From Galbibacter orientalis DSM 19592 (lineage in GTDB: Bacteria; Bacteroidota; Bacteroidia; Flavobacteriales; Flavobacteriaceae), in NCBI RefSeq assembly GCF_000260115.1, contig NZ_JH651379.1, positions 124,001-188,000 of the forward strand: a stretch of 64,000 nt of DNA, given 5' to 3'. Below, one piece after another: positions 1-64,000 of the stretch. How positions within the stretch are numbered: position 1 is the first letter of the stretch; every line of letters begins with the position of its first letter. The notes under the pieces were generated by a model, which was given only the letters and a program-made list of their open reading frames with translations, was not told where the DNA came from and made no database searches. Position numbers and translations under genes: made by a program.

Positions 1-156
1 ACTTTCATTAGATTTTTTTGCTTCCGCAGATAAATCATCACTTACTTTTAGTGCTCCATTATAGAAATTGTATGGTATAGACAACCCTTTGGAGTCTTTA
101 ATGATTCCATATTCTCCAAAGAGGAGTATTTTCGAGTAAAATAAAGGTCCTTTCAT
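1..156 (-). CDS. GHMP-family kinase, probably mevalonate kinase (5' part only)
   Basis: The first 52 codons of a gene cut by the window edge can be read from an ATG at 156-154 with no stop. The protein starts MKGPLFYSKILLFGEYGII. The KILLFGEYGI stretch matches the first conserved strand of GHMP kinases, seen as KVILFGEHAV in mevalonate kinases. The next gene upstream on the same strand is diphosphomevalonate decarboxylase, which acts later in the same pathway, so mevalonate kinase is the natural call. The ATP-binding loop and catalytic residues lie outside the window, so phosphomevalonate kinase cannot be excluded. Confidence 0.72.
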   Translation of the reverse strand, partial: MKGPLFYSKILLFGEYGIIKDSKGLSIPYNFYNGALKVSDDLSAEAKKSNES

Positions 157-373
157 GTGTTTATTTTTTACCGTTTTTTAACGGTCACATGGAACATCCA
201 AATAATCCTTTTACTATATGTCTAAAATTAGACATGGATGTTTCATATTCTAATACTAATGGATACTAATTAATAATTTCAATATTTTCTCCGCCAAGTA
301 TTTATAAATATAAACAATTTCAGCGGTAAAGGCAAAGTTCATTTATTATATAATGTGCTGCTTCAATAAATTA

Positions 374-1465
374 TCAACTATCAATCGAGTAAGCTCCAAA
401 ACCAATTTGGTCGCAAATATACTGCTCGTTTTTACAATATGCAACGAGTTCATTTTTAATAAACTTCAAAACCTCCTCTTTTTCACTTTCTGGATATAAC
501 ACATGTACATTTGCTCCTGCATCCAGCGTAAAACACACATTGGATCCAGTTGCTTTTCGAAACTCCCATATTTTATCAATAATTGCCAAGGTGTTTGGTT
601 TCATCAAAATAAAATAAGGAATAGAGGTCATCATCATAGCATGGAGGGTTAAAGCCTCACTCTCCACTACTTCTATAAACCCTTTTATATTGCCCGTTTT
701 AAATATTTCTATAAGCTTTGAAATATTTTTATGTGCTTGCTCAAAACGACGCTCTGCAAACGGATGACCCTCCATCAAGCTATGTCCTACGGTACTACTA
801 ACCTTTTTTTCTCCTACATCTACTAATAAAATAGTGTCTTGATAATTATTGAAAACATTGGCTACGTCTCCATCATACTTTACTCCAAATAAATCGGTGC
901 TATTTGTTATTTGTTGATGCGCACCCCAGCCAACTAAAGGCCCTTCTATACTTCTACAAGCACTTCCTGAACCTAAGCGTGCCAAAAAAGACGCCTTTTC
1001 AGTAAAAAATGTAGTTGTAGTTTCAGGAACCAATTGCTTCTCCATACTCATTAAACACAAGGCTATTGCACTCATTCCACTTGCAGAAGATGCAATCCCA
1101 CTACTATGAGGAAAAGAATTATGTGTTTCTATTTTAAAATGATAATCGGTTAAAAAAGGTAGATATTTCTCTATTCGCTTAAAGAAAGTTTCTATTTTAG
1201 GCGCAAAATCCAATTTTAATTCTCCATCTAAATACACCTCAAAACTAAAAGTATCTGTACTATTATTAGCTCTTTTTGTGTAGGACAACGTTGTCTTTGT
1301 ATGGCAATTATTAAGCGTAAAACTGATAGAAGGATTTGCAGGAATTTGATGTTCCAACTTCCCCCAGTATTTTACTAAAGCTATATTACTAGGCGATTGC
1401 CAAGTAAAGCTCCCAGTTTCTAATTTGCTTTTATATGGAGATGGAATAAAACTAGCTACCGTCAT
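374..1465 (-). CDS. mvaD: diphosphomevalonate decarboxylase
   Basis: This 363-residue cytosolic enzyme makes isopentenyl diphosphate by ATP-dependent decarboxylation of mevalonate diphosphate, the last step of the mevalonate pathway. The N-terminal SPSNIALVKYWGK segment is diagnostic for the family. The GHMP phosphate-binding loop is PHSSGIASSASGMSAIAL near residue 120, and GSGSACRSIEGPLVGW follows near 165. The length is normal for the bacterial form. It is transcribed toward the partial GHMP kinase at 1-156, with about 217 bases between, so the two probably form a pathway cluster. The start at 1465 is the only sensible ATG before the conserved N-terminus. Confidence 0.93.
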   Translation of the reverse strand: MTVASFIPSPYKSKLETGSFTWQSPSNIALVKYWGKLEHQIPANPSISFTLNNCHTKTTLSYTKRANNSTDTFSFEVYLDGELKLDFAPKIETFFKRIEKYLPFLTDYHFKIETHNSFPHSSGIASSASGMSAIALCLMSMEKQLVPETTTTFFTEKASFLARLGSGSACRSIEGPLVGWGAHQQITNSTDLFGVKYDGDVANVFNNYQDTILLVDVGEKKVSSTVGHSLMEGHPFAERRFEQAHKNISKLIEIFKTGNIKGFIEVVESEALTLHAMMMTSIPYFILMKPNTLAIIDKIWEFRKATGSNVCFTLDAGANVHVLYPESEKEEVLKFIKNELVAYCKNEQYICDQIGFGAYSIDS

Positions 1466-1971
1466 TTAAAAAAAAGTTTAGGCAAATATAACTCAAAGAA
1501 ATATCCACCCCTAATTTTTATCGTTCCTATAAAACTAAAGACCATAAAATAGGCTATCAATTGCAAGTCAACTCCCTCAAGACAAAACGTGAGGCAATAA
1601 GAGAAAAATCAAAAAAAAAAAACAAGCGTTAAAAACTGAAACCTCCCTTAATAAGTAAACTACCTCGGAATAAGCTCACGAGGCATTAGAAGAAAAAACT
1701 AAAAAAACATTTCGAAGCAAGCTTCGGAGCATTCAAATCTCGATTATCGAGTAAATTACTTTGCACTAAAAATCAATTTGACACGAAATCAAAAATAAAT
1801 CTTTTATTCCATGCCTAACGGAACTCTTCTATGTTGTGAGAAAGATATATCTGTAAATTATGACAAAAAATTGCGTGAAATAATATAAAAAATAAGTTCA
1901 TAACAATACTTATAAAACAAATATGAAATTTGAAAAATAAATTGTTATTTTAGTGCATATTTACGAGTGCT
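1466..1971. repeat. intergenic region with imperfect palindromic repeats
   Basis: No gene is seen in these 506 bases. The stretch holds several short imperfect palindromes. One is at 1659-1687 (ACTACCTCGGAATAAGCTC followed by ACGAGGCATT), with a looser copy at 1571-1600. A perfect arm pair TCGAAGC/GCTTCGG lies near 1711-1728, and AAATCTCGATTATCGAGTAA lies at 1736-1755. The same motifs recur at about 31736-31806 and 45933-45963, so this is a dispersed family in this genome. Its function is unknown; transcript ends or REP-like elements are possible. Confidence 0.6.
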
Positions 1972-2445
1972 ATGTCAAAAAAACTTACCAGAATATTAAT
2001 TGCAGTAGTAGTATGTTTAGTTGTTGGCTTTCTCTCTGGATTTGCCACACAAAGCTCTGTAGACACATGGTATCCCACACTCAATAAGCCCTCTTTCAAT
2101 CCTCCAAATTGGATTTTTGCCCCTGTATGGACAATCTTATATATTATAATGGGAATTTCCGCTGGAATTGTATGGGCAAGAGGTTTTTATCATTTATGGG
2201 TAAAAACAGCGTTGTATCATTTCGGATTTCAACTGTTATTTAATGCTATGTGGAGTATTGTTTTTTTTGGATTTCAAAAACCATTTTGGGCTTTACTCAT
2301 CATAATAACACTTGTTGTCCTCATTTTACTTACCATTAAATGGTTTAAAGTAGTAAATAGGGTAGCTGCGTATTTGTTAATTCCTTACTTATTATGGGTT
2401 TGCTTTGCCACCATCCTAAATTTTAGCATTTGGCAACTTAATTAA
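1972..2445 (+). CDS. tspO: TspO/MBR family tryptophan-rich membrane protein
   Basis: This 157-residue integral membrane protein has five hydrophobic segments. The TspO pattern is clear: W33YPTLNKPSFNPPNWIFAPVWTILY, then a run of aromatic-rich helices ending NFSIWQLN. TspO proteins bind porphyrins and related ligands and have been linked to stress and tetrapyrrole control; the ligand here is not known. The gene stands alone on this strand. Its stop codon overlaps the stop of the convergent flavoprotein gene by four bases. A 506-base repeat-containing region lies upstream. Confidence 0.92.
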   Translation: MSKKLTRILIAVVVCLVVGFLSGFATQSSVDTWYPTLNKPSFNPPNWIFAPVWTILYIIMGISAGIVWARGFYHLWVKTALYHFGFQLLFNAMWSIVFFGFQKPFWALLIIITLVVLILLTIKWFKVVNRVAAYLLIPYLLWVCFATILNFSIWQLN

Positions 2446-3698
2446 GTTACTTCTGTTATTGCTTTAGCAACAATATAAGCACCCGTCCATGCATTTTGGA
2501 AATTAAATCCTCCTGTAATGGCGTCAACATTAATAACCTCACCAGCTAGAAACATATTCTTACAAATTTTACTTTCGTAGGTTTTAAAATTAATTTCTTT
2601 TAAATCTACTCCTCCAGCAGTTACAAACTCTTCTTTAAATGTACTTTTCCCATTCACATCAAATGTGGCCTCTGTAAGTTCTTGTGATAACTGCTGTAGT
2701 TGATTTTTATTAATTTCCGCCCATTTATGCAGATTTGTAATCCCTGAAACCTCTAATATTTTAAACCATAATCGTTTTGGAATCTCAAACGGACGCGTAT
2801 TAAAAACAAGCTTTTTAGCTTCGGAAGTTTTTAACTCTTTTAAATCTGATAAAACTTCTTCCTGATTATATGTTGGCAACCAGTTTACTTGAATTTTAAA
2901 CTGATAATTCTGTTCAAATAATTTACGAGCTCCCCATGCTGATAACTTTAAAATAGCAGGGCCACTCATCCCCCAATGCGTTATTAAAAGTGGTCCTTTT
3001 GCAGTTGCTTTTTGTCCGTTTTCTAGTTTTATAGGATTATTTTTACGGTCTATTAATTTCACTTCCGCAGGAGATGAGAGTCCCATTAACCCATTAATTC
3101 GTATATCTTTGATGTTAAAAGTAAATAAAGACGGAACTGGAGATACAATTGTATGTCCAAGTGCTGCCAACTGATTCCATATTTTAGGGTTACTCCCAGT
3201 GCTGATTACAATTTTTTTTGTCTGAAAAATACCTTGTGAAGTTTCAATCTCCCATGAAGAATTTTCGGACGATAACTCTTTTATATTCTTAACTCCACAG
3301 CTGGTATTTACTTTTATACCTAACCGCTCTGTTTCTGCTAAAAAACAATCGATAATAGTTTGTGAAGAATCACTTTCTGGAAACATGCGCCCGTCTTCTT
3401 CAATTTTCAAAGCAACCCCTCTGCCTTCAAAAAAAGCAACCGTATCCCCGCTACAAAATGTATGAAAAGGACCTCTAAGTTCTTTCTCCCCTCTAGGATA
3501 TGATTTTACTAATTCATTGGGAACAAATTCAGCATGCGTAACATTACAACGTCCGCCACCAGAAACTTTAACCTTGGTGAGTACTTCCTTTCCTCGCTCT
3601 AAAATAACTACTTTTAATTGCGGATTATGGGTTGCAATTTGTATGGCCGAAAAAAAACCAGCAGCCCCACCTCCTACAATTATCACATCGAATATCAT
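2442..3698 (-). CDS. BaiN/HI0933-family FAD-dependent oxidoreductase
   Basis: This 418-residue soluble flavoprotein has an N-terminal FAD-binding dinucleotide fold with IIVGGGAAGFFSAI. KVSGGGRCNVTH near residue 45 and MFLAGEVINVDAITGGFNFQNAW near the C-terminus are typical of the HI0933/YhiN/BaiN family. Family members are annotated as NAD(P)/FAD-dependent oxidoreductases of mostly unknown substrate; the bile-acid reductase BaiN is one characterised relative. Length is normal. It converges on tspO with a four-base overlap and appears to be a single-gene unit. Confidence 0.88.
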   Translation of the reverse strand: MIFDVIIVGGGAAGFFSAIQIATHNPQLKVVILERGKEVLTKVKVSGGGRCNVTHAEFVPNELVKSYPRGEKELRGPFHTFCSGDTVAFFEGRGVALKIEEDGRMFPESDSSQTIIDCFLAETERLGIKVNTSCGVKNIKELSSENSSWEIETSQGIFQTKKIVISTGSNPKIWNQLAALGHTIVSPVPSLFTFNIKDIRINGLMGLSSPAEVKLIDRKNNPIKLENGQKATAKGPLLITHWGMSGPAILKLSAWGARKLFEQNYQFKIQVNWLPTYNQEEVLSDLKELKTSEAKKLVFNTRPFEIPKRLWFKILEVSGITNLHKWAEINKNQLQQLSQELTEATFDVNGKSTFKEEFVTAGGVDLKEINFKTYESKICKNMFLAGEVINVDAITGGFNFQNAWTGAYIVAKAITEVT

Positions 3699-3806
3699 GG
3701 CGCAAAGATACAGTTATTTTGAGTTTAATAGTTGATAGTTGAATGTATAAAAATTGATGAATTATAGGAAACAAGAATAAAGATGCTTCTCTGTTCTCTT
3801 ATCTCC

Positions 3807-3940
3807 CGCATACTTTGTACTGAATACTTAATTCTGCTAACTGCTACTGAAAACTGTACACTACTCTTCAGACTCCCGATTATTTATTCCCGCATAAAGC
3901 ATACTTTGTACTTTGTACTCCGTACTCTATACTAAATACC
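3807..3940. repeat. short TACTTTGTACT repeats in intergenic DNA
   Basis: The gap before the glycerophosphodiesterase gene contains several copies of TACTTTGTACT and near variants, plus repeated CCCGCATA. The 19-mer ATACTTTGTACTTTGTACT at 3901-3919 occurs again, identically, at 59121-59139. It therefore belongs to a dispersed simple-repeat family in this genome. No gene or RNA is seen here. Confidence 0.6.
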
Positions 3941-3945
3941 GCCTA

Positions 3946-4698
3946 TTATTCACTAATTCGTTCAGGAAAATCGGTTATAATCCCATCAACTTTAAAAGAT
4001 TTCATTTTAGAAATATCGACTGGCTCGTTAACCGTCCACGGATATACTTTAAAATTTTTAGCATGCATTTTCGCTACATTCTCAGCGTTTAAGCTTTTAT
4101 ATGAAGGGTGAATAGCAACAGCATTTAGCTTTTCACCTTCTGCTATTGCATCATCAATTTTTTTACTGACTAAAATTCCAATTGGCATTTCTGGGTTTAA
4201 GCGATGTGTTTCTTCTAGCTCTTCCCATTTAAAGCTCGAAATGATAAAATCGGAGTTTTCCCATCCTTTTTCAGTTATGTACTGCTGAAGAATTTTATGG
4301 ACAGGAACTGCTGTATTTGATCCTTTTAATTCTATATTGAGCACTACTCTTTTATCAATCAAATCCAAAACCTCTTTTAAAGTTGGAATTTTCACTCCTC
4401 CTTCTAAAGACAACGTATCTAAAGTTAACTTTGTATAATTCTCTATAGAACCTGTAGCTTCTGTTAAACGGTCTACTGTATCGTCATGAAAAACAACTAT
4501 AGAACCATCTGCAATTTTAAAAACATCTATCTCTATGGCGTCGGCTCCAAGAGCTATTCCTTTTTCTATGGAAGGTAAACTGTTTTCAACCACATGCCCT
4601 CGGGCACCTCTATGTCCAATAATAATGGGTTCTTGCATCTGACTATAACTTTGAAAAAACACTAACAGTGCTCCTAAAACAACTACTTTTTTTATCAT
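3946..4698 (-). CDS. glycerophosphodiester phosphodiesterase (GDPD family), exported
   Basis: It hydrolyses glycerophosphodiesters to glycerol 3-phosphate and an alcohol. The GDPD signature is complete: IIGHRGARGHVVENSLPS, then DAIEIDVFKIADGSIVVFHDDTVDR, the metal- and substrate-binding His/Glu/Asp set. The later IELKG and YPWTVNEP motifs are also present. Using the ATG at 4698 gives MIKKVVVLGALLVFFQSYSQ, a good signal peptide for periplasmic export. The ATG at 4716 would add six residues before it and is less likely. The gene lies downstream of the starch locus on the same strand, separated by 160 bases containing a repeated element. Cotranscription is possible, but its function is unrelated to glucan use. 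Confidence 0.87.
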   Translation of the reverse strand: MIKKVVVLGALLVFFQSYSQMQEPIIIGHRGARGHVVENSLPSIEKGIALGADAIEIDVFKIADGSIVVFHDDTVDRLTEATGSIENYTKLTLDTLSLEGGVKIPTLKEVLDLIDKRVVLNIELKGSNTAVPVHKILQQYITEKGWENSDFIISSFKWEELEETHRLNPEMPIGILVSKKIDDAIAEGEKLNAVAIHPSYKSLNAENVAKMHAKNFKVYPWTVNEPVDISKMKSFKVDGIITDFPERISE

Positions 4699-4760
4699 TT
4701 TTATACAAATAAACATATCTTGAATAATTGATTTTTAAATATTTATATGATTACAAAAAA

Positions 4761-4856
4761 ATCACTCTCTCTTAAAAGCTGCTGCTTTATTCATTTTCCT
4801 TTGTGAAGGTAATTATTTTAGTTATAATTAATCCTTCCATGAGGGTTTCATATAAA
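4761..4856 (-). repeat. starch-locus intergenic element, copy B
   Basis: Read on the minus strand, this about 95-nt segment aligns along its length with 16961-17060 (plus strand) and with 8712-8800 (minus strand). Shared blocks in order are ATGAAACCCTCAT, GGATTAA.TATA, TTACCTTCACAAAGG, AATAAAGCA and TTTTAAGA. This copy contains a ten-codon ORF, MNKAAAFKRE, with AAAGGA just upstream of its ATG. It lies between a GH13 gene and the glycerophosphodiesterase gene. Confidence 0.6.
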
Positions 4857-4858
4857 AT

Positions 4859-6724
4859 TTAGAGCTTAAAAATAAATGATTCTAAAGGAGCCAACGATAC
4901 ATTTATAAAACCTTCACCATTTCTTAATATTAGCTTGTTATTTTGTTGATATAACAAGTCCTCTAATTCATAGGTATTTTCCGATAACCCCCATTGAGAA
5001 ATGATATCTTGAGGAATTCTAAGTTCAAACTGATGCGAAACTTCTGCATCAAAATTAGTAACCACAATTAGCTTTTCTTCCTTAGAGAATCTAACAAAAG
5101 AAAAAACACGGTGGTTATAATTTTTGGTATGTTCTTTATTATAATAATGAATTTCTCGACTCTCCCCAGTAAGGGCATCATTACTTATGGCAATATTCAA
5201 TAAGCGCTTGTAAAAGTTACGCAACGATTTTTCTTCTTCGGTTGATTGTCCGCCATCAAATTTTCCGTTATTCATCCATCTTTGGTGGGCTGGAACTCCA
5301 ATATAGTCAAAAATTGAAGTCCTACTTGGATCGCCAAAACCAGCATCCTCAGCGCCAGGCTCCCCCAATTCTTGTCCAAAATAAATCATTAACGGAGACG
5401 TTCCAATTGTTGCTAAAACCGTCATTGCAGGTTTTGCAGTATTAGCATTTCCAACAAACTCAGGACTCGCAATACGCTGTTCGTCATGGTTTTCAAGGAA
5501 ATATAGCATATGAGATTCGATATCATCATACTTATTCCGAACAACTGGAATATGGTCTGTCCAGCCATAGCCTTTCATAATATGCTTCAACGAATCGTAC
5601 ATATCAACCTTATCATACAGATAATCCATTTTCCCTAAACGAATGTAATCTCGATATAAATCAGGATTGTACACTTCCGCCATTAAAAAGGCATCTGGAT
5701 TTTTCATTTTGATTGCAGAATTCATATAACTCCAAAACTCTACGGGCACCATTTCTGCCATATCATAACGGAATCCATCAACCCCAAAATCAAGCCAATA
5801 CAAGGCAATATCTTTAAACTTTACCCAAGAGGAGGGCACCTCTTTTCCTTGCCAGAATTCAAAGTGTTTTTTATAGGACTCGCTATCAAAATTTTCTGGT
5901 AACGTATCAAAATCTCTATGTCCTTCTGGAGATACTCCATAATTTACTTTTACCGTTTCATACCAATCGTTTTGATCTGGCTTAGAAGCTCTAGACCCAT
6001 TTCCTGTCCATTTAGCAGGATTTTCATCAAATTCTCCATCAATTAAAGCATTTACTTCTCCTCCAAGTGGCAAATATCCATCTCTCCAATCTGGAAGAGA
6101 AAAAGCTTCGTTTGGCGAATAATAAAAGTTATTATTTTTATGATAAACAACCGAGGTATCATCAGAAGCTCCAAAACTTTCTACACCTTCTGGATTGCTA
6201 ATTCCCTCGTAATCTCGAGCCACATGATTGGGAACAATATCAATAATTACTTTTAAATTCTTGTGGTGAGTACGCTCAATAAGCTCCTTAAATTCTGTTA
6301 ACCTATTTGCGGGATTGGTTGCTAAATCAGGATTTACATTGTAATAATCTTTTACCGCATAAGGAGAGCCTGCACGCCCTTTTACCACCTCTGGGTCGTC
6401 ATTAGAAATTCCATACTCCGTATAATCATTCACTAAAGCATGATGCGGAACTCCAGTATACCAAATATGCGTTATTCCTAAATCTTTAATTTCCTGCAAA
6501 GCTTTATCGGTAAAATCGGCAAATTTACCAACTCCGTTTTCCTCAATAGTCCCCCATGGTTTATTGTTGGTATTAGTATTTCCAAACAAGCGTGTAAACA
6601 CTTGATAAATTACAATTTTTGAAGGTTTTACCTCCTTAGTTTCTTCCATTGTTTTTGTATTAGAACAAGCAACAACTAAAGATACTAAGATTATAAAAAG
6701 GAAGGTGCTTTTTAGTTTTATCAT
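4859..6724 (-). CDS. GH13 alpha-amylase-family glycoside hydrolase, lipoprotein
   Basis: A retaining GH13 enzyme expected to cleave alpha-1,4 (possibly alpha-1,6) glucosidic bonds in starch-derived glucans. The ATG at 6724 is preferred over 6739 because it gives MIKLKSTFLFIILVSLVVAC, a signal peptide ending in a lipobox; the mature protein is membrane-anchored. All four GH13 regions are present: DIVPNHVAR, GFRYDMAEM with the nucleophile near Asp321, FLMAEVYNP with the acid/base near Glu350, and FLENHDEQR with Asp414. The start is one base after the SusA stop, so the two GH13 genes are translationally linked. Exact specificity and subfamily cannot be assigned from reading alone. Confidence 0.9.
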   Translation of the reverse strand: MIKLKSTFLFIILVSLVVACSNTKTMEETKEVKPSKIVIYQVFTRLFGNTNTNNKPWGTIEENGVGKFADFTDKALQEIKDLGITHIWYTGVPHHALVNDYTEYGISNDDPEVVKGRAGSPYAVKDYYNVNPDLATNPANRLTEFKELIERTHHKNLKVIIDIVPNHVARDYEGISNPEGVESFGASDDTSVVYHKNNNFYYSPNEAFSLPDWRDGYLPLGGEVNALIDGEFDENPAKWTGNGSRASKPDQNDWYETVKVNYGVSPEGHRDFDTLPENFDSESYKKHFEFWQGKEVPSSWVKFKDIALYWLDFGVDGFRYDMAEMVPVEFWSYMNSAIKMKNPDAFLMAEVYNPDLYRDYIRLGKMDYLYDKVDMYDSLKHIMKGYGWTDHIPVVRNKYDDIESHMLYFLENHDEQRIASPEFVGNANTAKPAMTVLATIGTSPLMIYFGQELGEPGAEDAGFGDPSRTSIFDYIGVPAHQRWMNNGKFDGGQSTEEEKSLRNFYKRLLNIAISNDALTGESREIHYYNKEHTKNYNHRVFSFVRFSKEEKLIVVTNFDAEVSHQFELRIPQDIISQWGLSENTYELEDLLYQQNNKLILRNGEGFINVSLAPLESFIFKL

Positions 6725-6725
6725 T

Positions 6726-8570
6726 TTACAAAACTTCAATAATATAACTCGTTTTCCCAGCTATTTCCAGTTTTTCTTCTAAAGAAAAATTCTTTTCAGA
6801 AATAATATCTTTCCCTTGTTTAGCCTCTTTTAAATTTTCTTTAAAGCGACTCAAATCTAAGCTACGGTTTTCACTACTATTATTAACAACTACCATTACC
6901 GTTTGGTTTTCATTACTTCGAAAATATACATACACTTCATTCTCTGGGAGGTATTGTGTTGTTTTCCCTGAATGAATTACCTTCTTATTTTTTCTCCAAT
7001 TAAAAAGCTTCGAAGTAAAATTAAAATACTCATTTTGCGTTGCGGTTCGTCCGGAGGATAAAAATGCATTGTTAGAATCTCCTTCCCATCCGCCAGGAAA
7101 ATCTCTTCGGATATCGCCATCCCCTTTTCCTTTGTCGCCTTTCATTCCTATTTCCGAACCATAATATAATTGTGGAATCCCTCGAACGGTAGCCATTAAG
7201 GTCATAACCAATTTATAATCTTCTATATTTTCATAAATTTGATTGATACGTCCTGTGTCGTGATTTTCAGCAAAAACAAGAATATTATCAATATCAGGAT
7301 ATAAAAAATCGTTTACAAAATTTTCATATAACTGAATCGTTCCTTTATCCCACGACGGATTTTCCTCATTAAAAACGCTAGTAACAGCGTCGTGCAACGT
7401 AAAATCCATTACACTCGGTAAATGCGTGTTATAATTTTGAATAGCTCCTACTTTACTATCCTTTTGCCAATAGGCAATTTGAGCTTGATCGTGCAGCCAA
7501 ATTTCTCCTACAATATTAAAATTTGGATACTCATCCATAATAGCTTTAGTCCAAGTTGCAACTCCCTCTTTATCGTTATAAGAATACGTATCCACTCTAA
7601 AACCGTCTAAATTGGCATACTCAATCCACCAAATAGCATTTTGAATTAAGTAATTTAACACCAACGGATTTTGCTGATTTAAATCGGGCATCGTTTTTAC
7701 AAACCACCCATCCATGCACATTTTATAATCAATTTCCGAAGCATTTGGATCCATTTGCGTACTCATTCGGTAATTTGTTTGCGCATACCCAGGAAATTGA
7801 TGAATCCAATCATAAGTAGGTAAATCTTTAATCATCCAATGCTCCACTCCCCAATGGTTCACCACATAATCCATAATAAGTTTCATTTCTCTTTTATGCA
7901 GTTCACTCCCCAATTTTTTATAATCTTCGTTAGTTCCGTAACGGGCATCAATTTTGTAAACATCGCTTTGTGCATAGGTATGATATGAGTATTTGGCATC
8001 GTTATCCTCACAAAGTGGCGTACTCCAAATTGCAGTTGCTCCAAGATTTTCTATATAATCTAGGTGTTGAATAATTCCATCAATATCGCCTCCATGACGA
8101 TCACCTTGCTCTTCTCGGTTTGCTTTTTCTGTTAATGCTGAATTGCTATCGTTAGTAGGGTCTCCATTAGCAAAACGGTCTGGCATTACTAAATAAATCA
8201 TATCAGAGGAGTCGAAACCTTTTCGATTGGCTGAATTTTCACGTCTCGACTTTAATGCGTACTCTTTACTATCAACAATTTTTTCCCCTTTTTTAAAATT
8301 GATCGTATAATTTTTTGCTGAAGCATTTTCAGTTTCAATAGTAACAAACAGATAGTTTGGATTCTCGGTTTTTTTAACCTCTTTGATTTCTAATCCGTCA
8401 ATTTCTGGCGTTAAAGAAGAAATATTATCTCCATATACCATTAATTGAAGTTCTGTTTTCTGCATTCCACTCCACCAAAATGGTGGCTCAATTTTTTTTA
8501 TTTGTGCTTGCAGTGAAACACTTAAAAAAACAAATACTATTGTGATAATAAAAGAATATTGATTTTTCAT
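6726..8570 (-). CDS. susA: SusA-like GH13 neopullulanase/cyclomaltodextrinase, periplasmic
   Basis: This 614-residue GH13 enzyme is expected to degrade imported malto-oligosaccharides in the periplasm. The signal peptide ends SVSLQAQ. Residues ~25-115 form the N-terminal beta domain of cyclomaltodextrinases (PPFWWSGMQKTELQLMVYG). The catalytic barrel follows with MDYVVNHWG, GFRVDTYSY (nucleophile near Asp327), NIVGEIWLHD (Glu356) and VFAENHDTGR (Asp438). A small C-terminal beta domain ends the protein. The layout and length match Bacteroides SusA. It is followed after one base by the second GH13 gene and preceded by GH97, with a 235-base gap holding a repeated element. Confidence 0.9.
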   Translation of the reverse strand: MKNQYSFIITIVFVFLSVSLQAQIKKIEPPFWWSGMQKTELQLMVYGDNISSLTPEIDGLEIKEVKKTENPNYLFVTIETENASAKNYTINFKKGEKIVDSKEYALKSRRENSANRKGFDSSDMIYLVMPDRFANGDPTNDSNSALTEKANREEQGDRHGGDIDGIIQHLDYIENLGATAIWSTPLCEDNDAKYSYHTYAQSDVYKIDARYGTNEDYKKLGSELHKREMKLIMDYVVNHWGVEHWMIKDLPTYDWIHQFPGYAQTNYRMSTQMDPNASEIDYKMCMDGWFVKTMPDLNQQNPLVLNYLIQNAIWWIEYANLDGFRVDTYSYNDKEGVATWTKAIMDEYPNFNIVGEIWLHDQAQIAYWQKDSKVGAIQNYNTHLPSVMDFTLHDAVTSVFNEENPSWDKGTIQLYENFVNDFLYPDIDNILVFAENHDTGRINQIYENIEDYKLVMTLMATVRGIPQLYYGSEIGMKGDKGKGDGDIRRDFPGGWEGDSNNAFLSSGRTATQNEYFNFTSKLFNWRKNKKVIHSGKTTQYLPENEVYVYFRSNENQTVMVVVNNSSENRSLDLSRFKENLKEAKQGKDIISEKNFSLEEKLEIAGKTSYIIEVL

Positions 8571-8711
8571 CTGTTACTATTTATTGTTTTTGAATGGTCC
8601 GATGGAATGCCCTTGATTATAATATTGGTTGGTTTCCAAATTTGTTAATGGGCAATTCACAAGACTATTTTTAAGTTAATTATTTTATTTACAGCATTTT
8701 ACATACCCCAT

Positions 8712-8800
8712 AAAGAACGCTACCTCTCAAAACCTTTGCTTTACTCATCTCCTTTTGTAGAGGTAACTATTTTGTTTATTACAAATCCCTAAAATCAGGT
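8712..8800 (-). repeat. starch-locus intergenic element, copy C
   Basis: On the minus strand this segment matches copies A (16961-17060) and B (4761-4856). The shared core is AGGGATT, then a TA-rich stretch, TTACCTCTACAAAAGGAGATG, AGTAAAGCA and GGTTTTGAGA. It sits directly after the GH97 stop codon and upstream of susA. A short ORF beginning MSKAKVLRGS has the strong Shine-Dalgarno-like AAGGAG just before its ATG. Confidence 0.55.
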
Positions 8801-8805
8801 ACTCT

Positions 8806-10953
<2,148 letters not shown>

Positions 10954-10959
10954 CTAAAC

Positions 10960-11084
10960 TTCGACAAGCTCAGTTTGACAAGATTAGTCTTACAAGCTCA
11001 GTTTGACAATAATTCAACAGAATCAATTTAACAATAACCCGCCAAGCATTGTACCCCAATATCTCGACGAGTTCAGTTTGACAT
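10960..11084. repeat. three copies of a TCGACAAGCTCAGTTTGACA repeat
   Basis: The gap between the GH65 and GH97 genes holds TTCGACAAGCTCAGTTTGAC at 10960, a 5'-shorter copy about 30 bases later, and a divergent copy from about 11062 (CTCGACGAGTTCAGTTTGAC). The same family occurs as an 18-bp tandem array at 54839-54926. It interrupts an otherwise tightly packed operon. The sequence gives no sign of a coding role. Confidence 0.7.
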
Positions 11085-11088
11085 TAAT

Positions 11089-13392
11089 TTATATGGTTAT
11101 TGAAGTTGCTTTTACCTCAACTTCTTTTCCGTTCAATTCAATTTTTAAATCCTCTTCTCCTACAACTGTAAATGTAGTTTCTTGATGACTCACATCTACT
11201 TTTACAATACTTCCTCTAAAATTAACTTTAAAAGAAAAAGCTTTCCATTGTTTTGGAATCCGAGTTTCAAAAGTTAGGTTTCCATCTTTAATTCTCATTC
11301 CTCCAAAACCTTCAACAATACTCATCCAAGTACCCGCCATAGAAGTAATGTGTAACCCTTCATGAACCTCTTTATTATAATCGTCTAAATCCAATCTAGA
11401 GGTGCGTAAATAAAAGTTATAAGCCTGTTCCATTTTATTTAAAACAGCAGCTTGAATACTGTGAACGCATGGAGATAACGAAGATTCATGCACCGTAAAA
11501 GGCTCATAAAAATCGAAATGACGTGCCAATTCTTCTTTACTAAAATGGGCTTCAAAAAAGTAAAATCCTTGTAAGGTATCTGCTTGTTTTATGTAAGGCG
11601 AACGCAAAATTCTATCCCAAGACCATTTTTGATTTATTGGTCGCTCATCTTTTGAAAGATTTGCTACAGTAATTAATTCTTTATCCAGAAATCCATCCTG
11701 TTGTAAAAATACTTGATGCTCTTCACTGTAAGGAAAATACATATTTTGAGCAACTTCCAACCATTGTTTTATTTCTTCAGAAGAAAGCTTTGCTTTTGAA
11801 ATAACTCGTTCGTAATCTGAAGCGTATTCCAACTTTACTTTCTCAATATTTTCGGTAGCATATTCAATACACCACTTTGCAATATAATTTGTAAACCAAT
11901 TATTATTTACATTGTTTTCGTATTCATTAGGCCCCGTAACTCCAAGAATTACATATTTATTTTTAGCCGTTGAAAAGTTAGCTCTTTGGTGCCAAAAACG
12001 AGCAATTGCTATCATTACCTCCAAGCCCATTTCTGGAATGTAACTGTAATCTCCCGAATAGCGAACGTAATTATAAATAGCATACACCATGGAACCATTA
12101 CGGTGAATTTCTTCAAAGGTAATTTCCCATTCGTTATGACTCTCTTCTCCATTCATTGTTACCATTGGATACAAAGCAGCTCCATTTTTAAAGCCTAATT
12201 TCTCTGCATTTTCTATAGCTTTTGATAAATGGTTGTAACGATATTTTAAAAGATTTCTAGCTACTTTATCGTCTTTGGTAGCCATATAAAAAGGAATGCA
12301 ATAAGCCTCGGTATCCCAATAAGTACTCCCTCCATATTTCTCTCCTGTAAATCCTTTTGGACCAATATTTAAACGAGCATCTTTTCCAGAATAGGTTTGA
12401 TTTAAATGAAAAATATTAAATCGGATTCCTTGTTGCGCTTTTACATCGCCATTAATAGTAACATCTGCCATTTCCCAAATAGAAGCCCAAGCCTCTTTTT
12501 GCTTTTCTAGCAAGGCATCAAAACCAATTTTTGAAGCATTGCTTAGCACTTTTAATGAAGCTTCTACAAGATTTTCTGCTTTATAATTTAAAGAAGTAAC
12601 ATAGCCTCCCATTTTTTCAATAGCAGCAGTTTCTCCTTCTTTTGCTTCAATAGTATATGAAAAAGTAGCTTTTAGCGCTTCAATATTTTCTTGTGGAGCA
12701 ATGGTTAGCTTCTCATTATTCAAGAATAATGTACTAATCATTCCAGTACACACATGGTATTCTGTTTTATTGGTTTTAGAAACTACATACCCAAAATCAT
12801 TTTGGGCTTCCGTTTTATAAACATCCCAGAAAGCATCGTCCCAATTAGTATCTTCATTAGTAATTCCACCATCTACATATGGTAAAAAAGTAATTTCTGC
12901 TGAAGTATTTAGCGGTGTTACCTCATATTTTATAGCTCCTACTTCGTCTATTTCTAAACTTAAAAAACGAGTAGCAGTAACTTTTATCTGCACATTGTTT
13001 GGCAAAGTAGCTTTAAAACTACGTTGATGCCATCCTTCTTTCATATTTAATTCTCTACGGAAATCTTCAACCGATTTACACGTATTTAAATCTAGCATTT
13101 CACCATTAACTAGCACGTTAATTCCTATCCAATTTGGCGCATTAAGTACTTTAGCAAAATACTCTGGATATCCATTTTTCCACCAACCAACACGAGTTTT
13201 ATCAGGATAATAAACCCCTGCTATATAACTTCCTTGGAAAGTAGCACCAGAATAATGCTCTTCAAAAGTTGCACGTTGCCCCATAGCACCGTTTCCAATA
13301 CTAAATAAACTTTCAGACGACTTTACTTTTGCTGGCTGAAATCCTTCTTCTATTAATGACCATTCGTTTGGTACAATATAATCCTGATTCAT
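11089..13392 (-). CDS. GH65 maltose phosphorylase
   Basis: A 767-residue cytosolic enzyme with no signal peptide. GH65 maltose phosphorylases convert maltose and phosphate to glucose and beta-glucose 1-phosphate. Seen here are the N-terminal SIGNGAMGQRATFEE, YWDTEAYCIPFY, the general-acid motif GVTGPNEYEN with Glu490 (position 487 in the Lactobacillus enzyme), KWSWDRILRSPYIKQADTL, and the phosphate-binding HESSLSPCVHS. The next gene, two bases downstream, is beta-phosphoglucomutase, which uses its product; this pairing strongly supports maltose phosphorylase. Trehalose or kojibiose phosphorylase are close relatives and cannot be fully excluded by sequence. Confidence 0.92.
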   Translation of the reverse strand: MNQDYIVPNEWSLIEEGFQPAKVKSSESLFSIGNGAMGQRATFEEHYSGATFQGSYIAGVYYPDKTRVGWWKNGYPEYFAKVLNAPNWIGINVLVNGEMLDLNTCKSVEDFRRELNMKEGWHQRSFKATLPNNVQIKVTATRFLSLEIDEVGAIKYEVTPLNTSAEITFLPYVDGGITNEDTNWDDAFWDVYKTEAQNDFGYVVSKTNKTEYHVCTGMISTLFLNNEKLTIAPQENIEALKATFSYTIEAKEGETAAIEKMGGYVTSLNYKAENLVEASLKVLSNASKIGFDALLEKQKEAWASIWEMADVTINGDVKAQQGIRFNIFHLNQTYSGKDARLNIGPKGFTGEKYGGSTYWDTEAYCIPFYMATKDDKVARNLLKYRYNHLSKAIENAEKLGFKNGAALYPMVTMNGEESHNEWEITFEEIHRNGSMVYAIYNYVRYSGDYSYIPEMGLEVMIAIARFWHQRANFSTAKNKYVILGVTGPNEYENNVNNNWFTNYIAKWCIEYATENIEKVKLEYASDYERVISKAKLSSEEIKQWLEVAQNMYFPYSEEHQVFLQQDGFLDKELITVANLSKDERPINQKWSWDRILRSPYIKQADTLQGFYFFEAHFSKEELARHFDFYEPFTVHESSLSPCVHSIQAAVLNKMEQAYNFYLRTSRLDLDDYNKEVHEGLHITSMAGTWMSIVEGFGGMRIKDGNLTFETRIPKQWKAFSFKVNFRGSIVKVDVSHQETTFTVVGEEDLKIELNGKEVEVKATSITI

Positions 13393-13394
13393 TT

Positions 13395-14054
13395 TTATTT
13401 AGGTTGAAGTGTTTTTAAAAAATTAAATGTTATTTCTGTGAAGCTCGAAAAATTATAATCGGCTTCTTTTAAGTTTTGTTCGTTTCCTAATCCTATTGAG
13501 ATCATTCCTGCTGTATTTGCTGCTTCTATTCCTGCTTCGGCATCTTCAAAAACAATACAGTTATTTGGAGCTACATTAATTTTTTCTGCAGCAATTAAAA
13601 ACACCTCTGGATTAGGTTTTGCTTTGGTAACGCTATTTCCATCAACTATAACGTCAAACAGATCCATTATACCTACCTTTTGTAAGATTTTAGGAGCATT
13701 TTTACTAGCCGATCCCAATGCAATTGGATACCCTTCTTTTTTAATCTCTGCGAGGATCTCTTTTATGCCAGGCAAAATATCTGCTGCTGTCATTTTATCA
13801 ACATACGTTAGATAATCGGCATTTTTATTGGCTGCTAACTCATCAAATTTCTCTTGAGAAACTTCTGCATTAGCCCAGTTCAATATTTTCTTTAAGGAGT
13901 CTACTCTACTTACCCCTTTAAGTTGTTCGTTTTGTTGGTGTGTAAGTTCAAAGTTAAATTCGGCTGCCGCTTTTTTCCACGCTAAAAAATGGAACTTAGC
14001 AGTATCTACAATAACGCCGTCTAAATCAAATATAAATCCTTTTTCTTCCTTCAT
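13395..14054 (-). CDS. pgmB: beta-phosphoglucomutase (HAD superfamily)
   Basis: Converts beta-glucose 1-phosphate to glucose 6-phosphate in the cytosol. The 219-residue protein opens with FIFDLDGVIVDTAKFHFLAW: Asp10 is the expected nucleophile and Asp12 the acid/base. The helical cap follows (KGVSRVDSLKKIL), then LGSASKNAPKIL (motif II) and CIVFEDAEAGIEAA (metal-binding acidic pair). This cap and motif set fits beta-phosphoglucomutase better than other HAD phosphatases. It lies 40 bases after the MFS gene and two bases before GH65, so the three are surely cotranscribed. Confidence 0.93.
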   Translation of the reverse strand: MKEEKGFIFDLDGVIVDTAKFHFLAWKKAAAEFNFELTHQQNEQLKGVSRVDSLKKILNWANAEVSQEKFDELAANKNADYLTYVDKMTAADILPGIKEILAEIKKEGYPIALGSASKNAPKILQKVGIMDLFDVIVDGNSVTKAKPNPEVFLIAAEKINVAPNNCIVFEDAEAGIEAANTAGMISIGLGNEQNLKEADYNFSSFTEITFNFLKTLQPK

Positions 14055-14094
14055 TTTAATTTCTTTTAAAACAAAGACTAATATTTTAGAAATA

Positions 14095-15468
14095 CTAATC
14101 TATTGTATATGCAATAGCTTTTTTATTAACGATAAGTAGGTTTGCCAATCCGGCTAAAATCAAGCAAATTCCAGCAACAATCATGGAATAAATAGTTTCT
14201 TCTCCTATTAATTTATAGGCATAATTTATACCTCCTATTGCAGCTATTATCTGCGGAAGCACAATAAACATATTAAAGAGTCCCATGTAAACGCCCATCT
14301 TATTAGCATCGATAGAACTGGATAACATAGCATAAGGCATTGAAAGTATGCTTCCCCATGCAATTCCAATTAATATAAAACTGATATATAAATAAGAAGG
14401 ATCAGGAACATAATACATAGATATAAATCCAATCCCTCCTAAAATCAAGGAAGCCATATGGGTATATTTACGGTTTACACGCTTTCTGGAGGCATAAAAA
14501 GTTAGCAACAAAGCAAAAACCATGGAAGAAAGTCCGTAAACTCCCATTGCAGAACCTACATTATCTGAGGCATCTTGATATTTTTTATTGGCAACATTAA
14601 AGGCTGTTTGCTGTGCTACCTCTTGAAAATTAAAAGCTGTTTCTACGGGAGCTGGTGCGTTATAAACATGCTCGGTAAGAGCTGGCATTGCAAGGCTCCA
14701 CATGGTAAAAAATGCAAACCAGCTAAAAAACTGAATCACTCCTAACTTAATCATGGTAGGAGGCATATTTCCAATATTTTCAATAATATCTCTTACAAAA
14801 TGTCCTTTTGTTTCAGCTTTCATTTTGTTAAAAGCCTCCATGTCTTCCGGCGGATATTCGTCCGTAGTAAAAATGGTATAAAGAATACTGGTTATAAAAA
14901 CAAGAGCTCCAATAGCAAAGGCTATTTTAACCGACATAGGGACTATTCCTGGTGCGGCTTCATTGCTTACTCCTAAGTAATTAACCAACCATGGCAAATT
15001 ACTAGCCACCCAAGTACCAATACCTATAATAAGTGTTTGCACAACAAAACCATATGAACGTTGCGACTCATGCAATTTATCGGCAACGAGCGCTCTAAAA
15101 GGTTCCATACTTACATTAATGGAAGCATCTAAAACCCATAGCAGACCTGCTGCAACCCATAATGCTGGAGAATGAGGTACTATAAATAAGGCTATAGAAC
15201 TTAAAATAGCTCCAATAAGAAAATAGGGTCGGCGTCTACCTAGTTTGGAATGCCAAGTTTTATCACTTAAATAACCTATAATTGGTTGAATTAACAAACC
15301 TGTGAGGGGAGCTGCAATCCATAGAAGAGGAATATTGTCTTTTTCAGCACCGAGTGTCTGAAAAATACGAGACATAAACCCTCCTTGAAGAGCAAAACCA
15401 AATTGAATTCCTAGAAAACCGAAACTCATGTTCCAGATTTCCCAGAAACCTAAAATACGCTTTTTCAT
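14095..15468 (-). CDS. MFS sugar transporter, SLC45/GPH-like maltose importer
   Basis: A 457-residue inner-membrane protein with about twelve hydrophobic segments. The N-terminal WEIWNMSFGFLGIQFGFALQ and the cytosolic-loop motif SKLGRRRPYFLIGA are typical of SLC45/GPH-like sugar symporters found in Bacteroidota maltose loci. A 40-residue insertion (TEHVYNAPAPVETAF..) lies in a loop mid-protein. Gene order LacI, MFS, phosphoglucomutase, maltose phosphorylase implies import of maltose or short malto-oligosaccharides from periplasm to cytosol for phosphorolysis. Substrate is inferred from context. Confidence 0.87.
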   Translation of the reverse strand: MKKRILGFWEIWNMSFGFLGIQFGFALQGGFMSRIFQTLGAEKDNIPLLWIAAPLTGLLIQPIIGYLSDKTWHSKLGRRRPYFLIGAILSSIALFIVPHSPALWVAAGLLWVLDASINVSMEPFRALVADKLHESQRSYGFVVQTLIIGIGTWVASNLPWLVNYLGVSNEAAPGIVPMSVKIAFAIGALVFITSILYTIFTTDEYPPEDMEAFNKMKAETKGHFVRDIIENIGNMPPTMIKLGVIQFFSWFAFFTMWSLAMPALTEHVYNAPAPVETAFNFQEVAQQTAFNVANKKYQDASDNVGSAMGVYGLSSMVFALLLTFYASRKRVNRKYTHMASLILGGIGFISMYYVPDPSYLYISFILIGIAWGSILSMPYAMLSSSIDANKMGVYMGLFNMFIVLPQIIAAIGGINYAYKLIGEETIYSMIVAGICLILAGLANLLIVNKKAIAYTID

Positions 15469-15531
15469 TATCGTAATGTGTTAGTTTATTATACGATAAG
15501 CGCTATGACTTATCAAAGCTTAATTTAAATT

Positions 15532-15548
15532 GAGAAGTAAAAATATAA
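15532..15548. promoter_or_regulatory. 17-bp motif shared with susC upstream region
   Basis: GAGAAGTAAAAATATAA lies 64 bases upstream of the MFS start and is found identically at 16915-16931 upstream of susC. The two sites precede the two arms of the same locus, so a shared regulator or promoter element is plausible. AT-rich chance identity is the alternative. An imperfect GATAAG/CTTATC inverted repeat lies nearby at about 15494-15513. Confidence 0.4.
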
Positions 15549-15629
15549 ACTTTGACGGCTGCAAGATAGTATTTTAGCAGATAAGAAACTAATAGTCTTA
15601 CTATTAAACTTTAACAACTACGAAAACTA

Positions 15630-16652
15630 CTAGATAGGTTTCGTAGATTCTCGTTCTAGAATAGAGGTTTTTATAACCTCTGTTTTAAAACTCGATTCAT
15701 CATCATTTGTTTCAAGTCGGTCGATTAACATTTTAGCTGCTTTTTCTCCCATTTCAAAACCATGCTGAATAACAGTGGTAAGAGTTGGGTAAGAATATTT
15801 AGATAAAATTCCGTCGCTAAAACCTATAAAACTCATTTCTTGAGGAATCTTAAATCCGCGGTTATGCGCTTCTCTCATTGCTACCACGGCATATAATTCG
15901 TTCACCCCAAATACAGCATCAAATTTTTCAGTATCAAAAAGATGCTTCACTTTTTCGTCTAATTCTTCTACTTTATCAACCTTTACAATTAAATTTTCAT
16001 CTAATTCAATTCCAGCATCATAAAGTGCATTTACATAGCCTTGCGTACGGAGTTTCCCTATAGAAATATAATCGGCTGTAGTAATTAAAGCAATACGTTG
16101 ACAACCCGAATAAATTAAATGTTGAATGGCATTATAAGAAGCTCGGGCATCGTCTATTATAATTTTATCACAATAAATTTCGTCGGAAGTTCTATCAAAC
16201 ATCACTAAAGGCATTCCTTGATTAATTACTTCCCGTAAGTGATGAAAATCCTTCTTTAAGAGGGTTTCTTTTGAAAGTGATAATAAAAACCCATCTATTT
16301 GTCCATTAGCCATCGTTTCCATATTAATCACTTCTTTATCAAAAGATTCGTTGGACAAACAAACAATTACATTATAACCGAGCTCATTTGCCTTCTTTTC
16401 GATTCCACTAATAATTAACGTAAAAAAATGATGGACAATTTCAGGAATAATTACTGCTATATTCTTAGTTTTTTTGTTCTTAAGACTCAGCGCAATATTG
16501 TTAGGTTTGTAATTATAGAGTTTGGCAAAAGCTTGTACTTTCTCAATAGTATCTTTACTAATTTCAGAGCTATTACTCATTGCTTTAGACACTGTAGAAA
16601 TAGAAACATCTAGCTCTCTAGCAATCTCTTTAATTGTAATTTTTTTCTTCAT
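15630..16652 (-). CDS. LacI-family transcriptional regulator of the starch locus
   Basis: A DNA-binding regulator with an N-terminal LacI helix-turn-helix (KITIKEIARELDVSISTVSKAMS), the hinge KPNNIALSLKNKKTKN and a periplasmic-binding-protein-like effector domain to the end. The ATG at 16652 is chosen because the helix-turn-helix begins within a few residues of it; the longer frame to 16697 adds 15 residues not expected in the family. It lies between the divergent susC arm and the MFS arm and probably controls both. It is closely similar throughout to the second LacI protein at 46073-47092. Effector unknown; a maltose-related sugar is inferred from context. Confidence 0.92.
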   Translation of the reverse strand: MKKKITIKEIARELDVSISTVSKAMSNSSEISKDTIEKVQAFAKLYNYKPNNIALSLKNKKTKNIAVIIPEIVHHFFTLIISGIEKKANELGYNVIVCLSNESFDKEVINMETMANGQIDGFLLSLSKETLLKKDFHHLREVINQGMPLVMFDRTSDEIYCDKIIIDDARASYNAIQHLIYSGCQRIALITTADYISIGKLRTQGYVNALYDAGIELDENLIVKVDKVEELDEKVKHLFDTEKFDAVFGVNELYAVVAMREAHNRGFKIPQEMSFIGFSDGILSKYSYPTLTTVIQHGFEMGEKAAKMLIDRLETNDDESSFKTEVIKTSILERESTKPI

Positions 16653-16682
16653 TATATAGCAGAAATTAGATTTTAATATATG

Positions 16683-16690
16683 CAAAAATA
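16683..16690 (-). promoter_or_regulatory. candidate -7 box for the LacI gene
   Basis: Read on the minus strand this is TATTTTTG, a full match to the Bacteroidota -7 consensus TAnnTTTG, 31-38 bases before the ATG. A loose TTG-containing -33 candidate lies about 20 bases further upstream. A perfect palindrome CAGAATTCTG lies at 16723-16732. Confidence 0.45.
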
Positions 16691-16749
16691 CATACAATAA
16701 TTACTCTTTTCCAATTTAAGCACAGAATTCTGCTTTTATGAAAAATTAA

Positions 16750-16787
16750 ACTATTCACAATAACCCACTTCATTTATTATGAATAGT
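16750..16787. promoter_or_regulatory. inverted repeat ACTATTCA/TGAATAGT, possible operator
   Basis: Two 8-base arms at 16750-16757 and 16780-16787, 22 bases apart, lie in the intergenic region between lacI and susC. A further ATGAATAG half lies at 16801-16808. LacI-family proteins bind palindromes, so this is a candidate, but no binding evidence exists in the sequence. Confidence 0.3.
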
Positions 16788-16914
16788 AAAATTAAAGTCT
16801 ATGAATAGAGCTTTCTGTTAAAAAATAAAAAGTTCTCAACACTAAACCGTTTTCGTGACCCTCCAAACGAACTCCAACGTTTTCTTTACTCAAATTTTAC
16901 ATAGTTTTAACGCC

Positions 16915-16931
16915 GAGAAGTAAAAATATAA
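16915..16931. promoter_or_regulatory. 17-bp motif, second copy, upstream of susC
   Basis: GAGAAGTAAAAATATAA here is identical to 15532-15548 upstream of the MFS gene. It lies 180 bases before the susC start and just before copy A of the intergenic element. Confidence 0.4.
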
Positions 16932-16960
16932 GCTAACAATTATCAAAACTATTTTACAAT

Positions 16961-17060
16961 TTCTTATGAAACCCTCATTGAGGGATTAAGTATAGCCAAG
17001 GTAATACCTACACATAAGAAAATACATAAAGCAATGGTTTTTAAGACATAGTGGCTCTTT
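16961..17060 (+). repeat. starch-locus intergenic element, copy A (susC leader)
   Basis: On the plus strand this segment reads ATGAAACCCTCATTGAGGGA, then TTAAGTATAGCC, GGTAATACCTACACATAAGA, AATACATAAAGCA and GGTTTTTAAGA. It aligns along its length with copies B and C on the other strand of the locus. Small hairpins are possible at CCCTC/GAGGG and AGGT/ACCT. Unlike B and C, this copy has no ATG before AAAGCA. It lies in the expected 5' leader of susC. Confidence 0.6.
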
Positions 17061-17085
17061 ACTTAATTAGTAAAATATTGAAAAA

Positions 17086-17095
17086 TAAACGTTTA
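17086..17095. promoter_or_regulatory. palindrome TAAACGTTTA before susC
   Basis: A perfect 10-bp palindrome with an ACGT centre lies 16 bases upstream of the susC start codon. Position and symmetry fit a possible LacI-type operator or a translation-region element; this is inference only. Confidence 0.3.
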
Positions 17096-17111
17096 ACCTA
17101 AATTTATTCGT

Positions 17112-20018
17112 GTGAAAAAAAATCAAAAAATAAGTCTATTAATGTTCCTAATATCGGCAAGCATTTTTGCGCAACAATCGGTTAGTGGAGTTGTTACAGA
17201 CGCTTCAACAAATACCCCAATTCCAGGTGTAAATGTTGTAATAAAAGGAACAACTACAGGAACAACTACAGATTTTGATGGTCAGTTTACCATTAATGCT
17301 GAAAATGGCACAGTTATTCAATTTTCTTATATCGGTTTTAATACACAAGAAAAGCCTGTAACGGGAGCAACTATGAATGTTGTACTAACAGAAGATACCC
17401 AACAACTAGACGAAGTTGTAGTTATTGGTTATGGTTCCGTAAAGAAAAAAGATGCTACTGGAGCTGTTGACCAAGTTTCTACGGAAGATTTTAACCAAGG
17501 ACCTGTTTTAAATGCAGGGCAATTAATTACAGGTAAAATTGCCGGGGTATCTGTTACTTCTGGTGGTGGAGCCCCTGGTGAAGGTCAGAATATTGTAATT
17601 CGTGGACAAGGATCTTTATCGCTTAACAGTTCGCCTTTATACGTAATAGATGGGGTTCCAATTGCAGATAGTGGCGTTGGAGGTGCTAGAAGTCCGCTAA
17701 ACTTTATCAACCCTAATGATATTGAAAGTATGACGGTTCTTAAAGATGCATCGTCTACGGCAATTTATGGAGCTAGAGCTGCCAATGGAGTAATTATGAT
17801 TACTACCAAAAAAGGAAAAGGCAACGATTTTAAATTTAGCTATTCTGGTTCTACAACCCTTTATACCCCTACAAATTATGTAGATGTTATGGATGCCAAT
17901 GAGTTTAGAACTCTCGTAAATGAAGTAGGAAGTGCAGATGCAATTAGTCGTTTAGGAGCTAGCAACACAAACTGGCAAGATCAAATCTATGGCGATGCTT
18001 TTGGATTTGAACACAACCTTAGTACCACAGGAAATATTGCTGGCTTTATGCCCGTAAGAGCTTCTATTGGGTATACCGACCAAGATGGTGTTTTACAAGG
18101 GGATAACTTTGCTAGAACTACAGCATCTATTAATCTACGTCCATCTTTTTTAGATAATCATTTAAAAGTTGAGTTAAATGGACGCGGTTCTTATACCGAA
18201 AACAAGTTTGCCAATAGGGATGCTATTGGGACGTCTGTAGATTTTGACCCAACACAAGCTATTTATGACGAAAACTCTCCTTTTGGCGGTTACTTTACTT
18301 GGCTAAACAACGATAATGTTCAAAATAGTTTAGCGCCAACAAACCCTGTTGCCTTAGTTAATTTAAAAGATGATACTGCGGAAGTAAGAAGATTTATTGG
18401 AAATGCTAAAGTTGACTATAAACTTCATTTCTTTCCAGATTTAACAGCTACTGTAAATGTAGGATTGGACAAAAGTAATAGTCACGGAAGAACAATAGTT
18501 TCAGATCAAATGCCTTCTTCTCAATTAGACTGGAACGGATCTTTTTCTAATTACACAAACGAAGCTACCAATAAATTATTCGACGCTTACGCTACTTATT
18601 CAAAAGAAATTGATGTTCATTCCATAACTGCTGTAGCTGGATATTCTTATCAGAGTTTTGAAAATGATAATTACAGTTTCGATAGTGAGGCAGAAGAAGA
18701 AGGAAACAACCCTATTAGAATTGATAAATGGAGAAGTGTTTTACTTTCTTACTTTGGAAGATTTAATTACAACTTCGATAACAGATATTTAGTTACTGCA
18801 ACTTTAAGAGCAGATGCTTCTTCTAAATTAAATCCAAACGACCGTTGGGGATATTTTCCTTCTGTAGCAGTAGCTTGGAATTTAAACAACGAAAGTTTCT
18901 TAGAAGATTCAGAAGTAATAAACCAATTAAAATTAAGAGTTGGATATGGTGAAATTGGAAATGTAAATGGTTTAGGAGATTATAATTTCCTAACTAAATA
19001 TACAGCCAGTAGAACCAATGCAAATTACCAATTAGGAGATGGCTTTTACCAAACCTATAGACCAGAAGAATATAATGAAAACTTACGATGGGAAGTTGGT
19101 AAAACGCTCAATGCTGGAGTAGATTACGGATTTTTTAACAATAGAATCTCTGGTTCTGTAAATGCTTATTTAAAGAAAACAGAAGACTTAATAAGTTTTG
19201 TAACTGTAGACCCATTTACAAATTTCTCTAACGGTATCGACAAAAATATTGGAGATATGGAGAACAAAGGAATTGAGTTTGAACTAAATGTTGTCCCAGT
19301 ACAAACCGATACTTTTAATTGGAGCATTGGTTACAATATTTCTGTTAATAGCAATGAAATTACCAATCTTCCAGATCAAGTAGAAGTAGGAGGAATTAAT
19401 GGTGGAACTGGTAATAATATTCAGCTACATAAAGAAGGATACTCTCCTTTTAGCTACTGGGTATACAAACAAGTCTATAATGAAGCTGGAGCTCCAATTG
19501 AAGGCGCTTATGTAGATAGAAATGGTGATAACCAAATAAACGACGACGACCGTTATTTATACAAAGACCCTTATGCAGATGTTATTATGGGTTTAAACAC
19601 CAATTTAAACTACAAAAATTGGGATTTAGCGGTGGTTACAAGAGCAAATATTGGAAACTATGCCTATAACAATATGGCCTCTAGTAAAAGTTATGAATTA
19701 AGGGCTACAGAAAATAGCATTCTTACTAATTTACATAGAGATTACTTTAATTCTAGATTCCAATCAATTACGGAAACCAATTTACAAAGCGATTATTACA
19801 TCCAAGATGCTTCCTTTATTAAAATTGACAATATCACTTTAGGATACACTTTACAAGATGCTATTCCAAGTACGAGTTTACGTTTTTACGGTTCCGTACA
19901 AAATGTAGCCACTTTTACAGATTATGACGGACTGGATCCTGAAATTGGTGGAGGTATCGACAACAACTTCTACCCAAGACCGAGATCTTTTGTATTTGGT
20001 GTTAATCTTAATTTTTAA
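17112..20018 (+). CDS. susC: SusC-like TonB-dependent outer-membrane transporter (starch)
   Basis: A 968-residue outer-membrane porin for import of malto-oligosaccharides. It starts with GTG at 17112; the signal peptide (KISLLMFLISASIFAQ) begins at once and no better ATG exists. Residues ~20-105 form a carboxypeptidase-D regulatory-like domain. The SusC marker LDEVVVIGYGSVKKKDATGA precedes the plug, which contains VLKDASSTAIYGARAANGVI. The beta-barrel ends in a C-terminal Phe (FVFGVNLNF). It is followed after 12 bases by susD. Substrate is inferred from the flanking amylase, SusE-like and maltose genes. Confidence 0.95.
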   Translation: MKKNQKISLLMFLISASIFAQQSVSGVVTDASTNTPIPGVNVVIKGTTTGTTTDFDGQFTINAENGTVIQFSYIGFNTQEKPVTGATMNVVLTEDTQQLDEVVVIGYGSVKKKDATGAVDQVSTEDFNQGPVLNAGQLITGKIAGVSVTSGGGAPGEGQNIVIRGQGSLSLNSSPLYVIDGVPIADSGVGGARSPLNFINPNDIESMTVLKDASSTAIYGARAANGVIMITTKKGKGNDFKFSYSGSTTLYTPTNYVDVMDANEFRTLVNEVGSADAISRLGASNTNWQDQIYGDAFGFEHNLSTTGNIAGFMPVRASIGYTDQDGVLQGDNFARTTASINLRPSFLDNHLKVELNGRGSYTENKFANRDAIGTSVDFDPTQAIYDENSPFGGYFTWLNNDNVQNSLAPTNPVALVNLKDDTAEVRRFIGNAKVDYKLHFFPDLTATVNVGLDKSNSHGRTIVSDQMPSSQLDWNGSFSNYTNEATNKLFDAYATYSKEIDVHSITAVAGYSYQSFENDNYSFDSEAEEEGNNPIRIDKWRSVLLSYFGRFNYNFDNRYLVTATLRADASSKLNPNDRWGYFPSVAVAWNLNNESFLEDSEVINQLKLRVGYGEIGNVNGLGDYNFLTKYTASRTNANYQLGDGFYQTYRPEEYNENLRWEVGKTLNAGVDYGFFNNRISGSVNAYLKKTEDLISFVTVDPFTNFSNGIDKNIGDMENKGIEFELNVVPVQTDTFNWSIGYNISVNSNEITNLPDQVEVGGINGGTGNNIQLHKEGYSPFSYWVYKQVYNEAGAPIEGAYVDRNGDNQINDDDRYLYKDPYADVIMGLNTNLNYKNWDLAVVTRANIGNYAYNNMASSKSYELRATENSILTNLHRDYFNSRFQSITETNLQSDYYIQDASFIKIDNITLGYTLQDAIPSTSLRFYGSVQNVATFTDYDGLDPEIGGGIDNNFYPRPRSFVFGVNLNF

Positions 20019-20030
20019 TCAGAATTTACA

Positions 20031-21656
20031 ATGAAAAACACATATAAATTACTCATCGCATTATTGGCAACTGGAACCATTATGGTTTCTTGTCACGACG
20101 ACCTTGATCAAACTCCTATCGATCCAGATAGTTTTACAGAGCAAGATGTTTTTGCTAATGCAGACGAAGCAAAAGGGGCACTAGCCAAACTATATGCTAG
20201 TTTAGCCCTAACTGGGCAAGAAGGTCCTGCTGGAGATGCAGATATTACAGGTATAGACGAAGGTACTTCTCAGTACACAAGAATGCTTTTTAGTTTAAAC
20301 GAATTAACTACAGACAATGCCGTTGTAGGTTGGGGAGATCCTGGTTTGCCAAATTTACACGCCATGAGCTGGAATGCAAGCAACGACTTTGCTACGGCAA
20401 TGTACTATCGTTTGGCGCAAGAGGTTTCTTTTTGTAATTCTTTTATTGAAAAAGCTACTCCGCTAAACGATACTCCAGAAGTTGCTTCTTTTATTGCTGA
20501 AGCAAGATTTCTTAGAGCTTTTGCCTATTACAATTTAATAGATTTTTATAGTGATGTTCCGCTGGTTACAGTTGTTTCTACCGATTTACCAGAACAAAAC
20601 ACAAGAGCTGAGATTTTCAGTTTTATTGAATCAGAATTAACAGAAATAGAAACTTCTCTTAAAGAAAGTGGCGCTAATGAATATGGACGCGTAGATCGAG
20701 TTGCTGCTTGGGCTTTATTGTCAAAACTTTATTTAAATGCCGAAACTTGGATTGGAGAAGCTAAGTATACAGAAGCAATTACTTATTCAAACAAAGCTAT
20801 AAATTCTACTTATGCTTTAAACACAACAGATGCCAATGGAAATGGCTCTGCCTATGATGAACTTTTCTTAGCCGACAACGATTCTAATGGAGCACAAAAT
20901 GAATTTATTTTTGTACTGAATTTCGACGGAAATCAATCAAGAACCTATGGAGGTACTACCTTTTTAGTACACGCAGCTGTTGGAGGTTCTATGGAGCCTG
21001 CAGAGTTTGGTGTTAATGGCGGTTGGGCTGGCCTACGTACTACAAAATCGCTAGTTGAAAAATTTCAAACCTCAATTACAAATTCTGACGACGATGGAAA
21101 TCCAATTGAGTGGGCAGACTCTAGAGCAATGTTCTACACCGATGGACAGTCGTACGAAATTAACACTATTGCTAATACTTTCACAGACGGTTATGCAATT
21201 ACTAAATTCAAAAATATCGACTCTCAAGGAAATGCTGGGAGTGATGAAGGAGGAGATTTTGTAGACACCGACCTCCCAATTATTAGAGTTGCCGAAATCT
21301 ATTTAAACTACGCAGAGGCTGTTGTTAGAGGCGGATCTGGAGGCGATTTAAATACGGCTACAAATTATATCAATCAAATTAGAGCACGTGCTTTTGGAAA
21401 TAATTCTAACAATGTTTCTAGTAGCAATTTAACCCTTGATTTTCTTCTAGATGAAAGAGCTAGAGAATTATACTGGGAAGGTCAACGTAGAACCGATTTA
21501 GTTCGCTTTGGATATTTTACTTCAGGAAGCTACCTATGGCCATTTAAAGGTGGTGCAAAAAATGGAACTGGTGTAGAAGACTACAGAAACTTATTCCCAT
21601 TACCTAGTAATATTGTTTTAATCAATACAAACCTAACTCAAAACCCTGGTTACTAA
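20031..21656 (+). CDS. susD: SusD/RagB-family surface glycan-binding lipoprotein
   Basis: A 541-residue lipoprotein that would cap the SusC barrel and bind glucan on the cell surface. The signal peptide ends MVSC at a lipobox followed by acidic residues (HDDLD). The SusD helical tetratricopeptide-like region includes AEARFLRAFAYYNLIDFY near residue 160. The C-terminal signature includes DERARELYWEGQRRTDLVRFG and FPLPSNIV...NPGY. Length and position fit the family. It belongs to the susC-susD-susE-amylase transcription unit. Confidence 0.95.
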   Translation: MKNTYKLLIALLATGTIMVSCHDDLDQTPIDPDSFTEQDVFANADEAKGALAKLYASLALTGQEGPAGDADITGIDEGTSQYTRMLFSLNELTTDNAVVGWGDPGLPNLHAMSWNASNDFATAMYYRLAQEVSFCNSFIEKATPLNDTPEVASFIAEARFLRAFAYYNLIDFYSDVPLVTVVSTDLPEQNTRAEIFSFIESELTEIETSLKESGANEYGRVDRVAAWALLSKLYLNAETWIGEAKYTEAITYSNKAINSTYALNTTDANGNGSAYDELFLADNDSNGAQNEFIFVLNFDGNQSRTYGGTTFLVHAAVGGSMEPAEFGVNGGWAGLRTTKSLVEKFQTSITNSDDDGNPIEWADSRAMFYTDGQSYEINTIANTFTDGYAITKFKNIDSQGNAGSDEGGDFVDTDLPIIRVAEIYLNYAEAVVRGGSGGDLNTATNYINQIRARAFGNNSNNVSSSNLTLDFLLDERARELYWEGQRRTDLVRFGYFTSGSYLWPFKGGAKNGTGVEDYRNLFPLPSNIVLINTNLTQNPGY

Positions 21657-21675
21657 CCTAAACTAATTAAGATGA

Positions 21676-21725
21676 AACATTTATGATTAATTCTATACAC
21701 ACCGCAAAATGATTTTATAAATGTT
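21676..21725 (+). promoter_or_regulatory. inverted repeat between susD and the SusE-like gene
   Basis: Nine-base arms AACATTTAT (21676-21684) and ATAAATGTT (21717-21725) could pair across 32 bases in the 103-base gap between the two coding regions. The pairing might affect mRNA stability or translation. The upstream in-frame ATG at 21721 lies in the second arm, a further reason to prefer the start at 21760. Confidence 0.35.
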
Positions 21726-21759
21726 CCATTTGACCGTTAAAAACAATAAATATAAACAG

Positions 21760-22824
21760 ATGAAAAAAATATCACTTTTACTACTTGCTTTTATAGCAAC
21801 TTTAAGTTTTAATGCTTGTTCTGATGATGACGAATTCACTTTCGTGGCAAAGCCTGACCCAGAAGGTATTGCATTTGAAAATACGGTGTTAGACTCCTAC
21901 CCTCTTGAAGCATCAAATGGTGACAATCTAGCGGAAAGATTTGTATGGAATGCTGTTGATTTTGGAGTCTCAACTCCAGTTTTTTATGAACTACAAGCTT
22001 CTACAACTACAGATTTTGAAGGAATTACTGTATTGGGAAGTAACCTAAGCGAAACAAATTACGGGGTTACAGTAACTAATATGTTAAGCTTGGCAGAAGA
22101 AGCAGGACTAGATAATGATCCTGAAACGGAAGCTCCTAATACAGGAACCCTATACTTTAAAGTTAGAGCGTATGTTGGGAGTAATGGCGGGAATACTGTT
22201 GAGCAATTTTCCGATTCTCTACCTATTAATGTTGAATTAGTAGAAAATACAGAGGAAGTAGAAAGCATTGTTACCACCTGGGGATTAGTAGGAGATGCAA
22301 CGCCAAATGGATGGGATGGTCCAGATGTCTCTTTTGTTAAAACCGAGGATCCAGATGTAATTATTGCGTATGCTAACCTTATAGAAGGTGAAATTAAAAT
22401 AAGAGAAAACAACGATTGGGCTCTTAATTATGGAGATACAGGAGCAGATGGAACACTAGAAGAAGGAGGAGATAATATCCAAGTAGAAGCTGGTTCTTAC
22501 AAAGTGACCTTCAACACAAAAGAACTTACCTACACAATAGAACCTTTTACATGGGGATTAGTAGGTTCTGCAACTCCAAATGGCTGGGATGGTCCAGATG
22601 CTGCATTGACTTACGACCCAGCTACCGATTCTTGGTCTGCAACAGTTACACTTGTAGACGGCGAAATGAAATTCCGTCAAAACAACGAATGGGTGGTTGA
22701 TTACGGAGACACAGGTGCAGATGGAATGCTAGAACAAGGTGGAGATAACATTGCAGTTAGCGGAGGAAACTATAATGTAACTGTAAGTTTTACAAAGTTA
22801 ACCTATACTTTGGAAGCTCAATAA
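21760..22824 (+). CDS. SusE/SusF-like starch-binding lipoprotein
   Basis: A 354-residue surface lipoprotein expected to bind starch without cleaving it. The ATG at 21760 gives MKKISLLLLAFIATLSFNAC with a lipobox followed by SDDDE; the start at 21721 would put 13 residues before the signal peptide. Residues ~25-165 resemble the SusE N-terminal fold. Two tandem modules of about 90 residues follow (~172-262 and ~263-354), each starting TWGLVG.ATPNGWDGPD and ending in a YGDTGADG..E.GGDNI segment. They resemble the binding modules of SusE and SusF. It lies between susD and the amylase gene. Confidence 0.86.
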   Translation: MKKISLLLLAFIATLSFNACSDDDEFTFVAKPDPEGIAFENTVLDSYPLEASNGDNLAERFVWNAVDFGVSTPVFYELQASTTTDFEGITVLGSNLSETNYGVTVTNMLSLAEEAGLDNDPETEAPNTGTLYFKVRAYVGSNGGNTVEQFSDSLPINVELVENTEEVESIVTTWGLVGDATPNGWDGPDVSFVKTEDPDVIIAYANLIEGEIKIRENNDWALNYGDTGADGTLEEGGDNIQVEAGSYKVTFNTKELTYTIEPFTWGLVGSATPNGWDGPDAALTYDPATDSWSATVTLVDGEMKFRQNNEWVVDYGDTGADGMLEQGGDNIAVSGGNYNVTVSFTKLTYTLEAQ

Positions 22825-22844
22825 CCTATCTATAAAATTAAAGA

Positions 22845-22875
22845 AAGTCGGAAAACGAATCTAGTTTTCCGACTT
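22845..22875 (+). terminator. 12-bp perfect hairpin after the SusE-like gene
   Basis: AAGTCGGAAAAC (22845-22856) pairs perfectly with GTTTTCCGACTT (22864-22875) across a 7-base loop. No T-run follows, and the amylase gene starts 25 bases later on the same strand. It may be a partial terminator, an attenuator, or a 3'-end stabiliser that lowers amylase expression relative to susCDE. Confidence 0.6.
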
Positions 22876-22899
22876 AACTTCCATTACTAAAACTAAACC

Positions 22900-24339
22900 A
22901 TGAAAACTAAACTCCTATACTTTTTTGTAACCAGTTTTTTAATCTTATCGTCATGCTCAAACAATGATGATAGTTCTACTACCCTCCCAGAACCTACCAC
23001 TCCAGAAGCTGGAGAAGTAACCCCTTTAGATCTCACAAAATATGAGAGCGGAAACAATGTAATGATGCAAACCTTCTATTGGGATGTAGAACCAAGAGGA
23101 GATTGGTGGGATATTTTGAGCGAAAAAGTAGCTAGTTGGGCAGATGCAGGAGTAGATCGCCTTTGGTTACCAGTTGCCACTAAAGGTCAGTCTGGAGGTT
23201 ACTCTATGGGGTACGACCCTTCAGATTATTTTGATTTTGGGGAATATGAACAACATGGAACTACAGAAACACGATTTGGAAGTAGAACCGAATTAGAAAA
23301 TTTAATCAAAAAAGCGCACGAAAATAATCTTGAAGTTATTGCAGACATTGTAATAAATCATAATTCTGGTGGTGGCGAAGAGTACAATCCGTATAGAGAT
23401 AAAAATACCTATACTTTATTTGATGAAACTCATGGAAATGCTTCAGGATTATTCAATAGAAATTACGAAAATTTTTATCCTAACAGCACTAGTAATTATG
23501 ACGAAGGAAGTCTTTTTTATGCTGAACAGAACTTGGATCATAACCAAGATTATGTTCAAAATTGGCTTTGGAAACAAGATAATTCTGTAGCAAAATACTA
23601 TAAAAATACTATGGGATTTGATGGCTGGCGTTTTGATTATGTTTTAGGGTATGAGCCATGGGTTGTAAAAGCCTGGCTTGATGAAGTAGGTGGATTTTCT
23701 GTAGCCGAATTATGGGATGGTAATCCCGTAGTTTTAAAAAAATACATTGAAGAAACAGGAAGTAATGTATTCGATTTTTCTACTTTCTATAAACTCGAAG
23801 AAGCTTTAGACCGATATGAAGATCTGACTTATTTAGACAAAGAAATGCTTTGGCAAACCTACCCTGAAAAAGCAGTCACTTTTACCGCTAATCACGATAC
23901 CGAAAAAGATAGCAATGAAGATAACTTTATAATGGCCGAAAATAAATTAATAGCCTATGCTTACATTTTAACACACCCTGGCTATCCTACAATTTTTTAT
24001 TCTGATTATGAAAATGAAGCTTTTCAAGAAGAAATAAAACAACTTATAACAATTCATAACAGTTTGGCAATTGGGGAAACGGAAATTTTATATGTTGATG
24101 CAGACGAATATATTATGAAAAGAAAAGGAACATCCGAAAATCCAGGTCTTATTATTTATATAAATACTTCTGACACTACTAAAAGACGTACCGTTAAAAG
24201 CAATTGGATAAACAGTACATTAATAGATTACTCTTTAAATTCCACATATGCTCCTTACGCTAAAGAAGATGGAGAAGTGAATTTAGAAGCACCTGGAAAA
24301 GGTTATGCTGTATGGTCTACCACTACTCCACAGGAGTAA
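22900..24339 (+). CDS. GH13 alpha-amylase lipoprotein, GH13_7-like
   Basis: A 479-residue endo-acting alpha-amylase, expected on the cell surface, where it plays the role SusG has in Bacteroides. The signal peptide ends LILSSC at a lipobox. The SGGYSMGYDPSDYFDFGEY and TETRFGSRTEL motifs resemble archaeal (Thermococcales) alpha-amylases of subfamily GH13_7, not SusG. Catalytic regions: DIVINHNSGG, GWRFDYVLGY (nucleophile Asp246), FSVAELWDG (acid/base Glu270) and FTANHDTE (Asp333). A beta-domain follows. It is the last gene of the plus-strand operon and is followed by a strong terminator. Confidence 0.92.
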   Translation: MKTKLLYFFVTSFLILSSCSNNDDSSTTLPEPTTPEAGEVTPLDLTKYESGNNVMMQTFYWDVEPRGDWWDILSEKVASWADAGVDRLWLPVATKGQSGGYSMGYDPSDYFDFGEYEQHGTTETRFGSRTELENLIKKAHENNLEVIADIVINHNSGGGEEYNPYRDKNTYTLFDETHGNASGLFNRNYENFYPNSTSNYDEGSLFYAEQNLDHNQDYVQNWLWKQDNSVAKYYKNTMGFDGWRFDYVLGYEPWVVKAWLDEVGGFSVAELWDGNPVVLKKYIEETGSNVFDFSTFYKLEEALDRYEDLTYLDKEMLWQTYPEKAVTFTANHDTEKDSNEDNFIMAENKLIAYAYILTHPGYPTIFYSDYENEAFQEEIKQLITIHNSLAIGETEILYVDADEYIMKRKGTSENPGLIIYINTSDTTKRRTVKSNWINSTLIDYSLNSTYAPYAKEDGEVNLEAPGKGYAVWSTTTPQE

Positions 24340-24396
24340 GAAATTTTTTTTTAAAATACACATTTTTCAAAATGCTTAAACGCTTTTGAAGTTAGC

Positions 24397-24430
24397 AACG
24401 GAGAACTATTAGGTTCTCCGTTTTATTTTT
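24397..24430 (+). terminator. Rho-independent terminator of the susC operon
   Basis: AACGGAGAAC (24397-24406) pairs with GTTCTCCGTT (24413-24422) over a 6-base loop, followed by TTATTTTT. It lies 58 bases after the amylase stop codon. The rest of the gap to 24654 is AT-rich and has only an AATGTT/AACATT inverted repeat at 24500-24520 as a possible regulatory site for the next susC gene. Confidence 0.85.
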
Positions 24431-24654
24431 CTTCAACTTAGATTTTAACAGTATTTACTACATTTAATAATATAACAAAATACTAAGATAAAAAGTATCA
24501 ATGTTAAAATTATAAACATTTTTTTTATTATATTCACACTATATTATTATAATTTAACAATTGTTTGATAATCCTTTTTCAACACAAGCTAACTGGAAAA
24601 AAGATTATTCATTGTTAAATAAAGCTAACTATTTGAACTTTAAAATTTAATTGT

Positions 24655-27600
24655 ATGAAGAACAATTTAATCAAAGGCTTAGCCTTGGTTGGAGCATTTC
24701 TGTGTTTCAGCATGGCTAAAGCCCAGACTGTGAGTGGAACAGTCTCTGACGCTACTGGCCCTCTCCCAGGGGCAAACGTTCTAGTAAAAGGAACATCCAA
24801 TGGAACACAAACAGATTTTGACGGAAATTACACTTTAGACAATGTGGATGCCACAGCTACTTTAGTGTTTAGCTATGTTGGATTTACATCTAAAGAAGTA
24901 GCTGTTAATGGGCAATCTACTATTAACGCAACACTTACTGAAGACGCGCAGGCTTTAGATGAAGTAGTAGTTATTGGATACGGTACTACTACTAAAAAAG
25001 ATGCAACAGGAGCAGTTGAAACTGTAAAAGCTGAAGATTTTAATAAAGGTGTTGTAACCTCTCCAGACCAACTAATTCAAGGACGAGTTGCTGGGGTACA
25101 AATTACCCAATCAAGTGGGGAACCTGGTGGCGCATCAAATATTAGGATTCGCGGTACATCTTCAATTAGAGCTGGAAACGATCCCTTAGTAGTAGTAGAT
25201 GGAATCCCTCTAGGAGGAGGAGGAGGAGCAGGATCTGATATTGGTCTAGGTAGACAAAGTGCAAGAAATCCACTAAGTTTTATCAATCCAAATGATATTG
25301 CTAGCATGGACGTTTTAAAAGATGCATCTGCAACAGCTATTTATGGTTCTAGAGGTGCAAATGGTGTTATTATAATAACAACTAAGAAAGGAAAAATAGG
25401 GAAACCTCAAATAAACTTTAACACCTCAGTGCAATTCGGTACAATATCTAAAGAATATGATTTAATTGAAGCCAATGAATATCCTTCTATTGCTGCTAGT
25501 GTAGGGAATACTAATCCTGATTTAGGAGCTAGAATAGATCCTTTTGAATCAATCTTAAGAACTTCATTTACTCAACAACATGATTTTTCTTATGGCGCAG
25601 CATCAGAGTCTGGAAACTATAGATTTTCTATAGGGTATTTAGACCAAGAAGGTATTATTAAAGGAACTGGACAACAGAGGTACAGTGGGAATGTAAATAT
25701 TACGCAAAGAGCTTTTAATGACATTGTTACTTTTGATTCTAGTATAATCTATTCATACATTAGAGATGACGGGGAAGCAATATCTGATAATGTAGGAGCT
25801 GAAGGAGACCTTTTATCGTCTGCATTGAGATGGAATCCTACAAGGCCCTTTTATAATACCGATGGCACATATAATCAACCAAGTGATAACCAAAGAAACC
25901 CATTGGCATTACTTGATTATTATGAAGACAACACAGAAACCTCTAGGATTCTAGCAAATTTTGGCACTACTATTAAAATTACCGATGGATTAAAATATAA
26001 ACTGAATATTGGTGTCGGAAGAAATGAATCTACAAGAAGAGCCGCAACCTCTTCTTTACTTAACACAAATAACACATTAGGTAGAGGTATTGCATCTTAT
26101 GAAGATAATTATAATTTTAATAAACTTTTTGAACACACCTTATCTTATAAAAAAGACTTGTCAGATAATTTTAATCTGGATGCAGTAATAGGATATTCAT
26201 ACCAATCATTCGAAGCGAAAGGAAATAGAATGGTGGGAAGAGATTTTAGCGTAACTGACCAAGACATCTATATAAAAGATATAGGGTATGCAGCTACCAT
26301 ACAACCTACAGAAGTAAGTGGATATTTTAATCCTTCTTTTGAATTACAATCTTTCTTTGGAAGAGCAAATATCAACTATAAAAGTAAATATCTACTAACT
26401 GCTACTTTAAGAGCAGATGGTTCTAGTAAATTTGGAGAAAACAATCAATATGGGTACTTCCCATCTGTTGGTGCAGCATGGCGATTAACAGAAGAGGGAT
26501 TCCTACCTGAAGCTATTTCTGAATTTAAACTTAGAGGTAGTTGGGGTATAACTGGTAACCAAGAATTTCCCGCAGGTTCAGCTCAAACTCAATTTGGACC
26601 AACAGGAGATGGAACTGCATTACAACAGGATAATGTAGCAAATCCTAATTTACAATGGGAATCTGTGGCACAATGGGGAATAGGATTTGATTATGGTTTC
26701 TTAAATAATAGAATTAAGGGTTCTGTTGATTATTTTAATAGAACTACAAACGATTTATTATTTAGATTGCCTGCTATACAACCAGCTCCTAACGTTAACT
26801 ATTGGACAAACTTTGACGACATTGAAGTTTTAAATAGTGGATTTGAATTCTCAATAAACGCTGGAATCATAGAAACTGAAGATTTCACATTCGATGTAAG
26901 TTACAATATGGCATTTTTAGAAAACAAAATTAAAAATGTATCCAATCAATTTCCTTTAGGAATTCCTACTGGTGAAATTAATGGTAGAAGTTTATCTGGT
27001 CAAAGAGCCCAGTTGTTGTATGATAATCAACCTTTATATGAATTTTATCTTCCAATATTCGAAGGTTATGATGCTGCTGGATTACCTATTTACAAAGACA
27101 CCAATGGAGACGGGGTAGTAAACCCTAACTTTGATGGTCCTGGAGGTGCATCAGATAGGGATTTCGTTGGAGATCCTAATCCAGACATCACTATAGGAAT
27201 CGCTCTGAATGCTCGGTACAAAAATTTTGATATGGGAGCAAATCTAAATGGAGCGTATGGACATCAAATTTTTGATAACACAAATGCTGCTTTATTTTAC
27301 AAAGGAGCTGTTACTAGTGGAGATAACGCTACATATCAAGAAGTTAATTCTGGTGCAGCAGAAACAGGAGGAGGACCATTCCTTTCTACTAAAGATTTAC
27401 AAAGTGGAGACTTCTTAAGACTAAACAATCTTACTGTTGGTTATACTTTAGACTCTCAATCTATATCAACCAACTGGATTCAATCATTAAGATTCTATGT
27501 TACTGGACAAAATTTATTTGTAATAACACCATATGATGGTTTTGATCCTGAAGTAAATACAAACAAAGAAGTTGATGGAGTACCTTCTTTCGGTATAGAT

Positions 27601-27657
27601 TACACATCTTACCCAAGGAGCAGAGGTTTTGTAATCGGATTAAATGCTAATTTCTAA
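24655..27657 (+). CDS. SusC-like TonB-dependent transporter (second pair)
   Basis: A 1000-residue outer-membrane receptor of the SusC/RagA group. It has a signal peptide (GLALVGAFLCFSMAKAQ), a carboxypeptidase-D regulatory-like domain at ~24-105, the LDEVVVIGYGTTTKKDATGA marker, a plug with VLKDASATAIYGSRGANGVI, and a barrel ending FVIGLNANF. An unusual glycine run (GGGGGAGSDIGLG) lies in the plug. It is clearly a paralogue of the first SusC, but has its own promoter region after a terminator. No carbohydrate enzyme lies beside it, so its substrate is unknown. Confidence 0.94.
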   Translation: MKNNLIKGLALVGAFLCFSMAKAQTVSGTVSDATGPLPGANVLVKGTSNGTQTDFDGNYTLDNVDATATLVFSYVGFTSKEVAVNGQSTINATLTEDAQALDEVVVIGYGTTTKKDATGAVETVKAEDFNKGVVTSPDQLIQGRVAGVQITQSSGEPGGASNIRIRGTSSIRAGNDPLVVVDGIPLGGGGGAGSDIGLGRQSARNPLSFINPNDIASMDVLKDASATAIYGSRGANGVIIITTKKGKIGKPQINFNTSVQFGTISKEYDLIEANEYPSIAASVGNTNPDLGARIDPFESILRTSFTQQHDFSYGAASESGNYRFSIGYLDQEGIIKGTGQQRYSGNVNITQRAFNDIVTFDSSIIYSYIRDDGEAISDNVGAEGDLLSSALRWNPTRPFYNTDGTYNQPSDNQRNPLALLDYYEDNTETSRILANFGTTIKITDGLKYKLNIGVGRNESTRRAATSSLLNTNNTLGRGIASYEDNYNFNKLFEHTLSYKKDLSDNFNLDAVIGYSYQSFEAKGNRMVGRDFSVTDQDIYIKDIGYAATIQPTEVSGYFNPSFELQSFFGRANINYKSKYLLTATLRADGSSKFGENNQYGYFPSVGAAWRLTEEGFLPEAISEFKLRGSWGITGNQEFPAGSAQTQFGPTGDGTALQQDNVANPNLQWESVAQWGIGFDYGFLNNRIKGSVDYFNRTTNDLLFRLPAIQPAPNVNYWTNFDDIEVLNSGFEFSINAGIIETEDFTFDVSYNMAFLENKIKNVSNQFPLGIPTGEINGRSLSGQRAQLLYDNQPLYEFYLPIFEGYDAAGLPIYKDTNGDGVVNPNFDGPGGASDRDFVGDPNPDITIGIALNARYKNFDMGANLNGAYGHQIFDNTNAALFYKGAVTSGDNATYQEVNSGAAETGGGPFLSTKDLQSGDFLRLNNLTVGYTLDSQSISTNWIQSLRFYVTGQNLFVITPYDGFDPEVNTNKEVDGVPSFGIDYTSYPRSRGFVIGLNANF

Positions 27658-27662
27658 AATTA

Positions 27663-29204
27663 ATGAAAATGAAAAAAATATATTGGACACTAATTCTCAT
27701 TATAAGCCTATTTGTAGGTTGTACAGATTTAGATGAAGAATTAAACGATACAGTTGAAGGTAGTGTTGCAAAAGAATCTGTAGATACTAAATCGCTTTTG
27801 ATAGCAGCATATCAAGCGCTTAGGATTTTTGACACCCAAGATAATATTTTTGCGCTACAGGAACATACTTCAGATGAAATGGCTGGACCAACTAGAGGCC
27901 CAGATTGGGATGATGCAGGGATATGGAGAGTTTTACACACTCATGATTGGACTAGCTCTCATACCTATATAAATAGTGCATATAATGGACTATTAAGTGG
28001 TATATTTAGAGCTACGCAGGTTTTAGAATTTGCACCTACACCATCTCAAGCTGCAGAAGCTAGATTTCTTAGAGCATTCTTCTCATTTCATATGGTAGAT
28101 AATTTTGGTTTAGTTCTAGGTAGAGAGCCTGGAGAAGATTTAACTCAGCCTCCTTCAATATACTTAAATAGACCTGAAGGAATTGAGTTTGTAATATCAG
28201 AATTGGAAGAAATAATAAACGACCTTCCTGCTTCTGGCGGTGCATCTATAGCAACACAAAATGCAGCTCACACATTATTAGCTAAAGCATATTTAAATAG
28301 AGCCGTCTTTTTAGCTACAGATGAAAACACGAATGGTGCCTCCGCAGGACCTTTTACTTTCAGTGCTGCCGATATGAATAAAGTAATTGAACATTGTGAT
28401 GCGGTAATGGGATCAAACATGTATACTTTGGAAGACAAATATTTTGATAACTTCTCTCCAACAAATACAGACGATTCATCAGAAAATATATTTGTAAGTA
28501 ATAATGTACAAGGGAGTAACACTGCAAATACACATTCCAGATGGCATATGACACTTCATTACAACAATCAACCAGATGGATGGAATGGTTTTGTAACCTT
28601 ATCAGATATTTATGATCTATATGAAGAAGATGATATGAGAAGAAGTTATACTCCAGATTATTTTGAAGGTAATACAGGTATGAATGCAGGGTATTTAGTT
28701 GGACAACAATACGCTGCAGATGGAACTCCTCTTCAAGATAGACAAGGAGGTCCTTTGGTATTTACTCCAGAATTTTCATTAACTTCTTCTAATGAACTAA
28801 ATGGAATACGAGTTATTAAATATCCTCCTGATTTTGTTACCAATAATACCCCAGGAAATGATTATGTATTTTTTAGACTTGCAGATGTTATGCTTATGAA
28901 AGCGGAAGCTATTTTAAGAGGCGGTAATGCCACTAACGGCGACACCCCTATAGGTTTAGTTAATGATATTAGAATTAAAAGAAACGCATCAGAATTAAAT
29001 ACAATAGATTTAACATCTTTATTAGAAGAAAGAGCTAGAGAATTTTACTGGGAAGGATGGAGAAGAAACGATCAAATTAGATTTGGAACATTTTTAGATT
29101 CATTTCAAGAAAAACCAGTTTCTACAGAAACGTATTTACTTTTTCCAATTCCTCCTTCAGCACTATCAACAAATCCAAATTTAATTCAAAATCCAGGTTA
29201 CTAA
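27663..29204 (+). CDS. SusD/RagB-family lipoprotein (second pair)
   Basis: A 513-residue partner of the preceding SusC, five bases downstream. The lipobox is SLFVGC, followed by TDLDEE. SusD landmarks are AEARFLRAFFSFHMVDNFG near residue 125, EERAREFYWEGWRRNDQIRFG near 460, and the C-terminal FPIPPSALSTNPNLIQNPGY. A second in-frame ATG at 27669 is also a possible start. The substrate is unknown. It converges on a response-regulator gene and shares a bidirectional terminator with it. Confidence 0.94.
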   Translation: MKMKKIYWTLILIISLFVGCTDLDEELNDTVEGSVAKESVDTKSLLIAAYQALRIFDTQDNIFALQEHTSDEMAGPTRGPDWDDAGIWRVLHTHDWTSSHTYINSAYNGLLSGIFRATQVLEFAPTPSQAAEARFLRAFFSFHMVDNFGLVLGREPGEDLTQPPSIYLNRPEGIEFVISELEEIINDLPASGGASIATQNAAHTLLAKAYLNRAVFLATDENTNGASAGPFTFSAADMNKVIEHCDAVMGSNMYTLEDKYFDNFSPTNTDDSSENIFVSNNVQGSNTANTHSRWHMTLHYNNQPDGWNGFVTLSDIYDLYEEDDMRRSYTPDYFEGNTGMNAGYLVGQQYAADGTPLQDRQGGPLVFTPEFSLTSSNELNGIRVIKYPPDFVTNNTPGNDYVFFRLADVMLMKAEAILRGGNATNGDTPIGLVNDIRIKRNASELNTIDLTSLLEERAREFYWEGWRRNDQIRFGTFLDSFQEKPVSTETYLLFPIPPSALSTNPNLIQNPGY

Positions 29205-29233
29205 ATAGAGTTTTTAACTATTTTTGAACATGC

Positions 29234-29259
29234 AAAACGCCTCTTCACAGAGGCGTTTT
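29234..29259. terminator. bidirectional terminator between susD-2 and the response regulator
   Basis: AAAACGCCTC (29234-29243) pairs perfectly with GAGGCGTTTT (29250-29259) over a 6-base loop. The stem ends in A and T runs and abuts the stop codon of the convergent gene, so it can serve both strands. Confidence 0.85.
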
Positions 29260-29946
29260 CTATTCTGTTAACTTTAATAAAAATCCTTTATTATGGATAT
29301 TTTCAATAGCTATTGTAGCATCTTTACTTAAATATTTTCGAAGATGAGAAATAAATACATTTAAACTCTTTCGGTTAAAATAATCATTTTCTCCCCATAT
29401 ACTTGTTAGAATATCTTTATGCGGCGCTAATTCATTTTTACGCCTCCATAAAAACAGTAACAATTCACTTTCCCTTGAGGTTAGTGAAATAATCTCTTCC
29501 TCAAATTTTAACTGCTGAAGCTTAGGATTAAAAATATACCGTCCAATTTGAATTTCATTAAAATTTTCTTCATTACTAGTAACTTGTAACCTTGATAACA
29601 ACGTCTGTATTCTAACTACCAATTCTTCTTCATCAATCGGTTTCTTTAAATAATCTACTGCTCCTAAAGAAAATCCTTTTAAAACATCAATTTTTAAAGA
29701 ACGTGCTGTTAAAAATATAAAAGGAACAGATGGGTATAAATCTCTAATTTTTTCTGCCAATGTAAATCCGTCCATTTCTGGCATCATTACATCTAAAATT
29801 AGTAAATCGAAATTCTCTTTTTCCAGAATTGCCAAAGCCTTGACTCCATTGGTAACCCAATGCAATTGAAAATTCTTCATTTTTAAATATTCACTCAGTA
29901 AATACCCAAGGGAATTATCATCTTCTACTAATAATATTTTATTCAT
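29260..29946 (-). CDS. OmpR-family response regulator
   Basis: A 228-residue DNA-binding response regulator. The receiver domain (1-115) has the acidic pair Glu8/Asp9/Asp10, phospho-acceptor Asp52 in LLILDVMMPEMDG, and the conserved Thr and Lys (FLTARS, KKPID). The C-terminal winged helix (~130-228) has LTSRESELLLFLWRRKNE and LNVFISHLRKYLS. It lies 35 bases downstream of a histidine kinase gene in one operon. Overall it resembles the RprY-type regulators of Bacteroidota. Targets are unknown; the neighbouring SusC/SusD pair or the FG-GAP operon are candidates by position only. Confidence 0.93.
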   Translation of the reverse strand: MNKILLVEDDNSLGYLLSEYLKMKNFQLHWVTNGVKALAILEKENFDLLILDVMMPEMDGFTLAEKIRDLYPSVPFIFLTARSLKIDVLKGFSLGAVDYLKKPIDEEELVVRIQTLLSRLQVTSNEENFNEIQIGRYIFNPKLQQLKFEEEIISLTSRESELLLFLWRRKNELAPHKDILTSIWGENDYFNRKSLNVFISHLRKYLSKDATIAIENIHNKGFLLKLTE

Positions 29947-29981
29947 TTCCTTTTTGTTTCATTTTAACACTTCTTAGGCTT

Positions 29982-31259
29982 TTACCGAGGTAATTGATGG
30001 GGTACTTTAATTGTAACTACAGTTCCTTCGTTAATTTTACTTTTCAAAAACACCTTCCCTTTATGCAAGCGTATTACTTGCTTTACATAACTTAGTCCAA
30101 GACCGTAGCCTCGCACTTTATGGAGATCGCCAGAGATTATTCTATGATACTTTTTAAAAACATTCTTCAATTCATTTTCTGCAATTCCAATTCCATTATC
30201 CTTCACTTCAACATACATTTGATTGCCCTTTGTAACCGCTGTTAATCTTATTACTGGTTTACCTTCAGAATATTTCTTGGCATTATCTAATAAATTATTA
30301 ATGGCATTCTCTAAATGATTTGGTTCACACAAAATCCAATACGCTCCATCTTGAAGTTCATATTCAAAATCTATATTTTCCAAATTGGATAATTTAGAAA
30401 AAGAAGTTGCCAAGGAAAGCAAATTAGGTCTAAAATCTGTTAATTGTAAATCCATCACACTTTTTCTACTCTCCAAACCTGCCAAGTCCAAAACCTTTTC
30501 AATTTGAACTTTCAATTTATTATTTTGCTCTCTAATAATAGCTACAATTGGCTTTGTTTCGTCAGTAGCTTTTTCAGACAACAATTTGGTAGCAAGCCCT
30601 ATTGAAAAAACAGGAGTTTTTAATTCGTGTGTAAGGTTATTTATAAAATCATTGGTAGTAGTTATAACACTCCGCTGCCAATAAAGCGATCGTAACACCC
30701 ATATTACAACGAGAATAATAGCTATTATAAAAATTAAACTCGGAATAGTTAAGCCATTTAATTGTGAAAGAAAATAATTATTCAAATCTTCAAACTGAAG
30801 CTCTAAAATTAATCGTTCATTTATTTTATCAGGTAAATATCCACTAAGAACTATCGGAAATTTAAGCTGTTCTTCATCGGAAACTTTATAATTAGGAGAT
30901 GTTAAATATACAGTGGAATCGTTTTTAAAAAGACGGTAATTAAATTCAGATTTAATTCCACTTTGCATCAATCGGTCTACTAAAAAATCATTCAAAAAAT
31001 AACGAGAAGCATCTTGAATGCTATCTACACTCATCTTAAAATAGGAACTGTCTTTGGTAATAGCCTGTTCCATTAAAAAAGTTAGTTCATTTTGGTGATT
31101 CAAATCTTGCTTAATAGCTTGTACCGCCTGCCCTGCTTTAGAATTAAATTGAACCTTTGCTAAATTCAATCCAACTTTTAAGTATTGATATTGAATAAAA
31201 GCCAACCCAATTACCGAAATAATGAAAATTATAATATATCCTTTTTTGAAATTGAGCAT
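29982..31259 (-). CDS. sensor histidine kinase
   Basis: A 425-residue inner-membrane sensor kinase. One membrane helix lies at ~8-25, an extracytoplasmic sensor region at ~26-170, and a second helix at ~172-190. HisKA has NNLTHELKTPVFS with the phospho-acceptor His. The ATPase domain has NAINNLLDNAKKYS (N box), DNGIGIAENEL (G1) and RGYGLGLSYVKQV (G2). No HAMP or PAS domain is apparent. It is the first gene of the kinase-regulator operon and diverges from the FG-GAP operon. Confidence 0.93.
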   Translation of the reverse strand: MLNFKKGYIIIFIISVIGLAFIQYQYLKVGLNLAKVQFNSKAGQAVQAIKQDLNHQNELTFLMEQAITKDSSYFKMSVDSIQDASRYFLNDFLVDRLMQSGIKSEFNYRLFKNDSTVYLTSPNYKVSDEEQLKFPIVLSGYLPDKINERLILELQFEDLNNYFLSQLNGLTIPSLIFIIAIILVVIWVLRSLYWQRSVITTTNDFINNLTHELKTPVFSIGLATKLLSEKATDETKPIVAIIREQNNKLKVQIEKVLDLAGLESRKSVMDLQLTDFRPNLLSLATSFSKLSNLENIDFEYELQDGAYWILCEPNHLENAINNLLDNAKKYSEGKPVIRLTAVTKGNQMYVEVKDNGIGIAENELKNVFKKYHRIISGDLHKVRGYGLGLSYVKQVIRLHKGKVFLKSKINEGTVVTIKVPHQLPR

Positions 31260-31824
31260 ACTTACTAACTTAACAATCTGCCACAGCAGAAATTTATAGG
31301 CATTATTACCTCAGAAAGGGTTTAATACCTCAAGGCTTCCCTCGAAGTTCTTGATTTAAACAAATCTAAAAAATAAATCGACTTATGGCCTCTCTCATTT
31401 TAAATATCACTTTATGAGAACTATAATTTATAAAAATCTGTAACTCATTAAGCAATTATTAATCTAATTAACCTTTCATTAATCTTTTTCGTTTATCATT
31501 AACCTCAACATATATAAAACCTTACTATTTTAGTAGTGTTCAAAATAGTTTAAATAATTCTTCAACAATTAACTATGAAAAAAGCTAGCTTTCAAGTTAG
31601 CTTTTTTTAATGTAAAACTTTCTCGGAGCTTGTCTAATCAAAGTTAGATGGACTAGTCAACGAGATAGTATAAAAAAGTTAAAACATTTCAATGCAAATT
31701 CTCTGGCAAAATCAGGACAGGCTTTGAAATATTTAAATCTCGATTATTGAGTAAGGCAATAACTAAAAACAAATTAACTACCTTGGGATAAACCCACGAA
31801 GGATTTAAAAACGACTATAGAATT
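31260..31824. other. intergenic region with dispersed palindromic repeats
   Basis: These 565 bases separate the divergent histidine kinase and FG-GAP operon. No protein gene beyond an 11-codon ORF is seen. The region holds a terminator-like hairpin at 31578-31607. AAATCTCGATTATTGAGTAA at 31736-31755 and ACTACCTTGGGATAAACCC followed by ACGAAGGATTTA at 31777-31806 are copies of repeats also found at 1659-1755 and 45933-45963. Confidence 0.55.
31578..31607 (+). terminator. terminator-like hairpin with no upstream gene
   Basis: AAAAAAGCTAGC and a GTTAGCTTTTTT arm form a stem of at least 12 bp with one G-T pair, followed by a T-run. No plus-strand protein gene precedes it in the 318 bases after the divergent kinase start. 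The hairpin also encodes an 11-codon ORF (ATG at 31575, MKKASFQVSFF). It could end a small RNA or a short leader transcript. Confidence 0.5.
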
Positions 31825-34800
31825 ATGATAAAAAAGTTTTTACTATTTCTAATTGCATCTATTTTATTTTCTTGCAATAAGGAAGAGAAACTTTTTACGT
31901 TTATAAATCCTTCAAAAACTACCATTAATTTTAATAACCAATTAACAAATACACCAGATCTTAACATTCTTAACTACCTCTATTTTTACAATGGCGCTGG
32001 GGTTGCAACTGGAGATTTTAATAACGATGGTTGGCTTGACCTCTATTTTACAGCCAATCAAACTAATGATAAACTGTATCTCAATAAACAAAATTTTCAA
32101 TTTGAAGATATTACAGAACTAGCGAGAATTGATAATGCAAAAAATTGGACAACCGGTGTTACAACGGTAGACATAAATAACGATGGTTGGCTAGATATTT
32201 ACATTTCTAAAGTAGGGGAACTCTCCAATAAAAGTCATAATCTCCTATACATTAATCAAGGGGTTGATAAAAATGGCGTTCCAACTTTTAAAGAGGAAGC
32301 TAAAAAATACGGCTTGGCAATTTCTTCTTATGCAACTCAGACAACTTTCTTTGATTATGATTTGGATGGCGATTTAGATATGTACTTACTTAACCATTCG
32401 GTGCATCCAAACAGAACGTATGGAAGTGGCAAAAAAAGAAATACGGTGGACTCTTTATCGGGAGACAGGCTTTACAGAAACGAAAATGGATTTTATAAAG
32501 ACGTTTCTAAAGAAGCTGGTATTTACCAAGGAAGTATAGGTTACGGGCTGGGCATTTCTATTTCAGATATAAATAATGACGGTTATCCAGATATATATGT
32601 GGGGAATGATTTTTTTGAAAACGATTATTTATATCTCAATCAAAAAAATGGAACTTTTAAAGATTTGATTGCTGAAGATGAAACAAAATTAGGGCATACG
32701 AGTCATTTTTCCATGGGAAATGATATTGCCGATATCAATAATGATGGAAATGCGGATATTATTTCTGTAGATATGCTTCCAGAAGAATTGAAGAGTTTTA
32801 AAACCTCTGGAACCGAATATAATTTCCAAACTTATAGTGGATATCTTAAAAATGGATATGCACCTCAATTTATGCAAAATGCGCTTCATCTAAATAATGG
32901 AAATGAAAATTTCACAGAAACTGCCTATGCAAGCGGATTATCAGCTACAGAATGGTCTTGGGCTCCACTTATTGCCGATTTTGATAATGATGGAAATAAA
33001 GACGTTTATATTACCAATGGAATTTTAGGAGCTACTAACGATATGGATTTTATCAGTTTTATAGCAAATGAAAATATCCAAAAACGACTTAGTAAAGGCA
33101 TGGAAAAAGAAGACATGACTTTTATAAATGAAATTCCAAAAAAGCATGTTCCTAATTATTTCTTTAAGAATAACGGAAATCAAACTTTTAAAAACACAAC
33201 CAAGGATTGGCTTTCCGAAACCCCTTCTTATAGTAATGGTGGCGTGTATGCCGATTTAGATAATGATGGCGATTTAGACCTTGTGGTAAACAATACCAAC
33301 GAAAAAGCCTTTATTATAAAAAACAACACGAAAGAACATTTTGACTCTAGAAATTATTTGAAAATTAAATTTAAAGGATCTGATAAAAACACATTTGGAA
33401 TTGGAGCCAAAGCAACTGTTTATTCAGATTCTTTAAAACTATCAGCAGAAAATTTCAATACAAGAGGATTTATGTCGGCAGTAGCTCCAGAACTTCACTT
33501 TGGATTAGGAACACATTCAGAAATAGATTCAATACGTATTATATGGGCGGATGGAAAGTCGGAAAAAATAACGCATCCTAAAGTAAACGTTACTATTACG
33601 GCCTTCCATAAAAATGCACAAGAGAATTATTCCTACAAATCAACAAACACAAATTCTTATTTAAAAAATGTAAGTGCACCGCTTTCATTCAAACATAAAG
33701 ATTTTACTTCTATTGAATTTAATAGAGATCCTCTTGTTCCTTTTGCAAATACCAATCAAGGTCCTAAAACTACTATTGCAGATATTAATAACGATGGTTT
33801 AGATGATGTTTTTATTGGAGGAGCTAAAACACAAAGTTCTACTTTGCTTTTGCAAACAAAAGATGGCTCTTTTGAAGAAGTTCAAAAAAATATTTTTGAA
33901 GAAAATGCCATCAATGAAGATGTTGACAATTTATTTTTTGATGCCGATAATGACGGCGATAAAGACTTAATTGTTGTAAGTGGAGGAAACGAATTTATTA
34001 CTGGAAACCCTCTTTCTCCTAGACTCTATTTTAATCAAAATGGATTGATGATGAAAGACACACTTCAGTTTAAAAATATTTTTATAAATGCCTCAACTGT
34101 TAACGCAGTTGATATTGATAATGACAACGATTTAGATATCTGTATTACCTCCAACGGTATTCCAAGAGCGTTCGGAAAAACACCAAAGCAATATATTTTT
34201 CAAAATGATGGAAATGGAAGCTTTAAAGATATCTCCTCCTCCTATGCAAAAGCTTTTCAAAATATAGGAAATGTTCAAGATGCTATTTGGATTGATATTA
34301 ATAAAGACAATTTCTTAGATCTTATAACGGTTGGACACTGGATGCCGATTTCTATTTTTATTAATGATGGAAAACAACTAAAACTTCAAAAAAATAATCT
34401 TGGAGAGAGCAATGGTTGGTGGAATACTTTAGAGGTAGCCGATTTTGATAAAGACGGAGACTTGGATCTAATTGCTGGAAATTGGGGACTTAATACTCGC
34501 CTAAAAGCTTCAAAAGAAGAACCTATTACACTATATAGTAACGATTTTGACGATAACGGAAACATTGAACCTATAGTTACTTATTTCTATAAAGGGGAAG
34601 AAACTACCTTTTCTTCAAAAGACGAAATTGTAAAGCAAATTCCAATGTTAAATAAAAAATTCCTCTCCTATACCGATTTTGCAAACGCTTCTTTTTCTGA
34701 ATTGTTTCCAGAGGAAAAACTAGAAGCAGCGTATAAAAAAACAGTTTTTGAACTCGCCTCTTGCTATTTTGAAAACGATGGAAATGGAAATTACACCAAA

Positions 34801-35121
34801 CATATTTTACCATTTATGGCGCAGAGTTCTGCTATTTTCGATCTTCAAAAAGATGATTTTAATAATGATGGATATGAAGATATTTTACTAGTTGGAAACA
34901 ATTATGAAATAAGCACACAATTAGGAAGATTAGATGCTTTACACGGCTTGTTATTAATAAACAACAAAAATGGTTTTTTTAAGGTTTTAGAAAATCCAAC
35001 ATTTGACATTCCAGGGCCTGCAAGGAACATCAACAAAATAAATATACAAGACAAAACTTATTATATAGTTACTATAAATAATGGTAATCCGATTTTTTTA
35101 GAAAAGATAATAACTCCATGA
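31825..35121 (+). CDS. giant FG-GAP/VCBS and ASPIC/UnbV repeat lipoprotein (copy 1 of 3)
   Basis: A 1098-residue lipoprotein (FLIASILFSC lipobox) likely exposed on the cell surface. It contains about fourteen calcium-binding FG-GAP/VCBS motifs of the form DxNNDGxxDIY, such as GDFNNDGWLDLYF and SDINNDGYPDIYV. They fall in two clusters flanking an ASPIC/UnbV domain at ~509-595 (NTRGFMSAV..LHFGLG). This is the layout of the CRTAC1-like family: predicted beta-propellers with unknown ligand. It overlaps the next gene by four bases (ATGA), so translation is coupled. Structure is well supported; the biological role is unknown. Confidence 0.88.
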   Translation: MIKKFLLFLIASILFSCNKEEKLFTFINPSKTTINFNNQLTNTPDLNILNYLYFYNGAGVATGDFNNDGWLDLYFTANQTNDKLYLNKQNFQFEDITELARIDNAKNWTTGVTTVDINNDGWLDIYISKVGELSNKSHNLLYINQGVDKNGVPTFKEEAKKYGLAISSYATQTTFFDYDLDGDLDMYLLNHSVHPNRTYGSGKKRNTVDSLSGDRLYRNENGFYKDVSKEAGIYQGSIGYGLGISISDINNDGYPDIYVGNDFFENDYLYLNQKNGTFKDLIAEDETKLGHTSHFSMGNDIADINNDGNADIISVDMLPEELKSFKTSGTEYNFQTYSGYLKNGYAPQFMQNALHLNNGNENFTETAYASGLSATEWSWAPLIADFDNDGNKDVYITNGILGATNDMDFISFIANENIQKRLSKGMEKEDMTFINEIPKKHVPNYFFKNNGNQTFKNTTKDWLSETPSYSNGGVYADLDNDGDLDLVVNNTNEKAFIIKNNTKEHFDSRNYLKIKFKGSDKNTFGIGAKATVYSDSLKLSAENFNTRGFMSAVAPELHFGLGTHSEIDSIRIIWADGKSEKITHPKVNVTITAFHKNAQENYSYKSTNTNSYLKNVSAPLSFKHKDFTSIEFNRDPLVPFANTNQGPKTTIADINNDGLDDVFIGGAKTQSSTLLLQTKDGSFEEVQKNIFEENAINEDVDNLFFDADNDGDKDLIVVSGGNEFITGNPLSPRLYFNQNGLMMKDTLQFKNIFINASTVNAVDIDNDNDLDICITSNGIPRAFGKTPKQYIFQNDGNGSFKDISSSYAKAFQNIGNVQDAIWIDINKDNFLDLITVGHWMPISIFINDGKQLKLQKNNLGESNGWWNTLEVADFDKDGDLDLIAGNWGLNTRLKASKEEPITLYSNDFDDNGNIEPIVTYFYKGEETTFSSKDEIVKQIPMLNKKFLSYTDFANASFSELFPEEKLEAAYKKTVFELASCYFENDGNGNYTKHILPFMAQSSAIFDLQKDDFNNDGYEDILLVGNNYEISTQLGRLDALHGLLLINNKNGFFKVLENPTFDIPGPARNINKINIQDKTYYIVTINNGNPIFLEKIITP

Positions 35122-38100
35122 AAAAGATAATTTTTACATACTGCATTTTTAGTTTATTTATTTCTTGTAACTCCAAGAATAAAAATAAAGAGCGTATTGA
35201 ACCTGATAAAGAAACGCTGTTTACACTTGTATCTCATGAAGAAAGTGGTATTGATTTTATAAATGAAATTGAAAACCAGAAAGATTTTAACATCTTTAAA
35301 TACCGAAACTTTTACAATGGCGGAGGTGTTGCCATTGGAGATATTAATAACGATAATCTCCCCGATATCTATTTTACTTCTAACCAAAATCAAAATAAAC
35401 TTTTTCTTAATAAAGGAGATTTTAAATTTGAAGATATTACTGAAAAAGCGGGTGTTGGAGGGGGGAAAGCTTGGTCCACTGGAGTTGTTCTTGTTGATAT
35501 TAATGCTGATAAACTACTAGATATATATGTTTGTAATGCTGGAAATGTAAAAGGAGATAATCAAAAAAATGAGCTCTTTATAAATAATGGAAATCTAACT
35601 TTTACTGAAAAAGCAGAGGAATATAATTTAGCAGAGTCGGGTTTTACCACCCATGCTGCTTTTTTTGATTATGATAAAGATGGGGATCTCGATGTTTACA
35701 TTCTTAATAATAGTTTTATTCCTGTAAACAGTCTTCAATATAACAATAAAAGAGATTTGAGAGCTGAAGACTGGAATCTTCCCAAACAACTATTAGGAGG
35801 AGGAGACAAACTTCTTAGAAATGATAACGGAAAATTTGTAGATATAAGTGAGGAAGCTGGAATTTATGGAAGCCTTATTGGCTTTGGTTTAGGTGTAACT
35901 GTGGGAGATGTAAACAATGATTTTTATCCCGATATATATGTTTCTAACGATTTTTATGAACGGGATTATCTATATATCAACAATCAAGATGGCACTTTTT
36001 CTGAAGAAATTGAGAATTGGACAGGACATATAAGCCATTCGTCTATGGGTGCAGATATGGCAGATATTAATAATGACGGACACACAGATATTTTTGTTAC
36101 CGATATGCTTGCAGAAGATGATAAACGCGCTAAAGAGGTAAGTGAATTTGATAGGCCTGATATTTATGAACTAAGACAACGGAGAGGTTTTTACAATCAA
36201 CAAATGCAAAACACATTACAATTAAACACAGGCAACAATGTCTTTTCTGAAATAGCATATTATAGCGGAGTGGCAAAAACTGATTGGAGTTGGAGTCCTT
36301 TAATCTTTGATATGGATAACGACGGGTATCGAGACATCTACGTATCCAATGGTATGAATCATGACTTAACAGATGGTGATTTTATGGACTTTTTTGCCAA
36401 TGAATTAATACAGAAAATGGTTACTACTGGTAAAAAACAAGAAGTTGACAGTATTATTAAAGAAATGCCGCAAGTACCAATTTTAAATTATGCTTTTAAA
36501 AATAATCAAAATTTAACTTTTTCAAAAAAAATGGAAGCTTGGGGATTTAATACCCCAAGCTTTTCCAATGGGTCTGCATATGGAGATTTAGATAATGATG
36601 GAGATTTAGATTTATTAGTTAATAATGTTAATATGCCAGCTTTTATTTACAGAAATAATTCAGAAATAATTAATCCTAATAATCATTATGTAAAATTGAA
36701 GCTTAATGGTACTAATAAAAACACCTATGGAATTGGAAGTACCGTAGATCTTTATACAAAAAAAGGTATTCTAAGAAATGTCTTAATTCCTTCAAGAGGC
36801 TTTCAATCTTCGGTAGATTATGTATTAACAATTGGCTTAGGTGATGAAAAAATAATTGATTCAGCATTTGTTATGTGGCCTAGTGGATTTTCACAAAAGT
36901 TCAAAAATTTACCAGTAGACACTACATTAGTTTTCAACGAAATTTCAGCAAAAAAGTATCCCAACAATAAACAAACTATTAAACAAACCACTTATTTGAA
37001 TCGAATAGAAAATAATACATTAATAAAACACAATGAAAATAATTTCTCAGATTTTGACTACGAAGGATTAATTCCTAAGAAAATCTCTCAAGAGGGTCCT
37101 GCAGTTGCTATTGGAGACATTGACAATGACGGCCTTGAAGATATCTTTGTAGGTGGTGCAAAAAACCAAATTGGAATACTTTATTTTAATAAAGGAAATT
37201 CTATAGTAAAGTCCAATAATCAAACTGTTTTTAAAAATGATGCGGCTTTTGAAGATACAGCGGCTGAATTTATAGATATAGATGGCGATAACGACTTAGA
37301 TTTAGTAGTTGGAACAGGAGGTAACGAGCCATATGAAGCTTCTACCTATCAAATACGCTTCTATCTAAATGATGGAAAAGGGAATTTTTCTTCAAATAAA
37401 AATAATATTAATACTAAAAAACAAAATGTAGCTATCATTACTTCTAATGATTTTGATGACGATGGTGATATAGACATTTTTGTTGGAATGAGAAATAAGG
37501 TAGGAATCTATGGTATTAATCCAGAACATTTATTGCTACAAAATGATGGAAAAGGGAATTTTAGCGATGTAACGGAAAGGAAAGCTTTTAAGCTAAAAGA
37601 TGTTGGAATGATCTCTGACGCTACTTGGGCAGACATTGATGGAGACACTATTAAAGATCTCATCGTTGTAGGTGATTGGACTTATCCTCATATATTTAAA
37701 AATACTCAAAGAGATTTACAACTTTTAAAAACAAACCTTAATAATAGTAATGGCTGGTGGAATACCATAAAAGCAGAAGATATTAACAATGATGGAAAAA
37801 CAGATCTAATTATTGGAAATGAAGGACTAAATCTTTCATATAAAGCATCTAAAAAAGAACCTATAAAGCTTTATATAAACGATTTTGATAACAATGGAAG
37901 TATCGAACAAATTACTACTAGAGTTATTAATAATAAAGATACCCCTATACATTTAAAAAAAGAATTAACAGGGCAACTTGTGAGTTTAAAAAAGCAGAAT
38001 TTAAAATCTTCTAATTATGCTGAAAAGTCTTTAGATGAGCTATTCTCTATAGAAATTCTGAATAATTCCATTAAAAAAGAGGTAAATATTACAGAATCTG

Positions 38101-38462
38101 TTGTTGCTATAAATAATGGAAATGGAAACTTTACAGTTAAAAAACTTCCAAACCAAGTACAACTTTCTTGTGTTTGTGATATCAGTACTACAGATCTCAA
38201 TGGCGATGGAAATCTAGACCTCATTATGGCTGGGAATAATTATGAATTTAAACCTCAGTTTTCAAGGTTAGATGCCAATTATGGAAGTGTCCTTCTAGGC
38301 AATGGAAAAGGCGATTTTGAATGGCAAGATTATAATAAATCTGGCTTTTTTGTAAAAGGAGAAGTAAAAAAAATAGAGCAATTTAAAGATGCTGCTGGTA
38401 ATTCATTCCTTTTTGTTGCAATTAATAATGAACAACCAAAAATTTTCAAAATCAATGAATAG
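35118..38462 (+). CDS. giant FG-GAP/VCBS and ASPIC/UnbV repeat lipoprotein (copy 2 of 3)
   Basis: A 1114-residue paralogue of the preceding protein. The lipobox is CIFSLFISC. N-terminal calcium-binding motifs include GDINNDNLPDIYF, VDINADKLLDIYV and GDVNNDFYPDIYV. The ASPIC/UnbV domain lies at ~522-610 (PSRGFQSSVDYVLTIGLG). A second series of motifs follows, including GDIDNDGLEDIFVGGA and NDFDDDGDIDIFVG. Its start overlaps the previous gene by four bases, and its stop overlaps the next by eight. Paralogues in direct tandem suggest gene duplication followed by divergence, perhaps forming a three-part assembly. Confidence 0.88.
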   Translation: MKKIIFTYCIFSLFISCNSKNKNKERIEPDKETLFTLVSHEESGIDFINEIENQKDFNIFKYRNFYNGGGVAIGDINNDNLPDIYFTSNQNQNKLFLNKGDFKFEDITEKAGVGGGKAWSTGVVLVDINADKLLDIYVCNAGNVKGDNQKNELFINNGNLTFTEKAEEYNLAESGFTTHAAFFDYDKDGDLDVYILNNSFIPVNSLQYNNKRDLRAEDWNLPKQLLGGGDKLLRNDNGKFVDISEEAGIYGSLIGFGLGVTVGDVNNDFYPDIYVSNDFYERDYLYINNQDGTFSEEIENWTGHISHSSMGADMADINNDGHTDIFVTDMLAEDDKRAKEVSEFDRPDIYELRQRRGFYNQQMQNTLQLNTGNNVFSEIAYYSGVAKTDWSWSPLIFDMDNDGYRDIYVSNGMNHDLTDGDFMDFFANELIQKMVTTGKKQEVDSIIKEMPQVPILNYAFKNNQNLTFSKKMEAWGFNTPSFSNGSAYGDLDNDGDLDLLVNNVNMPAFIYRNNSEIINPNNHYVKLKLNGTNKNTYGIGSTVDLYTKKGILRNVLIPSRGFQSSVDYVLTIGLGDEKIIDSAFVMWPSGFSQKFKNLPVDTTLVFNEISAKKYPNNKQTIKQTTYLNRIENNTLIKHNENNFSDFDYEGLIPKKISQEGPAVAIGDIDNDGLEDIFVGGAKNQIGILYFNKGNSIVKSNNQTVFKNDAAFEDTAAEFIDIDGDNDLDLVVGTGGNEPYEASTYQIRFYLNDGKGNFSSNKNNINTKKQNVAIITSNDFDDDGDIDIFVGMRNKVGIYGINPEHLLLQNDGKGNFSDVTERKAFKLKDVGMISDATWADIDGDTIKDLIVVGDWTYPHIFKNTQRDLQLLKTNLNNSNGWWNTIKAEDINNDGKTDLIIGNEGLNLSYKASKKEPIKLYINDFDNNGSIEQITTRVINNKDTPIHLKKELTGQLVSLKKQNLKSSNYAEKSLDELFSIEILNNSIKKEVNITESVVAINNGNGNFTVKKLPNQVQLSCVCDISTTDLNGDGNLDLIMAGNNYEFKPQFSRLDANYGSVLLGNGKGDFEWQDYNKSGFFVKGEVKKIEQFKDAAGNSFLFVAINNEQPKIFKINE

Positions 38463-41400
38463 GTGCTATCTGTACATAGTAACGATTTTTATAATTGCTT
38501 CTTGTAAAAAAGAAGGCGAGTTGTTTATGAATCCTTCTGAAAAAGAAACGGGTATTAATTTTACAAATACACTCACCGAAACAAACGATTTAAACATCCT
38601 AGATTACCTATATTTTTATAACGGCGGTGGTGTTGCGGTTGGAGATATTAACAATGATAATTTACCCGATATTTTCTTCTCTGGAAACCAAGTAAAGAAC
38701 AAACTTTATCTCAATAAAGGTAATTTAAAATTTAAAGACATTTCGGTTGCTGCTGGTGTGGAAGGAAACAGCACGTGGAATACCGGAGCCGTTATGGGCG
38801 ATGTTAATGGCGATGGTTTTTTAGACATTTATGTGTGTGCAGTAGTGGGAATTAATGGATTTAGAGGCTATAATGAACTGTACATAAATAATGGCGACAC
38901 TACTTTTACTGAAAGTGCTAAAGAATATGGTTTAGACTTTGAATCTTATAGCTCCTCTGCAGCGTTTCTAGATTACGATTTGGATGGCGATTTAGATATT
39001 TATTTATTGAATCATGCTGTTCATACTCAAGAATCTTTTGGTAAAGCAGCGCTTAGAAATCAAAGAAATTATGAAACAGGCGATAAATTATTGAGAAACG
39101 ACAACGGAAAATTTACCGATGTAAGTGAGCAAGCCAATATCTTTGGCGGTGTAAATGGATATGGATTAGGAATTGCTATCTCCGATTTTAATCAAGATGG
39201 CTATCCAGATATTTATGTTGGAAACGACTTTCATGAAGACGACTATTATTATCTTAATAATGGTGATGGTACTTTTACTGAAAGCTTAAAAAAGCATTTT
39301 GGGCATACAAGTCGGTTTTCTATGGGAAATGATGTTGCAGATATTAATCACGATGGTCTCCCAGATATTTTGTCTTTAGATATGCTCCCAGAAGATGAAG
39401 CTGTTTTAAAATCTTCAGCAGGGGATGAAAATGTGCAAATGTTACAAATGCGTACCGAAAAACTAGGATACCATTATCAATATACTAGGAATATGCTTCA
39501 GTTAAATAATCAAGACGGAAATTATACTGAGACAGCTTTGATGAGCGGGATTGCGGCAACCGATTGGAGTTGGAGTGCCCTTTTTGCTGATTATAATGAG
39601 GATGGAGAGCAGGATCTTTTTATAGCTAACGGAATTCCAAAACGCCCTAACAACTTAGATTTTATAAAGTTTACCTCTAACGAACAGATTCGTAAAAAAC
39701 TAGATAACACAAAACTTGTAGACCAAAAAGCATTGGAATTAATGCCTTCTGGAGCGTACCATAATTATATTTTTGAAGGGAAAAAAGAAACTCAGTTTTC
39801 AGACCAATCTGGGAAATGGATTATAAAAGACAGCTTAATTTCTGGCGCAACTGCCATGGCAGATTTTGATAATGATGGCGATATTGATTTAGTAACAAAT
39901 AACATCAATCAACCAGCAACGCTTTATATCAATAAATCAACAAACAAAAGAAACTATTTAAAACTGAAGTTCAATTACACAAAACCAAATAGCCTTGCCA
40001 TAGGAACCAAAGTTTTTGCCTACCAAAAAGGAATTTTACAATTTCGTGAATTATATACCGTTCGTGGATTTCAAGCTTCTTCGGAGCCTTTTATCCACTT
40101 CGGATTTCCTACAAATTCTAAAATAGATTCGTTGGTTATTGTATGGCCAGATAAAACGTATCAAACCTTAAAAAACATTAATCCGAATCAAACAGTAACA
40201 ATTTCAGCTGAAAAAAATAGAAATCAATTTGCCTACAACTCTCTAAAGAACAAACAACAACCCCTTTTCACAAAAGTAGAAGGAAATTTAGGAATTAACT
40301 ACAAGCACAAAGAAGATGATTATATAGATTTTCTAAGACAAAAATTAATTCCTTATCAAATTTCCGATCGTGGACCTGCAACCGCAATTGGCGATTTAAA
40401 TGGGGATGGGAAAGATGATATTTTTTTCGGAAGCTCAAAGTTTAAACGTTCACAAGTATATTTTCAAAATGATACTGGTTTTATAGAACAAACAGATAAT
40501 TTTATAAAAAATGATTCTATTAACGAAACTGTGGTTGCCTTAATTTTAGATTTTAATAAGGATGGTAAGAATGATATTTTTACAGGCAATGCTGGCGGTG
40601 ATTTCTACGGGGAATCTAAGCCCTTAAATGATGTGGTGTATTATAAAAAAGACAGTTTATTTATTAAAAGTATCCTCGAAAATGAGTTTGAAAACACCTC
40701 TGTAATTAAACCTTTTGATTTTGATACCGATGGAGATCTAGATGTTTTTGTAGGTAGTAATACTGTTTCTTACGACTTTGGAGCCATTCCAAACTCTTTT
40801 ATTCTAAAAAATGAAAATGGGAAATTTGAGGCTCTTAAAAATTTAGAATTGCAAAAAGCAGGAATGGTTACCGATGCTATTTGGACAGACTTTACAAATG
40901 ATGGTACAAAAGATTTAATTGTGGTAGGAGAATGGATGTCGCCAAAATTCTTCAGCAATCTAAATGGTAATTTTAAAGAAGTATTTCCTTCCGAAGAAAA
41001 ACTAAACGGGCTTTGGAGAAGTATTACTGAATTTGATATGGATGGTGATGGTGACAATGATTACCTATTAGGAAATTGGGGAACTAATTCTAAATTTAAG
41101 GCTTCCAAGGAATACCCAATGCGGATGTATTATGCCGATTTTGATAACAACAAACGCACAGAAACAATTTTGGCGACCGAAAAAGATGGAGCTTACTATA
41201 CCGTAGCAAATTTTGATGAACTTTCAGAACAATTAGTTTCTATAATGCGAAAAAAGTTTACTGACTATAAATCTTTTGCAGGAAAAAATATAGAAGAAGT
41301 TTTTGGTGAGAAATTGCTTAACAATGCCACCCTCTTAGAGGTTCACACCTTGACATCTGGTTGGCTAGAGAATGAAAATGGAAAATTTAAATTTCATGCT

Positions 41401-41721
41401 TTCGAAAGTAAATTACAAACGGCTCCCATTACTAATTTTTTAAAACACGACTTTAATAATGACGGAAAAGAAGAAGTTTTAGCTGCTGGAAATTATTTTG
41501 GAGTAAAACCGTATCATGGAAAATTTGATGCTTTTCCTGGGGCACTCATAAGCAACAAAAAGAATATTCAGCTAACCTCAAATATTGGATTGGATTTATC
41601 AAACAAAGCTATTACACAGTTAAATACTATTAGAATTAACAATCAAAATTACCTTTTGGTAACAGTAAATAATAACGGTGCAGAACTGTACCAAATCAAA
41701 AATCTCGGGGGAAATCCATGA
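38455..41721 (+). CDS. giant FG-GAP/VCBS and ASPIC/UnbV repeat lipoprotein (copy 3 of 3)
   Basis: A 1088-residue paralogue. The ATG at 38455 gives MNRCYLYIVTIFIIASC with a lipobox, and overlaps the previous stop codon by eight bases. The longer frame from 38389 would put 22 residues before the signal peptide and is rejected. Calcium-binding motifs include GDINNDNLPDIFF, GDVNGDGFLDIYV, LDYDLDGDLDIYL and ADFDNDGDIDLVT. ASPIC/UnbV lies at ~498-585 (TVRGFQASSEPFIHFG). A second repeat series follows to the C-terminus. The next gene, 86 bases on, is a haloperoxidase-like lipoprotein. Confidence 0.87.
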   Translation: MNRCYLYIVTIFIIASCKKEGELFMNPSEKETGINFTNTLTETNDLNILDYLYFYNGGGVAVGDINNDNLPDIFFSGNQVKNKLYLNKGNLKFKDISVAAGVEGNSTWNTGAVMGDVNGDGFLDIYVCAVVGINGFRGYNELYINNGDTTFTESAKEYGLDFESYSSSAAFLDYDLDGDLDIYLLNHAVHTQESFGKAALRNQRNYETGDKLLRNDNGKFTDVSEQANIFGGVNGYGLGIAISDFNQDGYPDIYVGNDFHEDDYYYLNNGDGTFTESLKKHFGHTSRFSMGNDVADINHDGLPDILSLDMLPEDEAVLKSSAGDENVQMLQMRTEKLGYHYQYTRNMLQLNNQDGNYTETALMSGIAATDWSWSALFADYNEDGEQDLFIANGIPKRPNNLDFIKFTSNEQIRKKLDNTKLVDQKALELMPSGAYHNYIFEGKKETQFSDQSGKWIIKDSLISGATAMADFDNDGDIDLVTNNINQPATLYINKSTNKRNYLKLKFNYTKPNSLAIGTKVFAYQKGILQFRELYTVRGFQASSEPFIHFGFPTNSKIDSLVIVWPDKTYQTLKNINPNQTVTISAEKNRNQFAYNSLKNKQQPLFTKVEGNLGINYKHKEDDYIDFLRQKLIPYQISDRGPATAIGDLNGDGKDDIFFGSSKFKRSQVYFQNDTGFIEQTDNFIKNDSINETVVALILDFNKDGKNDIFTGNAGGDFYGESKPLNDVVYYKKDSLFIKSILENEFENTSVIKPFDFDTDGDLDVFVGSNTVSYDFGAIPNSFILKNENGKFEALKNLELQKAGMVTDAIWTDFTNDGTKDLIVVGEWMSPKFFSNLNGNFKEVFPSEEKLNGLWRSITEFDMDGDGDNDYLLGNWGTNSKFKASKEYPMRMYYADFDNNKRTETILATEKDGAYYTVANFDELSEQLVSIMRKKFTDYKSFAGKNIEEVFGEKLLNNATLLEVHTLTSGWLENENGKFKFHAFESKLQTAPITNFLKHDFNNDGKEEVLAAGNYFGVKPYHGKFDAFPGALISNKKNIQLTSNIGLDLSNKAITQLNTIRINNQNYLLVTVNNNGAELYQIKNLGGNP

Positions 41722-41807
41722 GGTTTTCAAACAAAATAACCTTAACTCATTTCGACAAAAAGCGTCGAGGAACTAAACCCTCTGTGAGAAATTAAAAAAC
41801 AATTAAA

Positions 41808-43169
41808 ATGAAACGTATTTCCCTCTTATTATTTAGCGCTTCCCTTTTATGCATTATTGCTTGCAATAAGAAAGAACAGCCTATTGAAGTAACCTCAGAA
41901 AACATGCATCAGGCAATTGATAAAGTTGTTGAAGTTATGATTCATGATATTTTTTCGCCAGTGGTAGCGAGTAGGATTTTTGTATATCCAGATATTGCTG
42001 CTTATGAAATTATTGCAAAGAATGACCCAAATTACAATTCGCTTGCAGGTACTATAAATGGATTAAAACCCATTCCAAATCCTATTGATACTGCAAATGT
42101 AAACTACAAGGTTTCTGCATTGATTGCTCATTTGGAATTAAGTAAGAGTCTTATTTTTTCTGAAGATAGAATAACTGCTTATCAAGATAGCTTATACAAT
42201 ACTTGGAAAAAAACCAACGAAAAAGAGTTTGAAAAATCTAAAGAATATGCCATGCAAGTGGTAACACATATGAAAAAATGGATGGATACGGACAATTATA
42301 AACAAACCCGAACCATGCCAAAATTTACAGTAAACACAGACGATCCTTCTCGTTGGCAACCAACTCCTCCTGCATATATGGACGGAATTGAACCCCATTG
42401 GATGAAAATAAGAACCCTTGCAATAGACTCTGCTGCTCAATTTAAACCGATTCCACCTCCTGAGTTTTCAATGGAAGAAGATAGTCAGTTTTACAAAGAA
42501 ACTATGGAAGTTTATAATGTGAGAAATAAAATGACCGAGGAAGGCGATGATTCTGAAGAAATTGCTATTGCTAAGTTTTGGGATTGTAACCCATATGTTT
42601 CTGTTACCAAAGGACATTTAATGTTTGCAACCAAAAAAATTACTCCAGGCGCACATTGGATTGGTATTACTAAAATAGCCTGTAGGAAAACAAATACAGA
42701 TTTCAATAAAACAGTTTTTGCTTATACTAAAACTGCCATTTCTATATTTGATGGTTTTATAAGCTGTTGGGATGAAAAATACAGAAGCAACCTTATCCGT
42801 CCGGAAACTGTAATTAATCAATATATAGACGAGAATTGGAAGCCTGTTTTACAAACCCCTCCTTTCCCTGAATATACGAGTGGGCATTCGGTAGTTTCTG
42901 GAGCTGCAGCAAAAACACTGACTTCTATTTTTGGAGATGATTTTGCTTTTGACGACGATACTGAAACTCCATATGGAATTCCTGTTCGCTCCTTCTCTTC
43001 CTTTAACAATGCTTCTACTGAAGCTGCTTTAAGTAGAATGTATGGTGGAATTCACTACCGTGCAGCTATAGATGTTGGTTTGAGTCAAGGTCAAACTTTA
43101 GGAGAATATGTAATTAATAAATTATCGGTAATGACTAATAAAGAAGTAGCAAGTACTTCCGTAAAGTAA
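41808..43169 (+). CDS. vanadium-dependent haloperoxidase-like PAP2-superfamily lipoprotein
   Basis: A 453-residue membrane-anchored protein (lipobox LLCIIAC). The vanadate/phosphate-binding pattern is nearly complete: K324-x6-R331P, then TSGH with catalytic His360, then SRMYGGIH with Arg410 and His416. The Asp of the PAP2 motif HxxxD is replaced (HYRAAID). Characterised relatives oxidise halides with hydrogen peroxide; iodoperoxidases of this group are known from marine Flavobacteriaceae. Halide preference cannot be read from sequence, and a vanadate-free phosphatase is a possible alternative. It lies in the FG-GAP operon, ten bases before the next gene. Confidence 0.83.
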   Translation: MKRISLLLFSASLLCIIACNKKEQPIEVTSENMHQAIDKVVEVMIHDIFSPVVASRIFVYPDIAAYEIIAKNDPNYNSLAGTINGLKPIPNPIDTANVNYKVSALIAHLELSKSLIFSEDRITAYQDSLYNTWKKTNEKEFEKSKEYAMQVVTHMKKWMDTDNYKQTRTMPKFTVNTDDPSRWQPTPPAYMDGIEPHWMKIRTLAIDSAAQFKPIPPPEFSMEEDSQFYKETMEVYNVRNKMTEEGDDSEEIAIAKFWDCNPYVSVTKGHLMFATKKITPGAHWIGITKIACRKTNTDFNKTVFAYTKTAISIFDGFISCWDEKYRSNLIRPETVINQYIDENWKPVLQTPPFPEYTSGHSVVSGAAAKTLTSIFGDDFAFDDDTETPYGIPVRSFSSFNNASTEAALSRMYGGIHYRAAIDVGLSQGQTLGEYVINKLSVMTNKEVASTSVK

Positions 43170-43179
43170 TAAAAATCAA

Positions 43180-44073
43180 ATGAAAAAAATTATAAGCGTT
43201 TTAATCCTTATTGCTTTATGTATTCTTGGCTGGTATTTATTCATTAAAAAAAGTGATTATATCTATAGATTTGAAACCAAAACTAGTCAGGCTACAGTAT
43301 TTTATAGTATCTCAAATTGGAAAAAAACTAACGATTCTATTCACACAGAAACCATAGATAGCACCCTATATAAATCCATCACCCAAAAGCTAAATTATTT
43401 GGATAAAAACTATACATTATTTTGGGATATTAAAGCTGAAAATGATTCCGTTACAAAAGTAGCGCTTGGCATTAAAGGAGCTAAAAACAATGCCATTAAT
43501 AGAATTACAGCACCTTTTTTAAATACTGAATTTAAAAGTATGTCAAAGGATATTGCAATGAACTTTATCCGTAAATTAAAAATGAATCTATCTACTTTTA
43601 GAGTAAAAATTATAGGAAAAACAGATTCTCCAGCTAAAAAATGTGCTTGTGTAAATGCAAAAACAAAACTAGAAAACAAGGCTAAACACATGATGCGAAA
43701 TTACAATTACATAGCCGATTTTGTTGATGAAAACAATTTGCAACCAGATGGCAGACCAATGGTGGTTATTAATAACTTTAATAAAGAGGAAAATACTATT
43801 GATATGGATTTTTGTTTCCCTGTAACAGGAATTGATAAACTCCCTAAAAACCCTGATATTTTCTTTAGAGAATTAAAGGCTGTCCCATCTCTTAAGGCTG
43901 TTTTTAATGGGAATTATATGTATTCTCATCATGCTTGGTTTCAAATTTTTGATTATGCTGAAAATAATACTATTGATTTAAAAAACAATATTATAGAGAA
44001 GTTTCATAACAACCCTAATTTTGGGGGAGATGCATTGCAATGGACCACAGAGGTATATATTCCAATTAAATAA
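43180..44073 (+). CDS. membrane-anchored protein with GyrI-like effector-binding domain
   Basis: A 297-residue protein with one N-terminal membrane helix (SVLILIALCILGWYLFI), the rest probably in the periplasm or on the cytosolic face. Residues ~30-150 look like a polyketide-cyclase-like (SRPBCC) fold. Residues ~185-297 (VVINNFNKEENTIDMDFCF..) resemble the GyrI-like effector-binding domain found fused to AraC regulators and in stand-alone ligand binders. No DNA-binding domain is present. It is the last gene of the FG-GAP/haloperoxidase unit. A small-molecule-binding role is likely from the fold, but the assignment is from pattern memory. Confidence 0.5.
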   Translation: MKKIISVLILIALCILGWYLFIKKSDYIYRFETKTSQATVFYSISNWKKTNDSIHTETIDSTLYKSITQKLNYLDKNYTLFWDIKAENDSVTKVALGIKGAKNNAINRITAPFLNTEFKSMSKDIAMNFIRKLKMNLSTFRVKIIGKTDSPAKKCACVNAKTKLENKAKHMMRNYNYIADFVDENNLQPDGRPMVVINNFNKEENTIDMDFCFPVTGIDKLPKNPDIFFRELKAVPSLKAVFNGNYMYSHHAWFQIFDYAENNTIDLKNNIIEKFHNNPNFGGDALQWTTEVYIPIK

Positions 44074-44158
44074 TCCTCTATGCGCCTTTTAATGGAGAGA
44101 TTTATAACTAAATTTATAGAAACTAGAAAGAATCATTAATGGTCTCGCATAAGAATAG

Positions 44159-44398
44159 TAGCGGATTTACGCCCTAATTTTCGGTTAAACACAGACCTTT
44201 TTATATTTACTTACTTTCGTTTTAGCGATAAAACCGCTATTATTTTTATACATTGTAAGGGTTGCACAAGCCATTAATTTTATAAAAAAAGAGGATTATG
44301 CTAATTTTTAATAATAGGTAAATTGTTGTTTTCTTAGCATATGTCATTTTCAAGAACTGGTTTTAATTAGAAATTTGGTTAAAAAAAGCTTGTGCAAC
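44159..44398. repeat. non-coding element with nested inverted repeats beside the toxin gene
   Basis: The 336-base gap 44074-44409 has no gene. It holds TAGCGG (44159-44164) opposite CCGCTA (44234-44239), with a TAGCG/CGCTA hairpin at 44223-44239. A perfect 11-bp inverted repeat, GTTGCACAAGC (44261-44271) and GCTTGTGCAAC (44388-44398), lies 116 bases apart and ends 12 bases from the toxin stop codon. The region may be a mobile or recombination-related repeat linked to the accessory toxin-antitoxin pair. It does not match integron attC core sites on inspection. Confidence 0.45.
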
Positions 44399-44409
44399 AG
44401 CCACCATTG

Positions 44410-44832
44410 TTAGCCACTGGTTTTTCCTTTCAAATAAGTTTCTGGTGTCAATATTGCCAAATCACTTTTTTTGAAATCCTTTATATTTCTTGTCAGGATA
44501 ATATTTATTTTTCCAATTTGAACCGCAGAAAAATTTTGTAAAGCATCTTCAAAATCTTTAAATTCTGAATTAAGAGCATCCAAAACAACATCTTTGTCCA
44601 TTTCTATAATTTCTATTATACTTAATAGCTGTTTGATTTTTTCTATTATCAGTTGATGTTTTGCTGTTTTTCTCAATAAATAATAAACATTACAGATTAT
44701 GACTGGTGTTGTAAAACCATTTAGCCTTTTTTCTTCACAGCGATTTAAAATTTCAGTCGAAAATTGAGCAAAAGGTTCACGGTCAAAAAAGAAATCCATT
44801 AATACATCAGTGTCGATTAAAATATTGTCCAT
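44410..44832 (-). CDS. PIN-domain toxin, VapC-like
   Basis: A 140-residue predicted ribonuclease of a type II toxin-antitoxin system. The PIN fold is clear: NILIDTDVLMDFFFDREPF at the start with the first metal-binding acid at Asp7, a central acidic patch, FKDFEDALQNFSA near residue 92, and IILTRNIKDFKKSDLAILTPE at the end. Its ATG overlaps the antitoxin stop codon by one base (TAATG), so translation is coupled. VapC targets are often tRNA or rRNA; the target here is unknown. Confidence 0.87.
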   Translation of the reverse strand: MDNILIDTDVLMDFFFDREPFAQFSTEILNRCEEKRLNGFTTPVIICNVYYLLRKTAKHQLIIEKIKQLLSIIEIIEMDKDVVLDALNSEFKDFEDALQNFSAVQIGKINIILTRNIKDFKKSDLAILTPETYLKGKTSG

Positions 44833-45083
44833 TATAAATATTTTTCTTCTAATCGATTTCTAAGCTCTTTTTTATAATCCATATTTTTAGGCATTTTAAA
44901 AGAACCTTTTAAAGACTTCACAACTGGATTTAATTTTGTTGATTTATTGGCTTTTTCTTCTTTTGTTAGAATTTTTAAATAATTTTCTATAATATCAGAT
45001 AAGCTCCTGTTTTTATCTTTGGCATATTTTTTAGCTTTTTGGATAATTTCCTTCTCTATTGTCAAAGTGAGTTTTGTGTTCAT
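44832..45083 (-). CDS. antitoxin of the VapBC-like pair (DUF6364-like)
   Basis: An 83-residue protein in the position and size of a VapB antitoxin. Residues 1-42 (KLTLTIEKEIIQKAKKYAKDKNRSLSDIIENYL) look like a ribbon-helix-helix DNA-binding domain. The Lys-rich C-terminal half would wrap the toxin. It lies directly upstream of the PIN-domain gene with a one-base overlap and probably represses its own operon. The family name is from memory of similar proteins; the antitoxin role is supported by context. Confidence 0.82.
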   Translation of the reverse strand: MNTKLTLTIEKEIIQKAKKYAKDKNRSLSDIIENYLKILTKEEKANKSTKLNPVVKSLKGSFKMPKNMDYKKELRNRLEEKYL

Positions 45084-45187
45084 TTTGATTGACTTAATTT
45101 ATTATTGAATCAAAGATAAGAATTTAATTTATTGCACGTGCTGTTTTGTATTTATTTACACGTTTTCTGGCTTGTGACTATTATTCG

Positions 45188-45364
45188 AGTAAAAATACAA
45201 GACCGCTTCGCTGTAAGAGAAAAGAACAAAGACTAAATATTAACTATTATAAAATGAATAGTTTAAAAGAAATAACATTACTAAACTCCTCTTTTTATTC
45301 ATTTTTATTAATAGCAAGGGGACTATTTTAAAAACCTCTATTAACCCTTGATATATGTGGAATG
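45188..45364 (+). repeat. 177-bp direct repeat, copy 1
   Basis: Identical over 177 bases to 45466-45642 (offset 278). Similarity continues with mismatches to about 45400, where GTCTG and CAGAC can form a small hairpin. The unit starts AGTAAAAATACAAGACCGC and contains the 25-codon ORF at 45254-45331. Two identical copies this close suggest recent duplication. Confidence 0.88.
45254..45331 (+). CDS. possible 25-residue hydrophobic peptide (repeat copy 1)
   Basis: An ATG-to-TAA frame inside the duplicated unit encodes a 25-residue peptide beginning MNSLKEITLL and ending LLIARGLF, with a hydrophobic centre. It resembles small membrane toxins of type I systems in size and hydrophobicity, and such loci often occur as tandem repeats. 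No clear ribosome-binding site is visible, and AT-rich chance ORFs of this size are common, so this is speculative. Confidence 0.2.
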   Translation: MNSLKEITLLNSSFYSFLLIARGLF

Positions 45365-45465
45365 GAATAAACGCGGTCTGCTTTTATCAGACAACAATAA
45401 AAAAGAATCAAACCTGAATGTTTTTACACAGTCAATTAGGATAGTTTATAAATCATTAATGTCCA

Positions 45466-45642
45466 AGTAAAAATACAAGACCGCTTCGCTGTAAGAGAAA
45501 AGAACAAAGACTAAATATTAACTATTATAAAATGAATAGTTTAAAAGAAATAACATTACTAAACTCCTCTTTTTATTCATTTTTATTAATAGCAAGGGGA
45601 CTATTTTAAAAACCTCTATTAACCCTTGATATATGTGGAATG
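45466..45642 (+). repeat. 177-bp direct repeat, copy 2
   Basis: Second copy of the unit at 45188-45364, with no difference over 177 bases and one mismatch in the next ten. The downstream hairpin differs (CCCG/CGGA instead of TCTG/CAGA), with one paired T-to-C and A-to-G change. It carries the same 25-codon ORF. Confidence 0.88.
45532..45609 (+). CDS. possible 25-residue hydrophobic peptide (repeat copy 2)
   Basis: Identical in sequence to the ORF at 45254-45331. Preservation in both copies reflects the repeat identity and is not independent evidence of coding. Confidence 0.2.
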   Translation: MNSLKEITLLNSSFYSFLLIARGLF

Positions 45643-45695
45643 AAATAAACGCTGCCCGCATTTATCGGACAACAATATTTATAAATAAAACATAA

Positions 45696-45858
45696 TTCCC
45701 TCGACATAAAAAGCTTTCCTGCACCATAAAAAGGCTTTCCCCGCATGATAAGTACCTATCCCGACGAACTTTTATAGCTTCCTGCAGGTATAGTTACCCT
45801 TCCCGCCAGCTTAGTATGCTTTCCCCGCAGACTTGGAATGCTTCCCCGCAGCGGGGAA
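45696..45858. repeat. degenerate tandem array, eight units with a 21-bp period
   Basis: A TTCC (or ATCC) core recurs at 45696, 45716, 45737, 45758, 45779, 45800, 45821 and 45842, that is, every 21 bases with one 20-base step. A loose consensus unit is ATAnnAnGCTTTCCCCGCA. The last unit runs into the perfect 17-bp palindrome TTCCCCGCAGCGGGGAA at 45842-45858. The array is much richer in G and C than its flanks. Units have diverged and no spacer structure exists, so it is not a CRISPR array. The period equals two helical turns or seven codons. Confidence 0.72.
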
Positions 45859-46072
45859 ACAATTATTTACCCAATAACCCAACAAAAGTAGGATGTGCAA
45901 ACATAAAAAGGGCTCAAAAGGAAACAAAATCAACTACCTCTAGGCAAGCCTACGAGGTATTCAAAATAAAAATATTTTAATCCATTTCGACGTAAAGCCC
46001 TTCGGGAAACTCAGACAAGCTTTGGGAGATAAACTCTTCCAGAGGGATTAATTTTCAGGAATCCTTTTACAT

Positions 46073-47092
46073 TTATAGTGTAGATTCTCTTTTTACAAGA
46101 CTGGATTTAATAATTTCGGTTTCGTAAGGACGCGATTCAAAATCTTCTTCCTCCAAACGTTTTATAAGTAAGTCTACCGCCTTCTCTCCTATCTCTTCTC
46201 CGTGTTGACTTACGGTGGTTAATGACGGACTGCTACTAATAGATATAATCCCGTCTGTAAAACCAATTACCGAAACATCTTTTGGTGCTGATTTCCCCAT
46301 TTTCTGAGCAATTTTCATTGCAGAAACAGCAAAAAATTCTGTAACTCCAAAAACAGCATCTACTTCATTATTTTTAAAAAGCTCTTCAACAGGTTCAAAA
46401 CCACCATAAAAATCTTCTACTTTCACTATTAGGTTTTCATCAACCTCAATTCCAGCATCTGCAAGTGCTTTTTTATAACCTTCGGTACGTAACTTTCCAA
46501 CACTCATATAATCGGGCATCGTAATTAATGCAATGCGCTTACGCCCACTTTCTATTAAATATTGAACAGCACTGTATGCCCCATGAAAATCGTCTATAAT
46601 TACCTTATCACAATTTACTTGATCGGTTATTCTATCAATCATAACCACAGGCATTCCTTGGTTAATTACTTCATTTATATGATGAAAATCTTGCTTTTTT
46701 TCGGTGTCTTTAGAAAGCGACATAATAAACCCATCAATACTTCCATTTGCCAACATTTGCATATTGATAACCTCTTTATCAAAAGATTCATTTGAGATAC
46801 ACACAATTACATTATAACCTTTGGCAGTTGCCAAACGCTCTACACCAGTAATTACGGAAGAGAAAAAATAATGAACAATTTCTGGAAGGATAATTCCAAT
46901 ATTTTTTGTTTTCTGATTCTTTAAACTTAAAGCAATATTATTGGGTTTATAGTGATGTTCTTTAGCAAAAGCTTGAATAATTTCTTTTGTTTTTTCACTA
47001 ATTTCCGGACTATCTTTTAATGCTTTTGAAACTGTAGAAATAGAAACATTAAATCTTCTTGAAATCTCTTTAAGCGTTATTTTTTGCTTCAT
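46073..47092 (-). CDS. LacI-family transcriptional regulator (paralogue)
   Basis: A 339-residue LacI-type repressor with helix-turn-helix KITLKEISRRFNVSISTVSKALK and hinge KPNNIALSLKNQKTKN. The effector domain shares long identical stretches with the starch-locus regulator at 15630-16652, including NVIVC.SNESFDKEVINM, VINQGMP and IALIT. The DNA-recognition segment is nearly the same, so the two may bind related operators. It stands alone next to repeats, so its targets are not evident; glucan genes elsewhere are possible. Confidence 0.92.
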   Translation of the reverse strand: MKQKITLKEISRRFNVSISTVSKALKDSPEISEKTKEIIQAFAKEHHYKPNNIALSLKNQKTKNIGIILPEIVHYFFSSVITGVERLATAKGYNVIVCISNESFDKEVINMQMLANGSIDGFIMSLSKDTEKKQDFHHINEVINQGMPVVMIDRITDQVNCDKVIIDDFHGAYSAVQYLIESGRKRIALITMPDYMSVGKLRTEGYKKALADAGIEVDENLIVKVEDFYGGFEPVEELFKNNEVDAVFGVTEFFAVSAMKIAQKMGKSAPKDVSVIGFTDGIISISSSPSLTTVSQHGEEIGEKAVDLLIKRLEEEDFESRPYETEIIKSSLVKRESTL

Positions 47093-47120
47093 AGTGTAAT
47101 CTTCCTTTTATAGCTAAGTT

Positions 47121-47128
47121 CAAAATTA
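47121..47128 (-). promoter_or_regulatory. candidate -7 box of the second LacI gene
   Basis: On the minus strand this reads TAATTTTG, a full match to TAnnTTTG, 29-36 bases before the ATG. The -33 region is not clear. Confidence 0.45.
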
Positions 47129-47322
47129 CGCTTTTTCAATTAAATGGAAGTTTTTATTTCGCTAAGTAACTCTTAAATTAATACAATCTACTTGTATTAA
47201 ATAACTTTCGTAGAATGAAAGTAAATACTCAATAATAAGCTCATTAAATAGAAAAGAGAATCATAAAATGTTTTTCTCTAAGTATTAAAACTTTAAAACT
47301 TAAGTAGCCTATGCAAATTGGG

Positions 47323-47769
47323 TTATTTGTATTTTATAGATTCCCAGTATTTATCTGCTCTTTCTGCTAATCTATCTGCACCTTCTTCTGCCCATAAAGT
47401 CAATGTATTGGTTTTTCCAGCATTATAAAACAGATACAATTTCCCATTTCTAATTTCATAGGTTTCTGGGTTTATTCTGACCTTTTCTCCACTTGCAATT
47501 GCATAAGCGCAATAACCTCCATATTGTGGAATGTATTTTTTAGGTGAATTTTTAAATGCTTTTAAATGTGCTTCGGAAGTAAATAAAAATTTAGCATTAT
47601 CATAAACAACAGCTAAGTTCTCTATCCCCTTAGTGGGTTTTCCTTCAAAATAAGAAACAACATCATAGCCTTGGGCAACAGCTCCCTTTTTGGTATTGTA
47701 ATCTATAGAACTTTGTGCAGTGATGGTACTAAAAGTAAGAAGAAGAAATAGAGAAATAAGTGTCTTCAT
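47323..47769 (-). CDS. exported YHS-domain protein
   Basis: A 148-residue periplasmic protein with signal peptide ISLFLLLTFSTITAQ. The YHS-like core runs from AVAQGYDVVSYFEGKPTKG through FLFTSEAHLKAFKNSPKKYIPQYGGYCAYAIASGEKV. YHS domains bind metal ions in some proteins; the single Cys and conserved aromatic residues are seen, but the metal and partner are unknown. The gene lies 65 bases after the LuxE-like gene on the same strand, and they may be cotranscribed. Confidence 0.85.
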   Translation of the reverse strand: MKTLISLFLLLTFSTITAQSSIDYNTKKGAVAQGYDVVSYFEGKPTKGIENLAVVYDNAKFLFTSEAHLKAFKNSPKKYIPQYGGYCAYAIASGEKVRINPETYEIRNGKLYLFYNAGKTNTLTLWAEEGADRLAERADKYWESIKYK

Positions 47770-47834
47770 AATAAATACAAAATATATTAATTACTAGCTT
47801 AGTAGCTATTATAATAGAAACATTACAGAAGACT

Positions 47835-48809
47835 TTATAAAACCATTAAATTACAACCACGGATGTCGGAATTATCAAAGCGACCAATAACCTCAAATTC
47901 TTTTCCGTTTTTCCTCCCTAAATCTTGAGTAGCAATAAAAGAACAGGAATTTATATTTGCCAAATCAATTACATTGATTCCTCCAGACTTTCCGTCATCA
48001 AAAATAGTAAGTGCATCTTCTGGATCTCGAATTATAATATCCATCCACGGAGGACATTCAAAAACTCCATTCCCTATAGAATACCCTTGTGAAAGCAACT
48101 CGGTCATTCCATATTCAGAATGGATTTTATCAACATTAAAACCTGCTGCTAAAACCGAATGAAGTTCGGCGCGAATCATTTCCTTTCTACGACCTTTCAT
48201 GCCGCCAGTTTCCATAACAATGGTATGCTGTAAATTAAAATTGAAGGTTTCTATTAAATTTAATAACGCAAAAGAAACCCCAATAAGCAATACTTTTTTG
48301 CCCGCTGCGTCCAATTTTTTGAGATGCTGTGCTAATTCTTCTAAATTATGAAGGTAAAAGCCACTCTCGGAAGCCTCAGACTGCTCAATCATATCGTTTA
48401 CCATATAAATAAGCGAAGAACCTGTACGTTCTAAATATGCAGGTAAAAGTGCTAAAACAGTATACTCTTTAATATTTCCATAGAAATAAGAAAACCCTTT
48501 TCTAAAGCTTTCTTCATAAACACTTATATCTGTAACCAAATGTTTACTTGTTAAATTTCCTGTGGTTCCGCTACTGGTAAAGATAGTTTGTGGAGGTTTT
48601 GAAGAACTTAGAATTTCGCGAGATTTAAAAAACTCAATCGGCAAAAAAGGGATTTCTTCTTTTGTTTTTACATTTTGTGGATTGCGCTTAAGATAGTTGC
48701 AAAACTCACGGTAAACAGGATTATTTTCATACTGAAATCCAAAAACATTTAATGCTGTTTTATTAAAATCGGCATTCGTTTTAATTTCAAAAACACTTTC
48801 TGGACTCAT
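47835..48809 (-). CDS. LuxE/phenylacetate-CoA-ligase-like acyl-activating protein
   Basis: A 324-residue protein of the acyl-protein synthetase (LuxE) branch of the ANL superfamily. The phosphate-binding loop is TIFTSSGTTGNLTSKH near residue 100, and HSEYGMTELLSQGYS near 230 is the second ANL motif. The start at 48809 (MSPESVFEI) fits the family better than 48830. It is shorter than full acyl-CoA ligases, as LuxE is. No luciferase or reductase genes are near, so bioluminescence is not suggested; it may activate an acyl group for an unknown pathway. Confidence 0.82.
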   Translation of the reverse strand: MSPESVFEIKTNADFNKTALNVFGFQYENNPVYREFCNYLKRNPQNVKTKEEIPFLPIEFFKSREILSSSKPPQTIFTSSGTTGNLTSKHLVTDISVYEESFRKGFSYFYGNIKEYTVLALLPAYLERTGSSLIYMVNDMIEQSEASESGFYLHNLEELAQHLKKLDAAGKKVLLIGVSFALLNLIETFNFNLQHTIVMETGGMKGRRKEMIRAELHSVLAAGFNVDKIHSEYGMTELLSQGYSIGNGVFECPPWMDIIIRDPEDALTIFDDGKSGGINVIDLANINSCSFIATQDLGRKNGKEFEVIGRFDNSDIRGCNLMVL

Positions 48810-48870
48810 ACACCTCTTATTATGTTGCAAAAATAAGTTTTAGTTATAAGGTAAAGAAACATAAAAGGCA

Positions 48871-48905
48871 TAAAAAAACCACCCCGCAATGAAGCGGGGT
48901 GGTTT
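48871..48905 (-). terminator. strong terminator after the repeat lipoprotein gene
   Basis: AAACCACCCCGC (48876-48887) pairs perfectly with GCGGGGTGGTTT (48894-48905) across a 6-base loop. On the minus strand the stem is followed by a T-run. It lies 27 bases after the stop codon of the lipoprotein gene and insulates the LuxE-like gene. Confidence 0.9.
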
Positions 48906-48931
48906 GAAAAAATATTTTTATAAACTTTATA

Positions 48932-50872
48932 TTAAAGTCTAGCCTCAATCCAAGACCATCCAGAAATATCAAGTATTGTACCATTAAATACATCGTCTGT
49001 AGCAGACGTTAAAGCAGTATCATCTACAATAATATTACTAACTGGACCATCATTTGCCATATCTACATTTGTAGCATAACCAGAAACATATGCGTTAGTA
49101 AAAGTAGCTCCAGATTCTTTTTTGAACTGTAAAGCAGTCCCATCTACTGTAGAAACTGCAGTAAAGTTTACTAGTGATGGATTTCCATTTGTTCCATCAG
49201 CTTCCACAGCTGTAGAGAAACCAGCAACAGTATGAGAAACATACGTATTTGTTACAGTTCCATTCCAACCTTCAGTCCAGTCAACTGCATCATCTTCGTT
49301 ATTTTCTAAATAAATATTTGTTGCAGAAACTGTTCCTCCAAAAAATTCCACACCGTCGTCAGCACCGTTAATTACAGCTATATTTTCAACAATAGTTTCA
49401 GAACCTACAGCGTAGAAAGAAACACCATTATATTGAGACTCAGAGTTAATTTGAGCTCCAGTTCCGATAATTACTAAGTTTTTGATAGAACCTGAGCTAT
49501 CAGCATCGTTACTTCCTCCATAGATAAATCCACCTACTTCAGCAGTAGCATTAACTCCTTCAGAAGTTGTAGCATCTCCACAAAGTGTTAATCCTCCCCA
49601 ATCTCCAGGGTTCCCATTAGCTGAAGCCATAACAACAGGATTATCTTCAGTTCCTTGGATGTCTATTTCACCTCCTTTTAATACAGCAATATACACATCT
49701 GTACCACCATCTCTTGCAGTTATTTTTGTTCCTGCAGGAATAATTAATTTTCCACCATCTAAAACAATTAAAGAAGAATTTAAAGTATATGCTACAGAAG
49801 CATCTAAAGTTACTTCTTCCTCTATTGTACCTTGTAATAAGGTATTATCAATTACTACTTCTGTAGAAACCCAAGAAAAATCATCTGCAGAAACAGTAGG
49901 AGCACTTGTATAAGTTAACTCAGGATTTGCAGCAACACCTTCAATAAGAATATTTGCAAGTGGTCCATCATTAGCCATATCTACTGAAGTATCATATCCT
50001 GTTAAAGATAAACCTGTAATAGTAGCTCCAGATTCTTTTTTGAATTGTAAAGCAGTACCACCAACGGTAGAAACAGCTGTTAAATTAACAAGCTTTGGAT
50101 TATTGTTAGTTCCATCTGCTTCAACAACAGTAGAAAAACCTTCGATAGTATGTAACACATAAGCATTTGTTACTGTACCATTCCAACCTTCAGTCCAGTC
50201 GATAGCATCATCTTCATTGTTTTCTAAATAAAGATTAGTCACAGAAACAGCTCCACCAAAAAATTCAACTCCGTCATCAGAACCATTTAAGATTGCTACG
50301 TTATCAATAGTAGTTCCAGAACCAACAGCATACATTGTAAGTCCGTTATATTGAGACTCTGCATTGATTTGAGCTCCAGCACCAGCAATTGTTAAATATT
50401 TGATAGAACCTGAACTATCTGCATTATCTGTACCTCCATAAACTAAGCTTCCAACTTCAGCAGTAGCATCAATCCCTTCAGAAGTAACACCGTTACCACA
50501 AAGTAATAAACCACCCCAATCTCCAGGATTTCCATCTTCAGAAGTCATTAAAACAGGTGAACTTGCATTACCTTGAACATCTATTTCAGCACCTTGAAAA
50601 ATTGCTATATAATTATCTGTTCCTTTCTCTGCTACAATTTGAGTACCAGCTGGAATTGTTAATTTAGCTCCTTCTAATACATTAAATGATCCTGTCAATT
50701 TGTATGTAATAGTTGGGTCTAATGTTAAATCTTCAGAAATACTACCCTCTAATGTATTTGGTGTAGGCTCTGGCCCTGGTGCAGGTGAATCATCATCACT
50801 ACTACATCCAGTAAGGACAAGTCCGAAAAACACAGCACATAATGCTGAAATTTTAATAATTGATTTTTTCAT
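48932..50872 (-). CDS. internally duplicated beta-helix-like surface lipoprotein
   Basis: A 646-residue lipoprotein; the ATG at 50872 gives a signal peptide ending VLTGC (Cys23) followed by SSDDD. After a Pro-rich linker the protein consists of two near-copies of about 300 residues, ~40-335 and ~340-640. Each holds LTIPAGT-like, NPGDWGGL.LCG, YNG..YAVGS, NNEDDA.DWTEGWNGTVTN and TALQFKKESGAT segments. The periodic short strands suggest a right-handed beta-helix. No catalytic motif is recognised. It lies 65 bases downstream of a TonB-dependent receptor, probably in one operon, where it may act as the surface binding partner in place of SusD. Confidence 0.7.
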   Translation of the reverse strand: MKKSIIKISALCAVFFGLVLTGCSSDDDSPAPGPEPTPNTLEGSISEDLTLDPTITYKLTGSFNVLEGAKLTIPAGTQIVAEKGTDNYIAIFQGAEIDVQGNASSPVLMTSEDGNPGDWGGLLLCGNGVTSEGIDATAEVGSLVYGGTDNADSSGSIKYLTIAGAGAQINAESQYNGLTMYAVGSGTTIDNVAILNGSDDGVEFFGGAVSVTNLYLENNEDDAIDWTEGWNGTVTNAYVLHTIEGFSTVVEADGTNNNPKLVNLTAVSTVGGTALQFKKESGATITGLSLTGYDTSVDMANDGPLANILIEGVAANPELTYTSAPTVSADDFSWVSTEVVIDNTLLQGTIEEEVTLDASVAYTLNSSLIVLDGGKLIIPAGTKITARDGGTDVYIAVLKGGEIDIQGTEDNPVVMASANGNPGDWGGLTLCGDATTSEGVNATAEVGGFIYGGSNDADSSGSIKNLVIIGTGAQINSESQYNGVSFYAVGSETIVENIAVINGADDGVEFFGGTVSATNIYLENNEDDAVDWTEGWNGTVTNTYVSHTVAGFSTAVEADGTNGNPSLVNFTAVSTVDGTALQFKKESGATFTNAYVSGYATNVDMANDGPVSNIIVDDTALTSATDDVFNGTILDISGWSWIEARL

Positions 50873-50937
50873 AATAAAATTAAATTTAATATTCACGATT
50901 GATTTATAGCTGCCTTATGTATTTATGAGGCTTACTT

Positions 50938-53730
50938 TTAAAAACTATAGTTAACACCTAAACTAAATCTTGCACCGTTTGAGTATGATCTTACAACCTG
51001 ATTAGTCTCAATACCTGTTGTACTTGGTCTAGTTTTTTGAGTTCTTTCTATTTCTGGATTTAATAGGTTCCTTCCTAATATTTTAAAGTTCCAATGCTCT
51101 CCTAAATCTTGACTTAAAACTACATCTAACGTAACAAATCCTTTTTCTATAATCTCGTCATTGTAGTTAATATCACTTTCTGTTTGAATAACTGGTGCAC
51201 CTAATGCAAATATCTTATCTGATGCATAGTTTGCTGTTACGCTAGCATTAAATCCATTAATACTATTTGTAGAAAAATTTAACGTTGAATTAAAGATCCA
51301 GTCTGAAGCTCCTTGAAGACCTGTTTCTGTAAGTCCTTTATATCTAAAAGTTCTAACAAAATTTCCATCTTCATTATAAATTTCTTTAAGATCTTGCTCA
51401 TGCCACATTCTAGTAGCATTTAAATTTAAATTTATATTATACCCTGCATCCACATCAGCAGATTTAATAAGATCTAATTTTGTTTCTAGTTCTAAACCAT
51501 AAACACGTGCTTCATCTCCAGAGTTGAAGTATGAAAATACGCCCGCTGAACCTCTATCTTGAACTTTATTTATAGGATCTTCTATAGTTTTATAAAACCC
51601 AGCAAAAGAAATTAATTGTCCTGGCGATAAAAAGTATTCATATTTTAAATCGTAATTGTAGTTTGTAGAAGCTTCAATGTCTGGATTACCTCTAGTAACC
51701 TGACCTGTAGGCGATACATACTCAAAAGGCGCCATTTCTTTAAACTCAGGTAATGTAATTGTTTTACTTGTTGAAAAACGAAGTCCATGTTTTTCATTAA
51801 AACTATACTTCATATTCAAACTAGGATACACATTTGAATATGTTTTTTCAGAAACACCAACTCTTCCAGGATAGTTTCCAACGTTAAAGTCTACGTTTAA
51901 GTCATCATATTCGTATCGCATTCCTACATTAACATTGAAATTCTTAACAGCTACATTAAAATCTACATAACCTCCGTAAGAATTTAATTTCCCATTATAA
52001 GTATCAGGAGTTAAAGCCTCCATATCCAATGTTCCATTATCAAAGTTTTGCTGTGTAAAAATGGCACCTAGATCATCAATAGATGTTGGATTTATTGCAT
52101 TTGTAAAAGCTTCTTCAACACCATAAAATTGTGAAATAAAATCTCTCTTTTTATTTCTATAATTCATTCCTACATTCATATTAAAAGACTTTTCTTCTTC
52201 ATCTATAAATGTTAATTTATCTTTCAATAAACCGTTTATTTCTCTGTCGTCAATTTCTTGGTAAGACTTACGTTGCTGAAAACCTCCTGTTCTTCCTAAT
52301 TGAACAAAATCGCTATCTGGATCAAAGTTTACTTCATTACGAATTCTATTAGGCTCATCGGCATCAACCATATTATAACCTAAAGCCCATTCTAAATGAT
52401 TTCTTTCAGATATATAGTGACTTCCCTCTAATTGATTCACCCAGATTTTTGTTTGTTTTGTGTTTTGATCTCTTATAAACTGAGACAAACCTTCCACTGG
52501 TTCTGTTTCCTCAAAAATGGTTCCTTCTCCATTCCTACCTCCTTCATATACATTATCTGAAACTGTATTAATAAATAAACTGTGATACTTTACTTTATTA
52601 CTATTGTTAATATTATAACCAACATCTAAAAGTCCCGTAGTATTGATATTCTTAGTATAGGTAGTTGCATCTGTAATGCTATCATCTATAAAATTGCTAC
52701 TGAATTGTCTAAAAACACCTTCTCTATATTGATAACTTCTTCCTTGAGAACCTGCGAAGAAAACAGATAATTTCTCTCCTATACGTTTTCCTGCAGTTAC
52801 AGCATAACGATAGTTAACAGGATTTTCTATACTTCTAGTATTCCATGTTTGGTTTGCAATAGCTGCTTCTGTAGACATTGGTTGCTTATAAAAACCCATC
52901 GTAATGTCATTAGAATTAGGAGAAAGTTTGAAATTATCTCTAACGCCACTTTGCATAACATTTGTGTTAACGCCTCCTCTTATATCTACAGTAAGCTCTT
53001 TATTCCCAGCTAGCTCTTTTGTAGTAACATCTATATTTCCAGAAGCTTGATCTGCATACCCTTTTGCTGAATATGTCTTACTAATACTTACATTCTGAAT
53101 AATTCTAGTAGGAAATAACGATAAATCTATATTCTTTCTTTCAACATCATCAGAAGGAATTGGTAATCCATTTAAAGTAGTAGACAGGTATCTATCTCCT
53201 AACCCTCTTACAAAAACATCTCCAGAGCCCTCGCTACTAGTTACTCCAGATATTTTAGTTGTAGCTGTAGCCACATCAGAAACCCCTATTTTAGATAGTT
53301 GTTGTGCTCCAATACTTTCTTTTATCTCAACAGCTTTTTTCTGATCTAATAATAAAGCAGTTTCAGAATCTCTTCTTGCAGTGGTAGTTACTACCACCTC
53401 ATCTAAACTAACACTTCCAGCTCCTAAAGCAGTATTTAACTCTGTTACTTTTCCTGCTTCAACTTTTATATTTGGTACTTGCAATGTTTCATAACCAACA
53501 AAACTTATAACAATTGTATAAGTTCCTGGTTCCACATCACTAATTTCGTACAACCCATCCATATCGGTAGTTGTACCTTTTGTTGCTCCGCTTATTTGCA
53601 CATTGGCAAACGGTAGCGGATCGTTGTTCATTTCTTTGTCGGTAATAACTCCAACTATAGATCCTGTTGTTTCTTGCGCCATACCTAACGCACTCACAAA
53701 CAGTACTAATAATGTAAATAAATGTTTCAT
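50938..53730 (-). CDS. TonB-dependent outer-membrane receptor
   Basis: A 930-residue receptor with signal peptide LFTLLVLFVSALGMAQ, a carboxypeptidase-D regulatory-like domain (~22-105), a plug (~115-235) with SGVTSSEGSGDVFVRGLGDR, and a barrel ending SLGVNYSF. It lacks the SusC marker, and no SusD follows; the partner gene is the repeat lipoprotein. It diverges from a PhoB-like regulator gene, with phased direct repeats between the two. Phosphate or phosphorylated substrates are an inferred cargo only. Confidence 0.9.
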   Translation of the reverse strand: MKHLFTLLVLFVSALGMAQETTGSIVGVITDKEMNNDPLPFANVQISGATKGTTTDMDGLYEISDVEPGTYTIVISFVGYETLQVPNIKVEAGKVTELNTALGAGSVSLDEVVVTTTARRDSETALLLDQKKAVEIKESIGAQQLSKIGVSDVATATTKISGVTSSEGSGDVFVRGLGDRYLSTTLNGLPIPSDDVERKNIDLSLFPTRIIQNVSISKTYSAKGYADQASGNIDVTTKELAGNKELTVDIRGGVNTNVMQSGVRDNFKLSPNSNDITMGFYKQPMSTEAAIANQTWNTRSIENPVNYRYAVTAGKRIGEKLSVFFAGSQGRSYQYREGVFRQFSSNFIDDSITDATTYTKNINTTGLLDVGYNINNSNKVKYHSLFINTVSDNVYEGGRNGEGTIFEETEPVEGLSQFIRDQNTKQTKIWVNQLEGSHYISERNHLEWALGYNMVDADEPNRIRNEVNFDPDSDFVQLGRTGGFQQRKSYQEIDDREINGLLKDKLTFIDEEEKSFNMNVGMNYRNKKRDFISQFYGVEEAFTNAINPTSIDDLGAIFTQQNFDNGTLDMEALTPDTYNGKLNSYGGYVDFNVAVKNFNVNVGMRYEYDDLNVDFNVGNYPGRVGVSEKTYSNVYPSLNMKYSFNEKHGLRFSTSKTITLPEFKEMAPFEYVSPTGQVTRGNPDIEASTNYNYDLKYEYFLSPGQLISFAGFYKTIEDPINKVQDRGSAGVFSYFNSGDEARVYGLELETKLDLIKSADVDAGYNINLNLNATRMWHEQDLKEIYNEDGNFVRTFRYKGLTETGLQGASDWIFNSTLNFSTNSINGFNASVTANYASDKIFALGAPVIQTESDINYNDEIIEKGFVTLDVVLSQDLGEHWNFKILGRNLLNPEIERTQKTRPSTTGIETNQVVRSYSNGARFSLGVNYSF

Positions 53731-53779
53731 TGTTTGATTTTAATTCCGATGCAAATAAACGAGCCATCTACAAAAAGGA

Positions 53780-53829
53780 AGTTACCCGCGTGTTAAACAT
53801 AAGTAAGTCCAATGTTACATTTGTGTTAC
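53780..53829. promoter_or_regulatory. 11-bp-phased direct repeats resembling a Pho box
   Basis: Six-base half-sites on the plus strand start at 53780 (AGTTAC), 53791 (TGTTAA), 53802 (AGTAAG, weak), 53813 (TGTTAC) and 53824 (TGTTAC), exactly 11 bases apart. PhoB and PhoP family regulators bind direct repeats with this period. The array lies 50-99 bases upstream of the TonB-receptor start and about 45 bases before the -7 candidate of the PhoB-like gene, so it could serve both. Confidence 0.55.
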
Positions 53830-53874
53830 CATATTAAATCATTGTTAACTGCTTTCATATTTTAATATTATCTT

Positions 53875-53882
53875 TACTTTTG
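53875..53882 (+). promoter_or_regulatory. candidate -7 box for the PhoB-like gene
   Basis: TACTTTTG matches TAnnTTTG. A TTTC -33-like element at 53853-53856 lies 18 bases upstream. The start codon is 122 bases downstream, implying a long 5' leader if used. Confidence 0.45.
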
Positions 53883-54004
53883 ACCTCGGAAAGGATAACC
53901 AAGAACTTTTTAAATCATTAAAAATGTTTTAGTTATCTAAAAAAAACAACTATAAAATGTTTTTGCTGAAGAAATGCGAGACATAACTAAACCTTACAAC
54001 ACAG

Positions 54005-54691
54005 ATGAAAAAAAGGGAAATTAAAATCCTTTTAGTCGATGACGAACCGGATATATTAGAAATCGTAGGATATAATTTATCTACTGAAGGATACAATGTT
54101 ACTACTGCAAAAAACGGTATTGAAGCAATTGCTAAAGCAAAAAAAGAAAAACCACACCTTATTATTCTCGATGTAATGATGCCAGAAATGGACGGTATCG
54201 AAACTTGTGAACAAATAAGAAAATCTACCGATTTAAAAGACACTATTATTACTTTTCTTACTGCACGTGGTGAAGATTACTCTCAAGTAGCAGGTTTTGA
54301 TGCTGGAGCAGACGATTATATTACCAAGCCTATCAAACCAAAAGTATTGGTAAGCAAAGTTAAAGCTCTACTTAGACGCTTAAAAGAAGATGATGAGCCT
54401 GTTGAAAGCATTGTTAAGGTTGGTAATATTACCATTAACCGTGACGAATACAAAATTATTCAGTCTGGAGAAGAAATTATCCTTCCAAGAAAGGAATTCG
54501 AATTACTTTCATTATTAGCCAGCAGACCAGGAAAGGTTTTTAAAAGAGACGAAATCCTAGACAAGGTATGGGGTAACGAAGTAATTGTTGGAGGGAGAAC
54601 TATTGATGTACATATCCGTAAACTACGTGAAAAAATTGGCGACGATCATTTTAAAACTGTAAAAGGAGTTGGCTATAAATTTGTATTATAA
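54005..54691 (+). CDS. PhoB-like OmpR-family response regulator
   Basis: A 228-residue regulator. The receiver has Asp12/Asp13, phospho-acceptor Asp56 (LIILDVMMPEMDG), FLTARGED and the Lys of ITKPIKP. The winged helix (~130-228) has LPRKEFELLSLLASRPG and VGGRTIDVHIRKLREKIG, the recognition-helix pattern of PhoB/OmpR proteins. A histidine kinase with a PhoR-like membrane part lies 445 bases downstream on the same strand. It diverges from the TonB receptor, and the 11-bp repeats between suggest autoregulation and control of the receptor. The phosphate role is inferred. Confidence 0.88.
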   Translation: MKKREIKILLVDDEPDILEIVGYNLSTEGYNVTTAKNGIEAIAKAKKEKPHLIILDVMMPEMDGIETCEQIRKSTDLKDTIITFLTARGEDYSQVAGFDAGADDYITKPIKPKVLVSKVKALLRRLKEDDEPVESIVKVGNITINRDEYKIIQSGEEIILPRKEFELLSLLASRPGKVFKRDEILDKVWGNEVIVGGRTIDVHIRKLREKIGDDHFKTVKGVGYKFVL

Positions 54692-54838
54692 ATTCTATTA
54701 TCCCAAGTATAACACCCAGAGAAAACCTGTAATGTATTCAAAAAAAATACTTTCACACATTTAATACAGAGGCTTTCGATAAAAATTTAATAAGATTTGA
54801 GAGGCTTTCTAAAGAGTAATTTGTAGTTATCATCCTTC

Positions 54839-54926
54839 GACAAGCTCAGGATGACAGACAAGCTCAGGATGACAGAAAAGATCTGGATGACAGACTAGCT
54901 CAGGTTAACAGACAATCAGGTTGACA
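54839..54926. repeat. 18-bp tandem repeat array, five units, between the PhoB- and PhoR-like genes
   Basis: Units start at 54839, 54857, 54875, 54893 and 54911; the last is 16 bases. The consensus is GACAAGCTCAGGATGACA, with drift in later units (GAAAAGATCTGGATGACA, GACTAGCTCAGGTTAACA). The first unit is preceded by CTTC, giving the TTCGACAAGCTCAGGATGAC element also seen near 10960. The remainder of the 54692-55136 gap is AT-rich with no gene. Confidence 0.85.
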
Positions 54927-55136
54927 TATAAATTTTAAATACTTTTTAGATAGTCTCCAACAAACAAAAGGAACAACATTCTAAAATTAAAAATTGATAG
55001 ATTTTGATTTAAGTTTATTCTTACAATCTAAATCTATCATCTTTATTTTATAACTTTAACCATGGTTTCATAAACCCTAATTTTTAGTATTTAACAAAAC
55101 ACATAGCAACCTTTTAGCAGATTTAACATAACAATT

Positions 55137-56186
55137 TTGGAAACCAAATTAAAAAAATCATATCGTTTTGCACTGCGCTCATCAGCAATGATTGCAGCAG
55201 TAACAACCATCATTATTTCCTTATTTTTCTATTTCGAACTAAGAGGCTCTATGTATGCTGCAATTCTAATTTTAAGTGTTTTTATTGTTTCCTTTTTTAT
55301 CATCCAATACCGTGTTGAAAAATTTATATACAAACGGGTTAAAAAAATATATGATGATGTTTCTCTTTTAGAATCTACCAATTTCCAAGCGCAACCTATT
55401 ACTACAGATATGAGGACGCTAACAGAGGAAATTGAAAAATTTGCAGCTAATAAAAAACTAGAAATTGAAACTCTTAAAATTCGCGAAGGCTATCGAAAAG
55501 AGTTTATCGGAAATGTTTCGCATGAGTTAAAAACACCTCTTTTTACTGTTCAAGGCTATATTCTTACACTTTTAGACGGCGCAATGGACGATAAAGTTAT
55601 TAGAAAAAAATACTTATCGAGAGCTAGTAAAGGGGTTGAAAGACTTATTTATATAGTGAAAGATTTGGACATGATTACCAAATTAGAGGCAGGCGATTTA
55701 AATTTACAACGCGAAAATTTTGATATTGTAGAGCTTACTCAAGCTACTTTCGATTTAATGGAAATGAAAGCTCACAAGAAAAAAATCACCCTTACTTTCG
55801 ACTTAGATTACAAGGAGCCAATTATGGTTAGTGCCGATAAAGAACGTATTCAGCAGGTTCTTACCAACCTCATTGTAAATTCTATTAAATACGGAAAAGA
55901 AGGTGGAACTACCGAAATTAGCATTGAAAACTTAGTAAAAAATAAAGTTATTGTTAGGGTTACCGACAATGGAGAGGGGATTGAAAAACAAAATATCCCT
56001 CGCCTCTTCGAACGTTTTTATAGAGTTGATAAAAGCGGGAGCAGAAAAGAAGGAGGCTCTGGACTAGGACTTTCCATAGTAAAACATATTATTGAGGCAC
56101 ATAAAGAAAAGATTTATGTGGAAAGCGTTTTTGGAGTAGGTTCCGAGTTTTCTTTCACCTTAGAAAAGTCTAAAAAGAGCGCTTAA
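55137..56186 (+). CDS. PhoR-like sensor histidine kinase
   Basis: A 349-residue inner-membrane kinase. It appears to start with TTG at 55137 (METKLKKSYRFALRSS); the next in-frame Met (residue 18) would cut into the first membrane helix. Two membrane helices (~14-33 and ~38-56) are joined by only a few residues, so there is almost no periplasmic sensor domain, as in PhoR. HisKA has FIGNVSHELKTPLFT; the ATPase domain has NLIVNSIKYGKEGG, TDNGEGIEKQN and EGGSGLGLSIVKHI. Its 3' end overlaps the convergent glycosyltransferase gene by 27 bases. Confidence 0.88.
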   Translation: METKLKKSYRFALRSSAMIAAVTTIIISLFFYFELRGSMYAAILILSVFIVSFFIIQYRVEKFIYKRVKKIYDDVSLLESTNFQAQPITTDMRTLTEEIEKFAANKKLEIETLKIREGYRKEFIGNVSHELKTPLFTVQGYILTLLDGAMDDKVIRKKYLSRASKGVERLIYIVKDLDMITKLEAGDLNLQRENFDIVELTQATFDLMEMKAHKKKITLTFDLDYKEPIMVSADKERIQQVLTNLIVNSIKYGKEGGTTEISIENLVKNKVIVRVTDNGEGIEKQNIPRLFERFYRVDKSGSRKEGGSGLGLSIVKHIIEAHKEKIYVESVFGVGSEFSFTLEKSKKSA

Positions 56187-57212
56187 ATCAAATGTGGATT
56201 CAAAGTTGGCCAAGCCCTTAAAATCTGTAACCGTTTCTAACATTTCAATTTTAAAATCTTCTTGTTTACAATAAGGAACAAGATTTTCTTTTTGCAATCT
56301 TTCTGCCAAATACTCTTGCTCATATTGCCCTGGCGTAGGAATAAAAAATGCCTTCTTTCCTAGCTTTGCCAAATCTAAAACTGTAGTATAACCCGAACGC
56401 GATAAAACTAATTCACTTTCATTAAACGCCGTTTCAAGCTGGGTAGAATTCATATAATTATAAACTGTTACGTTTCCTTCTTGACAAAAATGCTGCTCGT
56501 CTTCAATCTTTCCTCTTACAAATAAAACATTGCCTTTATATTTTTGAGTTTCTTTAAGCAAATTACTTTCTAGTAGAGTACGCTGTGGTTCTGGCCCCGA
56601 AATAATAACCATTAACTTATATTTTACGGGCAACTCTTTACGTTCCAATCTACTTAATGGCCCTATATATTTCAATTTCGGATTTTCTTTTTTTAAATGA
56701 CCTAAGCGGCCACTTAAATTTGGTTCTCCAGCAACATCTGGCACCCAACATTCGTCAAACTTTTTGATTATTTTCTGATGCATTTCAGAACTAAACCATG
56801 TAGTATTTCCCGTCAATACATTTAATTGATGCGTAATAAAAACTGAAGGAACTTTTTTAGAATACACCCCCAAACGATTGTCGGAAATTATTCCGTCTAA
56901 AGCCAATTCTTTTACCAATTCTTTGGTTCTCTTTTTCTCCTTTTTGATGGCATTTAAAATTTTGGGCGAGTCCCAAAGCATCTTCAGTTTAAAATTCTTT
57001 GCTTTTTCAGCATATTTTATTTTATAAGAAGGCAATTCCACAAATTGCAAATCGGGGAATTCTTTGTTTAATAATTTATAAGCCTCTCCATCTGAAGCAA
57101 TAATTGGCTCAAAATTTTCGGCTATTAATGCTCTTAATATCGGAATGCATCTTGTTGCATGTCCAAGCCCCCAATTTAAGGGAGCTACAAGAATTTTCTT
57201 CTTTTTAATCAT
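56160..57212 (-). CDS. MurG-like glycosyltransferase (GT-B fold)
   Basis: A 350-residue cytosolic or membrane-associated protein with a GT-B fold. The N-terminal ILVAPLNWGLGHATRCIPILRAL is the glycine-rich acceptor loop of MurG-type and glycosyltransferase-28-like enzymes. The C-terminal domain has VIISGPEPQRT and the nucleotide-sugar site LSRSGYTTVLDLAKLGKKAFFIPTPGQYEQEYLAERL. It is not MurG itself, since several MurG-specific motifs are absent and the neighbours are unrelated. Donor and acceptor are unknown. It converges on the histidine kinase with a 27-base overlap of the coding ends. Confidence 0.84.
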   Translation of the reverse strand: MIKKKKILVAPLNWGLGHATRCIPILRALIAENFEPIIASDGEAYKLLNKEFPDLQFVELPSYKIKYAEKAKNFKLKMLWDSPKILNAIKKEKKRTKELVKELALDGIISDNRLGVYSKKVPSVFITHQLNVLTGNTTWFSSEMHQKIIKKFDECWVPDVAGEPNLSGRLGHLKKENPKLKYIGPLSRLERKELPVKYKLMVIISGPEPQRTLLESNLLKETQKYKGNVLFVRGKIEDEQHFCQEGNVTVYNYMNSTQLETAFNESELVLSRSGYTTVLDLAKLGKKAFFIPTPGQYEQEYLAERLQKENLVPYCKQEDFKIEMLETVTDFKGLANFESTFDLSALFRLF

Positions 57213-57253
57213 AACTACAAATGAAGTTAATTTTTCACTACGAAAGATTTCCT

Positions 57254-57261
57254 TAATTTTG
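57254..57261 (+). promoter_or_regulatory. candidate -7 box for trmB
   Basis: TAATTTTG matches TAnnTTTG, 22-29 bases before the GTG start of trmB. The -33 region is T-rich but not diagnostic. Confidence 0.5.
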
Positions 57262-57282
57262 CCTTTTAATTAAATAATTGTT

Positions 57283-57957
57283 GTGGGGAGTAAAAACAAA
57301 CTAAAACGCTTTAAGGAAAACGAAACATTTTCAAATGTACTTCAACCTACGCGTGATGAATTGGTAGAAGGAAACTTCAATCTAAAAGGAAATTGGAAAG
57401 CGTCTTTCTTTAAAAACAATAATCCCATTGTATTGGAATTAGGTTGTGGAAAAGGAGAATATACTGTGAGTTTAGCTCAAAGAAACCCTAACAAAAATTA
57501 TATTGGTGTTGATATAAAAGGAGCTCGTTTTTGGCGCGGTGCAAAAACATCGGTTGAAGAAAACTTAACAAATGTTGCTTTTATAAGAACCCAAATAGAA
57601 CTTATAGAATACATTTTTGCTGCTAATGAAGTGGACGAAATATGGATTACCTTCCCCGACCCACAAATAAAGTACAAACGTACTAAGCATAGACTTACAA
57701 ATTTTAAATTTTTAGAGCGCTACAATAACATTCTAAGCAAAGAGGGAATTGTACATTTGAAAACCGACAGCGAGTTTATGCATGGCTACACTCTAGGGCT
57801 ACTCCACGGACTAAATTATGAGGTTTTATATGCAAACCACAATATTTATAAAAATGAAGGAAGTCCAGAAGAAGTAACCTCTATTCAAACTTTTTACGAA
57901 AAGCAATACCTTGAAGTAGAAAAACCAATTACATATATTAAGTTTAAACCCAACTAA
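57283..57957 (+). CDS. trmB: tRNA (guanine-N7-)-methyltransferase
   Basis: It methylates N7 of G46 in tRNA, using S-adenosylmethionine. The 224-residue protein starts with GTG at 57283 (MGSKNKLKRFKENETF), matching the usual N-terminus of Bacteroidota TrmB. The methyl-donor site is VLELGCGKGEYT near residue 50. The TrmB signature DEIWITFPDPQIKYKRTKHRLT is near 125, and the C-terminal VTSIQTFYEKQYL is present. It is the first gene of a three-gene run with the LysE-type transporter and the alkyltransferase-like gene. Confidence 0.95.
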   Translation: MGSKNKLKRFKENETFSNVLQPTRDELVEGNFNLKGNWKASFFKNNNPIVLELGCGKGEYTVSLAQRNPNKNYIGVDIKGARFWRGAKTSVEENLTNVAFIRTQIELIEYIFAANEVDEIWITFPDPQIKYKRTKHRLTNFKFLERYNNILSKEGIVHLKTDSEFMHGYTLGLLHGLNYEVLYANHNIYKNEGSPEEVTSIQTFYEKQYLEVEKPITYIKFKPN

Positions 57958-58595
57958 TGTCGCATTTATTTATCCTTTTTTTTGCTACTTTTTCGGCATC
58001 TTTAATGGCGGTAGTTTTCCCTGGTTTAATTAATATCACAGCAGCAAAAACCAGTGCTAAAAAGGGAAAAACTAGCGGAATGATTTTTGCTCTTGGCGCT
58101 TCAACCACAGTTATTTTTCAAGCTTATATTGGAGTTTTAATCTCCAAGTATCTTTATAAAAATCCAAATGTTATTGACATACTGCTAAAAATAGCTTTGG
58201 TAGTTTTTGGTTTTTTCGCTATTTATTTTTTCATCTTAGCAAAAAAGAAAAAAGATATAAAGCACCCTAGAAAGGTAAAGATTAATAAAAACAAGAAAAA
58301 TGTATTCTTTAAAGGAATGCTTATTTCTGCTTTAAACGTTTTACCTATTGCTTATTTCTGCGGACTAAACGCTGCGTGGAATGTTTCTGGCTGGATTAAG
58401 TTTCAATTATGGGATATCCTAGTTTTTGTAATTGCTGCAGGACTAGGAACCTTTGCAATGCTCTATATGTATGTTTTTTATTTTGATAAACTTCAAGAAC
58501 GCACCGATACCTTTTCACGCTATTCGGATTATATTTTAAGCGCCTTAATGGCTGTTTTATTAATCATCACCTTTGTACGTCTGTTTTATTCATAA
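57957..58595 (+). CDS. LysE-family amino-acid efflux protein
   Basis: A 212-residue inner-membrane protein with six hydrophobic segments and the LysE/RhtB layout: an N-terminal PGLINITAAKTSAKKGKTSG, then a basic loop (KKKDIKHPRKVKINKNKK) and four more helices. Family members export amino acids such as lysine, homoserine or threonine; the substrate here is unknown. Its ATG overlaps the trmB stop codon by one base, so translation is coupled. Confidence 0.83.
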   Translation: MSHLFILFFATFSASLMAVVFPGLINITAAKTSAKKGKTSGMIFALGASTTVIFQAYIGVLISKYLYKNPNVIDILLKIALVVFGFFAIYFFILAKKKKDIKHPRKVKINKNKKNVFFKGMLISALNVLPIAYFCGLNAAWNVSGWIKFQLWDILVFVIAAGLGTFAMLYMYVFYFDKLQERTDTFSRYSDYILSALMAVLLIITFVRLFYS

Positions 58596-58598
58596 CAC

Positions 58599-58925
58599 AT
58601 GGAATCTTCAAATTTTTTTGATCGGGTATATAAAGTTGCTAAACAAATTCCATACGGAAGAGTAACTTCCTACGGAGCAATTGCTACATACATAGGCGCT
58701 GCCCGCAGTGCTCGTATGGTTGGCTATGCCATGAATGGTAGCAGTCTCAAAGAAGATGTTCCAGCTCACAGAGTGGTTAATCGAAAAGGGATTTTAACAG
58801 GCAAGCATCACTTTCAAGGCACCAATCTTATGCAGCAATTGCTAGAAAGTGAAGGCGTTGAAGTAATAGACAATCAAATTCAAAACTTCGAAAAGTATTT
58901 TTGGAATCCTTCTGAGGAGCTATAG
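58599..58925 (+). CDS. alkyltransferase-like (ATL) DNA repair protein, MGMT family
   Basis: A 108-residue protein with only the DNA-binding domain of O6-alkylguanine-DNA alkyltransferases. IPYGRVTSYGAIATYIGAARSARMVGYAM is the helix-turn-helix with the Arg finger. The active-site PCHR is PAHRVV here, so the alkyl-accepting Cys is missing. ATL proteins bind alkylated guanine without repairing it and hand it to nucleotide excision repair. It lies three bases after the LysE-type gene. A palindromic hairpin follows the stop codon. Confidence 0.9.
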   Translation: MESSNFFDRVYKVAKQIPYGRVTSYGAIATYIGAARSARMVGYAMNGSSLKEDVPAHRVVNRKGILTGKHHFQGTNLMQQLLESEGVEVIDNQIQNFEKYFWNPSEEL

Positions 58926-58926
58926 G

Positions 58927-58946
58927 CATAGTTTTTGAAAACTATG
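58927..58946 (+). terminator. hairpin after the ATL gene
   Basis: CATAGTTTT and AAAACTATG form a perfect 9-bp palindrome with TG at the centre, directly after the stop codon, followed by GTTTTTG. It is likely to end the trmB operon, though the loop is very small and the T-run short. Confidence 0.45.
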
Positions 58947-59120
58947 GTTTTTGAATAAGTCAAAGATTACATCCTCAAATTATTCAATTGTAACTTATCA
59001 ATAAAATAACTTCATAACAACGTAACTCGATAGCTACTTTAATTTTAGAGGCGAAGTAATAAAATCTGTAATTTTCATTCCTAACAACGTAATCCCTAAA
59101 CTTATTCTCTCTTTTACTCA

Positions 59121-59163
59121 ATACTTTGTACTTTGTACTTTTCAACTTTCAACTTTCAACTTT
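59121..59163. repeat. simple repeats ACTTTGT and CAACTTT upstream of mrp
   Basis: Two steps of ACTTTGT are followed by three steps of TCAACTT. The first 19 bases are identical to 3901-3919. It occupies the 382-base gap 58926-59307, which has no gene. The rest of that gap holds the candidate promoter and hairpin described separately. Confidence 0.65.
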
Positions 59164-59170
59164 AAATATG

Positions 59171-59178
59171 TATCTTTG
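59171..59178 (+). promoter_or_regulatory. candidate -7 box upstream of mrp
   Basis: TATCTTTG matches TAnnTTTG exactly. It lies 130 bases before the mrp ATG, implying a leader of about 120 bases, which includes the hairpin at 59223-59245. Confidence 0.5.
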
Positions 59179-59222
59179 TAATTTAGAATGAGTTTAAAAT
59201 AAAATCAACTCCAAAAAGACGT

Positions 59223-59245
59223 AAAAAGCTAGGAAATAGCTTTTT
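59223..59245 (+). promoter_or_regulatory. hairpin in the mrp leader
   Basis: AAAAAGCTA (59223-59231) pairs with TAGCTTTTT (59237-59245) over GGAAA, 63 bases before the mrp start. The T-rich 3' arm resembles a terminator, so this could attenuate mrp or end a short RNA started at about 59185. Confidence 0.4.
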
Positions 59246-59307
59246 AAACAACTCTTTCTACAAGGAAAAAAGTCACAAAGTGACCACAAGCATAAGAAGA
59301 ATAAAAC

Positions 59308-60438
59308 ATGAAATTAGATAAAAAAGAAGTTTTAAAAGCACTCGAAACGATTTCCGCTCCAGGTGAAGGAAAAAACATGATAGAAAGTGGTGCCGTTACA
59401 AATGTTATGGTTTTTGGCGATGAAGTAGTAGTAGATATTACTATTAACAATCCAAGTTTACAGGCCAAGAAAAAAACAGAAGTCGAAATTTTAAAAACAA
59501 TACACGATAAGGTTTTCCAAAAAGCTAAGGTAAAAGTAAACATCAAAGTTCAAGCGCCAGAAAAACCAGAAATTAAAGGAAAAGCAATTCCTGGAATTAA
59601 AAATATTATTGCAGTAGCTTCTGGAAAAGGAGGAGTAGGAAAATCTACCGTAACTTCCAATTTAGCTGTTACTCTTTCTAAAATGGGATTTAAGGTAGGA
59701 CTTTTAGATGCCGATATTTATGGCCCTTCTGCCCCAATTATGTTTGATGTTGTTAACGAAAAGCCACTCGCTATTAATGTTGATGGGAAATCAAAAATGA
59801 AACCTATTGAAAGTTACGGAGTAAAAATACTTTCAATTGGATTTTTTACACAACCTAATCAAGCCGTTATTTGGAGAGGACCAATGGCTTCCAAAGCTTT
59901 AAATCAAATGATTTTTGATGCCGCTTGGGGCGACCTCGATTTCCTTTTAATAGACCTCCCTCCTGGAACTGGAGATATCCATTTAAGTATCATGCAAGCG
60001 CTCCCAATTACGGGTGCTGTTGTGGTAAGTACCCCTCAAAATGTAGCTTTGGCAGATGCTAAAAAAGGAGTTGCAATGTTTCAGCAAGAAAGCATCAATG
60101 TTCCTGTTTTAGGTATTGTAGAAAATATGGCGTACTTTACACCCGAAGAACTGCCAGACAACAAATATTACATTTTTGGTAAGGAAGGTGCTAAAAATCT
60201 GTCTAATGATTTAAATGTGCCATTTTTAGGAGAAATTCCACTAGTACAAAGCATTCGTGAAGCAGGAGATGTTGGCCGTCCGGCAGCATTGCAAGACAAC
60301 ACACCTCTTGAAATATCGTTTAAAGAAATTACAAAAAATATAGTGCAAGAAGTAGTTGGTAGGAACAAAAGTTTGCCTCCTACAGAAGCCATCAAAATTA
60401 CCACTATGGCAGGTTGTTCTGCGGTTACTAAGAAATAA
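59308..60438 (+). CDS. Mrp/ApbC-family Fe-S cluster carrier ATPase
   Basis: A 376-residue cytosolic P-loop protein that helps load Fe-S clusters onto target proteins. Residues 1-90 form the MIP18/DUF59 domain. The ATPase has the deviant Walker A VASGKGGVGKST at ~103-114, LLDADIYGPSAP, and DFLLIDLPPGTGD. The CxxC motif seen in many Mrp proteins is absent (NMAYFTPEELPDNKYY instead), which I believe is common in Bacteroidota. A NifU-domain gene follows after 11 bases, consistent with a shared role in Fe-S assembly. Confidence 0.93.
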   Translation: MKLDKKEVLKALETISAPGEGKNMIESGAVTNVMVFGDEVVVDITINNPSLQAKKKTEVEILKTIHDKVFQKAKVKVNIKVQAPEKPEIKGKAIPGIKNIIAVASGKGGVGKSTVTSNLAVTLSKMGFKVGLLDADIYGPSAPIMFDVVNEKPLAINVDGKSKMKPIESYGVKILSIGFFTQPNQAVIWRGPMASKALNQMIFDAAWGDLDFLLIDLPPGTGDIHLSIMQALPITGAVVVSTPQNVALADAKKGVAMFQQESINVPVLGIVENMAYFTPEELPDNKYYIFGKEGAKNLSNDLNVPFLGEIPLVQSIREAGDVGRPAALQDNTPLEISFKEITKNIVQEVVGRNKSLPPTEAIKITTMAGCSAVTKK

Positions 60439-60449
60439 TTTATACAGCA

Positions 60450-60689
60450 ATGACGTCTGAAGAAGTTAAATTAAATGTACAAAAAGCTCTAGAAGAAATA
60501 AGACCTTTTTTAGAAAGCGATGGAGGAGACATCAGTCTAGTTTCCATTGATAATGACAAAATAGTAAATGTAAGACTCGAAGGAGCTTGCGTAGGATGTA
60601 GCGTTAACCAAATGACCTTAAAAAGTGGTGTGGAAATGACGATAAAAAAATACGCCCCGCAAATAGAACAAGTAATAAATGTAGAATAA
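60450..60689 (+). CDS. NifU C-terminal-domain Fe-S scaffold protein
   Basis: A 79-residue protein consisting only of the NifU-like domain. It has RPFLESDGGDISLVSI and the cluster-binding motif GACVGCSVNQMTLKSGVE with the paired Cys residues. Such proteins carry a [4Fe-4S] or [2Fe-2S] cluster between two subunits and pass it on. It lies 11 bases after mrp, likely in the same operon. A large hairpin element starts four bases after its stop codon. Confidence 0.94.
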   Translation: MTSEEVKLNVQKALEEIRPFLESDGGDISLVSIDNDKIVNVRLEGACVGCSVNQMTLKSGVEMTIKKYAPQIEQVINVE

Positions 60690-60692
60690 TTT

Positions 60693-60808
60693 GGGCGTAT
60701 TTCCCTACCAATAAGCGCTGCTTATTGGTAGGGAAACCGGGCTTTTGCCACTCGCTTCTAGGCATTACTATGCCTAAAGAGCTCAAACAAAGGCGCAATC
60801 CCTTACGC
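60693..60808. repeat. structured intergenic element with a 17-bp hairpin
   Basis: The gap after the NifU gene holds a perfect 17-bp stem (60700-60716 with 60720-60736, loop GCT, containing TTTCCCTACCAATAAGC). A 7-bp hairpin TAGGCAT/ATGCCTA lies at 60759-60776. Outer bases GCGTA (60695-60699) and TACGC (60804-60808) could close the whole unit. It begins GGGCGTA and ends CCTTACGCA, which I recall as typical edges of dispersed elements after Bacteroidota genes. It may also serve as the operon terminator. Confidence 0.6.
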
Positions 60809-60846
60809 ATATTAACAAATATCATATAAAAAAAGCATTGGGAGAG

Positions 60847-60854
60847 TACCTTTG
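60847..60854 (+). promoter_or_regulatory. candidate -7 box of the ferredoxin reductase gene
   Basis: TACCTTTG matches TAnnTTTG exactly, 24-31 bases before the ATG. No clear -33 TTTG is seen at the expected distance. Confidence 0.55.
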
Positions 60855-60877
60855 CATTTTCTAAAAGTTATTTTGTA

Positions 60878-61930
60878 ATGATTCAAACAGATATACTTAT
60901 CATAGGAGCTGGCCCAACAGGACTATTCACTGTTTTTGAAGCTGGTTTATTAAAACTCAAATGCCACCTTATTGACGCGCTACCACAACCAGGTGGACAA
61001 TGCTCTGAAATATATCCTAAAAAACCAATTTATGATATTCCAGGGTTTCCAGAAGTTTTAGCAGGAGATTTAGTAACCAATCTGATGAAACAAATAGAAG
61101 CTTTCGAACCCGGATTTACTCTTGGAGAAAGAGCAGAAACTATTGAAAAGCAAAAAGACGATTCCTTTATTGTTACCACCAATAAAGGCACAAAACACCA
61201 AGCAAAAGTAGTAGCCATAGCTGGCGGATTAGGAAGCTTTGAACCTAGAAAACCTCAGCTAGAAAACATTCTTGATTTTGAAGATAAGGGAGTTGAATAT
61301 ATTATTCGTGATCCAGAAATCTATCGAAACAAAAAAGTAGCGATTGCTGGAGGTGGAGATTCTGCGCTTGATTGGAGCATCTTTTTAGCCGATATTGCTC
61401 AAGAAGTAACGCTTATTCACAGAAGAAATGAATTTAGAGGCGCGCTCGATTCTGTAGAAAAAGTAGAAGAATTAAAAAAACTTGGTAAAATTAACCTTGT
61501 AACTCCTGCCGAAGTTACTGCACTTAAAGGCAGTACAAAACTTGAAAATATTACTATTAAACAAAACAACGAGGAGTTTGATTTGGAATTAGACCATTTT
61601 ATTCCGCTTTTCGGATTATCTCCTAAACTTGGACCTATTGCCAATTGGGGATTAGAAATAGAAAAAAATGCCATCAAAGTAGATAATACATTAGACTATC
61701 AAACTAACATTCCTGGTATTTATGCAATTGGCGATGTAAATACCTATCCAGGGAAATTAAAATTAATATTATGTGGATTCCATGAGGCTACTCTAATGTG
61801 CCAAAGTGCCTACAAACGTATTTTTCCTGATAAAAAATATGTCATGAAATACACTACTGTTAGTGGTGTTGATGGTTTTGATGGTTCAAGAAAAGAAGCA
61901 GAAAAAGCTGTTGTTAAATCCATTAATTAA
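60878..61930 (+). CDS. ferredoxin-NADP reductase, thioredoxin-reductase-like type
   Basis: A 350-residue cytosolic flavoprotein. FAD site: ILIIGAGPTGLFTVFEAGLL, then PQPGGQCSEIYPKKPIYDIPGFP. The NAD(P) site is KVAIAGGGDSALDWSIFLA near residue 155. GIYAIGDVNTYPGKLKLILCGFHEA near the C-terminus is typical of YumC-type ferredoxin-NADP reductases. The redox-active CxxC of thioredoxin reductase is absent. A 2Fe-2S ferredoxin gene follows 79 bases on, separated by a hairpin, and is the likely electron partner. Confidence 0.92.
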   Translation: MIQTDILIIGAGPTGLFTVFEAGLLKLKCHLIDALPQPGGQCSEIYPKKPIYDIPGFPEVLAGDLVTNLMKQIEAFEPGFTLGERAETIEKQKDDSFIVTTNKGTKHQAKVVAIAGGLGSFEPRKPQLENILDFEDKGVEYIIRDPEIYRNKKVAIAGGGDSALDWSIFLADIAQEVTLIHRRNEFRGALDSVEKVEELKKLGKINLVTPAEVTALKGSTKLENITIKQNNEEFDLELDHFIPLFGLSPKLGPIANWGLEIEKNAIKVDNTLDYQTNIPGIYAIGDVNTYPGKLKLILCGFHEATLMCQSAYKRIFPDKKYVMKYTTVSGVDGFDGSRKEAEKAVVKSIN

Positions 61931-61957
61931 AAACTCTACTTATTTACTAGAGTTTTA
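61929..61957 (+). terminator. terminator after the ferredoxin reductase gene
   Basis: AAAACTCTA (61930-61938) pairs with TAGAGTTTT (61948-61956) over a 9-base loop; the stem begins at the stop codon. A T-rich stretch follows. Confidence 0.65.
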
Positions 61958-61980
61958 TAGTTTTTCAAGGAAGTTTTATT

Positions 61981-61988
61981 TATTTTTG
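61981..61988 (+). promoter_or_regulatory. candidate -7 box of the ferredoxin gene
   Basis: TATTTTTG matches TAnnTTTG, 22-29 bases before the ATG at 62010, with a T-rich segment upstream. Confidence 0.5.
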
Positions 61989-62009
61989 CTGCTTTAAAAA
62001 CACAATGCA

Positions 62010-62339
62010 ATGTCCGACATCACAATAAAAATTAAAGACCGAGAAGGAGAAGTTCACGAAATATTAGCACCAACAGATATGGCTATGAATTTAATGGAAG
62101 TAGTTCGTTCCTACGAGCTTGCTCCAGAAGGAACTATTGGTGTATGTGGAGGCATGGCAATGTGTGCTTCATGCCAATGCTATGTAACCTCAGACCATAC
62201 CCTACCAGAAATGAGTTATGACGAAGATCTAATGCTTGCCGAAGCCTTTAATGTAAAAGACAATAGTCGTTTAGGATGTCAAATCCAAATGACATTTGAT
62301 TTAGACGGACTCGAAGTGGAGTTAGCTCCAGAGGTATAA
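62010..62339 (+). CDS. adrenodoxin-type 2Fe-2S ferredoxin
   Basis: A 109-residue soluble electron carrier. The cluster ligands are seen in GVCGGMAMCASCQCYV (C-x5-C-x2-C) and in SRLGCQIQM, the fourth Cys. Short length and the LGCQI pattern fit the adrenodoxin/Isc-type group. It has its own candidate promoter, but sits beside the ferredoxin-NADP reductase gene, which suggests they work together. A bidirectional terminator follows. Confidence 0.93.
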   Translation: MSDITIKIKDREGEVHEILAPTDMAMNLMEVVRSYELAPEGTIGVCGGMAMCASCQCYVTSDHTLPEMSYDEDLMLAEAFNVKDNSRLGCQIQMTFDLDGLEVELAPEV

Positions 62340-62361
62340 ACACCCAATAATTAAAATATAT

Positions 62362-62402
62362 AAGAGTGAATATTCTAGTTTTGATGCAGAATACTCACTC
62401 TT
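62362..62402. terminator. bidirectional terminator between ferredoxin and SGNH genes
   Basis: AAGAGTGAATATTCT (62362-62376) pairs with AGAATACTCACTCTT (62388-62402) with one mismatch, over an 11-base loop, flanked by A- and T-rich ends. It lies between convergent genes. Confidence 0.8.
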
Positions 62403-62407
62403 ATTTT

Positions 62408-63109
62408 TTACTTTAAAAGATTCTTTTTTCGGATCTCAAATAGAATTTGAGTTACAAAACTACTATAAGCTTCTTTAGAAGGATGTAAATCGTCTGAGGC
62501 AACCAACAAACTGTTTTTTAAACCTTCTCTAGTAATGTTTGTGACATTTACATAACTCACTCCCATAATCTCTGCAGTCTTTTTAGCAAAGGCATTGTAT
62601 GAGTCAATTTCGTTTGAAATCTCTTCAGTATTACCTTTCTTTTGTCCAAAAGGTGTATACGCATAATCTGGGATTGAAACCACAATTACTCTACTTTTAT
62701 CGCCTTTTGCCAATTGAATTGATTTTGCTAATAACGCAGGAAAATCTTCTTGATATAAAGAAAAATCTTTTCCTTGATATTGGTTATTCACCCCTATTAA
62801 AAGGGTTACTAAATCAAAAGTACTTGCAGGTTGCTCTTCTTTTATTGCTTGAATAAGATCTGCTGTTGTCCAACCTGTTTTTGCAATAATTTGGAGTCCA
62901 ATTTTAGCATTGGTATCTTCCGCTAAATCTTCTATTAATTGTATAGGGAAATTACAGCTTTCGCAAACACTTTCTCCTATTGTATAACTATCTCCTAAAG
63001 CTAAATAATTAAAATCTTCTGCTGTTGGAGCACTTGTACTCTCCATGGATGTTTGTTGTGTTTTACAACCCACAACAAGTACCATCAATATAATTACATA
63101 TTTTTTCAT
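62408..63109 (-). CDS. SGNH/GDSL-family hydrolase lipoprotein
   Basis: A 233-residue lipoprotein; the ATG at 63109 gives MKKYVIILMVLVVGC with a lipobox, while 63157 adds 16 residues in front. Block I is YLALGDSYTIGES with the catalytic Ser, block III is LLIGVNNQYQG with the Asn, and block V is SDDLHPSKEAY with the Asp and His. SGNH hydrolases act as esterases or lipases; the substrate is unknown. It is a single-gene unit facing the ferredoxin gene. Confidence 0.9.
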   Translation of the reverse strand: MKKYVIILMVLVVGCKTQQTSMESTSAPTAEDFNYLALGDSYTIGESVCESCNFPIQLIEDLAEDTNAKIGLQIIAKTGWTTADLIQAIKEEQPASTFDLVTLLIGVNNQYQGKDFSLYQEDFPALLAKSIQLAKGDKSRVIVVSIPDYAYTPFGQKKGNTEEISNEIDSYNAFAKKTAEIMGVSYVNVTNITREGLKNSLLVASDDLHPSKEAYSSFVTQILFEIRKKNLLK

Positions 63110-63226
63110 TTGTTTATTATTTAAGTAGCTAGGGGGGATAATAAAGGACTTATGCACTTTTTAGGTTGGCAATTTACTACTATTTAGATAATTTAAGAAT
63201 ATATACCTCTAATTATTGGCTAAAAA

Positions 63227-64000
63227 TTAAGAGTTAACTGGTATGGTTTGCGCCTTAATATCTCGCAAAATTCCATCCCAAAGTTGTGTTCTTTTTTCTA
63301 AAGATACCAGCGCAACTTCTTCTACTTCTTGCCACTTATTTTCATCATTTCCGCAAAGCTCTTCTACCATTTTATAAGCTAGAGGACCATGTGTATCTCC
63401 ATCAACTTCTATATGCCTTTCAAAATAATACACCAATCTAGTCATATCTATTTCTGGATACTCTTGTTGCATATCTTTTAAAATGGCAGTAAACATATCT
63501 GGAATTAAATCTTCTCGTCCAAAGGTAAAAGCAGCAGCTATTTTATGTGGTTTTCCTTCAGCAATAACTTCAAAAGTAAATTTTAGAAACTCTTGTATGC
63601 CACTCGGCAAGGTATTTTTATCTAAAACACTTTGAACATCTTTTACAGTGGATAAACTATTTACAAAATCTTCTATAGTACTAATTGAAGCTCCACACAG
63701 TTGCATGGCTTCTAGATACATTTCATAATGACTTTTGTAAGCTCCATTTTCGTCAACATCTGTTTCTTCTCCTAAAACAATCTCATTAATTAGATACCTA
63801 GTTACAGGACTCCCAACAGGTTTCCAAGGCAAAGAAGTACAGGTTAAACTATTTTGAAGCGCCTTTAAAAGCGACATAAAATCCCATACTGCATATACAT
63901 GGTGCTCTAAAAACGTTTGTAAATGAATTGGAGTTTGGATTGCTTTATACAATGGATGTGCCAATAAAACTTCTCTTTGGCTACCTATATGTTCATTAAT
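63227..64000 (-). CDS. DUF3050 family protein (5' end beyond window)
   Basis: At least 258 codons are open to the window edge. A TTG at 63964 could be read as a start, but 12 further in-frame codons upstream (INEHIGSQREVL, then LAHPLYKAI) fit the expected N-terminal helix of DUF3050 proteins, so the true start probably lies outside. Markers are HHVYAVWDFMSLLKALQ, LINEIVLGEETDVDENG, FTFGREDLIPDMF and YYFERHIEVDGDTHGPLA. The conserved His and Glu residues suggest a heme-oxygenase-like helical fold that could bind metal. Function is not established. Confidence 0.85.
   Translation of the reverse strand: MNEHIGSQREVLLAHPLYKAIQTPIHLQTFLEHHVYAVWDFMSLLKALQNSLTCTSLPWKPVGSPVTRYLINEIVLGEETDVDENGAYKSHYEMYLEAMQLCGASISTIEDFVNSLSTVKDVQSVLDKNTLPSGIQEFLKFTFEVIAEGKPHKIAAAFTFGREDLIPDMFTAILKDMQQEYPEIDMTRLVYYFERHIEVDGDTHGPLAYKMVEELCGNDENKWQEVEEVALVSLEKRTQLWDGILRDIKAQTIPVNS

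Follow-up and report, generated by a model that had tools for sequence, protein, structure and literature searches.

Our analysis identified the tandem array at positions 45,696–45,858 of the window, the whole 64,000-nucleotide stretch of the Galbibacter orientalis DSM 19592 genome analysed here, as one of four paralogous copies of a single ordered array. Judged from its sequence, it may be a dispersed non-coding intergenic repeat that is kept as a set of phased sites for putative protein binding, a reading to which we assign a probability of roughly 0.38. The array is situated in non-coding DNA between two genes and consists of eight units with core starts at 45,696, 45,716, 45,737, 45,758, 45,779, 45,800, 45,821 and 45,842. 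The first step between cores is 20 bases and the following six are 21, in agreement with the near-exact 21-bp period with one 20-base step that a preliminary description had given for 45,696–45,858. The same description spoke of TTCC cores, which is correct for seven units, while the fourth core (45,758) reads ATCC. Unit 1 (45,696–45,715, plus strand) is A-rich past its core, as are the opening units of the other arrays; it is followed by units 2–7 (45,716–45,841, plus strand) and by unit 8 (45,842–45,858, plus strand), which forms a closing hairpin. Each of the other three arrays has a hairpin at the corresponding end. This hairpin had been termed a perfect 17-bp palindrome, and it consists more exactly of two perfect 8-bp arms with a single central base between them. 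The block was also rightly described as G/C-rich within AT-rich DNA: its 163 bases have a G+C content of 50%, whereas the window as a whole has 33% and the flanks of 200 bases on either side have 24.5% and 36.5%. Six matches to three phased cores (at most one mismatch) were found in the window, five of them in this array, while 100 dinucleotide shuffles gave a mean of 0.42 and a maximum of 3 and none of them reached six. Tandem Repeats Finder, which had been proposed as a check, did report a repeat, but only for the last part of the array (45,800–45,849, period 22, score 58). A period-18 array of five copies (GACAAGCTCAGGATGACA, 2% indels) is present elsewhere in the window at 54,839–54,926.

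A genome-wide search for the unit had likewise been proposed, and a query of 241 bases around the array against the own genome (G000, 4.51 Mb on two contigs) recovered three further arrays, all on contig C1: L009 with nine units (1339.7–1339.9 kb), L011 with eight (524.2–524.4 kb) and L010 with nine (509.4–509.6 kb). Exact triplets of TTCC at step 21 cluster only in these four arrays, with five isolated sites besides, and the version with one mismatch gave 65 + 62 matches genome-wide versus 23 + 22 for a reversed control pattern. All four arrays have an A-rich opening unit and a terminal hairpin of the GCTTCCC type in common, although the window array and L010 each have a changed base in one arm; by eye, the L009 hairpin loop matches the reverse complement of the L011 loop at six of seven bases, as an inversion of the loop would produce. 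The order of units is common to all six pairs of arrays, and the observed scores were reached by only 0, 0, 1, 1, 1 and 2 of 2000 order shuffles. Since unit order, A-rich start and terminal hairpin are shared, one array was copied as a block, and the four arrays are paralogous copies of it. They are tandem, non-coding at the level tested and present in several ordered genomic copies, as is characteristic of dispersed non-coding satellites. Replication slippage, one of three origins offered in the preliminary description, cannot on its own give four copies with one unit order, although units did duplicate, as is seen from a 42-bp dimer in L009.

When units were aligned by order, mismatches occurred in 17 of 188 core cells versus 299 of 799 other cells. 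Within the core the mismatch rates by position are 26% (T), 0% (T), 4% (C) and 6% (C), i.e. TCC is nearly invariant and the first T is as variable as some spacer positions. Across the four arrays 26 of 30 steps equal 21, the exceptions being three steps of 20, each the first of its array, and one of 22 in L010. The phase, whose loss in relatives had been named as a point against the earlier interpretation, is kept among the paralogues, and no end of an insertion element was met in the searches made. With the core kept while spacers drift, and with 26 of 30 steps at 21, binding of a protein on one helix face is the best fitting of the three options that had been put forward.

The window array is part of a lineage-specific block of 2.0 kb (44,074–46,072). 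In five of six congeners lacI lies 15–161 bp (aligned ends) from the counterpart of the gene at 43,180–44,073 of the window, whereas here these flanking genes are 2.0 kb apart; in the sixth congener this counterpart was not found in the DNA compared. The block contains the array, a pair of toxin-antitoxin type genes encoding a PIN-domain and a DUF6364 protein (44,410–45,083, minus strand), and two plus-strand copies of D1, a separate dispersed repeat of 235 nt that has further copies in the genome and carries a terminator-like hairpin. The second D1 copy (45,457–45,691) almost abuts the array and the first (45,179–45,413) lies 278 bases upstream of the second. D1-like head pieces precede the L009 and L010 arrays as well and are absent upstream of L011. 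Similarly, ruvB and an acyl-CoA oxidase gene are 96–347 bp apart in four of six congeners and 788 bp apart here, with the L009 array in between; in the remaining two congeners the acyl-CoA oxidase gene was not found in the DNA compared. The array was thus gained at two loci, the window and L009, and its presence is recent. A search with the array sequence at an E-value of 0.01 gave no match among 59 other relatives, nor was there a match in plasmids or phages, and a strict pattern of unit pairs found no relatives in species genomes and viral contigs, a set that may leave out the organism's own records. Repeated pieces of another intergenic repeat (GAATTCGTGGCA / TGCCACGAATTC) adjoin the L009 array (L009 2400–2740).

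A Pfam scan of the array neighbours returned PIN, DUF6364, LacI, acyl-CoA oxidase, RuvB, aldo-keto reductase, TacA and GNAT, and two neighbours had no match. No neighbour gene is common to the four own arrays and those of other genomes, among which the neighbours taken for L130 are approximate, and the comparison yielded no candidate reader protein. A linkage to toxin-antitoxin systems was considered and rejected: by Pfam, the window array (PIN/DUF6364) and L011 (TacA/GNAT) adjoin such genes, but L009 and the arrays of other genomes adjoin unrelated ones. Beside L010 we noted a protein of 81 aa without Pfam match that resembles an antitoxin by eye only.

Arrays with the same core and step but different spacers recur in other genomes of the family. 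Five TTCC cores at step 21 (two mismatches allowed) were matched in 156 of 397 family genomes, many among the matches listed being heptamer or coding repeats, and a reversed control pattern likewise matched many genomes (36 + 2 versus 24 + 3 for the control in G280). By their setting or stops we took 18 arrays as non-coding, namely seven in G402, five in G280, one each in G378, G286 and G061, and three in the congener G005. An initial count over the 15 arrays outside G005 gave 216 units, 823 mismatches to consensus and 201 steps, of which one was not 21. The three TTCC-type arrays of G005 have different spacers and comprise 28 units, with all 25 steps at 21; their unit order is shared by two of them (0 of 2000 shuffles), and the third is unlike either (675 and 1043 of 2000). 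With wider margins all 18 arrays amount to 251 units, 1064 mismatches to consensus and 233 steps, at least three of which are not 21, since the step finder overlooked all four steps of 20 or 22 bases that are known in the own arrays, halting at them or sliding over them, so that shift counts in other genomes are lower bounds. Undercounting is strongest near array ends and the counts are best for shifts inside long arrays, such as the G402 arrays of 18, 19, 23 and 30 units, throughout which no step shift was found. The contrast with D1 is large, as 24 gap openings were counted for 292 mismatches over 13 copies of this repeat, D1 being a single comparison family in which some copies are close to each other. 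The arrays were found via the TTCC step-21 pattern, which fixes several steps beforehand and favours the core, and mismatches carried along when a unit duplicates are not independent events. A constraint on the 21-base step is therefore suggested, not proven.

Scans without a preset pattern gave a best period of 21 or 42 in seven of ten arrays in 400 kb of G280 (one of the seven in a 189-codon frame and one in a 173-codon frame), a best period of 42 in two of six arrays in 200 kb of G402 and in one of five in 400 kb of G005, and no array with best period 21 in these parts of G402 and G005. In 464 kb of own sequence 21 was the best period in two of eleven arrays, and the scan recovered two of the three own arrays that this sequence contains. 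TTCC does not occur in all period-21 or period-42 arrays from these scans. As further observations, the 21-bp arrays of G402 (L117–L124) belong to at least four unit families, of which three are each found on two or more contigs, and heptamer arrays of the form TTCCNNN occur in several family genomes (G416, G306, G131 and others), with phase shifts modulo 7 among the G416 matches as listed.

We also considered whether there is a widespread, unrecognised intergenic class in Bacteroidota and Bacillota, with cores resembling TTCC(G)(C/T)A spaced two helical turns apart, free lineage-specific spacers and a putative reader protein on one side, and regard this as rather doubtful. Species genomes have at least 119 stretches with three copies of TTCCG(C/T)A at step 21, grouped with the window array by core and step pattern alone, from genera including Prevotella, Kaistella, Flavobacterium, Planococcus, Neobacillus and Treponema; of the 80 species-genome loci listed, 26 are not covered at the match by a frame of 100 codons. 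A sample of 395 genomes of the phylum had step 21 in 12 and step 24 in 3 genomes, coding and non-coding together. On viral contigs, stretches of three TTCCGYA at steps 18, 20, 21, 22 and 24 numbered 49, 2, 50, 16 and 69, and no frame of 100 codons covers the match in 7 of the 50 step-21 stretches. Steps 18, 21 and 24 are alike and lie mostly in open frames, so that step 21 is not special there among multiples of three; the viral matches are mainly coding repeats and do not support a wider class. Six of nine Prevotella-type records (L224, L239, L244, L249, L263 and L301) share a 21-bp element of four units, the last being a TTCCGCA-TGCGGAA palindrome (with a changed base in one record), and the other three do not. 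Some Prevotella-type elements have inverted flanks, e.g. TTTTATG...CATAAAA.

Two alternatives concern what the array might encode. A decayed heptapeptide-coding repeat, also among the options of the preliminary description, would account for a period divisible by three; each own array taken singly has at least one stop-free frame, two G005 arrays are stop-free in one common frame, and many TTCC step-21 matches elsewhere are within long open frames. We nevertheless consider it very improbable. Mismatch rates by codon position in the order-aligned units are flat (0.29, 0.31, 0.35), the base that would be third in the GGA codon is never mismatched, none of the frames is free of stops throughout the four own arrays, the six frames over 281 units of 22 arrays contain 98, 71, 90, 73, 64 and 70 stops, and steps of 20 and 22 bases are present. 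At the level tested the own arrays are non-coding. Alternatively, the array might be transcribed and act as RNA by means of its terminal hairpin and a recurring motif, which reads CUUCC on one strand and GGA on the opposite one. The closing hairpin of all four arrays and a terminator-like match at 45,842 are consistent with such an RNA, but the window array folds no better than shuffles on either strand (z −0.96 for both), Rfam gave no match in the window at the gathering score, and CsrA (PF02599) was not found in the genome by a search that detects it in 3 of 14 control genomes. An RNA function therefore seems unlikely, and a CsrB-type sponge RNA, which requires CsrA, was rejected on the last of these results.

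The more serious competitor is a selfish or neutral dispersed satellite that spread within mosaic intergenic repeats, in which the 21-base step would be a trace of origin and homogenisation without host function. We rank it just below the binding reading and regard it as nearly as likely. It would fit the position of the array in a lineage-specific block together with two D1 copies, the D1-like pieces ahead of three of the four arrays, the lack of anything in common between the flanking genes and the duplicated dimer of units in L009. Less easily explained by a satellite are the retention of the core after dispersal while the spacers drift, and the congener with identical core and step but different spacers. 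In the binding reading, an element with a defined start (the A-rich first unit), eight or nine units and a defined end (the hairpin) was copied as a whole to four chromosomal sites of the lineage; the TTCC core and the step of 21 bases, i.e. two turns of B-DNA, are kept while spacers drift, and a putative protein might bind the cores side by side on one helix face. Since the core, and probably the step, are kept amid drift, we take one-face binding by a protein as the most likely reason, and infer that the reader is a protein, that the array is read as DNA and not as RNA, and that selection acts on the step itself. If step and core are indeed kept while the rest changes, the arrays would offer a natural experiment on how proteins bind in phase, and their signature, being independent of overall sequence, could help to identify the reader protein. 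Should the satellite explanation be true instead, they would still be a clear example of a satellite in a bacterium that was copied as a block with its unit order intact.

A literature search returned no report of 21-bp phased arrays in the group of the host, and several known systems invite comparison. Iterons of plasmid origins are direct repeats of about two helical turns. The array has this spacing in common with them, but is chromosomal and consists of divergent units, and no replication gene was among the scanned neighbours, which speaks against near-identical iterons beside a rep gene. A CRISPR array, with identical repeats and unique spacers, was dismissed as well, because here only a core of 3–4 bases is near-constant and the remainder is related between units and arrays. 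REP elements with their TnpA-REP proteins are, in the passages cited here, dispersed intergenic repeats with a hairpin (PMC8266576, PMC3733652), as is the array, which differs by its eight or nine direct units. REP/BIME sequences are characterised in the cited part of PMC3733652 by many copies of a 20–40 bp palindrome, and only four arrays were found here. Moreover, the single Y1_Tnp match in the genome is flanked, by eye, by another palindrome, which differs from the array hairpin; this argues both against a REP/BIME assignment and against mobilisation of the array by this transposase. The match is a frame of 190 aa (L223, approximately 1431–1993) with a GCGCGA...TCGCG palindrome upstream, and by eye a similar piece adjoins an array in the congener G005 (L129). 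For the direct repeats of the heptamer TAACTGA, the cited part of PMC4679880 likewise describes short repeats between genes, also in five Bacteroidetes, proposed as binding sites. Those units are identical and 7 nt long, and in the main genome of that account most of them immediately precede start codons, whereas the units described here are 21 nt long with a core of 3–4 nt kept. There is also a likeness to the non-coding prokaryotic satellites of Subirana and Messeguer (2019, PMC6749651), whose dispersal is called rare in the cited part of that study. A two-turn step with a conserved core, as seen in our array, is not described in that part, and '21 nt' is absent from the main text, but the satellites it reports are likewise short tandem units, intergenic, species-specific and copied to several sites.
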